From: Candidatus Dormiibacterota bacterium
GTDB lineage: Bacteria; Vulcanimicrobiota; Vulcanimicrobiia; Vulcanimicrobiales; Vulcanimicrobiaceae
NCBI GenBank assembly: GCA_035532035.1
Contig: DATKRS010000030.1
Coordinates: 1 to 43,400 of the forward strand
DNA length: 43,400 nucleotides
Direction of reading: 5' to 3'
The notes beneath the pieces were generated by a model. That model had not been told where the DNA came from, did no database searches, and worked only from the letters and a program-made list of their open reading frames with translations. The translations under genes and the position numbers were made by a program. Of the stretch, positions 1-43,400 are shown one piece after another; the stretch's first letter is position 1, and each line of letters opens with the position of its first letter.

Positions 1-588
1 CAGCTCGTCATCGGCGATCTCGGCATCGAGTCGCGAACGATCGACATCAGCGACGCCGTCGACGGCTATTTGCGTCACGAGCCCGACGCGGACGCGCGCC
101 GGCGCGGTAACGTGATGGCGCGGCTGCGCATGGTCGTGCTCTTCGATCAATCCGCGAAGCTCGACGCGCTGCCGGTCGGCACCGGGAACAAGACGGAGCG
201 TCTCCTCGGGTATTTCACGTGGCACGCCGACGACGCGCCGCCGGTGAACCCCATCGGCGATCTGTTCAAGACGCAAGTGTGGGAGTTGGCAAAGTATCTC
301 GGCGTCCCGAAGCGCCTGATCGAGAAAGCGCCGAGCGCGGATTTGGAGGCGAACCAGACGGACGAAGCCGATCTCGGCATCACGTATGTGCGCGCCGACG
401 CAATCCTTTCGCGCTTGCTGCTCGGGTACTCCGACGAACAGCTTGTCGAGCGTGGCTTTTCTCCCCGGGAGGTTGCAATCGTGCGCAAGCGCGTCGACGG
501 CACGCACTGGAAACGCCATCTGCCGACGACGGCCATGCTCTCGAACACGGCCATCAACGAATTCTACCTGCGCCCGGTGGACTATTGA
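1..588 (+). CDS. nadE: NAD+ synthetase (NadE), 3' part
   Basis: The last 195 codons of NAD+ synthetase are present; the gene starts before the window. The enzyme amidates nicotinic acid adenine dinucleotide to NAD+ in the cytoplasm, via an adenylated intermediate. Visible family motifs are GTGNKTERLLGY (substrate and ATP pocket), the LFKTQVWELAKYLGVP segment, and PSADLEANQTDEADLG near the C terminus. The N-terminal SGGxDS ATP-pyrophosphatase loop lies outside the window, so ammonia-dependent and glutamine-dependent forms cannot be told apart. The stop codon overlaps the TTG start of the next gene (TTGA), so the two are probably translationally coupled. Confidence 0.93.
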   Translation, partial: QLVIGDLGIESRTIDISDAVDGYLRHEPDADARRRGNVMARLRMVVLFDQSAKLDALPVGTGNKTERLLGYFTWHADDAPPVNPIGDLFKTQVWELAKYLGVPKRLIEKAPSADLEANQTDEADLGITYVRADAILSRLLLGYSDEQLVERGFSPREVAIVRKRVDGTHWKRHLPTTAMLSNTAINEFYLRPVDY

Positions 589-1181
589 GAATCTTCTTTC
601 CCGTTAGCCTGAATCTCGTCAGCCGGCCGTGTCTCGTCATCGGTGCTGCGGACGATCGCGAAGCCATCGAGAAGTCCGCGGCGCTCGAAGAGGCGGGTGC
701 GAACGTGCGCCGGATCTACGACGGCGCGGACGTGAAAGAAGAAGACGTCGCGCAGGCCTTCTTCGTCATCTCGACGCCGCAAGACGCGGCGCTCTCGCAG
801 CGGCTTCGCGCGCTCGCGGACAAGCATCGCACGCTGCTCTGCTGCATCGATCAGCCGGCGTACGGCTTCGTCGCGATGGCAGCGATTGCGAAGGCCGGTC
901 CGGTGCGCGTCGCAATCTCGACGGCGGGCCTCGCTCCGCGCGTAGGCAAGGTATTGAAACAGGCAGTGCAACGCGCGATGGACGCGACCTTTGAGCGCTT
1001 CATCGGGGTCTTGGCCGAGCGACGCGAGCAGATGCGTGCCGAGCATCCGCTTCCCGAGGAATCCGAGCTGCGCCGTAAGGCGGCAATCGACAACGCAGCG
1101 GGCTTCACTGCGGACGTTTGCTTTACGTACCCGAGCTGGCTGTCAACGGATGTGGTTGACAGAAATCGAGACCCGGAGTAG
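585..1181 (+). CDS. Precorrin-2 dehydrogenase / sirohydrochlorin ferrochelatase-like protein (CysG N-terminal family)
   Basis: This 198-residue protein resembles the N-terminal half of CysG (SirC/Met8 type). That family oxidises precorrin-2 to sirohydrochlorin with NAD+ and often inserts iron, in siroheme synthesis. What is seen: an N-terminal Rossmann segment (CLVIGAADDREAIEKSAALEEAGANV), the CCIDQP segment whose Asp matches the catalytic Asp of CysG/Met8 (NVVDAP in E. coli), and RVAISTAGLAPRVGKVLKQ matching the AVSSGGTSPVLARLLR stretch. The usual GGGxVA glycine loop is altered to GAADDREA, which may affect NAD binding. The TTG start was chosen because it overlaps the nadE stop and because the protein then begins with the family's short IFFPVSLNL strand. 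The tail of the gene carries the promoter of the next operon. Confidence 0.8.
   Translation: MRIFFPVSLNLVSRPCLVIGAADDREAIEKSAALEEAGANVRRIYDGADVKEEDVAQAFFVISTPQDAALSQRLRALADKHRTLLCCIDQPAYGFVAMAAIAKAGPVRVAISTAGLAPRVGKVLKQAVQRAMDATFERFIGVLAERREQMRAEHPLPEESELRRKAAIDNAAGFTADVCFTYPSWLSTDVVDRNRDPE
1141..1161. promoter_or_regulatory. Inverted repeat, probable operator of the RES-Xre operon
   Basis: TGTCAAC (1141-1147) and GTTGACA (1155-1161) form a perfect 7-bp inverted repeat with a 7-bp spacer. The right arm contains the -35 box of the toxin-antitoxin promoter. The repeat lies within the coding end of the precorrin-2 dehydrogenase. Xre-type antitoxins usually repress their own operon through such palindromes, so this is a plausible operator. 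Binding itself is inferred. Confidence 0.6.
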
Positions 1182-1184
1182 GCT
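1156..1184 (+). promoter_or_regulatory. Sigma-70-type promoter of the RES-Xre operon
   Basis: A consensus -35 box TTGACA (1156-1161) is followed by a 17-bp spacer and a -10-like TAGGCT (1179-1184). A start about seven bases downstream would fall at or beside the antitoxin ATG at 1191, so the transcript would be leaderless or nearly so. No well-spaced Shine-Dalgarno sequence is present, which fits. Confidence 0.6.
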
Positions 1185-1190
1185 GAGGGC

Positions 1191-1577
1191 ATGGCGACCT
1201 GGGTGCCGACGATTCACCGGCTCGAGCCGGCCCGCGATGCTACGCCCCTGACCGACGTAATGCCCTTGCTCGAGCGAATGGTGGAGAGCTACGGACAAGT
1301 AACCGTGGCAGGGCTCTTGGGCGTCGATCGGTCGACCGTGAGCCTTTGGGTTCGCGGCAAGCGACGCATCGGCAACGACCTCGGCGCGCGCATCCTCGAC
1401 GTTCACGCGGTTCTCAGTCGCGCGCATCGGGTCTACAATCCCGCACTTGCCGCGCGTTGGCTCATGGGGCACGATCCGCGCTTGGGCGGCGCACGGCCGA
1501 TCGACGTCGTCGCGACTGGCGGCGCCAGCGCGGTGATCGATGCGCTCGATGAAATCGAAGCAGGCGCGTACGCGTGA
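1191..1577 (+). CDS. Xre/MbcA/ParS-type antitoxin (DUF2384)
   Basis: This 128-residue protein is the antitoxin of a RES-Xre type II pair. Residues about 28-62 form a helix-turn-helix (TVAGLLGVDRSTVSLWVRG), expected to bind the operon's operator. Residues about 78-128 match the toxin-binding DUF2384 domain (ALAARWLMGHDPRLGGARPIDV, then a short acidic helix). In characterised members (MbcA, ParS, Pseudomonas Xre) this C-terminal domain plugs the NAD+ site of the toxin. The ATG was chosen because the promoter at 1156-1184 places transcription start almost on it. Its stop overlaps the toxin GTG by four bases. Confidence 0.88.
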   Translation: MATWVPTIHRLEPARDATPLTDVMPLLERMVESYGQVTVAGLLGVDRSTVSLWVRGKRRIGNDLGARILDVHAVLSRAHRVYNPALAARWLMGHDPRLGGARPIDVVATGGASAVIDALDEIEAGAYA

Positions 1578-2140
1578 CGGTGTTTCGCGTTTTTCCGTTC
1601 GACCCGTCGGCCGCAGACCGCGCTCCGGGCGGGGCGCTCTTCGTGCCGCCGGGCGGTAGAGGGCGCATCGACTCGGTCGCCCCTCGGGCGTACACGGTGC
1701 TCTACGTTGGCAGTACGCCGGAGTGCGCGGTCGCGGAGTGCTTTGGCGCCTTCGACGTGTGGGACCGTATCGTCGTGGAGGCAAAGCCGGCAACGCCGCT
1801 GCTGCCGAAGAGCCGATTCGCGCTCGCGTCGTATGCGTTGCCAAGCGCGCTCGACGTTCGCAATCTCGACGACGCCGCGGCATTGCTCGCGGAAGGGTTG
1901 ATCCCCTCGCGGGTCGTCACGCGAGACCGTTCGGTGACGCAGGCCTGGGCGAGCCGCATTCACGCGCGCGGATCGTATGCCGGCCTCGCTTGGTGGTCGT
2001 ACTACGAACCATCGTGGCAGTCGGTCGGCATTTGGGGCCACGAGCGACTTCGACTGGCATCCTCTCCGCGCGTACTGCACGTCGCGGACGAGGCGGTGCG
2101 GTCCTCGGCAAAGATCATTCGGCGCAGGATCGCGGCTTAA
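1574..2140 (+). CDS. RES-domain toxin (NAD+-consuming)
   Basis: This 188-residue RES-domain protein is the toxin partner of the upstream Xre antitoxin. RES toxins such as MbcT, ParT and Pseudomonas RES degrade or use NAD+ (NAD+ phosphorylase or ADP-ribosyltransferase activity), causing stasis or death. The three name-giving residues are visible: Arg5 (VFRVF), Glu55 (LYVGSTPECAVAEC) and Ser142 (GLAWWSYYEPSW). Length is normal for the family and no disruption is seen. The GTG start overlaps the antitoxin stop (GTGA), so toxin synthesis is coupled to antitoxin synthesis. Whether this member consumes NAD+ is inferred from the family. Confidence 0.85.
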   Translation: MTVFRVFPFDPSAADRAPGGALFVPPGGRGRIDSVAPRAYTVLYVGSTPECAVAECFGAFDVWDRIVVEAKPATPLLPKSRFALASYALPSALDVRNLDDAAALLAEGLIPSRVVTRDRSVTQAWASRIHARGSYAGLAWWSYYEPSWQSVGIWGHERLRLASSPRVLHVADEAVRSSAKIIRRRIAA

Positions 2141-2154
2141 GGCACGAGCACGGC

Positions 2155-3423
2155 ATGCCCAGCGTGGAGATCGTCGCAGTGGGAACCGAACTGCTCTTGG
2201 GTCAGCTCGTCGACACGAACACGCCGTGGATCGCGCAGCGCTTGGCGGACGCAGGCATCGACGTCTACGCGACGCACGCGGTCGGCGACAATCGCGCGCG
2301 TATCGCCGCGACGATATCCGCCGCGCTCGCGCGCGCCGACGGTGTGGTGACGACCGGCGGCCTCGGCCCGACCGTCGACGATCTTACGAAGGAGGCCGTC
2401 TGCGATGCGCTCGGGATCGCGTGCGTGCCTCACGCGCCGACGATCGCTCGGATGGAGGCGTTCTTCGCTTCGATCTCCCGTCCGATGCGTGAAAACAATC
2501 GCAAGCAAGCCGATCTTCCCCGCGGCAGCACCGTGCTCGAGAACGCACGCGGAACGGCACCTGGCTTCATCGTCTGGACGAACGACGGAACGTTCATCGC
2601 ATCGCTTCCGGGCGTACCGCACGAGATGAAGCCGATGCTCGCCGAACAGCTCGTACCGCGGTTGCGCGAGCGCTTCGGCGTGCTCGAACGCATCGTGACG
2701 CGCGTGCTGCACGTCGCCGGCCTTGGCGAATCGGAGATCGACCATCGCATCGACGATCTGTTTCGGGCCGGCGAGAACCCGAAGGTCGCGGTGCTCGCGC
2801 ACGTGGGCGCGTGTGACGTGAAAATCATGGCCAAAGCGCGCACCGAGGAAGCTGCGCGCGCGATGGTTGCTCCGCTCGAAGAGGAAATCCGCTCGCGCTT
2901 GCGCGGCCATGTCTACGGTACCGACGACGAAACGCTCGCCCGGGCGATTCTCACGCAGCTACGCGAACGCGGCTGGTGGCTTGCAGCGGCCGAGTCGTGC
3001 ACCGGAGGTCGCGTCGCTGCTGCGCTCACGGCGGTGGCGGGTGCCTCGCAAAGCTTTGCCGGCGGCGTGGTCGCGTACGACGACGACGTCAAACGCGCGC
3101 TGCTCGGGGTCGAGGCGGAGACGCTCGCGCGCAACGGCGCGGTGAGCGAAGAGACCGCGCGTGCGATGGCACGGGGTGCGCGGCGCGCCTTCTCGACGGA
3201 CGTTGGCGTTGCGACGACCGGCATCGCGGGCCCGGCGGGAGGTTCGCCGGAGAAGCCCGTAGGGTTGGTCTGGCTCGCGTTGGAATGGCCAGGCGGCGCC
3301 CGGGCGGTCTCGGTGAGGCTCCCCGGCGACCGCGAAGAGATCCAAATCCGAGCGACCCAGGCCTTGCTCAGCCTGATATGGGGAATACTGGCTGGCGGGG
3401 AAGATCTGGCGCGGTCGTCGTAG
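2155..3423 (+). CDS. cinA: CinA family protein with NMN deamidase domain
   Basis: A full-length, 422-residue CinA. The N-terminal MoCF/MogA-like domain (residues about 1-170) begins VEIVAVGTELLLGQLVDTN and contains TTGGLGPTVDDLTKE; in the family this domain can have ADP-ribose pyrophosphatase activity. The C-terminal PncC domain (about 265-415) contains AESCTGGRVAAALT and TTGIAGPAGGSPEKPVG, typical of nicotinamide mononucleotide deamidase, which turns NMN into nicotinic acid mononucleotide in NAD+ salvage. The ATG at 2155 directly precedes the MPSVEIV N terminus, 14 bases after the toxin gene. With nadE at the window start, this makes a second NAD-supply gene next to a RES toxin. Confidence 0.92.
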   Translation: MPSVEIVAVGTELLLGQLVDTNTPWIAQRLADAGIDVYATHAVGDNRARIAATISAALARADGVVTTGGLGPTVDDLTKEAVCDALGIACVPHAPTIARMEAFFASISRPMRENNRKQADLPRGSTVLENARGTAPGFIVWTNDGTFIASLPGVPHEMKPMLAEQLVPRLRERFGVLERIVTRVLHVAGLGESEIDHRIDDLFRAGENPKVAVLAHVGACDVKIMAKARTEEAARAMVAPLEEEIRSRLRGHVYGTDDETLARAILTQLRERGWWLAAAESCTGGRVAAALTAVAGASQSFAGGVVAYDDDVKRALLGVEAETLARNGAVSEETARAMARGARRAFSTDVGVATTGIAGPAGGSPEKPVGLVWLALEWPGGARAVSVRLPGDREEIQIRATQALLSLIWGILAGGEDLARSS

Positions 3424-3462
3424 CTGCCGCAAACTTTGATTCCGGAAGGGGCCGTTATCGCA

Positions 3463-5226
3463 ATGCACCAGCGCTTCGCTGCCAGGACGCTCGCCGTGGC
3501 AACAGCCGTCTCTCTCCTCTCGGCTTGCGGCGGCAGCGGGGGAAGCGGCGGGATGCCCCCCGGCGGCGGAGGTGGGCACGTGCCGCCTCCAAACACGGCA
3601 TTCGCTTGCCCGACTGCCGATAGCCCGACGTCGGTGAGCATCGGCGCGGGCGCGCAAGAGTCTCTGGTTAGGCGTCCGGTGTCGCGGGCACCGCTGCCGG
3701 CAACGGTGGCGCCGTCGGGAGCGATCGCCGTGACGTACCGGCGCAGCATCGTCCTCTCCGCCCCGGCGTCGGTAGCCGCTCGCGAGCAGGCCGCAGGTGC
3801 GACGCTCGTGCGCGCTCTGGACTTCTCGCACGTCGGCCTCGTGACGCGGATGATCTCCGTTCCGGTCGCGCGGGTCGACTCCGTGATCACGCAGATGCGC
3901 TCGGCACCGGGCGTCGTCAGCGTCAACGACGCAAGCGCGCGCCGCTACCCGCTGACCGTCAACAAGGGCTATTTTCCGAGCGACCCGTACTTCGACGGCT
4001 TCGCGGTGACCGCCGTGCCGACGCCGCCGGCAACGCCGCCCCCCGCGACGAACACCGATCCTCCGTACTACGAGAGCAACGACGTTCCCGGGCAATGGGA
4101 TATGCACGCGATCCAGTTGGAGCATGCGTTCGAATACAGTCAGTCGAGCAACGGCAGCACGGTGCAGAACGCCAACGCTCTCGGGTCGTCGTCCGTCTCG
4201 ATCGCCGTCATCGACACCGGTCAAGACACCGGCCACGCGGAACTGAATACGAAGGTCGTCTACCAGAAGTGCTTCATCACGAACTCTTCCAACGTGCAGT
4301 CGACGTCAAACTTCACGACGGATCCCCAAGGGCACGGCACCGACACGGCGGGAATCGCCGCCGCAGACACGGGGAACGGCCTGGGATTCACGGGAGCGGG
4401 CGGCAACGTCGTCCTCTACGCGTATCGCGTCTTTCCCGTACCGGATAACAACTGCAGCAGCCCGACTACGAGCGACCCGCAGTGCAGCGCTACTCTGCAA
4501 GACATCGCATCGGCGATCGACGATGCGGTGAGCCATCACGTCAACGTCATCAGCATGAGCCTCGGCGGTAACTGTCCGGACTCGCCGCCCGAGAGCACGG
4601 CGGTTGCGAACGCGATTGCGGCGGGCGTCATCGTCGTGGCTGCGAGCGGCAACGCGGGTGGCTCGGGCATCGACGCACCCGCTTGCGATCCCGGCGTCAT
4701 CGCGGTGGGAGCGACGTCGCTCGACGACGGTTCACCCAACGGCACGAGCCCTACCGGCGGCAACGCCGGGGGCACGCCGTCGAGCCCGAAAGAGTATGTG
4801 GCGTCGTACTCGCAGTACGGCTCGCCAGGCGCGAATCCGAAGAATGCGACCGCCTGGGGGATCGTCGCACCCGGTGGTGACGCTACGAGCTCGGCCGACG
4901 CTGACAACCTGCATTGGATCGAGAACATCTGGACGTCGACGCCTTGGGCTACGAGCGACGCGGGCAACTGCAACGGCGATTACCCGACGGACGCGGGCAG
5001 CGGGGACTGCCGGATTCTGGTCGACGGGACGTCGATGTCGACACCGCACGTCGCAGGCGCCGCTGCGCTCGTCTTGTCGGTAAACTCGAGCTACCAGTCG
5101 GCGTCGGCGATGAAACAGCTGCTCTGCACGACGGCCGACGACATTGCGGATCCGCACCAAGGGTGCGGTCGCCTCAACGTCTATCGCGCGATGGCAAAAG
5201 CGCTCAACGATCCGACCCTGCCATAG
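3463..5226 (+). CDS. Secreted subtilisin-like serine protease (S8), lipoprotein
   Basis: A 587-residue S8 peptidase. The N terminus is a lipoprotein signal peptide (LAVATAVSLLSAC) followed at once by a Gly/Pro-rich linker, so the enzyme is probably lipid-anchored outside the inner membrane. A propeptide-like region follows. The catalytic triad is clear: Asp in IAVIDTGQDTGHAE, His in DPQGHGTDTAGI and Ser in VDGTSMSTPHVAGAAAL, with the oxyanion Asn in VVAASGNAGG. Start ATG 3463 follows GGAAGGG at 3444-3450; a TTG in the same frame at 3436 would precede the signal peptide for no reason. The gene's end overlaps the convergent oxidoreductase gene by 23 bases. Its substrate is unknown. Confidence 0.9.
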   Translation: MHQRFAARTLAVATAVSLLSACGGSGGSGGMPPGGGGGHVPPPNTAFACPTADSPTSVSIGAGAQESLVRRPVSRAPLPATVAPSGAIAVTYRRSIVLSAPASVAAREQAAGATLVRALDFSHVGLVTRMISVPVARVDSVITQMRSAPGVVSVNDASARRYPLTVNKGYFPSDPYFDGFAVTAVPTPPATPPPATNTDPPYYESNDVPGQWDMHAIQLEHAFEYSQSSNGSTVQNANALGSSSVSIAVIDTGQDTGHAELNTKVVYQKCFITNSSNVQSTSNFTTDPQGHGTDTAGIAAADTGNGLGFTGAGGNVVLYAYRVFPVPDNNCSSPTTSDPQCSATLQDIASAIDDAVSHHVNVISMSLGGNCPDSPPESTAVANAIAAGVIVVAASGNAGGSGIDAPACDPGVIAVGATSLDDGSPNGTSPTGGNAGGTPSSPKEYVASYSQYGSPGANPKNATAWGIVAPGGDATSSADADNLHWIENIWTSTPWATSDAGNCNGDYPTDAGSGDCRILVDGTSMSTPHVAGAAALVLSVNSSYQSASAMKQLLCTTADDIADPHQGCGRLNVYRAMAKALNDPTLP

Positions 5227-6262
5227 TTCGTACGCTGAAGCCGACGGCTGCGAGCACCTTCTGGGTTTCGACCGCCTCGGCAAAGGTCGGAAGCCCCGTG
5301 GTGCTTTTGCCGTCGATTGCAGCCGCGAACGCGTCGTAGAGTTCCATCAGATACGGGACGTTCGCCTGTACGCTCGCCAAGTGCGCGTATGGCGATGCCT
5401 TGCACTGCAACTCCGCCGTTTCGTGCTCGTCGACCGTGTAGAGCGTCGTTTCGGCGATGCTCTCGCCACTCGCCACCGCCGTGCGATTCTCTGCGTGCAG
5501 CGCGGACGTGAACGATGCGTGCGCCGTCGTTGCGTCGACGGTGAGCCGGGCGACGAGACCCTCGCCATAGTCGAGCAACGCGAAGGCTCCGTCGTCGACG
5601 TCGGACGTGAACGCGCCTTTGGCGTCGTGCCGATGCGGGTTTGCGGTACGAATCAATCCGGTGGCGCGCGTCGGCGGGCGTCCTGCCAGCCAGTTCGCCA
5701 TGTCGATGAGGTGCGAGAGCAGCGCGCCGGCGATGCCACCGCCGCGCCTGCGCTCGAACCACCAACCGCGCTCGCGCGTTCCGTCGAGGCGAAGAAAGGT
5801 AGAGAGCTGCGTGATCTCAATCTCGCGCAGCGGATCGAGATGACGATTCTCGACGAGCTCCTTGAGCGCTTGTTGTGGCGGAACCCAGCGGAACTCGTGC
5901 GACAGCCCTGCTATCGTGCCGGCACGCCGTGCCATTGCGAGCATCTCTTCGGCTTGCACGACGTTGAGTCCAAAGGGCTTTTCGCAAATGACGTGCTTGC
6001 CCGCGCCGAACGCCGCCTCGGCATCCTCTCGGTGCGCGAACGGTGGCGATGCGATCGTGACCGCATCGAGTTCGCAGCCGCGAACCATGTCCGCGCATGA
6101 TGCGAAGACATGGGCGATGCCGCGCTCTTTTGCGATGCCGGCAGCGGAAGAAGGCGACGCGAGAGCGACAACCTCGAAGCGCGGGTGCGCGAGAAGCGCC
6201 GGCAGATGCGCCTTCGCGCCGAACCCGGCTCCGACGATGCCTATGCGAATGTGCTCGCTCAT
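5204..6262 (-). CDS. Gfo/Idh/MocA family NAD(P)-dependent oxidoreductase
   Basis: A 352-residue oxidoreductase. The N-terminal Rossmann fold (IRIGIVGAGFGAKAHLPALL) binds NAD(P). VICEKPFGLN is the family's EKP motif with the catalytic Lys, and GGGIAGALLSHLIDMANWL corresponds to the GG...DxGxH region of the C-terminal alpha/beta domain. The family oxidises or reduces sugars, inositols, imines and related substrates; the substrate cannot be read here. It is the last gene of the leftward set, 88 bases beyond the aminotransferase, with a repeat element in the gap. It may therefore belong functionally to the LuxE-LuxC-aminotransferase group or be independent. It overlaps the protease gene tail-to-tail. 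Confidence 0.85.
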   Translation of the reverse strand: MSEHIRIGIVGAGFGAKAHLPALLAHPRFEVVALASPSSAAGIAKERGIAHVFASCADMVRGCELDAVTIASPPFAHREDAEAAFGAGKHVICEKPFGLNVVQAEEMLAMARRAGTIAGLSHEFRWVPPQQALKELVENRHLDPLREIEITQLSTFLRLDGTRERGWWFERRRGGGIAGALLSHLIDMANWLAGRPPTRATGLIRTANPHRHDAKGAFTSDVDDGAFALLDYGEGLVARLTVDATTAHASFTSALHAENRTAVASGESIAETTLYTVDEHETAELQCKASPYAHLASVQANVPYLMELYDAFAAAIDGKSTTGLPTFAEAVETQKVLAAVGFSVRTMAGSDR

Positions 6263-6290
6263 ACCTTGCCTATTACCCGCCGCCCGCTCA

Positions 6291-6332
6291 TGTCATCCTG
6301 ATCCTTCGCTCTTCGACCAGACTCAGGATAGC
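6291..6332. repeat. Dispersed palindromic repeat copy 1
   Basis: TGTCATCCTGA (6291-6301) is followed by an oppositely oriented half, CTTCGACCAGACTCAGGATA. The arms ATCCTGA and TCAGGAT are perfect inverted repeats. It lies in the 88-bp gap between the oxidoreductase and aminotransferase genes and belongs to the family also seen at 11612, 16445, 19282, 19794 and 25171. Confidence 0.75.
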
Positions 6333-6350
6333 GTGCGTTTGCCTATCGGT

Positions 6351-7619
6351 TCAAAAGCTTTGCGAGATCGCATCCCGCAGCGCCGAAAATGCGCGCTCGA
6401 GTTCGCTCTCGCCGATGACGAGGGGCGGTGTCACGGAGAGAACCTCACCGCGCGTGCCCGCCTGCAGCACGATCACGCCGCGCGCGAGCGCCGCTCGTAC
6501 GGCGCGGTCTGCGTGCGCGCTGTCGTGCAGCTCGATGCCCCACATCAACCCGCGCCCACGAACCGCGGCTACGCCACGCGTCTGCGCGATCGCTTCGAGC
6601 CGCGGCGCGAGCTCGGTTCCGAGCCGCTTCGCGCGTGCCGGAAGACCGAGCCGTTCGAGCTGATCGATCGTCGCGAGCGCGGCAGCGCACCCCATCGGAT
6701 TCCCGAGGTACGTCGACGTGTGCAGCGCCTCGCCGCTCGACGCCGGCCACGCATCCATGACTGCAGACGTTCCCACGAGCGCACTAATCGGAAAGCCGCC
6801 ACCCATCGCCTTGCCGAGGCAGAGCAAATCCGGCGTCACGCCCTCGTGCGCACAAGCGAACCATTCGCCGGTCCGTCCGAAGCCGGTGTAGATTTCGTCG
6901 AAGACGAGCAGCACGCCGAGCTCGTCGCAGACTGCACGCAGGCCGCGAAGATAGCCGTGCGGCGGAACGATGCATCCGCCGCGCGCCTGAATCGGCTCGA
7001 CGAAGAGTGCGGCGAGGTCGTCGTGCGCCCTCAGCGTCGCGCGCGCGGCATCGAGTGCATCGCCGAGCGGCATCGCTGCGTGCGGGAACCCGAGAAGGAG
7101 CGGCCGCAGCGGCAACGCCGCCGCGAAAGGCTGGCGAAACTTTTCGATGCCGCAGACCGCGAGCGCTCCGAGCGAGAGCCCATGATAGGCACCGGCGAAC
7201 GCGGCGAACGCGGATTTGCCGGTCGCAAGGATCGCGGTCTTCATCGCGGCTTCCACCACTTCGGATCCGGTCGTTGCCAGGAACGCGCGCTCGAGTCCGC
7301 GCGGCGCGACCTGCAGCAATCGTTCGAGCAGCTGCACGCGCACTTCCGTGGGATGGACGTCGCCCATGCCGTGCATCATTCGTTGCGCTTGCTCGGCGAT
7401 CGCCGCCGCTACCGCCGGGTTTGCATGGCCGACCGCGGCCACGCCGAACGCCGCCGTGAGATCGATGTAACGATTCCCGTCCACGTCGGTGACGGTCGCG
7501 CGGCTTGCCGATTCCCAAAAGACGGGGAAGTCGTCGGCGAGATAGGTCACGTTGCGCGATTCCCGCGCGGCCAGACGCGCGCGTAACGCGCGCGAACGCG
7601 AGCCAGGTATCTCGCTCAC
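6351..7619 (-). CDS. Class III PLP-dependent aminotransferase
   Basis: This 422-residue aminotransferase is of the acetylornithine/GABA/omega-amine fold. PLP-site features are clear: TTGSEVVEAAMK (phosphate binding), AYHGLSLGAL, Asp241 in VFDEIYTGFGRTG (ring nitrogen) and Lys270 in CLGKAMGGGFP (Schiff base). Many members move amino groups to or from aldehydes, which fits the gene order: the GTG start overlaps the stop of the LuxC-family acyl reductase gene (GTGA), so aldehyde formation and amination may be coupled. ORF space upstream of 7619 is non-coding shadow of the reductase. The exact substrate is unknown; an acetylornithine-type role is an alternative, but no arginine genes are adjacent. 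Confidence 0.87.
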   Translation of the reverse strand: MSEIPGSRSRALRARLAARESRNVTYLADDFPVFWESASRATVTDVDGNRYIDLTAAFGVAAVGHANPAVAAAIAEQAQRMMHGMGDVHPTEVRVQLLERLLQVAPRGLERAFLATTGSEVVEAAMKTAILATGKSAFAAFAGAYHGLSLGALAVCGIEKFRQPFAAALPLRPLLLGFPHAAMPLGDALDAARATLRAHDDLAALFVEPIQARGGCIVPPHGYLRGLRAVCDELGVLLVFDEIYTGFGRTGEWFACAHEGVTPDLLCLGKAMGGGFPISALVGTSAVMDAWPASSGEALHTSTYLGNPMGCAAALATIDQLERLGLPARAKRLGTELAPRLEAIAQTRGVAAVRGRGLMWGIELHDSAHADRAVRAALARGVIVLQAGTRGEVLSVTPPLVIGESELERAFSALRDAISQSF

Positions 7620-8776
7620 GGCGTGCCCTCGGTGACGATGCGTACGAACTCGCTGACGCGCGGCCTCCCGCCATGCGCGTACGAGAGCGGCGGCGCCTGC
7701 AGCTCGCCGAAGCGCGCGATGCGGTTCGCTCCCGCCGCGATGGCAGCGGCGCGGACGTCGTAGCGCTCGCCGGCAACGGCGCATGCTTCGAGTGGAAGAC
7801 GGTGCCGCCCGACGTATGCACGCATCTCGACGGGGTCGCGAACGCCGTGCACAGCCAAGACGCGCGGCAAAAACGCGGGCGCGCGCTCCGGGTGTCCGAT
7901 CTCGAGCACGAAGGTCGCTTCGGCATCGCTGTGCACCGGCCCGCCGCGAAAACGCCCGAGGTCGCGCGCGCTCGCAACGCGCGCTATCGTGCCTGCAGCG
8001 CGTGCGCCGAGTGGAAAATCGATCGAAGCACCCTGGACGGCGCCCGCGAGCAGTTCGAGAAACCGTTCGGGTGAGAGGCGACCGTCGCGCTCGACAAAGA
8101 GCGCGTGCAGCGAGAGACAGCCTTCGCCGTCGTAGAGCACGAAGTCACGTGCGGCGCCGCGCGCGGCGCTCGACGCAACGTCCTCGCTTGCGAGCGCTTC
8201 GCGGGCGACGTATCCGATCGATGCCTTCGGGCCGTACGCGATGAAGCGCGCATCGGGGCGAAGCCGCGCGCGAATCGCACGCAGTGCGTCGTCGCTGCCG
8301 AACGCGACCACGGCATCGTACGCTGCGAGATCGTGCTCTTCGCGCTCGCCGTTCCATGCGGCTGCCTGCGCCGCTGAGGCGAGGATTTCCGACTCGCCGG
8401 CGAGCGTTTCGAAGAAGGCCCCAACGAGGGAATCCTCGCGATCCTTGACCCTGACGTCGCAGCCGGCGCACAGGGCGAAGATTGCGGGAATGATCGCGAC
8501 GCCGATCGTCGTTCGGCTCGAGATGACGCAGACCCGGCCGATCGGCTCGAAGTGGGCGTCTCCCAGCTCGCGTGCGATGGTCTCGTCGAGCGCGTCGGCA
8601 GCGATCGATTCGAAGAGCCGGTCGAAGGCGTACGCGACGACGGGGACGCTGTAGCGCGTGCGCTCTACGACGCGTGCGAGCGCGCGCTCGCGCGGCGAAA
8701 AGGCCGGGTTGCACCAGCGCGCGGCGGCAACCGCCACCGCGCGAACGATGCTAGCGCGCGTCGAGCGTCTCTGCAT
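7616..8776 (-). CDS. LuxC-family acyl-CoA/acyl-protein reductase
   Basis: A 386-residue protein of the LuxC family, which reduces an acyl thioester, through an acyl-cysteine, to an aldehyde with NADPH. Support: an aldehyde-dehydrogenase-like core with VISSRTTIGVAIIPAIFALCAGCDVRVKDRE, and YDGEGCLSLHALFVE, whose Cys220 sits where LuxC carries its nucleophile. It is shorter than Vibrio LuxC (about 480 residues), chiefly at the N terminus. ATG 8776 overlaps the upstream LuxE-family gene by 26 bases; GTG 8737 is an alternative start with no overlap. The stop overlaps the aminotransferase start. No luxA, luxB or luxD is visible, so this is not a bioluminescence operon. Confidence 0.8.
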   Translation of the reverse strand: MQRRSTRASIVRAVAVAAARWCNPAFSPRERALARVVERTRYSVPVVAYAFDRLFESIAADALDETIARELGDAHFEPIGRVCVISSRTTIGVAIIPAIFALCAGCDVRVKDREDSLVGAFFETLAGESEILASAAQAAAWNGEREEHDLAAYDAVVAFGSDDALRAIRARLRPDARFIAYGPKASIGYVAREALASEDVASSAARGAARDFVLYDGEGCLSLHALFVERDGRLSPERFLELLAGAVQGASIDFPLGARAAGTIARVASARDLGRFRGGPVHSDAEATFVLEIGHPERAPAFLPRVLAVHGVRDPVEMRAYVGRHRLPLEACAVAGERYDVRAAAIAAGANRIARFGELQAPPLSYAHGGRPRVSEFVRIVTEGTP

Positions 8777-9857
8777 CGAGCGAGCACCCTCGCAACTGCG
8801 CACCTGATTCGCGCCCGAGCAGCACGATCTCGCGCCCGAAGCACGCGCCGAGATCCTCTGTCTGCACAGCGACGCAGGAAGAACGGTTCGCGAGATCCAC
8901 GTGCACGAGCGCGCCGACGACGCCGTCGGGAAGCGTCTCTCCATCCGGGCCCACAACGCGCGCGCGTAACCACGCAGGAGCGGCCTTCAATTGCGCTCCG
9001 CCGTCGCGAACACTTGCGGTGTTGTCGTACCATTGCGACGTCAGCTCCGTCATGCCGTACTCGGCGATGATGTGCGCCTCGTCGACGCGCAGACGCTCTC
9101 GCGCTCTCGCATAGAGCTCTTCGCGCGAGACAACGCGCGTGCGGCCTTTGAAGCCTCCGGTCTCCATGATGCGCGACCCGCGCGGCAATGCAAAGCGCAG
9201 ACCGCCCTCCTGCGCCGCGTCGAGCGCAGCAACGAGCGCAAAGGCCGTCGTCGCTATGCAGACCGCCTGACCCTCCTCGACGGCCCGGTGCAGATCGCTG
9301 AAAAGCTCGTTTGCGAGCAACGCGTCGCCGCGGAGGTACCAGCCCGTTCGGCCATCGCCGCGTTCGCGCGCGACGCGCGCCATCATATACCCGAGTGAGG
9401 AACCCGGCCGTTCGCTCGGATTCGGCACGAGGTTCAAATACCGCAGACGCGCCCGATCGGTGAGGACGAAGCGATCGAAGCCCGCGAGGAGCGCGGCGTC
9501 ATAGAGTGCCGCGTTCTCCATGTAGTGGCGACCGCCGCTCCCGCGCGTCGTGCCGCTCGTCTCGAAGGCGAGCGCCGCCGTAGACGGATCGAACGTCGCG
9601 AGCGTCGCTTCCTTATATGCGGCGGCGGGCACGGGCGGTATGGCCTGCCAGGAGCGCGGCAGAGCGTCGAGCGTGATCGCGAGCGAGGCCGCGTACCGAG
9701 CGTAGCGCACGTTGTGACGCATCTGATGAGAGAAGATGCGTAACGCGAGATCGTCGAACTCCGCATCGGAGAGCGCGATACCGTTGCGCCAGGCCGAGAT
9801 GACGGAGAGGATCTCGCGATCGAGCCCGCGCGCCTCGTCGTCGTACGCCGCGCTCAC
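8751..9857 (-). CDS. LuxE-family acyl-protein synthetase (acyl-AMP forming)
   Basis: A 368-residue protein, the normal length for LuxE. The family activates a fatty or other carboxylic acid with ATP and passes the acyl group to its own Cys and then to LuxC. Visible features are the adenylation loop FETSGTTRGSGGRHY, the EYGMTELTSQWYD motif, and Cys358 in LRGCSL near the C terminus, where Photobacterium/Vibrio LuxE carries its acyl acceptor Cys. The GTG start at 9857 overlaps the stop of the CoA-binding gene (GTGA), and its own 3' end overlaps the LuxC-family gene. The acid it activates is unknown. The PaaK/adenylate-forming superfamily is broad, but the C-terminal GCSL favours LuxE. Confidence 0.82.
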   Translation of the reverse strand: MSAAYDDEARGLDREILSVISAWRNGIALSDAEFDDLALRIFSHQMRHNVRYARYAASLAITLDALPRSWQAIPPVPAAAYKEATLATFDPSTAALAFETSGTTRGSGGRHYMENAALYDAALLAGFDRFVLTDRARLRYLNLVPNPSERPGSSLGYMMARVARERGDGRTGWYLRGDALLANELFSDLHRAVEEGQAVCIATTAFALVAALDAAQEGGLRFALPRGSRIMETGGFKGRTRVVSREELYARARERLRVDEAHIIAEYGMTELTSQWYDNTASVRDGGAQLKAAPAWLRARVVGPDGETLPDGVVGALVHVDLANRSSCVAVQTEDLGACFGREIVLLGRESGAQLRGCSLDAETLDAR

Positions 9858-10342
9858 TGCGCGGCCGGCTTCTCCCAGCGGCTCGTGATAACGCCGCTGT
9901 TGAGCCCGCTCGTTGCAAGCCCGCCGTGAAAACGCGCGTATTCGACCTTGATGCAGCGATCGACGACGACGTCGAGTCCGGCTTCGTCGGCGAGGCGAAT
10001 CGCATCGTCGTTGACGACGCCGTACTGAAACCAAATCGCCTTGGCTCCGGCTGCGATCGCTTCGCGCACCACCTCGACGATCTCACTCGGCTTGCGAAAG
10101 ACGTCGACGACGTCGGGTGCACCGTGCTCCTGCGCGTAGACGGCGAGCGACGGGTACGCAGCAACGCCGTCGATCTCGGAAATCGTCGGATTGATCGGCG
10201 TTACCGCGAACGGCGTCTGCGTGCGCAGATAGGAGAAGACGGTATAGCTCGGGCGCAGGGGGTTGCTCGACGCCCCTACCATCGCGACGCTCTTGATGCG
10301 CTCGAGCAGCGCGCGCCGCTCCGACGGCGTTTCCAGAATCAT
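9854..10342 (-). CDS. CoA-binding domain protein (YccU type)
   Basis: A 162-residue single-domain Rossmann protein of the CoA_binding_2 family. SVAMVGASSNPLRPSYTVFSYL is the nucleotide-binding start, followed by the typical VTPINPTISEIDGVAAYPSL, VDVFRKPSEIVEVV and AIWFQYGVVNDDA blocks. Its role is unproven; in many bacteria it lies beside O-acetylhomoserine sulfhydrylase, as here, and is suspected to act in acyl-CoA or sulfur metabolism. Its ATG overlaps the metY stop (ATGA) and its stop overlaps the LuxE-family GTG (GTGA), so it links the sulfur gene to the acid-reduction genes in one transcript. Confidence 0.87.
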   Translation of the reverse strand: MILETPSERRALLERIKSVAMVGASSNPLRPSYTVFSYLRTQTPFAVTPINPTISEIDGVAAYPSLAVYAQEHGAPDVVDVFRKPSEIVEVVREAIAAGAKAIWFQYGVVNDDAIRLADEAGLDVVVDRCIKVEYARFHGGLATSGLNSGVITSRWEKPAAQ

Positions 10343-11586
10343 ACGCGCTCTCGTGCGGCAACCGCGACGTGCAGCGCACGATCCAAATCCCAGATGAGGT
10401 CGTCGACGTCCTCCAGCCCAACGGAGAGGCGAATTGACTCCGGCGCGACACCCGCTTTGCGCATCTCTTCGTCGTTCAGCTGCGAGTGCGTCGTGGAGGC
10501 GGGATGGATCACGAGGCTCTTCGCGTCACCGACGTTGGCGAGATGGCTCCACAGCTCGAGCGCGTCGATGAAACGCCGCCCGGCCTCTCGTCCGCCGGCG
10601 ATGCCGAACGTGAAGACGGCGCCTTGCGTGTATGTGACCCACGCCACCTCCGGCCGCGAACGCAGAAACTCCGCGATCGCCTGGGCATTGCGCACGTGTG
10701 CGTCCATGCGCAGCGCGAGCGTCTCCAAGCCGAGCAGGAGAAGCCACGCGTCCATCGGCGCGAGCTGTGCGCCGACGTCGCGCAGAACCTCGGCGCGCGC
10801 GCGCATTAGAAATGCGTACTCGCCGAAGGTTTCGGTGAAGACCTTCTGGTGGTAACCGGGGCTCGGCTCGGAGAGCATTGGAAACTTCCCGTTGCCCCAC
10901 GGAAACGTTCCCGCCTCGACGAGTACGCCGCCGATGGTCGTGCCGTGACCGCTGATAAACTTCGTTGCGGAGTGGAGGACGACGTCGGCTCCGTGCTCGA
11001 TCGGCCGGCACAGATAGGGCGTCGCAAACGTGTTGTCGACGACGAACGGAATGCCGTGCTCGTGCGCGAGCGTTGCCAGCGCGGGAAGATCGGCAAGCGT
11101 TCCTGCCGGATTGCCGATCGTCTCGACGAAAAGTAGCTTCGTATTCGGGCGGATCGCCGCCGCGAGCGCGTGCAGATCGTCGACGGGCGCAAACGTCGTC
11201 TCGATCCCCATGCGCTTGACCGTGACCGAGAGCTGCGTGATGGTTCCGCCGTAGACGTTCTGCGAACACAGGAGATGATCGCCGGACTGTGCGAGCGAGA
11301 GCACGGTGCAGAGTTGCGCTGCGAGGCCGCTCGAGCACGCGACGGCCCCGAGTCCTCCCTCGAGGCTCGCCATGCGCTCTTCGAATGCCGCGACCGTCGG
11401 ATTGCTGATGCGGCTGTAAATGTGGCCGTAGCTACGCAGCGCAAAGAGCTCGGCCGCCTCTTGCGTCGAGCCGAAGACGTACGCCGCGGTCTGGTAGATC
11501 GGCATAACGCGCGAGCCGGTCGCAGGGTCGGGCGGCGTGCCGGCATGGATTGCGCGCGTCGCGAACCCAAAGGCCCTATCGTGCAT
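10339..11586 (-). CDS. metY: O-acetylhomoserine sulfhydrylase (Cys/Met metabolism PLP enzyme)
   Basis: A 415-residue enzyme of the Cys/Met metabolism PLP family, best matching O-acetylhomoserine (thiol)-lyase. That enzyme makes homocysteine from O-acetylhomoserine and sulfide for methionine synthesis. The N terminus GFATRAIHAGTPPDPATGSR and PIYQTAAYVF are typical. Lys209 in HSATKFISGHG carries PLP, and SRISNPTVAAFEERMASLEGG and VVDNTFATPYLCRPIEHGAD are family blocks. The length of about 415 and the GEYAFLMRAR stretch favour MetY over cystathionine gamma-synthase. It is the first gene of the leftward operon. No Shine-Dalgarno sequence or SAM riboswitch is apparent upstream; a repeat element lies there instead. 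Confidence 0.9.
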   Translation of the reverse strand: MHDRAFGFATRAIHAGTPPDPATGSRVMPIYQTAAYVFGSTQEAAELFALRSYGHIYSRISNPTVAAFEERMASLEGGLGAVACSSGLAAQLCTVLSLAQSGDHLLCSQNVYGGTITQLSVTVKRMGIETTFAPVDDLHALAAAIRPNTKLLFVETIGNPAGTLADLPALATLAHEHGIPFVVDNTFATPYLCRPIEHGADVVLHSATKFISGHGTTIGGVLVEAGTFPWGNGKFPMLSEPSPGYHQKVFTETFGEYAFLMRARAEVLRDVGAQLAPMDAWLLLLGLETLALRMDAHVRNAQAIAEFLRSRPEVAWVTYTQGAVFTFGIAGGREAGRRFIDALELWSHLANVGDAKSLVIHPASTTHSQLNDEEMRKAGVAPESIRLSVGLEDVDDLIWDLDRALHVAVAARERV

Positions 11587-11611
11587 GCGGCACGTTTCGG
11601 CAGCACGACCC

Positions 11612-11650
11612 TGTCATCCTGAGCCGTCCGCATGGCGGACGAGTCGAACG
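11612..11650. repeat. Dispersed palindromic repeat copy 2
   Basis: TGTCATCCTGAGCCG starts the element and GAGTCGAACGG ends it. Between them CGTCCGC and GCGGACG form a 7-bp hairpin with a three-base loop. It fills most of the gap between the secreted-protein gene ending at 11652 and the metY start. Confidence 0.65.
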
Positions 11651-11651
11651 G

Positions 11652-12260
11652 TTACTTGGGGGGAGGCGACGGGAACGGGTTGGCGAGGCCGCCCGGCTGC
11701 TCGTTGATGTTGTCGAAGAAGTTCTCTTTCGGGCGATAATCGGCCGAGAACGGCAGCTGTTCGGTCGGCGTCGTCATCATGCCGATCATGTCGGTCGTGC
11801 CGTCGAGCGTTCCTTGAAAGACGATCGTCGAGCCGTTGGGGAGCGTGACGACGACGCGCACGCTGTTTCCGTTGACGATGCCGACGGCAGGTGCGCGCTT
11901 ATTGCTCGAGTCGATGTAGATGCCGGTGAGGGCGTTCTGCTGCTGGTGAAGCTTGAGATGCGTGTACGTCGTGTTGCCGCCGCGCTGAATCGCGAGCTCC
12001 CACACGCCTTCGATGCCGACGCGTTGCGGTGGCGGCGGCGAGGGCGACGCGTGCGGCCCGTGTCCGCTCGAGGGAAAGAGGCTTTGGACGCCGGGAATCT
12101 CGGTCGGCGTCGCACTCGGCGACGGCGCGGGGGACGTGTCGACCAGTGGTGGAGGGGAAGGGGGAGCCGTGGCTCCGACCGACGGAACCGGAAAACCGCC
12201 TCCGGCGAGCATCGCGACGAGCAGAGCCGCCGCGCCGAATGGAATAATCGCGCGCTTCAC
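11652..12260 (-). CDS. Secreted protein of unknown function, Pro/Ser-rich linker
   Basis: A 202-residue protein with a signal peptide (MKRAIIPFGAAALLVAMLAGG). A disordered Pro/Ser/Thr linker follows at residues about 30-78 (SPPPLVDTSPAPSPS, SPSPPPPQ). The folded domain runs from about residue 82 (GVWELAIQRGGNTTYTHLKLHQ) and looks beta-rich: it resembles lipocalin-like proteins, where a GxW start precedes strands, but this is only a shape argument. The C terminus is again Pro-rich. No catalytic motif is recognised. It reads leftward, 47 bases beyond another secreted-protein gene, with a 16-bp palindrome between them. ATG 12260 was chosen for the signal peptide. Confidence 0.7.
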   Translation of the reverse strand: MKRAIIPFGAAALLVAMLAGGGFPVPSVGATAPPSPPPLVDTSPAPSPSATPTEIPGVQSLFPSSGHGPHASPSPPPPQRVGIEGVWELAIQRGGNTTYTHLKLHQQQNALTGIYIDSSNKRAPAVGIVNGNSVRVVVTLPNGSTIVFQGTLDGTTDMIGMMTTPTEQLPFSADYRPKENFFDNINEQPGGLANPFPSPPPK

Positions 12261-12308
12261 GCCGCTGACTTGGGCGCACGCGCCCGCGCTCCCTCGCGCC
12301 CGCGCCGC

Positions 12309-12324
12309 AAAAGGAGCTCCTTTT
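12309..12324. repeat. Perfect 16-bp palindrome
   Basis: AAAAGGAGCTCCTTTT lies exactly at the stop of the leftward gene 12324-12857. On the minus strand it could be a short terminator-like hairpin with a T run, but it is too short and loop-free to be certain. The embedded AAAAGGAG also resembles a Shine-Dalgarno sequence but is too far from the next start at 12260. Confidence 0.45.
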
Positions 12325-12857
12325 TACTGCGAGCGGAGATTGAGGACGCTTGCTCCGCTCCAAGCGAAGCGTGGCCCCTTAGGCGGTGACGTGGGAGCGC
12401 GGCGCGGCGCGATCGGCAGGCGGATCCGGCGCATGCCGCCGGAAGGATTTGCGGCGTCTACGATGCGGGAGACGTCGCTGCTCAGGGCGGTTAATGGTGC
12501 AAACGCAACGGGGCACGAGAGATCCGGCGAGGTCCAGCCATGCCAAAGCACGTTCAGCCGCGTCCCGAAGGACGCGCTTTTCATGCACGGCCTTCCCGCC
12601 GCATGCGCGTCGCGGGCAGCCTGAGCGTCGTTCAAAAACTTGAGCGCGAGCCCGGATGGCACCGAGAACCTCCGTGGCCCGGCGGCGCCGCTCACCGTCC
12701 CGAAACCGTTGGAGTGCATAGCGATTCGCCAGCCGACGGTGTTTGTCGATCCGCTGTTGACGATCGCCGCGCCGTCGAGTCGGAGATTGGCCGGCGCCGC
12801 GGTCGCGAAAGCCAAAGTGCAGAGCAGAGCAAGGGTCGTCGCTCGCGTTATGTGCAT
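12324..12857 (-). CDS. Secreted protein of unknown function
   Basis: A 177-residue protein with a plausible signal peptide (MHITRATTLALLCTLAFATAAPA). The mature part starts NLRLDGAAIVNSGSTNTVGWRIAMHSNGFGTVSG, a beta-strand-rich pattern, and has two Cys residues (GRPCMKS and DLSCPVA) that could form a disulfide outside the cytoplasm. The last 30 residues are Arg/Pro-rich and unlike the rest. No family is recognised with certainty. The start at 12857 was chosen because it begins the signal peptide; an in-frame ATG at 12896 would add 13 residues without purpose. The gene is divergent from the lipoprotein gene at 12966. Confidence 0.65.
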   Translation of the reverse strand: MHITRATTLALLCTLAFATAAPANLRLDGAAIVNSGSTNTVGWRIAMHSNGFGTVSGAAGPRRFSVPSGLALKFLNDAQAARDAHAAGRPCMKSASFGTRLNVLWHGWTSPDLSCPVAFAPLTALSSDVSRIVDAANPSGGMRRIRLPIAPRRAPTSPPKGPRFAWSGASVLNLRSQ

Positions 12858-12887
12858 GCTTTGCGGGCTTCGTGAAAAGAGGAGGAA

Positions 12888-12933
12888 CCCCGGCAATCGC
12901 TAAGGCCGGGGCGAGCGTTTCCCCGCTACGGGG
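12888..12933. other. Two GC-rich stem-loops in a divergent intergenic region
   Basis: CCCCGGC (12888-12894) pairs with GCCGGGG (12905-12911), and CCCCG (12921-12925) pairs with CGGGG (12929-12933) across CTA. They precede a good Shine-Dalgarno sequence (AAGGAG, 12951-12956) of the gene at 12966. They could structure its 5' leader; no known riboswitch is recognised. Confidence 0.45.
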
Positions 12934-12965
12934 AGCGGTTTTCTGTGCAGAAGGAGCTTTGAACT

Positions 12966-14303
12966 GTGAAGCAGTTGTACGTGGGCTTCGGTGCGCTCGT
13001 AGTAGCGGCCGGGCTCGCGGCATGCGGCGGCGGGGGCAGTGGAGGCGGAGGCGGATCGTTGCCGCCGCCCGGGCCCCACACCACGCCGCAGGCCGCCACT
13101 TATAGCGGAACGGAAACGATCGCCAACGTCTACAATGGCTATCCATGCGGTGCAGCGTGCGGCGGCGATCCGAACGCGACGCCCTATCCCAACACGAGCG
13201 TCAGCTACTCGCTCAGCGACAGCGTAACGAGCGTCACCGGCAGCGGTGCCGTCGTCGCCGATGAAACGCTGACCGAGCCCAATCAAAACCTGACGGCGAC
13301 GCTGACGACCTTCGTCACGCCGTCACCGAACGGCGCCGTCACGAACGTCGCCGAGACGCACACGGTCTACGCGGACAGCGACGGCTACTCGCAAAACGTT
13401 ACGTATCCGACGCCGCTCGTCGTCGATCAGGAGCCGGAGAACAACGGCGCCAACTGGACGAACGGTGCGACGGCGAATCTGACCGAAACCTACAACGACG
13501 GCACCAACGACACGCGTACGACGAACAGCGACGGCTCGTACAGCGAGAACGAGGTCAACAACGGGACCTTCATCAACGATACGGCGACCGTCAACGCCGA
13601 TGCGTCGGCGACGTGGATCGCCGCTCCGGGTTCCTACGGGCTGACCTTCGGGTACATCTGCGAGTACACGATCTCCGCGCCGTCGGGCGGCTTCGTTACC
13701 TGGAATGCGTACAACTACAATTCATGTCCGCCGGCCTCGCCGGCCCAGACCATCAATATCGCGCAGTGGTTCTCGACGACCCCGTTGACGCTCGCGTCGA
13801 ACGAGTCCACGATTACGACGGGCGTGAGCTTCCCGGGAGGCTGCAGCGTTCCGGCAACGTATGGGACGACCGGCAACAAGATCCACACGGTCGTCTCGGA
13901 TCTCGATCCGCTCTTCGGTTTCACCGAGCAGACGACGACGGACGCGTATACGTCGACGACGTACGGCCTCGTCTGCGTGCAGAGTACCGACGTGCTCGAC
14001 ACGTACTACGAGTGGAACTTGTCTAACCGCTACTATCCCTTCGTGAGCAGCACCCCGTTGATCGTGACCACGACGACGAGCACGCTGACGTTGCAGAGCG
14101 GCAAGGGCGTCGGCGTCCTCTCGCACGGAAGCTCGAACTCCGTGTCGACGCAGAGCGTTGGAAACTCGGTGAGCGCGTCGGTAAACGCCGCGGTACTCGC
14201 GCGAGCGCTCGTGCGTGTCCAAACGACAAGGCTACGCGCGCAGGCGAAGGAGCGCGTGCTGCACACCATCATGAGCCATCGGGCAGGGGGGGCCGTACGA
14301 TGA
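12966..14303 (+). CDS. Lipoprotein of unknown function, coupled to a sedolisin
   Basis: A 445-residue predicted lipoprotein with signal peptide LYVGFGALVVAAGLAAC and lipobox LAAC, followed by a Gly-rich tether. The body is Asn/Thr/Ser-rich and beta-patterned (repeated NxT and TxT strands, few charges), with several Cys residues (YPCGAACGG, YICEYT, NSCPPAS, PGGCSVP) suggesting disulfides. The last 45 residues are helical and basic (ALVRVQTTRLRAQAKERVLH). No family is recognised. The GTG start follows AAGGAG (12951-12956) by nine bases. Its stop overlaps the ATG of the S53 protease gene (ATGA), so the two are made together. A role as substrate, inhibitor or anchor of the protease is possible but unproven. 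Confidence 0.75.
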   Translation: MKQLYVGFGALVVAAGLAACGGGGSGGGGGSLPPPGPHTTPQAATYSGTETIANVYNGYPCGAACGGDPNATPYPNTSVSYSLSDSVTSVTGSGAVVADETLTEPNQNLTATLTTFVTPSPNGAVTNVAETHTVYADSDGYSQNVTYPTPLVVDQEPENNGANWTNGATANLTETYNDGTNDTRTTNSDGSYSENEVNNGTFINDTATVNADASATWIAAPGSYGLTFGYICEYTISAPSGGFVTWNAYNYNSCPPASPAQTINIAQWFSTTPLTLASNESTITTGVSFPGGCSVPATYGTTGNKIHTVVSDLDPLFGFTEQTTTDAYTSTTYGLVCVQSTDVLDTYYEWNLSNRYYPFVSSTPLIVTTTTSTLTLQSGKGVGVLSHGSSNSVSTQSVGNSVSASVNAAVLARALVRVQTTRLRAQAKERVLHTIMSHRAGGAVR

Positions 14304-16387
14304 CCAAGCGCACGATTCTGCGCAGCATCACCATCGCGGCAGCGGCCGCATTGCTCTCGGCCTGCCACGGCGGTGGCGCCGGCGGCGCTCTGCCCATGGC
14401 GCAGGGCGCCGGGGGAGGCATGCAGACGTATCACGGTCCGGCGACGCTCGCCGTCGCGTGGAATCAGCAGATCCTTCAGAGCAAGGCAACATATCTCGGG
14501 CCGGCCACGGTTGCCGGCAACATCACGCTCAACGTGCAGCCGCAGCTGCGCAACGCGCCGGGGCTGCTTGCCTACGCCAGGTCCACGGGCGATCCGCACT
14601 CGGGGAACTATCGCCATTGGCTGACGCCGCAGCAAATCGGCATGATGTATGGCGCGTCGGGCGCCGCGATCGCGACCGCCGGCAAGTACTTTGCCGGCTA
14701 CCACTTGAGCACGGGGACGTGGCCCCAGCACTTGACGATGGTCGTGAGCGGAACGCAGGCGAACGTCGAGGCTGCGTTCGGTACGAAGTTCGGCTATTGG
14801 CAACTGCAAACGTCGGTCGGTCCGATCAAGGTTCTCGGCCCTGCGCCGGATGCTCCGCCGCACTTCGCGTCGGCTCTTCCGGTCGTCTCGGTGATGAACA
14901 TGGTCGGTTTCCACCCGGCCCATACCTACATCGAGCGTCCCGCCGGCGTCGCCGGAGCGGGTTACTCGGCACCGTTGTTGCGCAATGCTTTTGACTACGC
15001 GCACTTGATCAACAACGGGTACCGCGGGCAAGGCATCAACGTCGGCATCATCGGGACGGGGCCGATCTCGCCTGACGACGTTCCGGCCTATGCGTTGGCG
15101 TCCGGCACGAATCTCTACGCGAGCGTCGTGCAGAAGAACGTCATCGCGCAGCCCGCGAACGCGCAGAACAACGGAACGGGAACGGGAACGTTCGACCCGT
15201 ATCCGGGCGGTCTGCAAACGCCGCCGCCGGTAACCGGACCGTGCGGCAACCAGTACGTCGCGGATCCAAGCGCGACGTGCAATCCGGAAGACGGCGAAGC
15301 GCAACTCGACACCGAGCAACAGGCGGGATTGGCGCCGGGAGCGACCGTCGACTTCTACCTCGCCTACAACACGCAAGACTGCGTCTACTACGGTTGCGCC
15401 GCGGGCTCGACCGGCGTCGAGGGCATCTACCTCACCGACGACGAGATCCAGCAAGTGATCGCCGACGACGTCGTCGACACGCTCTCGCTCAGCTTCGGCT
15501 TGGGTGAGCCGTACGCCGAATGCAACGCCGGATGCTATTTCGATGCATCGGGCAACGGGCCGGGACCGGACGAGATGGCTGCGCTCGCGGCCGAAGGCGT
15601 CACCGTCTTCGTTTCGTCCGGCGACAACGGGGCGTACCAATGCGACAACGGCGGTTACCCGGCGACGTCGCAGTGCGCGTCGTATCCGGCGACGGATCCG
15701 TCCGCGATCGCAGTCGGTGGCGTGAACGCTCCGTTCACGAACTCCGGCCAGCTCCAACCTGGCGAGCAGATCACGGCGTGGGGCGAGAATACCACCTGGG
15801 GTGGTGACGGCTACTTCGACAACTCACCGGGCTCGGGCGGCGGCCCCTCGCTCTTCTTTCCGGCACCGTCGTGGCAATCGGCAGCGCCGATCGGCGCGAC
15901 GATGCGGGAGACGCCTGACATCTCCCTGCTCGCGGACCCGAACACGGGCCCGATGATGCTCATGTACGCAGATTACATCCCGGGGTACTTCTTCGCATCG
16001 GGCGGAACGTCGGCGGCAGCGCCGGAGATGGCGGCGATGTTCGCGGACTTCCTCTCGGCGTGCAAGGCGAACTCGACCTGCGCGCACGCGCACGGTTCGG
16101 GGACGTACGGCTACCGTTGGGGAATCGCCGCGGCTCCTGCACTCTACGCGATCGCGCAGGGTGAGTCGGGTTACGGCACGCAGGCGGCATGCGCCGGCGG
16201 AACCTCCGGCAGCATCTACGACGTCTGCGCCGGATCGAACGGCACGAACAGCAACGGCACCGTCTACACCGGCTTCCAGACGGGACCGGGATATGACATG
16301 GTTACCGGCGTCGGCGTGCCCTTCGGCGCGAGAATGGCTCAGGCACTCTTCACGTACTGCAGCTGCGGAACGCTGAATCTTCCGTAG
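14300..16387 (+). CDS. Secreted sedolisin (S53 / pro-kumamolisin) protease, lipoprotein
   Basis: A 695-residue S53 peptidase. The signal peptide ends in a lipobox (AALLSAC) followed by a Gly-rich stretch. Residues about 50-205 form the pro-kumamolisin activation domain (LRNAPGLLAYARSTGDPHSGNYRHWLTPQQIG). The catalytic domain follows: EDGEAQLDTEQQAGLAPGA carries the Glu-x3-Asp pair, FVSSGDNGA the oxyanion region, SGGTSAAAPEMAA the catalytic Ser, and GPGYDMVTGVGVPFG the calcium-site end. Sedolisins work at acid pH and remove their own pro-domain. The ATG overlaps the stop of the upstream lipoprotein gene. A strong terminator at 16414 ends the two-gene unit. Confidence 0.92.
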   Translation: MTKRTILRSITIAAAAALLSACHGGGAGGALPMAQGAGGGMQTYHGPATLAVAWNQQILQSKATYLGPATVAGNITLNVQPQLRNAPGLLAYARSTGDPHSGNYRHWLTPQQIGMMYGASGAAIATAGKYFAGYHLSTGTWPQHLTMVVSGTQANVEAAFGTKFGYWQLQTSVGPIKVLGPAPDAPPHFASALPVVSVMNMVGFHPAHTYIERPAGVAGAGYSAPLLRNAFDYAHLINNGYRGQGINVGIIGTGPISPDDVPAYALASGTNLYASVVQKNVIAQPANAQNNGTGTGTFDPYPGGLQTPPPVTGPCGNQYVADPSATCNPEDGEAQLDTEQQAGLAPGATVDFYLAYNTQDCVYYGCAAGSTGVEGIYLTDDEIQQVIADDVVDTLSLSFGLGEPYAECNAGCYFDASGNGPGPDEMAALAAEGVTVFVSSGDNGAYQCDNGGYPATSQCASYPATDPSAIAVGGVNAPFTNSGQLQPGEQITAWGENTTWGGDGYFDNSPGSGGGPSLFFPAPSWQSAAPIGATMRETPDISLLADPNTGPMMLMYADYIPGYFFASGGTSAAAPEMAAMFADFLSACKANSTCAHAHGSGTYGYRWGIAAAPALYAIAQGESGYGTQAACAGGTSGSIYDVCAGSNGTNSNGTVYTGFQTGPGYDMVTGVGVPFGARMAQALFTYCSCGTLNLP

Positions 16388-16413
16388 CGTACGCGCGTAA
16401 AGAGACAAAAAGG

Positions 16414-16445
16414 AGAGGGGCGCCGCGGCGCCCCTCTTTATTTGT
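16414..16445. terminator. Rho-independent terminator, possibly bidirectional
   Basis: A 24-base perfect palindrome (16414-16437) made of AGAGGGGCGCCG and its complement can fold into a stem of about ten pairs with a CGCG loop, followed by TTTATTTGTT. An A run (GACAAAAAGG) lies on the other side. It can therefore end the sedolisin transcript and, from the other strand, the beta-barrel gene. Confidence 0.85.
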
Positions 16446-16459
16446 TGTCGAAGGATGAC
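16445..16459. repeat. Dispersed repeat, partial copy
   Basis: TTGTCGAAGGATGAC matches the right half of the dispersed element. The left half is missing, replaced by the terminator. It lies between the convergent genes. Confidence 0.5.
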
Positions 16460-16471
16460 GAGAGACGATGT

Positions 16472-17710
16472 TCAGAGTTTCCAGTTGACGCCGAGCCGCA
16501 CGACGTTTCCGTGGAAGTAGAAGTCCTTGCCACCGGAGTAGCCCGACGTGCTTCCCGTCCTAAAGAAGGCCGTTGAGTAGGGCTGCAGCGTGTAGAGCAA
16601 CCCCTCGAGCTTCATGGACATACGCGGACTGATGGCCCATTCGCCGCCCAGTCCCTCGGTCCAGCCGCTGCGCTCGACGCTGATCGTCCCGGGGTATTGA
16701 AGGTGCGAAAACGCGTAGTTCGTCGAGAGCGTGACGTTGGCTTGCGCCCAGCCACCCGTGAGATAGATGAGCGTGTTCGGCGATGCGAGCCCGATGCGCA
16801 GGCGTTCCGTTTGAAACGACGTCATTGATTCAGACGCGGAGAAGTGCACGTTGCAGCAGCCGCTGCTGCCGTACTCCGGCAGGATTCCGTAGAAGTTCGA
16901 CGAGCCTTGCAGCGTCGTTCCCTGATAGTCGAACTCAGGGCCGATAACGAAGTGGCCTGCCTGCAGGTTCGCTCCGAGCTGAACGCCGCCGAGGAAGCCC
17001 GCCGCGTTCATCTTGCCGATGCCGGCATCGATCGAGCATCCGGGTCCGTAGACGACGCCGCCCGGCGTCGTGCACGTGTCGCCGCCGGTATCGTGATTGA
17101 CGATCCCACCGATGTTAGCGCCGACATAGATGCCGGCCCATCTGTTGGGCGCTGGTGTCGGAGGCGGCGGTGCCATGGTGGGCGGCGGCGGTGCCATGGT
17201 GGGGGGCGGCGGCATCGGCGTCGGTACGATGTAGCGCACGACGACGATGTGCCGGTCCGGAACCCACTCTACGTACGCGCCCATGCCTTCGGAGATCACG
17301 CGCACGGGAACGAGAACCTGACCGTGCCACATGATCGGCGGGACGTCGAGCGGTCGGGTCTCGCCATTGATGACGACTTCGGGTTTACCGACCGTAACGG
17401 AGACGGACGCGCCCGCCTTGGAAGCGGTGACGGTCTGCGTCGAGGGATCGTAGGATACCGTGGCGCCCATCTGCTCGAACATCGAGCGAAGCGGAATAAG
17501 AATGGTGCCGTTGCGCACCAAGGCGGCCAGCACCCGATCTTGCTTGAGAACGTCGGGGTTTGCATAGACGTGATGGTCGTTGTAGAGGATCGGGATCGTG
17601 CCCGAAGGTGGCACACCAAAGTCAGGCGTGCCCTGCGCGTGGGAGATCGCCGGTGCCCAGAGGGCCATCGCTGCGAAGATTGCAGCGCATGGCCAAGAGA
17701 GTAGTCGCAT
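16472..17710 (-). CDS. Stalk-domain / outer-membrane beta-barrel fusion protein
   Basis: This 412-residue protein has three parts. After a signal peptide (IFAAMALWAPAISHAQ), residues about 38-160 are a copper-amine-oxidase-N-type stalk domain (RNGTILIPLRSMFEQMGATVSYDPSTQTVTA and VLVPVRVISEGMGAYVEW). Residues about 163-188 are a Pro-rich linker with PPPPTMA repeats, encoded by near-identical DNA repeats around 17160-17215. Residues about 190-412 are an Omp25/RopB-like eight-strand barrel, starting WAGIYVGANIGG and ending VRLGVNWKL, a typical C-terminal outer-membrane signature. The barrel is expected in the outer membrane with the stalk in the periplasm, perhaps touching peptidoglycan as OmpA does. 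The arrangement is unusual. Confidence 0.82.
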   Translation of the reverse strand: MRLLSWPCAAIFAAMALWAPAISHAQGTPDFGVPPSGTIPILYNDHHVYANPDVLKQDRVLAALVRNGTILIPLRSMFEQMGATVSYDPSTQTVTASKAGASVSVTVGKPEVVINGETRPLDVPPIMWHGQVLVPVRVISEGMGAYVEWVPDRHIVVVRYIVPTPMPPPPTMAPPPPTMAPPPPTPAPNRWAGIYVGANIGGIVNHDTGGDTCTTPGGVVYGPGCSIDAGIGKMNAAGFLGGVQLGANLQAGHFVIGPEFDYQGTTLQGSSNFYGILPEYGSSGCCNVHFSASESMTSFQTERLRIGLASPNTLIYLTGGWAQANVTLSTNYAFSHLQYPGTISVERSGWTEGLGGEWAISPRMSMKLEGLLYTLQPYSTAFFRTGSTSGYSGGKDFYFHGNVVRLGVNWKL

Positions 17711-17869
17711 TGTTTGATTCTTTCTATCCGGGTTTCCAATGTTGCCCCGGAGGATGGGGGTTGGGCCGAGGTCCTACCTGGCGGCCACTAGGGAAGAAGG
17801 TACCGCCTTCTTTCCCCGGCACCCTCTATAATCAGGTATTAATCTTTGGGTGAGCCCCCTTGCCGCCGC
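17711..17869. other. Structured intergenic region between divergent genes
   Basis: The strongest element is GGGAAGAAGG (17791-17800) pairing with CCTTCTTTCCC (17806-17816) around TACCG. A second imperfect stem uses GGCC arms around AGGT/ACCT (about 17764-17785), and a third pairs TCCGGG with CCCGGA (about 17728-17752). TATAAT occurs at 17827-17832 on the plus strand without a clear -35 box. The stems would lie in the 5' leader of the beta-barrel gene if that is transcribed from beyond 17816. Confidence 0.4.
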
Positions 17870-17878
17870 TGCTATAAT
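17870..17878 (+). promoter_or_regulatory. Extended -10 element before rpmE
   Basis: TGCTATAAT is a consensus extended -10 box (TGn plus TATAAT). The GTG of rpmE is only ten bases further on, so a transcript from here would be leaderless or nearly so. No good -35 box is present. Confidence 0.45.
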
Positions 17879-17887
17879 CGAGGGACT

Positions 17888-18160
17888 GTGAAAGAGAAGA
17901 TCCACCCTACGTGGTATCCGGAGGCCCGCGTACACTGCGCCTGCGGGAGCACCTTCACCACCGGCTCGACCCGAAAAGAGATCGCGGTCGAGATCTGTTC
18001 GGCGTGCCATCCGCTCTTCACGGGCCAGCAGAAGCTGATCGACACGGCCGGACGCGTGGACAAGTTCAACCAGCGTGCCGCAATCGCACGGCGCAAGCAA
18101 GAGGAGGCGGCGGCTCGCTCCAAGGAACGCGCAGCGAAGAAGGCCGCGGCGGAAGCGTAA
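17888..18160 (+). CDS. rpmE: 50S ribosomal protein L31 (zinc-binding form)
   Basis: This 90-residue protein is ribosomal protein L31 of the large subunit. [30 protein letters not shown] and [25 protein letters not shown] are family hallmarks. The Cys pairs (CAC and CSAC) are those of the zinc-containing form, the one replaced by Cys-less paralogues when zinc is short in some bacteria. The C-terminal 20 residues are an Ala/Lys/Arg-rich extension. The GTG at 17888 was chosen because it gives the exact L31 N terminus. It is followed nine bases later by prfA, an order also known from Bacillus (rpmE, then prfA and prmC). Confidence 0.96.
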
Positions 18161-18169
18161 GCGGCGGTC

Positions 18170-19246
18170 GTGGACGAGCGCGCGTTCGAGCGCCTCGAGG
18201 CGACCAGCCGGCGGTTCGACGAGATCGAGGCCGAGCTGGCGGCAGCCGGCGGCGCGTTCGATCAGGCTACGTTTACCGGTCTGGTCAAGGAACGCGCTCG
18301 TCTGGTTGAGACGGTCGAGGCGTATCGTGCCTATCGCGCGGCCCTCGAAGCCCTCGAGGCGAATGCCGTATTGCTTGCCGACCCGGAGATGCGCGAGCTC
18401 GCGGAGGAAGAGGAGCGCTCGCTGCATGCCCGTCGCGAGGCGCTCGAGGCACGGCTGGCGGAGCTGCTAATACCCAAGGACCCTGACGACGACAAAGACG
18501 TGTTCGTTGAAATTCGCGCCGGCGCCGGCGGTGACGAAGCCGCGATCTTCGCCGGCGACCTGGCGCGCATGTACGCGCGCTTCGCCGAATCGCTCCACAT
18601 GAAGGTCGCCGTCGTTTCGGAGAGCCCGAGCGAAGCCGGCGGCTATAAAGAGATCGTCTTCTCCATAAGGGGAGAGCAGCCGTATCGCTGGTTCAAGCAC
18701 GAATCGGGCGTCCACCGCGTGCAGCGCGTCCCCGCAACGGAGGCGCAGGGACGCATCCACACCTCGACGGCTACCGTCGCGGTGCTCCCCGAAGTGGACG
18801 AGACCGTTCAGATCGAGATCAAGCCGGTGGACCTGCAGGTCGATACGTATAAGTCGAGCGGAGCCGGGGGGCAGTATGTCAACAAGACCGAATCGGCGAT
18901 TCGCATCACGCATGTGCCGACGGGTATCGTCGTCGCCTCGCAACAAGAGCGCTCGCAGCAGCAGAACCGCGAGCGTGCGATGCAGATGCTGCGCGCGATG
19001 CTCCACGAGCGCAAGCGGCGCGAGCGAGAAGAGGCCACGGGCTCACTGCGCCGTAGCCAAGTCGGCACCGGCGATCGCTCCGAGAAGATCCGCACGTACA
19101 ATGTGCCGCAGGATCGCGTTACCGATCACCGCACGAATCGCAACTACGGGAACCTCCGCGCGATTCTCGACGGCGACATCGGCGAGATCGTCGAGGATCT
19201 GCTGCGTGACGAGCGTGCCCGGCTGCTCGCAGGCTCTGCAGCATAG
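18170..19246 (+). CDS. prfA: Peptide chain release factor 1
   Basis: A 358-residue release factor that reads UAA and UAG in the ribosomal A site and triggers peptide release. The anticodon-like PxT motif is PAT (RVPATEAQGRIHTS), which marks RF1 rather than RF2, and the catalytic GGQ loop is intact (SSGAGGQYVNKTESA). The conserved end GDRSEKIRTYN and TDHRTNRNYG is present. The GTG start lies nine bases after rpmE. The next gene, prmC, encodes the methyltransferase that modifies the GGQ glutamine, so enzyme and substrate are encoded side by side. Confidence 0.97.
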   Translation: MDERAFERLEATSRRFDEIEAELAAAGGAFDQATFTGLVKERARLVETVEAYRAYRAALEALEANAVLLADPEMRELAEEEERSLHARREALEARLAELLIPKDPDDDKDVFVEIRAGAGGDEAAIFAGDLARMYARFAESLHMKVAVVSESPSEAGGYKEIVFSIRGEQPYRWFKHESGVHRVQRVPATEAQGRIHTSTATVAVLPEVDETVQIEIKPVDLQVDTYKSSGAGGQYVNKTESAIRITHVPTGIVVASQQERSQQQNRERAMQMLRAMLHERKRREREEATGSLRRSQVGTGDRSEKIRTYNVPQDRVTDHRTNRNYGNLRAILDGDIGEIVEDLLRDERARLLAGSAA

Positions 19247-19281
19247 CCGGTACTGCGACGCCAGCTCAGGCTTCTAAGGCG

Positions 19282-19306
19282 CCATCCTGAGCGTGTCGAA
19301 GGATGT
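19282..19306. repeat. Dispersed palindromic repeat copy 3, at the prmC start
   Basis: CCATCCTGAGCGTGTCGAAGGATG is a clean copy whose arms CATCC and GGATG are inverted repeats. The first in-frame GTG of prmC (19293) lies inside it, so the predicted N-terminal residues MSKD are encoded by the element. Confidence 0.8.
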
Positions 19307-20204
19307 CGCCCAAGCTTTGCGCTCGGCGAGTTCGCGGCTCTCCGGAGCGTCGCCGTCCTCCGGCGCCGACGCAGCGCTGCTGCTCGCGTATACGCTGGAG
19401 CACGACCGCGCCTGGCTCATCGCTCATGGCGACGAGCCGCTTTCGGCCGCCGATTTGCAGCGTTTCGAAGCGCTCGTCGAGCGTCGCGCGCTCGGAGAGC
19501 CTGTCGCATATCTCATCGGTACGGCATGGTTCTGCGGGCGGCCCTTCAAGGTGAGCCCGGCGGTGCTCGTCCCGCGACCGGAGACGGAGCACGTCGTCGA
19601 AGCGGCCCTCGAGCACCTGCGCAGCTATGCGAAGCCGGTCATCCTCGACGTGGGCACGGGAAGCGGCGCGATCGCGTGCACGCTCGCCGCGGAGCTGCGT
19701 GGAGCGGTTGTCTACGCGACCGAGCGCAGCACGGACGCGCTTGCCGTTGCCGAACGCAACGCTCGTGCCCTGCGCCATCCCGACCCTGTCGCGTGTCATC
19801 CTGAGCTTGTCGAAGGACGCCTCCGGTTCGAGCTCGCGGATCTTCTGCCGCGGGACGAAAAGCTGCGCTTCGATTGCGTCGTCGCGAACCTGCCGTACGT
19901 TCCCACCGCGCAACTCCCTCGGAGACCCGAGCCTGCGGCTTTCGAGCCGCGAGAGGCGCTCGATGGCGGGTCCGACGGATTGCGCGAATACCGCCGTCTC
20001 CTGGCGCGCCTACCGGGGCGCCTCAACGACGGCGCAGTTGTGCTTCTGGAGGCCGCGCCGCCATCGATCGCGGCGCTGCGCGATCTCGCCGCGGCGGCGT
20101 TTCCGAGCGCACGCGTCGGCGTCGGTCCCGATTATGCTGGGCTCGAGCGCTACATTCGGCTTGTCATTCCCTTCGATTTGCCAAAGAAGACAAAGGTTCG
20201 ATAA
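19293..20204 (+). CDS. prmC: Release factor glutamine methyltransferase
   Basis: A 303-residue PrmC/HemK. It methylates the Gln of the GGQ motif in RF1 and RF2 using S-adenosylmethionine. The helical N-terminal domain (about 1-80) ends GEPVAYLIGTAWFCGRPFKVSP. VLVPRPETEHVVE and ILDVGTGSGAIACTLA are the SAM fold. The substrate motif, usually NPPY, is NLPY here (VVANLPYVPTAQ), a variant that keeps the Asn and Tyr. A dispersed repeat is inserted in frame at 19794-19819 between two strands of the domain, reading CHPELVEGR, so the protein carries about eight extra residues. The GTG start lies in another repeat copy and is uncertain. Confidence 0.93.
   Translation: MSKDVAQALRSASSRLSGASPSSGADAALLLAYTLEHDRAWLIAHGDEPLSAADLQRFEALVERRALGEPVAYLIGTAWFCGRPFKVSPAVLVPRPETEHVVEAALEHLRSYAKPVILDVGTGSGAIACTLAAELRGAVVYATERSTDALAVAERNARALRHPDPVACHPELVEGRLRFELADLLPRDEKLRFDCVVANLPYVPTAQLPRRPEPAAFEPREALDGGSDGLREYRRLLARLPGRLNDGAVVLLEAAPPSIAALRDLAAAAFPSARVGVGPDYAGLERYIRLVIPFDLPKKTKVR
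19794..19819. repeat. Dispersed palindromic repeat copy 4, inside prmC
   Basis: TGTCATCCTGAGCTTGTCGAAGGACG lies within the coding sequence of prmC, in frame, and is translated as CHPELVEG. The gene remains open on both sides. The insertion falls between a helix (AVAERNARAL) and the next strand (LRFELADLL), a surface-loop position in the fold. Confidence 0.88.
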
Positions 20205-20217
20205 CCGCCCGCGCTGA

Positions 20218-22636
<2,419 letters not shown>

Positions 22637-22640
<4 letters not shown>

Positions 22641-23653
22641 AGCGTGTCGGGCTCGACGCTCGGCTCTCGCGGCAGATGTCCGTCGGCATGAAACTCTACG
22701 CGCGCGAGATGTGTGCGAAGCTTCCCCTGGTGGCACCCGAGTTTGCGTACGCGACGTTCTCGCAGGGAGGAAACTTCGACTGGAGCGAACAGGTCGCGCT
22801 GCCGCTCGCCATCGCGAAGGCAGGCGTCGACCTCGTTCATTTTCTTTCACAATACACGCCGCTCGTCGTGCCAGTACGCTCCATCGTCACTCTGCACGAC
22901 GTCATCCACCTCTGCTTTCCGCAGCATTTCAAGCGTAAAGCGGCGTGGTATTATCGCTTCGTCGTGCGGCGAGCCTGTGCGCGCGCGGCACGCGTCATAA
23001 CGGCGGACGAGCGCACCGTGGACGACATCGAGCGTTTTCTCGGCGTCGACCACGCGAAGATTCGCGTCGTTGCCCTCGGTGTCGATCCGCAGCTCTTTGC
23101 GCCGGCTCCAGGCGCCGACGCGCACGCAGGAGAACGCCCGTACTTTCTGTACGTCGGGAATCATCGCAGGCACAAAGACTTGGCGACGCTGCTCGAGGCC
23201 TGGTGCTCTCTTCCGGAGCGTTACGAGGTGGATCTCTACATGAGCGGCCCGGATGACTTTGGCGGCGCTCTAGAGCGTGCGTCGACGAAGCGGCGACACG
23301 CGCGCGTTCTCGGAGAGCTCTCCGTGCCCGAGCTCGCGGCGTACTATCGCGGAGCGAGCGCCCTCGTGCACCCCGCTCTGCGCGAAGGCTTTGGCCTGAC
23401 GTTGCTCGAGGCGATGGCCGCGGGAACGCCGGTCGTCGTCTGCGCGGATGCCGTGCCCGCCGTGCTGGAAGACGCGGTGCTGACCTTTCGGGCCAGAGAC
23501 GTGCGCATGCTTGCGGAATGCCTTGCCGCCGTTCTGGACGACCAGGGGCTGCGCGCCCGGCTCGTCAATCATGGGCAGATGCTCGCACGGAAGTTCACGT
23601 GGGATCGGTGCGCGCGCGCAACCGCCGATGTCTATCGCGAGGTGCTCGCATGA
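22637..23653 (+). CDS. GT4-family glycosyltransferase
   Basis: A 338-residue GT-B-fold, family 4 retaining glycosyltransferase. The N-terminal acceptor domain starts MKRVGLDARLSRQMSVGMKLYAREM. DLVHFLSQYTPLVVP and TLHDVIHLCFPQHF are typical, and the donor-binding domain has YFLYVGNHRRHKDLATLLEAW and the EX7E motif in REGFGLTLLEAMAAGTPVV. It starts in an ATGA overlap with the GT2 gene and ends in an ATGA overlap with the stalk-protein gene. Such enzymes build surface polysaccharides or glycolipids on the cytoplasmic face; the product is not predictable here. Confidence 0.92.
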
Positions 23654-25149
23654 TTTGGCGCGCCGCGCTCCTCGTCGCAGCCGTGCTCGCTCTGACCGCC
23701 GTGCACCGCGCCGCCCCGGCACCGGAGATCGGCATCGTCATCAATGGAGAGACGCTGCCGCTCGAGCCGCCGCCGCTTTTGATCCGTGGGATCCTGCTCG
23801 TTCCGGTGCAACGCACGGTACACGCTCTAGGACTCGATTTCAGCACCCTCGGCTCGAGCATGATCACGCACGTGGGCGAGAAGACGGTCGTGTTGCGCGA
23901 CGGCAGCCGCATTGCCACGGTCGACGGCGCGCGCGTGTTGTTAGATGCGCCGGCGACGCGCCGTAACGGCGTCTTTTACGCGCCGTTGCGTTTCTTCACG
24001 TCGGTGCTCGGTGCCGAGGCGACCTTCAATCGCCGCGAGCACGTCGTCTCGATCGTCTCGCAGCTCGTCGGCCGGTCCGGACTCGGCGACTTCACCGTCG
24101 GCAACCGCACGGTCAACGTCGGAACCGTAACGGCGGTCGACGTCGACTCCGCGCCGCCGACCGTGACCCTTTCCTTCAATGGGTCCGTTCGCACGATTCC
24201 GATTTCGAACAACGCGCTGATCACGATGCATGACGTAGGCGTCGACATCGACATCCCCGGCGAGCTCACCGACATCCGGCCCGGAGACTATGCCGAGATC
24301 GCCATGCGCTCGGACGGCACCGTGACGTCGGTCGTCGACGAATACGGTTCTCGGTACGGCGTGGTCGCGGTCGTGAACCCAAACGAGCTCTTGATGCAAG
24401 ATGGCCACGTTATCGCGCCCGATCGCGATACCGAGGTATCGTTGAACGGAAAGCCGGCGTCGTTCGGCGATCTCGTCGCCGGCGATCGCGTGACGGTGCG
24501 GTACAACGTCGAGACGGGCGAGGTCCGCGAGATCGTCGCCGAGCGCGCGGCAGAGCCGACGAGCGGACAAAGCGGGAGCGCGAACATCAGTGACGTCACG
24601 ATCGATGCAACGCACCCGCTGCGTGCCGGCGACACGCTGAACGTGACCATGCACGGCGCTCCCGGCGGCGCCGCCACGTTCGACATCGGTGCGTACGTCG
24701 CTGGCATCGCGATGACGGAACGCGCACCGGGAACGTACGTTGGAAGCTACGCTATTGCCGCAAACGCGAACTTCGCGGATACGCCGATCGTAGCGCACCT
24801 CCAGATGCACGACGGCAGCTCGGTGGAAGCGCGCGCGGCGCAGACGCTCTCCGCGTCGGGTCGGGCACCGGGCATCTCAACGGTCGGACCGAGCGACGGT
24901 GCTACCGTGACGCTGAACGCCCCCGCGATCTATGCGACCTTCGTCACCGATGCCGTGCCGGTCAATCCATCGAGCATTCGCTTGGAGGTGAACGGCCGGG
25001 ACGTAACGCCGGAATGCGTTCGCACGGCGAACTTCATTCAGTACCTGCCCGAGACGGCGTATCGGCGCGGCGCCGTTCGCGTTCGCGTTCGCGTCGCCGA
25101 CGAAGCGGGAAACACGGCAACCAAGTCCTGGAGCTTCATCATACGATAG
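23650..25149 (+). CDS. Secreted stalk-domain (Cu amine oxidase N-type) protein
   Basis: A 499-residue exported protein. A signal peptide (MIWRAALLVAAVLALTAVHRAAPA) is followed by a stalk domain of the copper-amine-oxidase-N type at residues about 27-140 (EIGIVINGETLPLEPPPLLIRGILLVPVQ, then RNGVFYAPLRFFTSVLGAEATFNRREHVVSIVS). Residues 150-300 hold beta-rich repeats of an RNA-polymerase-like OB style (VGTVTAVDVDSAPPTVTLSF; VVAVVNPNELLMQDG). The end is two Ig-like units (about 315-405 and 415-499; the last ends in TKSWSFIIR). It is probably a wall- or surface-associated adhesin or scaffold. Its ATGA overlap with two glycosyltransferases suggests that protein and glycan act together. Confidence 0.82.
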   Translation: MIWRAALLVAAVLALTAVHRAAPAPEIGIVINGETLPLEPPPLLIRGILLVPVQRTVHALGLDFSTLGSSMITHVGEKTVVLRDGSRIATVDGARVLLDAPATRRNGVFYAPLRFFTSVLGAEATFNRREHVVSIVSQLVGRSGLGDFTVGNRTVNVGTVTAVDVDSAPPTVTLSFNGSVRTIPISNNALITMHDVGVDIDIPGELTDIRPGDYAEIAMRSDGTVTSVVDEYGSRYGVVAVVNPNELLMQDGHVIAPDRDTEVSLNGKPASFGDLVAGDRVTVRYNVETGEVREIVAERAAEPTSGQSGSANISDVTIDATHPLRAGDTLNVTMHGAPGGAATFDIGAYVAGIAMTERAPGTYVGSYAIAANANFADTPIVAHLQMHDGSSVEARAAQTLSASGRAPGISTVGPSDGATVTLNAPAIYATFVTDAVPVNPSSIRLEVNGRDVTPECVRTANFIQYLPETAYRRGAVRVRVRVADEAGNTATKSWSFIIR

Positions 25150-25170
25150 GCATGCGATTCGCCCAGCAAG

Positions 25171-25197
25171 CGTCATCCGAAGTTTGTCGAAGGATGC
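25171..25197. repeat. Dispersed palindromic repeat copy 5, before the HIT gene
   Basis: CGTCATCCGAAGTTTGTCGAAGGATGC has inverted CATCC/GGATG arms and a diverged centre. It lies between the stalk-protein gene and the HIT gene. A TTG inside it (25184) is in frame with the HIT gene and would add MSKDAS, exactly as in prmC. Confidence 0.72.
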
Positions 25198-25201
25198 ATC
25201 G

Positions 25202-25540
25202 ATGGAGTGCCTTTTCTGTAAGATCGTTGCCGGAGAGATTCCAGCGGACGAGATCTACCGCGACGATGACGCGATTGCCATCGCCGACGTCAACCCGCAG
25301 GCCCCGAAGCACGTCTTGGTGCTGCCGCGCAAGCACTACGCGACCGTGGCCGACATTCTCGACGGCGGTGATGAAGCATTGCTCGGGCACGTCGTGGCGG
25401 TTGCGACAAAGCTCGCGCGTGACTTCGGTTCCCGCGGGTTCCGGCTCGTGGTGAACACTGGAGTCGAGGGCGGGCAGACCGTCGACCACGTGCACGTGCA
25501 CGTCCTCGCAGGTCGCCACATGAGCTGGCCGCCCGGATAG
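25202..25540 (+). CDS. HIT family nucleotide-binding protein (Hint type)
   Basis: A 112-residue histidine-triad protein. The triad is in TVDHVHVHVLAGR. CLFCKIVAGEIPADEIYRDDDAIAIADVNPQAP is the conserved N-terminal half with its Cys pair, and VLPRKHYA contributes to the nucleotide pocket. Hint proteins hydrolyse nucleoside phosphoramidates such as adenylated lysine. ATG 25202 was preferred over TTG 25184 because it gives the usual MECLFC N terminus and leaves out codons supplied by a repeat element. It stands directly before rpsU-yqeY. Confidence 0.93.
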   Translation: MECLFCKIVAGEIPADEIYRDDDAIAIADVNPQAPKHVLVLPRKHYATVADILDGGDEALLGHVVAVATKLARDFGSRGFRLVVNTGVEGGQTVDHVHVHVLAGRHMSWPPG

Positions 25541-25547
25541 CGCACAA

Positions 25548-25576
25548 TTGACGCTCCCCCGGCCCTGTGATAAGGT
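25548..25576 (+). promoter_or_regulatory. Sigma-70-type promoter of rpsU
   Basis: TTGACG (25548-25553), a 17-bp spacer and TAAGGT (25571-25576), preceded by TGA so that it also has the extended -10 form. Transcription would start near 25583 and leave a leader of about 30 bases before rpsU. Confidence 0.7.
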
Positions 25577-25612
25577 ACGCAGGGCTCATATGCCGGGAAA
25601 GGGGGTTGAATA

Positions 25613-25783
25613 ATGGAAGTCCGCATCGCGCCGGGTGAATCGATTGAGAGCGCCCTGCGGCGCTTCAAGAAGGCCACCCAGAAAGCCGGCATCCTCGCCG
25701 AGGCTCGCAAACACGAGCATTACGAGAAGCCGAGTGTGCGCCGAAAAAAGAAGTCAGCCGCCGCTCGCAAGCGTCGCGTCTGA
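25613..25783 (+). CDS. rpsU: 30S ribosomal protein S21
   Basis: A 56-residue S21, a small basic protein of the small subunit near the anti-Shine-Dalgarno region. [33 protein letters not shown] is the conserved core and the C terminus is Lys/Arg-rich. The ATG follows GAAAGGGGG (25597-25605) at good spacing. A tiny frame, MPGKGVE (25590-25613), ends in TAATG over the S21 start and might influence its translation; this is only noted. The adjacent yqeY gene is the usual partner of rpsU in many bacteria. Confidence 0.96.
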
Positions 25784-25793
25784 GTTATCTCCG

Positions 25794-26252
25794 ATGGGCT
25801 TGCTGAAGGATCGCTTCGCCTCTGACTTGCGTGAGGCGATGAAAGCGCGCGACCAGCTCCGAGCCGATACGCTGCGCTCTGCGATCTCCGGCTTCACGTA
25901 CAAGCGTGGCGAGACGGGCAGGGAGCCGACCGATGCGGAGGAGCTCGACGTCGTCCGCAGGCTCGTGAAGCAGCGCGCCGACTCGATCGAGGAGTTCGAG
26001 AAGGCGGGCCGGACCGAGCTCGCGCAGAAGGAGCGCGCCGAACGCGAGGTGCTTCTGGCGTACTTGCCGCAGCAGAAATCTGCGGATGAGGTGCGCGCGA
26101 TCGTCGCGACGGCGATGGCAACCTTGCCTGCCGGCGAGCGCAATCAAGGTGCCGTCATGAAGGCGGTGATGCCGCAGCTGCGCGGCCTCGCAGATGGAAA
26201 GCTCGTCGCCGAGATCGTCCAGGAGGCGCTGAAGGCCCGCGAAAGCAAGTAG
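25794..26252 (+). CDS. yqeY: GatB/YqeY domain protein
   Basis: A 152-residue protein homologous to the C-terminal tRNA-binding tail domain of GatB, occurring alone. MGLLKDRFASDLREAMKARDQLRADTLRSAISGF is the conserved N terminus. EEFEKAGRTELAQKERAEREVLLAYLPQQKSADEV and the GAVMKAVMPQLRGLADGKLVAEIV end are also typical. Its role is not settled; a link to tRNA or ribosome function is assumed from its constant position after rpsU. ATG 25794 lies ten bases after rpsU, and upstream ORF extension is shadow. Confidence 0.94.
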   Translation: MGLLKDRFASDLREAMKARDQLRADTLRSAISGFTYKRGETGREPTDAEELDVVRRLVKQRADSIEEFEKAGRTELAQKERAEREVLLAYLPQQKSADEVRAIVATAMATLPAGERNQGAVMKAVMPQLRGLADGKLVAEIVQEALKARESK

Positions 26253-26264
26253 TCCCTCACGAAG

Positions 26265-27584
26265 ATGAAGGCGGTTCGCCTGCGAGCCGGGATATGGCTC
26301 GGACTCCTCTTGTGTGGGATTGCGTCGCTTTGCGCGCAAGCCGTTTCGGCCCCGGCGTCGGCCCCGATCGTCGTTATTCCCATCCACGGAACGGTGGACG
26401 ATGGGATGGCACATCTCGTGCAGCGCTCCGTCGCGGAGGCGAACGGCGAGCACGCGGCGGCGATCGTGCTCGACGTCGACAGCCCAGGCGGCCTCGTCTC
26501 GTCGGTCTTCGATATCGAGGACGCACTGCGCTCCGCACAGGTTCCGGTGATCGCGTATGTCAGCGAGCGCGCGTACTCGGCGGCGGCGCTCATCACGCTC
26601 TCGGCGCAGCGGATCATCATGGCGCCGGGCGCCTCGATCGGCGCAGCGGAGCCGATTCCGAACACGCCCAAGGAAGTTTCGGCACTGACCGCCGAGTTCG
26701 AGTCGACGGCACAGCGCAATCATCACAACCCGACGATCGCGGGCGCGATGGTCAATCGCAGCATCGCGATCCCTGGGCTTAAAGCAGCCGGAACGATCCT
26801 GACGCTGAACACGGTGCAGGCGTTGCGCTATCACGTTGCCATCGCCGTCGAGCCGTCGCTCGACGCCGCGCTTGCGGCCGTGCATTTGAACGCGAACTCG
26901 CGTCTGCACGAGCACTTGACGTGGGCGGAGCGCCTCGCACGTTTTGCGACCGACCCGACCGTAAGTGGCCTGCTGCTCTCCATCGGCATGCTCGGCATCA
27001 TGGTGGAACTCTACACGCTGCACGGCATAGCCGGGCTCATCGCGATCATCGCGTTCGGACTCTTCTTCGGAACGCACGTCTACGCAGGATTTTCGAACTG
27101 GGGCGTTGTCGCGCTCGCCGTGCTTGGGTTCATCGGCATCCTTTGGGAGCTACACGTCGTGCCGGGGCACACGTTTCCCGGTGTCTTGGGGGGCATCGCG
27201 CTCGTCGCGGCGGTCGTATTGGCCTTCGGCATTCCAAACATCGCGGTGGCCTTCGAGACGTTGGCGGCCGCCATCGCGCTGACGATCGTCGTCTTTCTGC
27301 TCCTGCTGCGCGTGCTGCCGGAGAACGCATGGATGCATCGTCTCGCGCTCACGTACGCGCAGGGGAGCGATTACGTTTCAAGTCGCGATTTCGGCGACCT
27401 CAAAGGTCGCACTGGAATCGCCGCCTCACAGCTTCGCCCCGCGGGCGTCGCCTCCATCGACGGCCGCCGTATCGACGTTCTCACCGAGGGTGAATACGTC
27501 GCGCAGGGTACGCCGATTCGCGTCACGCGCGTCGAAGGCGCGCGCATCTTCGTCGAGCCCGGCTCCGGGCTCGGCCCCACATAA
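26265..27584 (+). CDS. nfeD: Long NfeD protein (ClpP-like serine protease plus membrane and OB domains)
   Basis: A 439-residue long-form NfeD. A signal peptide (LRAGIWLGLLLCGIASLCAQA) is followed by a ClpP/SppA-like domain (about 35-215: VVIPIHGTVDDGMAHLVQRS, VLDVDSPGGLVSS, ERAYSAAALITLSAQRIIMAPGASIGAAEPI). The Ser in AYSAAA is the expected nucleophile. Four to five membrane segments follow (about 235-350), then an OB-like NfeD domain (LKGRTGIAASQLRPAGVASIDGRRIDVLTEGEYV). NfeD works with flotillin/stomatin proteins, and the next gene, after a 12-base gap, is floA. The archaeal relative cleaves stomatin; a similar role here is inferred. Confidence 0.92.
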   Translation: MKAVRLRAGIWLGLLLCGIASLCAQAVSAPASAPIVVIPIHGTVDDGMAHLVQRSVAEANGEHAAAIVLDVDSPGGLVSSVFDIEDALRSAQVPVIAYVSERAYSAAALITLSAQRIIMAPGASIGAAEPIPNTPKEVSALTAEFESTAQRNHHNPTIAGAMVNRSIAIPGLKAAGTILTLNTVQALRYHVAIAVEPSLDAALAAVHLNANSRLHEHLTWAERLARFATDPTVSGLLLSIGMLGIMVELYTLHGIAGLIAIIAFGLFFGTHVYAGFSNWGVVALAVLGFIGILWELHVVPGHTFPGVLGGIALVAAVVLAFGIPNIAVAFETLAAAIALTIVVFLLLLRVLPENAWMHRLALTYAQGSDYVSSRDFGDLKGRTGIAASQLRPAGVASIDGRRIDVLTEGEYVAQGTPIRVTRVEGARIFVEPGSGLGPT

Positions 27585-27596
27585 GGAGTTCTTCTC

Positions 27597-28601
27597 GTGG
27601 CACTCGTGACCGGCATCATTGTCCTCTTCGCGATCATCCTCTTCATCATGTTCCTCTACTACTTTCCGCTCGGCTTGTGGATCCGTACGATCGCTGCCGG
27701 CGTGCCGATCGGCATCATCACGCTCGTGCGCATGCGCTTGATCGGCATTCCTCCGGGAATCATCGTTACGAACTACGTGCGCGCGCGCAAAGCGGGCTTG
27801 AACGTGACGATCGATCCGATGCAGTCGCATTATCTCGCCGGCGGCAACGTGGAGGCGGTCACGCTCGCGATGATCGCAGCGCAGCGCGCCCAGCTCCCGC
27901 TGGAGTGGCAGCGCGCAGCCGCCATCAACCTCGCCGGACGCAACGTGCTCGAGGCGGTCCAGACATCGGTCAATCCTAAGGTCATCGAGACGCCGACCTT
28001 CCAGGGCGTCGCGCAAAACGGCATTCAGCTTAACGTCAAGGCGCGGGTCACGGTGCGCAGCAACCTCGACCGCTACGTCGGCGGCGCCGGCGAGCTGACC
28101 GTCATCGCGCGCGTGGGCGAGGGCGTCGTCGCCGCGGTCGGCGCGGCCGTCGACCACAAAGAGGTGCTCGAGTACCCCGACCGGATCAGCAAGGCCGTGC
28201 TCGCGAAGGGGCTCGACGCCGGAACCGCCTTCGAGATCGTCTCGATCGACATCGCGGACGTCGATGTGGGAAAGAACATCGGAGCCGAGCTGCAGACGAG
28301 CCAAGCGGAGGCCGACCGGCGCATTGCACAGGCCAAGGCTGCGGAACGGCAGTACGCCGCGCTCGCCGGCGAGCAAGAGCAGAAGGCGCTCACGCAAGCG
28401 ATGCGCGCCAAGGTTGTCGAGGCGGAAGCATCGATACCGCTCGCGATCGCGGAAGCGTTTCGCAGCGGCAACCTCGGGGTGATGGACTACTATCGTTTGA
28501 GGAATATTCAGGCAGACACGGAAATGCGTAGCTCGATCGGCGCGTCGGAGACGCCGCCGCAGTCGGAGGCGACTCAACAGCCGCCTCCGATGACGCCGTA
28601 G
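27597..28601 (+). CDS. floA: Flotillin-like protein FloA
   Basis: A 334-residue FloA, a scaffold of membrane microdomains. The N-terminal hydrophobic hairpin ([23 protein letters not shown]) is followed by the FloA-specific stretch [24 protein letters not shown]. The SPFH region contains [23 protein letters not shown] and [34 protein letters not shown]. The C-terminal helix is Ala/Glu-rich (coiled coil), with GLMDYYRL-like [18 protein letters not shown]. The GTG start follows AAGGAG, which overlaps the nfeD stop. The nfeD-floA pair is conserved from Bacillus and suggests joint control of membrane proteins. Confidence 0.96.
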
Positions 28602-28602
28602 C

Positions 28603-29001
28603 GTGAACGTTCAGGATTTCGGCGGTCTGATCTGGGCCGTCTTCATCCTTATCGCTGTGATCTCGTCGGTCGTCCGGAGCGTGAAGCGCACGGCCGGACG
28701 CATGGAGCAGAGCTCGCCCGCGCAACCGCCTGCGCCGCCTTTAGCACCTCCGCCGCCTTCGTTGAGGACCGGCGTGTCGAGGGGCGGCTCCAGGCAACGC
28801 GTCGTGGTTCCTCTTCCGGTACCGCCGGCAGCGCCCGCACGGGCGCCTGCGCTCGCAACGCTTCTCGTCAGTGCGCCGAGACGGCGCTTGCTTTCGGCGG
28901 GAAGCGTCTTCGAACGAGGCTCGCCCGTGGCGCGCGGTATCATCGCACTCGAAGTGCTCGGTCCACCTCGCGCACTGCGCGAGTGGACCTCGATCGTTTG
29001 A
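28603..29001 (+). CDS. Small membrane protein of unknown function
   Basis: A 132-residue protein starting with GTG one base after the floA stop. Residues about 8-25 are one membrane segment (GLIWAVFILIAVISSVV). A basic stretch, a Pro-rich linker (about 38-82) and an Arg/Pro/Leu-rich end follow. No family is recognised. The overlap of its 3' end with phoH (19 bases) and its place in a conserved gene run argue that it is real. In Bacillus this position is held by yqfB-yqfC-yqfD, to which no resemblance was seen. Confidence 0.6.
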   Translation: MNVQDFGGLIWAVFILIAVISSVVRSVKRTAGRMEQSSPAQPPAPPLAPPPPSLRTGVSRGGSRQRVVVPLPVPPAAPARAPALATLLVSAPRRRLLSAGSVFERGSPVARGIIALEVLGPPRALREWTSIV

Positions 29002-29933
29002 CGTCCCGCAGCATCAGCCTCGAACGCTTGGCGGATCGCGTTCGGCTCTTCGGCGAATACGACGGCAACTTGTCTGCCTTAGAAGAAGGACTCGACGTCC
29101 GGCTGCGCACGGAGGACGACCGCCTCGTGCTCAGCGGCGAGCAGCGTAACGTCGAGCGCGCCGCGGATGCGCTCACGAGCATGCTCGAGGCGGCGATGGA
29201 GGGAACGCAGATCACGCCGCATGACGTGGCGCTTGCGGTCGCGGACACCGAGCGCGGCGGAGGCCGCGCATTGGCGGCGACGCTGCTGCGCGGGCAGCGG
29301 GGCCGCGAGATTCGCCCCCGGACCGCGGGCCAGCGCAGCTTCGTCGAGGCGATCGATGCCAACACGCTGACGGTCGGCATCGGGCCGGCGGGCACCGGGA
29401 AGACATTTCTCTCGGTCGTGATGGCCGTGCGTGCGCTCAAAGCGCACGAGGTCGCGCGCGTCGTGCTTTCGCGTCCCGCAATCGAAGCCGGCGAGAAGCT
29501 CGGTTTTCTTCCTGGCGATTTCCGCGAAAAGGTCGACCCCTACATGCGCCCGCTCTACGACGCTCTGGGCGAGCTGCTCGACGAGAGCGTCGTCGCGCGT
29601 TACATGGAACGCGGCACGATCGAGGTCGCGCCGCTTGCATACATGCGTGGCCGCACGCTCTCGGACGCGTTCGTCATCCTCGACGAGGCACAGAACGCGA
29701 CGGGCGGCCAGTTGAAGATGTTTCTCACGCGCCTTGGCTCCGGATCGAAGATGGTCGTCGTCGGGGACGTGACGCAGATCGATCTTATCGGCGCCACGAG
29801 CGGCCTGCTCGATGCGGCGCAGCGCCTGGCACGCGTCGAAGACGTCGCCGTGATCGAGTTCGGCGAGGGCGACGTGGTACGTCACCCGCTCGTGACGCGC
29901 ATCGTGCGCGCCTACGGCAACACGTCGCAGTGA
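28983..29933 (+). CDS. phoH: PhoH-like ATPase
   Basis: A 316-residue PhoH family protein with a KH-like N-terminal part (LSALEEGLDVRLRTEDDRLVLSGEQRNVERAADAL) and an ATPase domain. Walker A is GPAGTGKTFLSVVMA and Walker B is VILDEAQNAT. SRPAIEAGEKLGFLPGDFREKVDPYMRPLYDAL and MFLTRLGSGSKMVVVGDVTQIDL are signature stretches. Its function is not settled; an RNA helicase or RNA-metabolism role is suspected, consistent with its constant pairing with ybeY. The GTG start lies inside the end of the previous gene, and its stop overlaps ybeY (GTGA). Confidence 0.95.
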   Translation: MDLDRLTSRSISLERLADRVRLFGEYDGNLSALEEGLDVRLRTEDDRLVLSGEQRNVERAADALTSMLEAAMEGTQITPHDVALAVADTERGGGRALAATLLRGQRGREIRPRTAGQRSFVEAIDANTLTVGIGPAGTGKTFLSVVMAVRALKAHEVARVVLSRPAIEAGEKLGFLPGDFREKVDPYMRPLYDALGELLDESVVARYMERGTIEVAPLAYMRGRTLSDAFVILDEAQNATGGQLKMFLTRLGSGSKMVVVGDVTQIDLIGATSGLLDAAQRLARVEDVAVIEFGEGDVVRHPLVTRIVRAYGNTSQ

Positions 29934-30403
29934 TCCATTTTCGCAACGACGTGCGGCGCGGCGGTGCCGACGGCCGCTCGCTGAAGGCCGCGGCGCGCCG
30001 CCTCATGGAGGCGCTCGGCGAAGAGGGGTCTTCGGTGTCGCTCTCGCTCGTGAACGATGAAACGATGCGCCAGCTCAACCATCGTCACCGCGGCAAAGAC
30101 GTGCCAACGGATGTCTTGTCCTTCCCCATGAGGGAGAAACATACGCCTGCGCAAGAGTCTTCGGGATATGGCCCTCCCGAAGACATCCTCGGCGACGTCG
30201 TCATCAGCGTGGACATGGCGAAGCGTCAAGCCGCCGATTACGGCGCGCCGCTCCAACGCGAGCTCGAGCGGCTGCTGATTCACGGTCTCTTGCATTTGAT
30301 CGGGCACGACCATCACGCGTCCCGCGAGCGCAACGTCATGGAGGCGGAAGAGCGTCGCTTGGCGCAGTGCATCGGCATGCCGTGGCCCTATCGCGCGAGA
30401 TGA
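29930..30403 (+). CDS. ybeY: Endoribonuclease YbeY
   Basis: A 157-residue metal-dependent endoribonuclease needed for 16S rRNA 3' maturation and ribosome quality control. The zinc site HGLLHLIGHDHH is intact, and LSLVNDETMRQLNHRHRGKDVPTDVLSFP is the other conserved block. It starts with a GTG overlapping the phoH stop and ends in an ATGA overlap with dgkA. Confidence 0.96.
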   Translation: MIHFRNDVRRGGADGRSLKAAARRLMEALGEEGSSVSLSLVNDETMRQLNHRHRGKDVPTDVLSFPMREKHTPAQESSGYGPPEDILGDVVISVDMAKRQAADYGAPLQRELERLLIHGLLHLIGHDHHASRERNVMEAEERRLAQCIGMPWPYRAR

Positions 30404-31074
30404 GGCGCTTCGCCCTATCGTTCACGCACGCGTTCGACGGCATCGTCGCCGCCGCACGCGTTCAACCGAACCTCGTCGTGCACCTGATCGTTGCTGCGAC
30501 CGCGTTCGTGGTGGCGCTCGCGCTTCACGTCAGCCTGTGGGCCTTCGTCGTCGTCGTCCTGCTCGTCGCGCTCGTGCTCGGTCTGGAGTTGATGAATACC
30601 GCGATCGAGGCGCAGGTCGATCTCGCGACGCTCGAGCTGCATCCGGTTGCAAAGCGCGCGAAGGACGCCGCTGCGGGCGCGGTGCTCGTCGCGTCGGTCG
30701 GAGCCGTGCTCGCGGGGCTTGCGATCTTCATCTCTGCATGGGTCTCAGGGTACCGGGCGCCGGCAGTTCCCGCGCTCGACGCGCAAACAGTCGTTGCTGC
30801 GCTCGGCCTCAGCGCGCTGTTCGCGGTGCTGCTGAAGGCACGATACGGTGCCGCGTTCAGCGGGCGAGCGACCGTTCCGTGGACGATCGCAGCGCTCGTC
30901 GCCTTTACGGCGCCGGCGAGCCTGGGCTACTGGCCTGCGTCCGCGGCGATACTCTTCGCTCTCGCGGTGAGCGTGACGCGCCGCCCGCTCGCCGTAGCGA
31001 TCCTCTCGGGGCCGCTGCTGGGCGCCGGCGCGGCGTGTCTCTGCCTCCTAGCGCACGACCCGCGTATGCTATAA
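30400..31074 (+). CDS. dgkA: Diacylglycerol/undecaprenol kinase with extra membrane domain
   Basis: A 224-residue membrane protein. The first 120 residues are a DgkA-type lipid kinase, closer to the Gram-positive undecaprenol kinases: SFTHAFDGIVAAARVQPNLVVHL and ELMNTAIEAQVDLATLELHPVAKRAKDAAAGAVL, with catalytic Glu and metal-binding residues. It would phosphorylate undecaprenol or diacylglycerol in the inner membrane. Residues about 130-224 add three or four membrane segments (VVAALGLSALFAVLL, VPWTIAALVAFTA, AAILFALAVSV, LAVAILSGPLLGAGAACL). These lack the PAP2 phosphatase motifs sometimes fused to DgkA. The ATG overlaps the ybeY stop. Confidence 0.9.
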   Translation: MRRFALSFTHAFDGIVAAARVQPNLVVHLIVAATAFVVALALHVSLWAFVVVVLLVALVLGLELMNTAIEAQVDLATLELHPVAKRAKDAAAGAVLVASVGAVLAGLAIFISAWVSGYRAPAVPALDAQTVVAALGLSALFAVLLKARYGAAFSGRATVPWTIAALVAFTAPASLGYWPASAAILFALAVSVTRRPLAVAILSGPLLGAGAACLCLLAHDPRML

Positions 31075-31075
31075 T
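31067..31075 (+). promoter_or_regulatory. Extended -10 element before the CNNM/CBS gene
   Basis: TGCTATAAT at the very end of dgkA is a consensus extended -10 box. No convincing -35 box is visible. The transcript would start near 31082 and have a leader of about 22 bases. Confidence 0.5.
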
Positions 31076-31104
31076 GGCGCAGATTTGAACGGCGAGCCCC
31101 CGCT

Positions 31105-32430
31105 ATGACCCACGGCACCGACGCACTCGACGTCGTCGCCCTCGTGGTGCTGATCGTCATGTCCGGGTTCTTCTCGGCGTCCGAGGCTGCGCTGATCTCC
31201 GTCTCGCGCTTGCGTGCGCGCACGATGGCCGAACGGCGTCTGCGCGGCGCGAACGACATCGTGCGCCTGAGCGACGATCGCAATCGCTTTCTCACCTGCG
31301 TACTCATCGGAAACACGGTTGCGTTGCTTGGCGCGAGCTCCATCGCGACCGCTCTCGCGCTGTCGCTCGATCTACCGTACCCTACAGTCTTCGCGACGCT
31401 TGCGATGTCGCTCGTCGTGCTGCTCTTCGCCGAGATCATTCCGAAGACGGTCACCACGAGCGATGCCGAGCGCTGGTCGCTGCGCCTCGCTCCGCTCATG
31501 CGCGCGGTCGCGTGGGTGCTCACGCCGGTCGCCAATGCATTCCTCTTCGTCACCGCTCTGCTCTTGCGCCCCTTCGGGATCCGCAACGTGCAGCATATCT
31601 TCGTCACCGAGGAAGATATTCGCGCGCTCGTCAACGTCGGCGCGGAGCAGCGCGTCATCGAAGAGCAGGAGCGCGAGATGATTCATTCGGTGATCGAGTT
31701 CGGCGATACGATCGCGCGCGAAGTGATGACCCCGCGTCCGGAGATGGTCGCGGTGTCCGTGGACGCGTCGCCGCGGCGAGCACTGGACATCATCATCTCC
31801 GAGGGACATTCACGGCTGCCCGTGTATCAGGAATCCAAGGACGACATCATCGGCGTGATCCACGACCGCGAACTGATGATCGCGCTTGCGACCGGAACGC
31901 TGGCGACGACGACCACTCGTGCGCTCATGCGCCCGGCCGTGCACGTGCCGGAGTCGAAGCGAATCGCCGAGTTGCTGCGCGAGATGCAGCGCGACAAGTT
32001 CTCGCTGGCGATCGTCGTCGACGAGTACGGCGGAACCGCGGGCCTCGTGACGATGGAAGATATCCTCGAGGAGATCGTCGGGGAGATCCGCGACGAGCAC
32101 GACACCGACGAGCAGGAGCCGATCGCGGAGGTCTCGTCGGAGGAGGCGATCGTCGACGCGCGCACCAACGTCGAAGACGTGAACGCTGCCCTGGGGACGC
32201 AGTTGCCCACGGAGGACTTCGAAACTATCGGCGGCTACACCGTCGGGCGTTTCGGGCGCCTTCCGTCGGAGGGCGAAGAGATCGAGGCCGACGACAACAC
32301 GCGCCTGCGCGTGGAACGGGCGCACGGACGCCGCATCATCTCGGTACGGGTATTTCATGCCAAGAGCGCCGACGGACAGGCAACGGGCGGCGAGCGCGCC
32401 GAGGCGAACGCGCACGATGCCGTCCGCTAG
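31105..32430 (+). CDS. CNNM/CorC-type transporter with CBS pair
   Basis: A 441-residue membrane protein of the HlyC/CorC (CNNM) family. Residues about 1-170 are the DUF21 membrane domain (FSASEAALISVSRLRARTMAERR; VVLLFAEIIPKTV). Residues about 195-320 are a CBS pair (EVMTPRPEMVAVSVD, SRLPVYQESKDDIIGVIHDRELM, VVDEYGGTAGLVTMEDILEEIVGEI). The end is a CorC/HlyC domain (FETIGGYTVGRFGRLPSEGEEIE). Relatives move magnesium or regulate its efflux. It interrupts the dgkA-cdd neighbourhood known from Bacillus. Its end overlaps cdd by 14 bases. Confidence 0.93.
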   Translation: MTHGTDALDVVALVVLIVMSGFFSASEAALISVSRLRARTMAERRLRGANDIVRLSDDRNRFLTCVLIGNTVALLGASSIATALALSLDLPYPTVFATLAMSLVVLLFAEIIPKTVTTSDAERWSLRLAPLMRAVAWVLTPVANAFLFVTALLLRPFGIRNVQHIFVTEEDIRALVNVGAEQRVIEEQEREMIHSVIEFGDTIAREVMTPRPEMVAVSVDASPRRALDIIISEGHSRLPVYQESKDDIIGVIHDRELMIALATGTLATTTTRALMRPAVHVPESKRIAELLREMQRDKFSLAIVVDEYGGTAGLVTMEDILEEIVGEIRDEHDTDEQEPIAEVSSEEAIVDARTNVEDVNAALGTQLPTEDFETIGGYTVGRFGRLPSEGEEIEADDNTRLRVERAHGRRIISVRVFHAKSADGQATGGERAEANAHDAVR

Positions 32431-32815
32431 GAGTCTGATCGCGGCGGCGCGCGCCGCTCGCGCGAACGCCTACGCCCCGTACTCGCACTTCGCCGTCGGC
32501 GCAGCCGTCGAAACGCTGGACGGAACGGTGATCACGGGTGCAAACGTCGAGAACGCGAGCTACGGCCTCTCTATTTGCGCGGAGCGCGCGGCGCTGGTGC
32601 GTGCGGTCGCGGAAGGCCATCGTGGTTTTCGCGCCGTGGCCGTCGCCGGACCCGAGGATGCGACGATTGCGCCCTGCGGCGCGTGCCGCCAGTTCATCGC
32701 GGAGTTCGATTCCGCCATGCCGGTGGCGTTCACATCGCCAAGCGGCGTGGTCGAGACGACGCTCGCCGAGCTGCTTCCGTATCCGTTCACACCCGAAGCG
32801 CTCTCGCGCAGCTAA
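32417..32815 (+). CDS. cdd: Cytidine deaminase
   Basis: A 132-residue, zinc-dependent, tetrameric-type cytidine deaminase converting cytidine and deoxycytidine to uridine forms in pyrimidine salvage. The N-terminal RANAYAPYSHFAVGAAV, the CAERAALVRAVAEG active-site motif (zinc Cys and catalytic Glu) and PCGACRQFIAEF (two zinc Cys) are intact. The start lies within the end of the CBS gene. recO follows two bases after its stop; the GTPase gene era, often between them, is missing here. Confidence 0.95.
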   Translation: MPSARSLIAAARAARANAYAPYSHFAVGAAVETLDGTVITGANVENASYGLSICAERAALVRAVAEGHRGFRAVAVAGPEDATIAPCGACRQFIAEFDSAMPVAFTSPSGVVETTLAELLPYPFTPEALSRS

Positions 32816-32817
32816 TC

Positions 32818-33558
32818 ATGGCGGCGGCGGCGCGGACCTATAAAGCGCGCGGCATCGTCCTGCGCGCGCGTAATCTCGGCGAAGCGGACCGCATCGTCAT
32901 CCTCTTCACCCTGGAGCACGGCAAGGTCGAAGCGGTCGCCAAAGGTATCCGGCGCGGCCGCAGTCGCGTCGGCGGACGCCTCGAGTTCGGAAACGAGGTC
33001 ACGCTGACGATCCATCGCGGACGCTCGCTCGACGTCATCGCCGGCGCGGAGATCCTACGCGAACACTGGCGCGAGCTCGTCGATCCGCGGCGATTCTCCG
33101 TCGCTGCCGAGGCCTGCGAGATGATAGATGCGTTCTCAGAACCGGAGCTTGCGCTGCCGGAGGTCTACGTGCTGCTCGTCGGAATGCTTGCAGCCATCGC
33201 GCGATCGGATGCTCCATCCACGCTCGTCCCGCGTTTTTCGATGCGATTGCTCGATGCGCTCGGCGTCGCTCCTCCGCTCGACGCGTGCGTTCGCTGCGGC
33301 AACGCGCTCCGCGCGAGCGCGTGGGTGGACGTCGAAGCGGGCGGCCTCATCGACGCGTCGTGCCGCGAGCGCTGGCGCGACCTGCCCGAACTCGACGCGG
33401 CCGCGCTCGAGAACCTCCGCGCGCTCGCCGCGCCTCGAGAGCGCCGCCGGGCAGCGGTGCAGGCATTGCCGCGCGTCGCCGAGGCCGTAGAACTGCTCGT
33501 GGCACACCATCTGGGTCGCCGGCCGCGATCGGCGGCTGCGGTTGCGGAGATGCGATGA
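32818..33558 (+). CDS. recO: DNA repair protein RecO
   Basis: A 246-residue RecO, which anneals DNA and helps load RecA with RecR. The OB-fold N terminus reads TYKARGIVLRARNLGEADRIVILFTLEHGKVEAVAKGIRR with the SRVGGRLEFGNEV segment. A helical part follows. The zinc-finger-like stretch DACVRCGNALRASAWVDVEAGGLIDASCRE retains only three of the usual four Cys. ATG 32818 was chosen for the N-terminal match. Its stop overlaps ruvX (ATGA). Confidence 0.93.
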   Translation: MAAAARTYKARGIVLRARNLGEADRIVILFTLEHGKVEAVAKGIRRGRSRVGGRLEFGNEVTLTIHRGRSLDVIAGAEILREHWRELVDPRRFSVAAEACEMIDAFSEPELALPEVYVLLVGMLAAIARSDAPSTLVPRFSMRLLDALGVAPPLDACVRCGNALRASAWVDVEAGGLIDASCRERWRDLPELDAAALENLRALAAPRERRRAAVQALPRVAEAVELLVAHHLGRRPRSAAAVAEMR

Positions 33559-33977
33559 GCACGATCATGGCGCTCGACGTGGGCGAAAAGCGCATCGGCG
33601 TGGCGATTGCGGATCCTAGCGAGACCTACGCGCTGCCGATCGGAACGATCGCGCGCACGAGGCTGACCGACGATCTCGAGCGCATCGCGCAATACCTGGA
33701 GAGTTATGGCGTGCGCGACCTCGTGGTGGGCGACCCGGTGACGCTCTCCGGGGAACGCGGCATCGCGGCGCGCAAGATGGACGACTTCGTGGAGCGCATC
33801 CGCCGCGTCTTCACGGGAACGATACATCGCGTTGACGAACGGATGACGACCGCGCAGGCGACGAAGGCGATGATCGCTGCCGACGCCTCGCGAGATCGTC
33901 GTCGCCGGGCCGTCGATATGATGGCCGCTGCTTTGATTTTGGAGACGTTCTTGGCTCGTCGTCGTTCAGAGAAATGA
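33555..33977 (+). CDS. ruvX: RuvX/YqgF family pre-16S rRNA nuclease
   Basis: A 140-residue RNase H-fold nuclease that processes the 5' end of 16S rRNA. MALDVGEKRIGVAIADPSETYALP is the N-terminal active-site strand, VVGDPVTLSGERG a second conserved segment, and DERMTTAQATKAM carries the DE(R)xT motif. RRRRAVDMMAAALILETFL ends the fold. It overlaps both recO and mltG by four bases (ATGA at each end), so three essential-type genes are coupled. Confidence 0.95.
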   Translation: MSTIMALDVGEKRIGVAIADPSETYALPIGTIARTRLTDDLERIAQYLESYGVRDLVVGDPVTLSGERGIAARKMDDFVERIRRVFTGTIHRVDERMTTAQATKAMIAADASRDRRRRAVDMMAAALILETFLARRRSEK

Positions 33978-34960
33978 AACTGGTACGCGCGCTTCTCGTG
34001 CTCGTCCTTGCGGTCGCAATCGTCGCGGCGCTGCTCCTGCTCTATGGCGCGTTCCTCGATCGTTCGCGCCCGGTGGCGCAGACGCGCGTGGTGATTCCGG
34101 CGGGAGCGTCGTTCGACGACATCCTCGCACGGCTGCGCAGCGCCGGCGTCATCGCGCATACGCTGCCCCTCCACGTGCTCGCGCGCGTTCGAGGCGAGGA
34201 GACGAAGGTTCGTGCCGGCGAGTACCGGTTCGCTCCGCATGAAACCGAGGCCACCGTCTTGCATGCGCTCGTCACGCAAGGCGCAGCGGTTGCGCAATGG
34301 GTGACGATTCCCGAGGGCTTCACCGACGAACAGATCGCGCGGCGACTACAAGAGGCGGGCGTCGGTGACGCGCCGACGTTCGCGCACTCCTTTGCGACGT
34401 CGTCGATCGAGGTTGGCGGCGTTCGCACGCACGGATTGGAAGGCTTTCTTTTTCCGGATACGTATCTCGTTCCGGTCGGTGCGACGCCGCAACAGATCGA
34501 GGCGCAACTCGAGCGCGGTTTCCTTGCGGCGCTTCCGGCCGACGCGGTGCGACGTGCCCGCGCGCTCCACGTCTCGGTGCCGCAGGCCGTGACTGTCGCG
34601 TCACTCGTCGAGCGAGAGGCGAAGCTCGACAAGGATCGGCCGATGATTGCCGGCGTCATCTACAATCGCCTGCGTCTGGGAATGCCGCTCGAGATCGATG
34701 CGACGATCGAATACGCGCTGCCGCATCACAAGTCGGAGCTCTCGCGTGCCGACTTGACTGTGCGGTCGCCGTACAATACCTACCTTCACACGGGTTTGCC
34801 GCCCACGCCGATCGCGAATCCCGGGCGCGCCTCGCTGGAGGCGGCTTTCCACCCCGCTTCCACGAAGGCGCTCTACTACGTGTATTGCGGGGGCGGCGGA
34901 CACGTCTTCGCAGAGACCCTCGCGCAGCATCAAGCTAACGTCGCGCGATGTTTGAGGTAG
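33974..34960 (+). CDS. mltG: Endolytic transglycosylase MltG
   Basis: A 328-residue single-pass membrane protein that cuts nascent peptidoglycan strands and ends glycan polymerisation. One N-terminal membrane segment (ALLVLVLAVAIVAALLLLYG) precedes a LysM-like region (VVIPAGASFDDILARLRSAGVI, RAGEYRF) and the YceG catalytic domain. The catalytic Glu lies in VASLVEREAKLDKDRPMIAGVIYNRL, and SPYNTYLHTGLPPTPIANPG is the family end block. It is coupled to ruvX, an order widespread in bacteria. Confidence 0.95.
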   Translation: MKLVRALLVLVLAVAIVAALLLLYGAFLDRSRPVAQTRVVIPAGASFDDILARLRSAGVIAHTLPLHVLARVRGEETKVRAGEYRFAPHETEATVLHALVTQGAAVAQWVTIPEGFTDEQIARRLQEAGVGDAPTFAHSFATSSIEVGGVRTHGLEGFLFPDTYLVPVGATPQQIEAQLERGFLAALPADAVRRARALHVSVPQAVTVASLVEREAKLDKDRPMIAGVIYNRLRLGMPLEIDATIEYALPHHKSELSRADLTVRSPYNTYLHTGLPPTPIANPGRASLEAAFHPASTKALYYVYCGGGGHVFAETLAQHQANVARCLR

Positions 34961-34968
34961 GTGGCGAT

Positions 34969-35247
34969 ATGAGTTCCGGAGCGGGCGACAAGCGCCTCGA
35001 CGTCAACGACACGTTGGTCGTGAAGACGCCGAGCGGCGGAGAACTGCCGTTTGTGGTCATGGCGCTTCTCGAAGACGAGGAAGAAGGAAGCGGCTACGCC
35101 GTGCTGCTGCACGAGCCGGAGGACGGCGAGGAGAGCTTCATCGTCACCGATCCATACGGGAAGCTGCTCGAAGATGACGCCCTCGCCCAAGACGTGCTCG
35201 ACGACTATCTCGATTTCGCCGGCGAGTCCGAGGACGGCGACGCGTGA
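34969..35247 (+). CDS. DUF1292 protein (YrzB-like)
   Basis: This 92-residue acidic protein matches DUF1292: a short beta-rich core (LVVKTPSGGELPFVVMALLEDEEEGSGYAVLLHE) followed by an acidic tail (DVLDDYLDFAGESEDGDA). Its function is unknown. The family keeps company with ruvX and mltG in Gram-positive bacteria, as here. The start was set at ATG 34969 because GAGGTAGGTGG (34954-34964) stands just before it; ATG 34948, inside mltG, is in frame and would add seven residues. Its stop overlaps the next GTG. Confidence 0.85.
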   Translation: MSSGAGDKRLDVNDTLVVKTPSGGELPFVVMALLEDEEEGSGYAVLLHEPEDGEESFIVTDPYGKLLEDDALAQDVLDDYLDFAGESEDGDA

Positions 35248-36398
35248 TCCGCGCGCTCTTCCTGTCGGCGAACGTGGGCGTCGGACACTCGTCGGCGGCA
35301 AATGCCGTCTGTGCGGCACTTGAGGACGTCGCGCCGGAGAATCGCGGGCTCGTCGTCGACTCCTACCGGTACGCGGCGTTCGTCGTCTCGCGCGTGGTCT
35401 CGAGCGGCTACCTGCAGATGGTCAAGACCATACCGCAGATGTATCGCTATCTCTACCATAGAGCCGAGCGCGCAACCGAGATCGGTCCGTTTCGTACCTG
35501 GGCGCATCAGTTTACCGCTGCAAACCTGCGTACGCTGATCGAGCGCGAGCGGCCAGACATCGTCGTCTGCACGCATGCATTCCCGTTTGGAGCGATGGCG
35601 CAATACAAGGCCGCCTATGCGGATTCGCCGCCGATTCTGGGTATCGTGACCGATTTCGCCGTGCACGGCTTCTGGGTGCAGGAGGGCGTCGACGGCTACG
35701 TCGTCGCCACGGAGGCGTTGCGCGCCGAGCTCGTCGCGCGAGGCGTTCCGGCCGAACGGGTCGTCGCTGCAGGCATTCCGGTACATCCGCGCTTTTCCGC
35801 GAGCGAAGAGACGCGTGCAGCGCTGCGCATGCGGCTCGGACTGCCGCAAGATCGTCCGATCGCGCTGCTGATGGGCGGCGGTCTGGGCATCGGTCCGCTC
35901 GAGCGCATGATCGCGGCCGTAGAAGGGACGAGGACGCCGGTCGCCGCCGTCGCCATCGCCGGCCGGAACGGCCGGATCGAGCGCCGTGCGCTCGCTGCCG
36001 CGCGCAAGCTCGGCCGGCCCGTTCGCGTGCTAGGCTTCGTGGAGAACGTCTACGACTACATGCACGCCTGCGACGTGCTGGTGACCAAACCCGGCGGACT
36101 GACGGCCGCAGAGGCCCTGGCCGCCCGGATACCCCTCGTACTCTGTAGCCCGCTTCCCGGGCAAGAAGAGCGGAATTCGCGCGTGCTGGTCGAAGCGGGA
36201 TGTGCAGTACGAGTGCGTTCGTTACCGGATCTTTCGGACGCGCTCGATACGGTACTTTCCGACCCGGAACGCAGAGCGGGCATGGTGGCCGCGGCTGCGA
36301 AGCTGGGCCGGCCGCAGGCGGCGCGAGAGGTTGCGGCACTGATTGCCCGGCTAGCCCGCGTGAGCCGGGCGATCGTGGAGAAGGCAGGCGCGGCGTAG
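35244..36398 (+). CDS. MGDG synthase/UgtP-like GT28 glycosyltransferase
   Basis: A 384-residue GT-B enzyme of the group that adds galactose or glucose to diacylglycerol, or GlcNAc to lipid II (MurG relatives). RALFLSANVGVGHSSAANAVCAAL is the MGDG-synthase N-terminal loop. VVCTHAFPFGAMAQYK and GIVTDFAVHGFWV fit the acceptor domain. The donor-site motif is VTKPGGLTAAEALAARIPLVL. It probably makes glycolipids at the inner membrane. The GTG start overlaps the DUF1292 stop (GTGA). Lipid and sugar specificity cannot be told from sequence alone. Confidence 0.9.
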   Translation: MIRALFLSANVGVGHSSAANAVCAALEDVAPENRGLVVDSYRYAAFVVSRVVSSGYLQMVKTIPQMYRYLYHRAERATEIGPFRTWAHQFTAANLRTLIERERPDIVVCTHAFPFGAMAQYKAAYADSPPILGIVTDFAVHGFWVQEGVDGYVVATEALRAELVARGVPAERVVAAGIPVHPRFSASEETRAALRMRLGLPQDRPIALLMGGGLGIGPLERMIAAVEGTRTPVAAVAIAGRNGRIERRALAAARKLGRPVRVLGFVENVYDYMHACDVLVTKPGGLTAAEALAARIPLVLCSPLPGQEERNSRVLVEAGCAVRVRSLPDLSDALDTVLSDPERRAGMVAAAAKLGRPQAAREVAALIARLARVSRAIVEKAGAA

Positions 36399-36414
36399 CG
36401 CAGGGAGGGTTAAC

Positions 36415-37107
36415 GTGAGAATCCCGTCGGCGAAGACCTACGCGTGGGTCATTGCAGCGTTGCGCATCTACGCGGGTGTCTTCTGGATCTCACACGCCAT
36501 TCCGAAGTTTACGAACGGCAGTGCATTTCTGCCGCCCAACGGCTCGATGGGCGCTGCGATCGCGAAGGCGATCGCGCTAACGAGCGGACCGTACCACGCA
36601 TTCCTCATCGGCACCGTTCAACCGCACATCGAGCTTTTCGCGCAGCTCGTTCGTATCGGCGAGCTCGCTGCCGGGATTCTGTTGTTGCTCGGTCTCTTCA
36701 CGCGTCTCGGCGGACTGATCGGCGTCGCTCTCGCAGCAGCCTTCGTCTTGGATCAAGGGCATGCGGGACTCGGCGGCTGGTCCTCCTTCGGCGCGGCAGC
36801 CCTCGCCCTCTCGGCAGTCAGCGTGCTCCTTCCCGCCGGGCGGGTCTTGGGGGTCGACGCGTTCCTGCGACGCTCGAGCTCGTCGTACGACGAGGTTCCC
36901 GAGATGCCGGTGCCGCCGAACAGGCCCGAACCGACGCCGCAGCCGAGCGGCAACACCGCGGAGCCGGCGATCGGGGAGGCCCCTTCCGCGAATGCCTCGG
37001 TGGTTGCCCCGCGCGAACCAGGCCCCAATGGAGCGAATGGCGGCCCCGCGTTCGCCGCACCGGCGTCCGCCGGTCCGGTCGTGGATCAGAGCCGCCAGAA
37101 CGTCTAG
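36415..37107 (+). CDS. DoxX family membrane protein
   Basis: A 230-residue protein. Residues about 10-145 form a four-helix DoxX/DoxD-type membrane domain (ALRIYAGVFWISHAIPKF, RIGELAAGILLLLGLFTRLGGLIGVALAAAFV, FGAAALALSAVSVLL). Members act in quinone-linked redox chemistry (thiosulfate:quinone oxidoreductase subunit) or oxidative stress, but most are uncharacterised. The last 80 residues are a Pro/Ala/Asn-rich, probably disordered tail. The GTG follows AGGGAGGG at good spacing. It ends four bases from the convergent adaptor gene, with no clear terminator between them. Confidence 0.85.
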   Translation: MRIPSAKTYAWVIAALRIYAGVFWISHAIPKFTNGSAFLPPNGSMGAAIAKAIALTSGPYHAFLIGTVQPHIELFAQLVRIGELAAGILLLLGLFTRLGGLIGVALAAAFVLDQGHAGLGGWSSFGAAALALSAVSVLLPAGRVLGVDAFLRRSSSSYDEVPEMPVPPNRPEPTPQPSGNTAEPAIGEAPSANASVVAPREPGPNGANGGPAFAAPASAGPVVDQSRQNV

Positions 37108-37111
37108 CAGC

Positions 37112-38401
37112 CTACGGCGTTCTGACTGCTGTACCGGGAGCCAAGCCGAGCGCTCCGTCCACGACGACTCGCGCGCCTTGGGGCAGCCCCGCAACGATCG
37201 ATAGCCCGGGATCCGATGCCACTTCCCGTACGTGCGCTTCCTCGACGCGCCCGTGTCGCACGACCATGATGCTGTCATGCCGATCGCTCAAGAATGCCGT
37301 CGTGGGAATAGTGATGCCGCGCCTCGGCGGCAAAGCGATGGTCGCGATGACCGGCATTCCGGCTTGCCACGCGCCCGTCGGATTGGCGAGGTCCACTTTG
37401 ATGGCGAAATTCGTCGAGCCCGGTTCGACCTGTGGCAGGACCGCAGTCACCACGCCGCTCACCGCGTGGGAACGCGAACCGCCGCTGCGCATTACCGTTG
37501 CGGTCAGGCCGGCGTGAACCCGAAATGCTTCGTCGCTCGATGCGCTGAGCACGGCATACACATGCGAAATCTCTTGCAGCGTGAATATTTGCCGCCCTGA
37601 AGGGTACTCGCCCGGATTCAGATTGCGATTGACTACGATACCGTCTATCGGAGAAACGATAACCGCGCGAGCAATCTCACGTTCGATCTCGCGCGCTTGC
37701 GCTGCGGCGACGCGCGCTTGGGCACGCGCCTCCGCGATGTTCGAGGCGAGCAGCCCTTGATTCGAGCTCCCGACCGGATTGCCGTTCAGGCTCACATCCG
37801 CGGTCGCCGCGCTCAGCTGCGCTTGCGCGGCGCGCAACGCTTGTTCGTCCGATGCGACGCGCGTGCGCTGCGCATCGAGGGCTTGTAGCGAGAGGTATCC
37901 CTTTTGCTCCAACGCCTCGTAGCGACGCTCGTTGAGGACATCTTCTTGCAGGGTCGTACGGTCTTGCGCGACTTGGGACTGAGCCGACTGCATGGTACTC
38001 GAGCCGTGCGCGAGCGCCTCCCTGGACTGGTACGTCACCTCTGCCGCCTTCGCGCGGTCGACCGATACCATCTGTAGCGCCGCTGCGAGAGTCGCCTGGA
38101 GATCGTCCGTTGCAAGCGTTGCGAGCACCTCGCCCTTGCGGACCCACGTGCCTTCGTGCACGTACACGGCCGTCGCGGGCTCCAGCAACGACGAAGAGAG
38201 TGCGACGCTGCGACGCGGTGCGATGAGGCCGGCGAGCGTCTCGGAAACCCGCAATACCGCGGGTGCGGCAACGCTGGTACGAACCGACATCCTATGGTGA
38301 ACCGGCGTTGCGGGTTTTTCGGCGCAGGCGCCAAGCGAGAGGGCCACCACCGCCATCCCGAGATATGCGCGTGCGCGTCGTGCGTCGCCCGAGCCCCTCA
38401 C
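37112..38401 (-). CDS. RND efflux membrane-fusion (periplasmic adaptor) lipoprotein
   Basis: A 429-residue HlyD/AcrA-type adaptor. The N terminus is a lipoprotein signal (MAVVALSLGAC). The barrel-lipoyl part contains SSLLEPATAVYVHEGTWVRKGEVLATL. A long alpha-hairpin (about 95-200, Ala/Gln/Arg-rich) follows, then a second lipoyl half (ARAVIVSPIDGIVVNRNLNPGEYPSGRQIF), and beta-barrel and membrane-proximal domains. It connects the RND pump to an outer-membrane channel that is not encoded nearby. The GTG start overlaps the pump stop (GTGA). Reading further upstream only yields shadow of the pump gene. Confidence 0.9.
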   Translation of the reverse strand: MRGSGDARRARAYLGMAVVALSLGACAEKPATPVHHRMSVRTSVAAPAVLRVSETLAGLIAPRRSVALSSSLLEPATAVYVHEGTWVRKGEVLATLATDDLQATLAAALQMVSVDRAKAAEVTYQSREALAHGSSTMQSAQSQVAQDRTTLQEDVLNERRYEALEQKGYLSLQALDAQRTRVASDEQALRAAQAQLSAATADVSLNGNPVGSSNQGLLASNIAEARAQARVAAAQAREIEREIARAVIVSPIDGIVVNRNLNPGEYPSGRQIFTLQEISHVYAVLSASSDEAFRVHAGLTATVMRSGGSRSHAVSGVVTAVLPQVEPGSTNFAIKVDLANPTGAWQAGMPVIATIALPPRRGITIPTTAFLSDRHDSIMVVRHGRVEEAHVREVASDPGLSIVAGLPQGARVVVDGALGLAPGTAVRTP

Positions 38402-41400
38402 GAAACCTCTCCGGCGCCGCGCTGCACGGATCGCACCGCCCGCGCGTCCGGCCGCACGGCGTGGCGTATTTCCTTTGGCGCAAAACGCATGTACATCACC
38501 GGGACGAGAACGAGGGTCAGCAACAGCGAGCTCGACATCCCGCCGATGACGACGATGCCCAGGCTCTGCCGCACCTGCGAGCCGGGCTCCAGGGCGAGTG
38601 CGAGCGGCGTCATCGCCGCGATCATGGAAACGGTCGTCATCACGATCGGGCGAAAACGGGCTCGCGCGCTCTCCTTGATGGCGCGCAGCCTGCCGGCACC
38701 ATGATGGCGCAGCGTGTTTGCGTAATCGACCAGCAGAATGCCGTTTTTTGTCACGATGCCGATCAGCATGAGACAACCGATCAGAGAGAAGAGATTGAGC
38801 GTCTGATGCGTCAGCGCCAACGCTCCGAGTGCACCGAAAACGGCGACCGGAACGGCGAACATGATGATGAACGGCGAGAGGTAGCTATCGTACAGTGCGA
38901 CCATCAGCAAGAAGACGAGAATCAGGGAGAGGATCAAGGAGCCGCCGAGATCCGTGAGCACCTCCTTCATACGCGCCTGCTGGCCGTTCGGGGTCGCATG
39001 CACGCTCACGAACGGCGGCAGGTGCAGAGCGGCGATCCTGGCGTTCAGCTGGTGCTGCACGCTCGAGAGGGAATAGCCGGACGCGACATCTGCATTGACG
39101 TGCACGACGTCCGAGCGGTCCTGGCGAACGATCAGCGGCGGCGCGGGCGTCCAGCGAAGACGTGCGATGTCGCCGACGTGGACGATCGAGCCGTTGAGCG
39201 CGCGTATGGGGATTTCCAGGATCGCGCGCGGATCGTGCAGATGTGCGAGCGGATAGATCACCTGTATGTAGACCAGTCCGTTGGTGGTACTGAACTGCGA
39301 CGCGATTGCGCCGCCGAAGGCCGCCTCGACGGCCGTAGCGGCATCGCCGATGCTCACGTCGAGCATCCGCGCCATGGCGCGGTTGAAGACGACCGAGAGT
39401 TGCGGCGTGAGCCGGCGAGCGGAGCTGCTGACATTTATCGTGCCGGGCGTAGAGACAAGCGCATCGAAAACGCGGCGAGCGTATGGCGTGGGATCGTGTC
39501 CGCTCCGTAGCGAGACGAGCTCGTCGATCGGCTGCACGCTACCGCCTCCGGTCCCCGATGCGGCAATGACGACTGCATGGGCCGCCGGCGCCTGTTGTGC
39601 GACCAGCGTTCGCAGGTCGTGCACCCAGAAATCCGTCGAATGATGGCGCCCGTAGTGGAGAAAGAGGTGAATCTGACCGACGTTCGATTCCGAAACCGTG
39701 TGCCCGAAAGGCGCCGAGTAGCGTCCTGCAACCGTCGTCTCCGAGCGCAGATCGGGAATGCGATCCACTGCACGCTCGAGTCTCAGGAGCGCGGCCTTGG
39801 TCGTTTGCAACGGCGTTCCAACCGGATAGGCGAGCTGTACGTAGATTTCCCCGCGATCTTGCGGCGGAATGAACTCTTCGCCCACGACACCGGTCGGTAC
39901 CAGGAGCATTGCAAAACCGAACGACGCGGCAGCAATGGCCATCACGATCTGCGGATGGCGCAATCCCCAGTTCAGCAGGTGCGATGAATACCATCGCCGG
40001 ACGCGCTCGAAGCCCGTTCCAAAGGCCCGCACGGGGGCGGGCGGCCGCCACTGCGAGTGCAGCGACCAGAGTCCCGCCAGGCCCGGCGTAATGGTAAAGG
40101 AAACGAAGAGCGAGGTCAGCGTGGAGACCGTCACCACGATGCCGAACTCTGCGAGCTCGCGTCCGATCGGCCCATGCAAGAACGCAATCGGTAAAAAGAC
40201 GACGACGTCGACCAGCGTGAGCACGATCGTTGCGGCTCCAATTTCTGCTCGCGCTTGTACGGCCGCGTCGTGCGGCGTTTGCCCGAGTTCTCGGTAGTGC
40301 CGCTCGGCATTCTCTAGAACCACCGTCGAGCCGTCGATGAGTATCCCGAAGACCAACGTCATCGCGAGCAGCGAGATCGTGTCGATGGTCAAACCCAACA
40401 AACGCATCACGAATAACGCGACCGCCAACGAGACCGGGATTGCGATCATGACGACGATGGCATTTCGCCAGGACTGGAGGAAGAGCAGCATGACCAGTGC
40501 CGTCAATCCGACGCCTTCCAGCAAGGTGCGGATGACGTCGCCGAGCTGTTGCTCGGTCACTTTCGCCTGCACCTCGATGATTTTGAAATGGATCTGAGGA
40601 AATTGGGATTTGAGCGCCGGCAATGCAGCGAGGACGTTGTTCGCGACCGTCACCTCGGATTGCGACGTAGCCTTGCGGACCTCCAAGAGAATGCTCCGCT
40701 GCCCCTCTACCGACGCGTAGTCGAGTTGCGGTTCGTGAGAATCGCGTACGCTCGCGATTTGCCCGATGCTCACGTCGTGAGCGACCTGGGTCCAGAGGTT
40801 GAGCGTTCCGACCGTATTCGCGGGTGCCGATTGAACGCTGCTCTGAATCAGGAGCGACGATACCGACTGAGGCGAGCTGATGTCTCCCCGCACGTCGACC
40901 GAGGTTTGCCGATTCGATTCGTATGCGAAGCCGCCGGGCGCGCGAACGTTATTCGCGGCAATGCTCGAGACGACGTCGTTCAGCGTGAGACCTTCGGCGG
41001 CCAGCGCACGCGGGTGAACGCGAACCTCGTATGCGGGCACGACGTCGCCCGTGACGTTGACTTTGGAGACGCCGGCGATCTGTTCGAGCGTTGGGACGAG
41101 ATGGTTGATGACGACTCGCGCGAGAGCGCTGGGGCTGAGTGCGCGCGAACTTACGGCGATCGTCACGACGTGCGGTTGGCTGGGATTGCTCGCGCGCACG
41201 ACCGGCGGTGCGACGCTGCTCGGCAAGTTCGATTGCGCGGCCTGCACGGCTTTCTGCACGTTCGTCAAATCGGCCGGGACGTTGGACGATAGCGCGAAGG
41301 TAGCCGTAATCGACGCGCGGCCGGCTTCGATGATTGCACTCAGATGCTGGAGGTTCGGGGATCCGCTCACCTGCTCTTCGATCGGGATGACCACAGCGTC

Positions 41401-41577
41401 GCGCATCACGCTGGTCGGTGCGCCTGCATAGGTCGCTGAAATGCTGATGGTAGGGTGTGCGACGTTGGGATACTCTTGCTGGACCAAAGAGTGCCATGCA
41501 AAAGCACCGGCCAGGAGGGCGAGCGTAATGACGACGACAGCCAGGGTTGGCCGTTGAACGAAGAGCCGTGTCAGCAT
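38398..41577 (-). CDS. RND family efflux transporter (AcrB/HAE1 type)
   Basis: A full-length, 1059-residue RND pump with twelve expected membrane helices and two large periplasmic loops. The start MLTRLFVQRPTLAVVVITLALLAGA and PNVAHPTISISATYAGA is typical. The TM10 Lys is present (GIVTKNGILLVDYAN) and ARFRPIVMTTVSMIAAMTPLAL matches TM11. In TM4 the usual proton-relay Asp pair (AcrB Asp407-Asp408) is Asp415-Gly416 here (GILIDGSTVVLENAER), so one Asp is missing. The pump gene comes before the adaptor gene, the reverse of acrAB. The substrate is unknown; the family exports drugs, lipids and detergents. Confidence 0.93.
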   Translation of the reverse strand: MLTRLFVQRPTLAVVVITLALLAGAFAWHSLVQQEYPNVAHPTISISATYAGAPTSVMRDAVVIPIEEQVSGSPNLQHLSAIIEAGRASITATFALSSNVPADLTNVQKAVQAAQSNLPSSVAPPVVRASNPSQPHVVTIAVSSRALSPSALARVVINHLVPTLEQIAGVSKVNVTGDVVPAYEVRVHPRALAAEGLTLNDVVSSIAANNVRAPGGFAYESNRQTSVDVRGDISSPQSVSSLLIQSSVQSAPANTVGTLNLWTQVAHDVSIGQIASVRDSHEPQLDYASVEGQRSILLEVRKATSQSEVTVANNVLAALPALKSQFPQIHFKIIEVQAKVTEQQLGDVIRTLLEGVGLTALVMLLFLQSWRNAIVVMIAIPVSLAVALFVMRLLGLTIDTISLLAMTLVFGILIDGSTVVLENAERHYRELGQTPHDAAVQARAEIGAATIVLTLVDVVVFLPIAFLHGPIGRELAEFGIVVTVSTLTSLFVSFTITPGLAGLWSLHSQWRPPAPVRAFGTGFERVRRWYSSHLLNWGLRHPQIVMAIAAASFGFAMLLVPTGVVGEEFIPPQDRGEIYVQLAYPVGTPLQTTKAALLRLERAVDRIPDLRSETTVAGRYSAPFGHTVSESNVGQIHLFLHYGRHHSTDFWVHDLRTLVAQQAPAAHAVVIAASGTGGGSVQPIDELVSLRSGHDPTPYARRVFDALVSTPGTINVSSSARRLTPQLSVVFNRAMARMLDVSIGDAATAVEAAFGGAIASQFSTTNGLVYIQVIYPLAHLHDPRAILEIPIRALNGSIVHVGDIARLRWTPAPPLIVRQDRSDVVHVNADVASGYSLSSVQHQLNARIAALHLPPFVSVHATPNGQQARMKEVLTDLGGSLILSLILVFLLMVALYDSYLSPFIIMFAVPVAVFGALGALALTHQTLNLFSLIGCLMLIGIVTKNGILLVDYANTLRHHGAGRLRAIKESARARFRPIVMTTVSMIAAMTPLALALEPGSQVRQSLGIVVIGGMSSSLLLTLVLVPVMYMRFAPKEIRHAVRPDARAVRSVQRGAGEVS

Positions 41578-41640
41578 CGGCCGCTTACGTTATGCCTCGG
41601 TCCTCGCGTTGCGCGTATCGGGCATCGGTGCCATCGGGGC

Positions 41641-41649
41641 AGTATAGCA
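41641..41649 (-). promoter_or_regulatory. Extended -10 element of the RND operon
   Basis: On the minus strand the sequence is TGCTATACT, an extended -10 box with one mismatch to TATAAT. It lies about 64 bases before the RND start codon. No clear -35 box is present; TTGCGT lies only 14 bases upstream. Confidence 0.45.
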
Positions 41650-41794
41650 TCCGCCGATGAACGCAACATGAACCCTAGTATGCGCGGACGGCCACCCCCT
41701 TGCTACCGCCGTGACGAGGAGGTGGCCGACTCGCAGGCGCGTTACGCGGCCGGCGAGAAATGCCGTTCGGGAATGGCGCCCAGCGATCTCTAAG

Positions 41795-41820
41795 CGGCCA
41801 TTCTCGCGGAGAGATGGCCG
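41795..41820. repeat. Inverted repeat around the tRNA-Ser fragment start
   Basis: CGGCCATTCTC (41795-41805) mirrors GAGAGATGGCCG (41809-41820) with a single inserted base, across GCG. The right arm is the acceptor and D-arm start of the tRNA-Ser sequence, so the left arm looks like a short inverted copy of it. Confidence 0.6.
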
Positions 41821-41847
41821 AGCGGCTGAAGGCGGCGGTTTGCTAAT
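41808..41847 (+). pseudogene. 5' half of tRNA-Ser(GCU)
   Basis: The sequence starts GGAGAGATGGCCGAGCGGC and runs through GAAGGCGGCGG to TTTGCTAA, which matches bacterial tRNA-Ser acceptor strand, D-arm and anticodon loop with anticodon GCT at 41842-41844. After the loop the 3' anticodon stem, the long variable arm, the T-arm and the acceptor complement (TCTCTCC expected) are absent. The next bases (TCTGACC) do not pair with GCGGT. It is therefore a broken copy cut at the anticodon loop, as left by tRNA-targeting integrating elements or a rearrangement. Confidence 0.75.
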
Positions 41848-41856
41848 CTGACCTGT

Positions 41857-41886
41857 GCGAGTCGAAGCGAGTCGCAGCGAATGCCA
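41857..41886. repeat. Three imperfect 10-bp direct repeats
   Basis: GCGAGTCGAA, GCGAGTCGCA and GCGAATGCCA follow each other directly, starting ten bases after the tRNA-Ser fragment. They could be arm-type binding sites of a recombinase or mere slippage; the sequence alone cannot decide. Confidence 0.45.
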
Positions 41887-42040
41887 CGCCGAATAAAATC
41901 GGTTGTTGTAAGTTGCATCGAACCGCATTGAGCCGCTATCGACGGCAACCGTTTGGCAACCACTCTGCGAGTTGCTGACCGCGCACCCGCAATCGAGGGG
42001 GCGAATGGGCACCGCGGCCCACCGGACAAAGGAGCGCGCC

Positions 42041-42490
42041 ATGCCCAACGAACACCCCCTTTTGGGGAGGACCAGCATGATGCTTCGAGCGGTTGTGGCC
42101 AGCGTTGCCTGGTTCGCATGCGCCTTGCCTGTAAGTGGCGCGCCCACGGTTCTGAGCAGCTTGCCGACCGCGTCCGCGATTCCCCCAATCATCTTGCAAG
42201 GATGCGCGCAAAAAGTAAGGGCTCGGCATGGATTCCTGAGCGCAACGGGCGGCGGAATCTTCGGTGCGGCGCGCGGGGATCAGGTCGTCGGGTTCGATGT
42301 CTCTTTCGTCAATACCACGCAGAAGGTGGCAACCGTCATCGTCGTCCGAATCGGCGACACAGAGTTCGCGAAAACCGGCACTTTCTCGCCCGGCGTCACG
42401 ATAGCGTGGAGGCTTGCCGCCGCCCCAGGCGCATGCTCGATCCGCGCCGTCCGCTTTCAAGACGGCACGGAATGGACGGCGCCAAACTAG
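42041..42490 (+). CDS. Small secreted protein of unknown function
   Basis: A 149-residue protein with a signal peptide (MMLRAVVASVAWFACALPVSGAP). The mature domain of about 110 residues is beta-rich (VVGFDVSFVNTTQKVATVIVVRIGDTEF, FAKTGTFSPGVTIAWRL) with two Cys (ILQGCAQK, PGACSIRA) likely joined outside the cytoplasm. No named family is recognised. Two starts are plausible: ATG 42041 after AAAGGAG, and ATG 42077 after GGGGAGG, which begins exactly at the signal peptide (137 residues). Both ribosome sites have good spacing. No gene overlap links it to its neighbours. Confidence 0.7.
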   Translation: MPNEHPLLGRTSMMLRAVVASVAWFACALPVSGAPTVLSSLPTASAIPPIILQGCAQKVRARHGFLSATGGGIFGAARGDQVVGFDVSFVNTTQKVATVIVVRIGDTEFAKTGTFSPGVTIAWRLAAAPGACSIRAVRFQDGTEWTAPN

Positions 42491-42514
42491 TTACGCTCGC
42501 TATCACAACGTGTC

Positions 42515-42547
42515 CCGCGGTAGCCGCGGCCAAGGGGTGGCAACCCC
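42515..42547. other. Two adjacent short hairpins after the secreted-protein gene
   Basis: CCGCGG-TAG-CCGCGG (42515-42529) and GGGGT-GGCA-ACCCC (42534-42547) are perfect small stems. No T run follows on the plus strand, so they are not typical intrinsic terminators. The rest of 42548-42714 holds no gene I can support. Confidence 0.4.
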
Positions 42548-42714
42548 AACGCCACCGCTGGCAGCGACCGCGCGAAAACCGAACCTAGCTTGGGTCTGTG
42601 TAGCACTGAAGAAATTTTGAAAAAGGGTTTTGGCTTCCGCTATGGCGAGCGCCACGTTCCGCACGTAGGGGCACACGACCGTTGCGCCACATGGCAGCAT
42701 TGGCTGCGCCTCAC

Positions 42715-43164
42715 TTAGCGCACTCGTCTTGATAAGGCCTCTTGCTGGCGCCTGCGCTCCTGGGATTGTAGGTAGCTACGAAACACGAAGGGGCCCGCGG
42801 CCGTGGCAATGGCCACTCCAATCTCGGAAAACCCTTGGAGGGAATGCCCGTGCCGTAGAAGATCGGCACCTGCCCAGACCAGGTAGACTCCAATACCTCC
42901 GCCGATCAAAAGCCCGAGGTTGGCACGAGCCGCATCGGATATAATGATTATCCGTTCCATTGCGCGCCGATGCTTGCTCTGCGCCTGAAACTCCGCAAAC
43001 AGAATCTCGCCCGACCCCGGCACGCTCCGGTTATACTCTTCGATTTGCTGGGCGCTCGGGAGGGGTCCCGAGATCATTGTTCCCTGGACTGTTAGCGTAG
43101 CGACGCCTGGAGGCTGGGTCGCCTGCTGCTGCCGTAACAGGCGCCTGCGCTGTTTAGAGGCCAA
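42715..43164 (-). CDS. DUF2335-type membrane protein
   Basis: A 149-residue protein whose middle, SGPLPSAQQIEEYNRSVPGSGEILFAEFQAQSKHRRAMER, matches the hallmark of DUF2335 (a GPLP start, a short helix, a PG turn and an EXQXXHR-like helix). Two membrane segments follow (LGLLIGGGIGVYLVWAGADLL and GVAIATAAGPFVFRSYL). The N and C termini are basic and Gln-rich. The family's function is unknown; members are common in mobile or accessory DNA. Its ATG lies three bases after the stop of the partial gene at the window edge, so the two form an operon. Confidence 0.75.
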   Translation of the reverse strand: MASKQRRRLLRQQQATQPPGVATLTVQGTMISGPLPSAQQIEEYNRSVPGSGEILFAEFQAQSKHRRAMERIIIISDAARANLGLLIGGGIGVYLVWAGADLLRHGHSLQGFSEIGVAIATAAGPFVFRSYLQSQERRRQQEALSRRVR

Positions 43165-43167
43165 ATG

Positions 43168-43400
43168 CTACGCTGGCAACGCGCGCTGCTGCATGGCCTT
43201 GGTAAGATCATGGCCAACCATGTACCAATCGGCATAGACCGATAGAGCATCCGATTCGCCAGGGCTGAAATACATGTTGTAATTCCAAACCTGGGGACTA
43301 AAAAGGTCGATGACGCTTCCCATGCCGCCAAGGAAACCGGGACGCGCGACCAAGTAGAACGGGCGGATATCCTCCGGACCGTAGGACGCTGGGAGCCAGC
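43168..43400 (-). CDS. Protein of unknown function, C-terminal part
   Basis: The frame is open from the window edge to its stop at 43168; 76 residues are visible (beginning LPASYGPEDIRPFYLVARPG, then FLGGMGSVIDLF and SDALSVYADWYMVGHDLTKAM). No ATG start is needed inside the window. The pattern YxVARPGFLxGxGxxxD and DWYMVGxDLxxAM looks conserved, but I cannot name the family with confidence. It is the upstream gene of the DUF2335 operon. Confidence 0.6.
   Translation of the reverse strand, partial: WLPASYGPEDIRPFYLVARPGFLGGMGSVIDLFSPQVWNYNMYFSPGESDALSVYADWYMVGHDLTKAMQQRALPA

Follow-up and report, generated by a model that had tools for sequence, protein, structure and literature searches.

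Among the islands collected by Islander, 3760 of 3919 carry a 3' fragment of the target tRNA gene and 159 a 5' fragment, and the site classes distinguished in the available part of that work include an anticodon-centred crossover (PMC4383910). Use of the 5' half is described as seldom met in bacteria in the accessible portion of a review that cites Williams 2002 (PMC8371274). For archaeal integrases of the pTN3-like type, the portions available of two articles give the tRNA 5' half as attB, with 41 bp shared, and state that rebuilding separates the tRNA from the promoter it had before (PMC8371274, PMC5495485). A further solution is described, in the part of the article at hand, for phages with tRNA-dependent lysogeny, which do not rebuild the tRNA and bring along a whole tRNA gene (PMC10865867).

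The window, the whole stretch of DNA that was analysed (43,400 nucleotides), is the complete contig C30 of a 2.25-Mb genome in 38 contigs (G000). Towards its right end it harbors a perfect 5' half of tRNA-Ser(GCU) of 39 nt (GGAGAGATGGCCGAGCGGCTGAAGGCGGCGGTTTGCTAA), which is identical, from the first tRNA base to the last base of the anticodon loop, to a tRNA on contig C37 (4206..4168, minus strand); the expectation for such an exact match by chance is about 1e-17. Since neither ARAGORN nor Rfam at its gathering cut-off called a tRNA in the window, the stretch is a fragment. A crossover within the loop, with the element having to supply all that lies 5' of it, would produce identity over exactly this span. 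The half of a tRNA-Ser stopping at the anticodon loop, which an earlier note had read from the letters, is real. The looser tail behind it, for which the note had made the broken tRNA the border of the chromosome, corresponds to the first 1554 bp of an element (41847-43400), while of the several DUF2335 genes placed there one was supported. The long ORF to the left, which we take by its sequence to encode an RND-type efflux transporter, is kept in part in the congener G001, with no tRNA nearby there.

Just upstream of the fragment, the inverted near-copy of the tRNA start mentioned in the earlier note is present (CGGCCAT-TCTC, 11 of 12 positions paired with a 1-nt bulge). Its score was matched by 30 of 5000 shuffles and 49 of 4337 window 30-mers, and the near-copy was not seen in the G003 copy of the element. 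It was dropped as a weak feature.

The 93 terminal bases of C30 have a single further occurrence in the genome, at the C37 end, so that the two contigs join. An artefactual join was rejected, as the overlap is unique to the two contig ends, an ORF reads across it and both ends of the element lie on one contig in the congener G003; in G000 itself the join is based on the assembly overlap and this congener remnant and not on a single contig. In the joined sequence two identical 39-nt halves are found in the same orientation with their starts 8652 bp apart. C37 carries, in one direction, a 403-aa tyrosine integrase, a gap of 100 nt, the intact tRNA-Ser(GCU) and then a tRNA-Arg(ACG), so that searching beyond position 43400, as the earlier note had advised, yielded both the integrase and the intact tRNA. 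Set against the Islander definition, an intact tRNA and an upstream 5' fragment of the same orientation flank the element, the tyrosine integrase (403 aa) lies inside, and the length of 8652 bp is within 2-200 kb. Read from this layout, a putative element of 8652 bp has the displaced 5' half on one side and, on the other, a tRNA that would owe its own 5' half to the element, the less common arrangement that the note had guessed, with the intact tRNA rebuilt at the far end. The features are collected in Table 1.

Table 1. Features of the tRNA-Ser(GCU) locus on C30 (the window, no prefix) and C37
Feature	Position	Strand	Basis or remark
Host long ORF, 1059 aa, chromosome left of element	38398..41577	-	ORF call; part conserved in congener G001
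Imperfect inverted copy of tRNA start, host side	41795..41806	.	weak, not conserved
Displaced 5' half of tRNA-Ser(GCU), putative attL core / left scar	41808..41846	+	39/39 identity to rebuilt tRNA on C37
Element's first 1554 bp	41847..43400	.	rest on C37, 11265 down to 4207, reversed
10-bp periodic direct repeats, left attachment arm	41855..41891	+	GAGTCGAAGC / GAGTCGCAGC / degenerate third
Left arm-type site ACGGCAACCGTTTGGCAACC, direct repeat, 11-bp step	41942..41961	+	~95 nt from core
ORF, 172 aa, cargo, no family	41972..42490	+	ORF call and family scans
DUF2335 membrane protein gene	42715..43164	-	Pfam E 9.5e-6; PHROG 3996 E 1.1e-18, filed as phage moron
86-aa ORF, 3' part	43168..43400	-	starts on C37 (11238), reads across contig join
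Exact C30/C37 overlap	43308..43400	.	C37 end 11266-11358, reversed; C37 carries rest of element
Primase-like gene	C37 6546-7175		PHROG 6088, 3.5e-13
Excisionase-like gene	C37 6307-6549		TIGR01764 8.7e-5, weak, below cut-off
Tyrosine integrase, 403 aa	C37 5518..4307	-	PF00589 7e-24; arm-binding domain PF14657; PHROG integrase 3e-59
Intact tRNA-Ser(GCU)	C37 4206..4117	-	only intact copy found in genome

Very probably, therefore, the 8652-bp stretch is an integrative element that entered tRNA-Ser(GCU) at its anticodon loop through the action of a tyrosine recombinase and brought a new 5' half with it. In the circular form, a copy of the tRNA 5' half, with arm-type integrase sites on either side, would adjoin the integrase gene. 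If strands were exchanged within the 7-bp anticodon loop, the native 5' half would come to lie at the opposite end of the element, as the fragment in the window, and the element's half would be joined to the chromosomal 3' half, giving the intact tRNA on C37. Recombination, excision and circularisation are predicted from sequence, and the rebuilt tRNA would be transcribed from element DNA, either from a promoter of its own or by read-through from the co-directional integrase gene.

The attachment arms were analyzed at both ends. The three 10-bp direct repeats behind the fragment, also listed in the earlier note, have a real period (reached by none of 5000 shuffles at period 10, and by 6 of 3000 when the best of periods 5-15 was taken) with a degenerate third unit, and form part of the left attachment arm; together with one extra unit they recur in the left end in G003 and in a remnant on C37. 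This remnant of another left end (L004 1080-1202) carries a Ser-UGA anticodon arm, is 80% like the left end in the window and lies inside a Met element. At the right end the arm-type site is ACGGCAACCGAATGGCAACC; at either end some 95-110 nt separate the direct-repeat arm sites from the crossover point, and the two 20-nt sites match at 18 positions by eye. The longest string common to both arm regions of the Ser-GCU element measures 10 nt and was reached by 13 of 200 shuffles. When 12 pairs of ends were compared with shuffles of two-base blocks (not exact dinucleotide shuffles), six pairs beat them (at most 3 of 200), two were borderline (13 and 15 of 200) and four failed (G000 Lys, G004 Ser-UGA, G007 Arg, G050 Ser-UGA), although for G000 Lys and G004 Ser-UGA the eye can make out a repeated motif at each of the two ends.

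Besides the integrase and the genes in Table 1, the element encodes a Cro/C1-type regulator and a 547-aa protein of no family with a nucleotide-binding-like loop recognized by eye. No capsid, terminase, relaxase or structural-protein family was found among 10 proteins compared with Pfam and PHROGs, five of them also with NCBIfam. Judged by what characterizes PICI-like elements (integrase, AlpA-like excisionase, primase), the excisionase match is weak, the primase-like protein matches PHROG 6088 and no structural family was found among the same 10 proteins. By its gene content the element may be a small replicating integrative element or a phage satellite. The calls included no whole tRNA gene within the element; the tRNA-Arg of C37 is outside it. 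Searches of viral contigs gave no relative of the integrase and those of phage and plasmid records only matches below 60% identity; its named relatives come from Candidatus Eremiobacterota / WPS-2 MAGs, and from one MAG titled 'bacterium'. We take the phylum to be the one now listed by NCBI as Vulcanimicrobiota.

To place the insertion, tRNA-Ser(GCU) loci of relatives were compared. G003 contains the same element at the same tRNA, deleted to 1.46 kb, which keeps both arm sites and a C-terminal remnant (last codons) of the integrase; the left ends in G000, G003 and the C37 remnant align. In G004 an integrase C-terminus abuts tRNA-Ser(GCU) at a contig start. At 26 loci of relatives the tRNA-Ser(GCU) has no 5' fragment in the stretch examined, which reaches at most about 1.5 kb upstream. 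Such loci may be empty sites and provide the comparison with tail-less genomes that the earlier note had proposed, with two that may not be pristine: L071 (G021) has an integrase remnant upstream of the tRNA, and L072 (G036) an integrase-like C-terminus by eye, without BLAST confirmation. In none of the relatives were the two G000 flanks joined; the right flank with the tRNA aligns in relatives, and G001 aligns on the left gene only. Four genus genomes (G001, G002, G005, G006), in which tRNA-Ser(GCU) was not found, are uninformative on the site. A fragment standing without an element, which the note had named as evidence against integration, was not encountered: that in G003 ends a deleted copy of the element, and the 5' part seen in G009 borders on a scaffold gap and is uninformative.

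The G003 copy, with both ends preserved and no interior, raises the question of whether the G000 insertion is likewise a decayed, immobile relic of the right anatomy, its right end being kept for the upstream DNA of the tRNA. Right ends have outlasted the rest in G003 Ser-GCU, G003 Arg-CCU, G021 Ser-GCU and G000 Ser-UGA, the last three of them without a full integrase; at G003 Arg-CCU the arm site and the upstream motif described below are present and no integrase was detected. Such survival would fit selection on DNA that is now needed by an essential tRNA. For G000 we regard immobility as unlikely, since the integrase ORF is full length, the residues presumed to be catalytic (R, K, H, R, H, Y) are all present, in columns invariant among four relatives, and the two 39-nt halves are still identical.

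Further elements of the same anatomy were found in G000 itself. The Lys-UUU element (8991 bp) has both ends on contig C33 (L043 2896-11959), an integrase of a different clade and arm sites of the TGACCA type. An orphan tRNA-Arg 3' half on the same contig (L043 13159-13227), beside an integrase at the contig end and on its strand, fits neither polarity. The Met-CAU element has its 5' half on C37 (L004 1-2294) and the intact tRNA with the integrase end on C34 (L044 7675-8118); its middle is unassembled, and an identical 25-nt arm site is present at both ends (0 of 200 shuffles). Joining these two contigs restores the order Ser-Arg-Met-Arg-Ser, a tRNA cluster that is intact in relatives and split in G000 by the Ser and Met elements.

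Seven relatives were searched with concatenated tRNA 5' halves, and additional displaced halves were obtained for Ser-UGA (G003, G004, G050), Met (G003), Tyr (G007), Arg-CCU (G007, G050), Thr-CGU (G073) and Lys-CUU (G067), each of which stops where the anticodon loop ends or no more than about 3 nt away. For Ser-UGA in G003 (C73), the displaced and the element-borne half (L051 19523-19610 and L150 1503-1541, about 31 kb apart) differ at positions 12, 19 and 24, and a 13-nt arm string is common to both ends (0 of 200 shuffles). If these are the ends of one element, the insertion may have replaced the D-arm of the tRNA, and the crossover would fall within 15 nt around the anticodon loop. The displaced Met half in G003 follows an integrase remnant 86-94% identical to the G000 Met integrase, so that the tRNA had apparently been rebuilt by one element before another entered it; the G050 Ser-UGA halves likewise follow integrase sequence. 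Scaffold gaps (NN) were noticed inside tRNA halves at L083, L231 and L057 (G004, G009, G050), which is what two copies of a half would lead one to expect, and assemblies of such genomes should be expected to break there.

With so many 5' halves in these genomes, the one in the window might be an old pseudogene or duplication, a stray half-tRNA lying beside an unrelated element. This is very improbable: every half is cut at the anticodon loop, in six of 12 pairs the arm strings of the two ends match better than in shuffles, and the fragments that were inspected lie at element ends or next to integrase sequence or a contig end. Taken to the letter, the several scattered tRNA pieces that the earlier note had named as a refutation do exist, but those inspected have the settings just described.

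All 46 PF00589 matches in the eight genus genomes were classified. An intact tRNA lies within 450 nt of the integrase domain end in 17 of them, with its 5' end facing the integrase in 10 and its 3' end in 7, and displaced 5' halves were found for eight of the 10 cases of 5' polarity. The remaining 29, without an adjacent intact tRNA, include apparently one Xer-type match per genome and contig ends; at four of these loci, all in G004, inspection by eye shows the 3' end of a tRNA or a 3' fragment. Against the 159 of 3919 in the accessible Islander text, the 10 of 17 give a Fisher value of 2.5e-10 (3.8e-9 with the four cut 3' loci added), values that are only indicative since the criteria differ (orientation versus fragment), the genomes of one genus are non-independent and nine of the 17 cases come from the draft genome G007. 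By this count 5' polarity appears unusually common in the genus. The idea that the Ser-GCU element is itself a conventional island, carrying the 3' half while the fragment is something else, deserves almost no credence in spite of the 3' majority in Islander and of integrase relatives that face a tRNA 3' end, as it is refuted by the layout of C30 and C37: the fragment is a 5' half that precedes the intact tRNA and has its orientation, and the integrase faces the tRNA 5' end.

To relate the two polarities, integrase trees were calculated. In a careful tree of 28 integrases, the five rows nearest the Ser-GCU element are all of 5' polarity and lie on one side of a branch (91/85, not starred); labels of L057 (one of these five), L103, L021, L099 and L102 were assigned by eye. 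In this and in a quick 79-row tree, the five are nested among about 20 rows, of which all others that bear a label are of 3' polarity, and the fewest polarity changes are 2 and 6, respectively. The 79-row labels (11 of 5' versus 33 of 3' polarity) include the doubtful 5' cases L054, L115 and L142, with the tRNA less than 50 nt from the integrase, which were left out of the smaller tree and of the terminator test below. The Glu element of G033, a sister of 3' polarity, has the same 20-nt right arm site as the Ser-GCU element, and its 3' fragments start within the T loop or close to it. Similar arm sites appear to be used by relatives of opposite polarity in one clade, and one of these relatives, G033 Glu, would cross over in the T arm. 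At two further 3'-polarity loci (L099 2143-2450, L102 11119-11420) the integrases abut an RNA-like sequence (GTCCGGGTTCGACTCCCGGCCATCC) whose T arm and 3' end are of tRNA type; it received no name from ARAGORN or Rfam and is perhaps a divergent tmRNA.

Terminator-like hairpins in the integrase-tRNA interval were detected at 9 of 21 loci of 3' polarity versus 1 of 16 of 5' polarity (Fisher 0.023); in the direction from integrase to tRNA none of the 16 has one, and none was found between integrase and tRNA at the G000 Ser-GCU locus. Each kind therefore seems to come with the sequence required by its half, a terminator for the 3' half and an open path or putative promoter for the 5' half. A conserved motif almost restricted to intervals between integrase and tRNA, AAACCCGCATnAA, gave 13 matches in nine genomes (L218-L230) versus one for the reversed control. 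Ten are directly upstream of a tRNA or 5' half (two being contig ends, seemingly of one locus), two are beside Glu-3'-end-like sequence, one of these behind an integrase, and one is inside an apparent coding stretch; in G000 it precedes tRNA-Arg(CCU), where no integrase was detected. Its position beside a 3'-polarity integrase speaks against a simple promoter. A sigma-70 scan found nothing, and a test for -10 elements was weak (at least 5 of 6 matches to TATAAT in 5 of 16, shuffle mean 1.6, reached by 4 of 200 shuffles).

Taken together, we give an even chance to a reading in which the integrase clade switched polarity, and in which an element in the 5' state acts as upstream regulator of an essential single-copy tRNA and can replace its D-arm, so that right ends become nearly unlosable, accumulate and stack in tandem. 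In this reading, 3' carriers would cross over in the T arm, as in the case examined, and often bring a terminator, and 5' carriers would cross over in the anticodon loop and bring none. An element that brings a 5' half supplants the upstream region of an essential gene; one that brings a 3' half does not touch the promoter. Both polarities in one integrase clade and several independent 5' cases in a 2.25-Mb genome make this a natural system for asking how an integrase changes the half it carries, whether the tRNA is served by an element promoter or by integrase read-through, and whether such an element is hard to lose.

Compared with described systems, the Ser-GCU element shares with conventional 3'-half islands and prophages the integrase beside the rebuilt tRNA and the arm sites, and the sister integrases of its clade are of this kind; it differs in carrying the opposite half, with no 3' fragment downstream. 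Like tRNA-dependent lysogeny, as far as the available text describes it, integration concerns an essential single-copy tRNA whose function must be kept; unlike there, the tRNA is rebuilt at the right junction and the element has no whole tRNA gene. With pTN3-like elements, judged by the accessible portions of those articles, it has in common the tRNA 5' half as attB and a tRNA separated from its original upstream DNA; there the integrase gene is split, whereas the Ser-GCU integrase ORF is whole, outside the core, and ends 100 nt before the tRNA. With the 5'-fragment islands of Islander, from the part of that work at hand, it shares the fragment and intact tRNA flanking a tyrosine-integrase island with the 5' fragment upstream in the same orientation; the 5' type makes up 159 of 3919 there and about half of the tRNA-adjacent integrases in the genus here. 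Among the papers listed in searches of the open-access literature, judged by titles and abstract openings and with few subscription papers covered, none describes such elements in the phylum or a polarity switch within one integrase clade. The mechanism as such is already known; what is new is its local prevalence and the proposed switch of polarity inside one clade.
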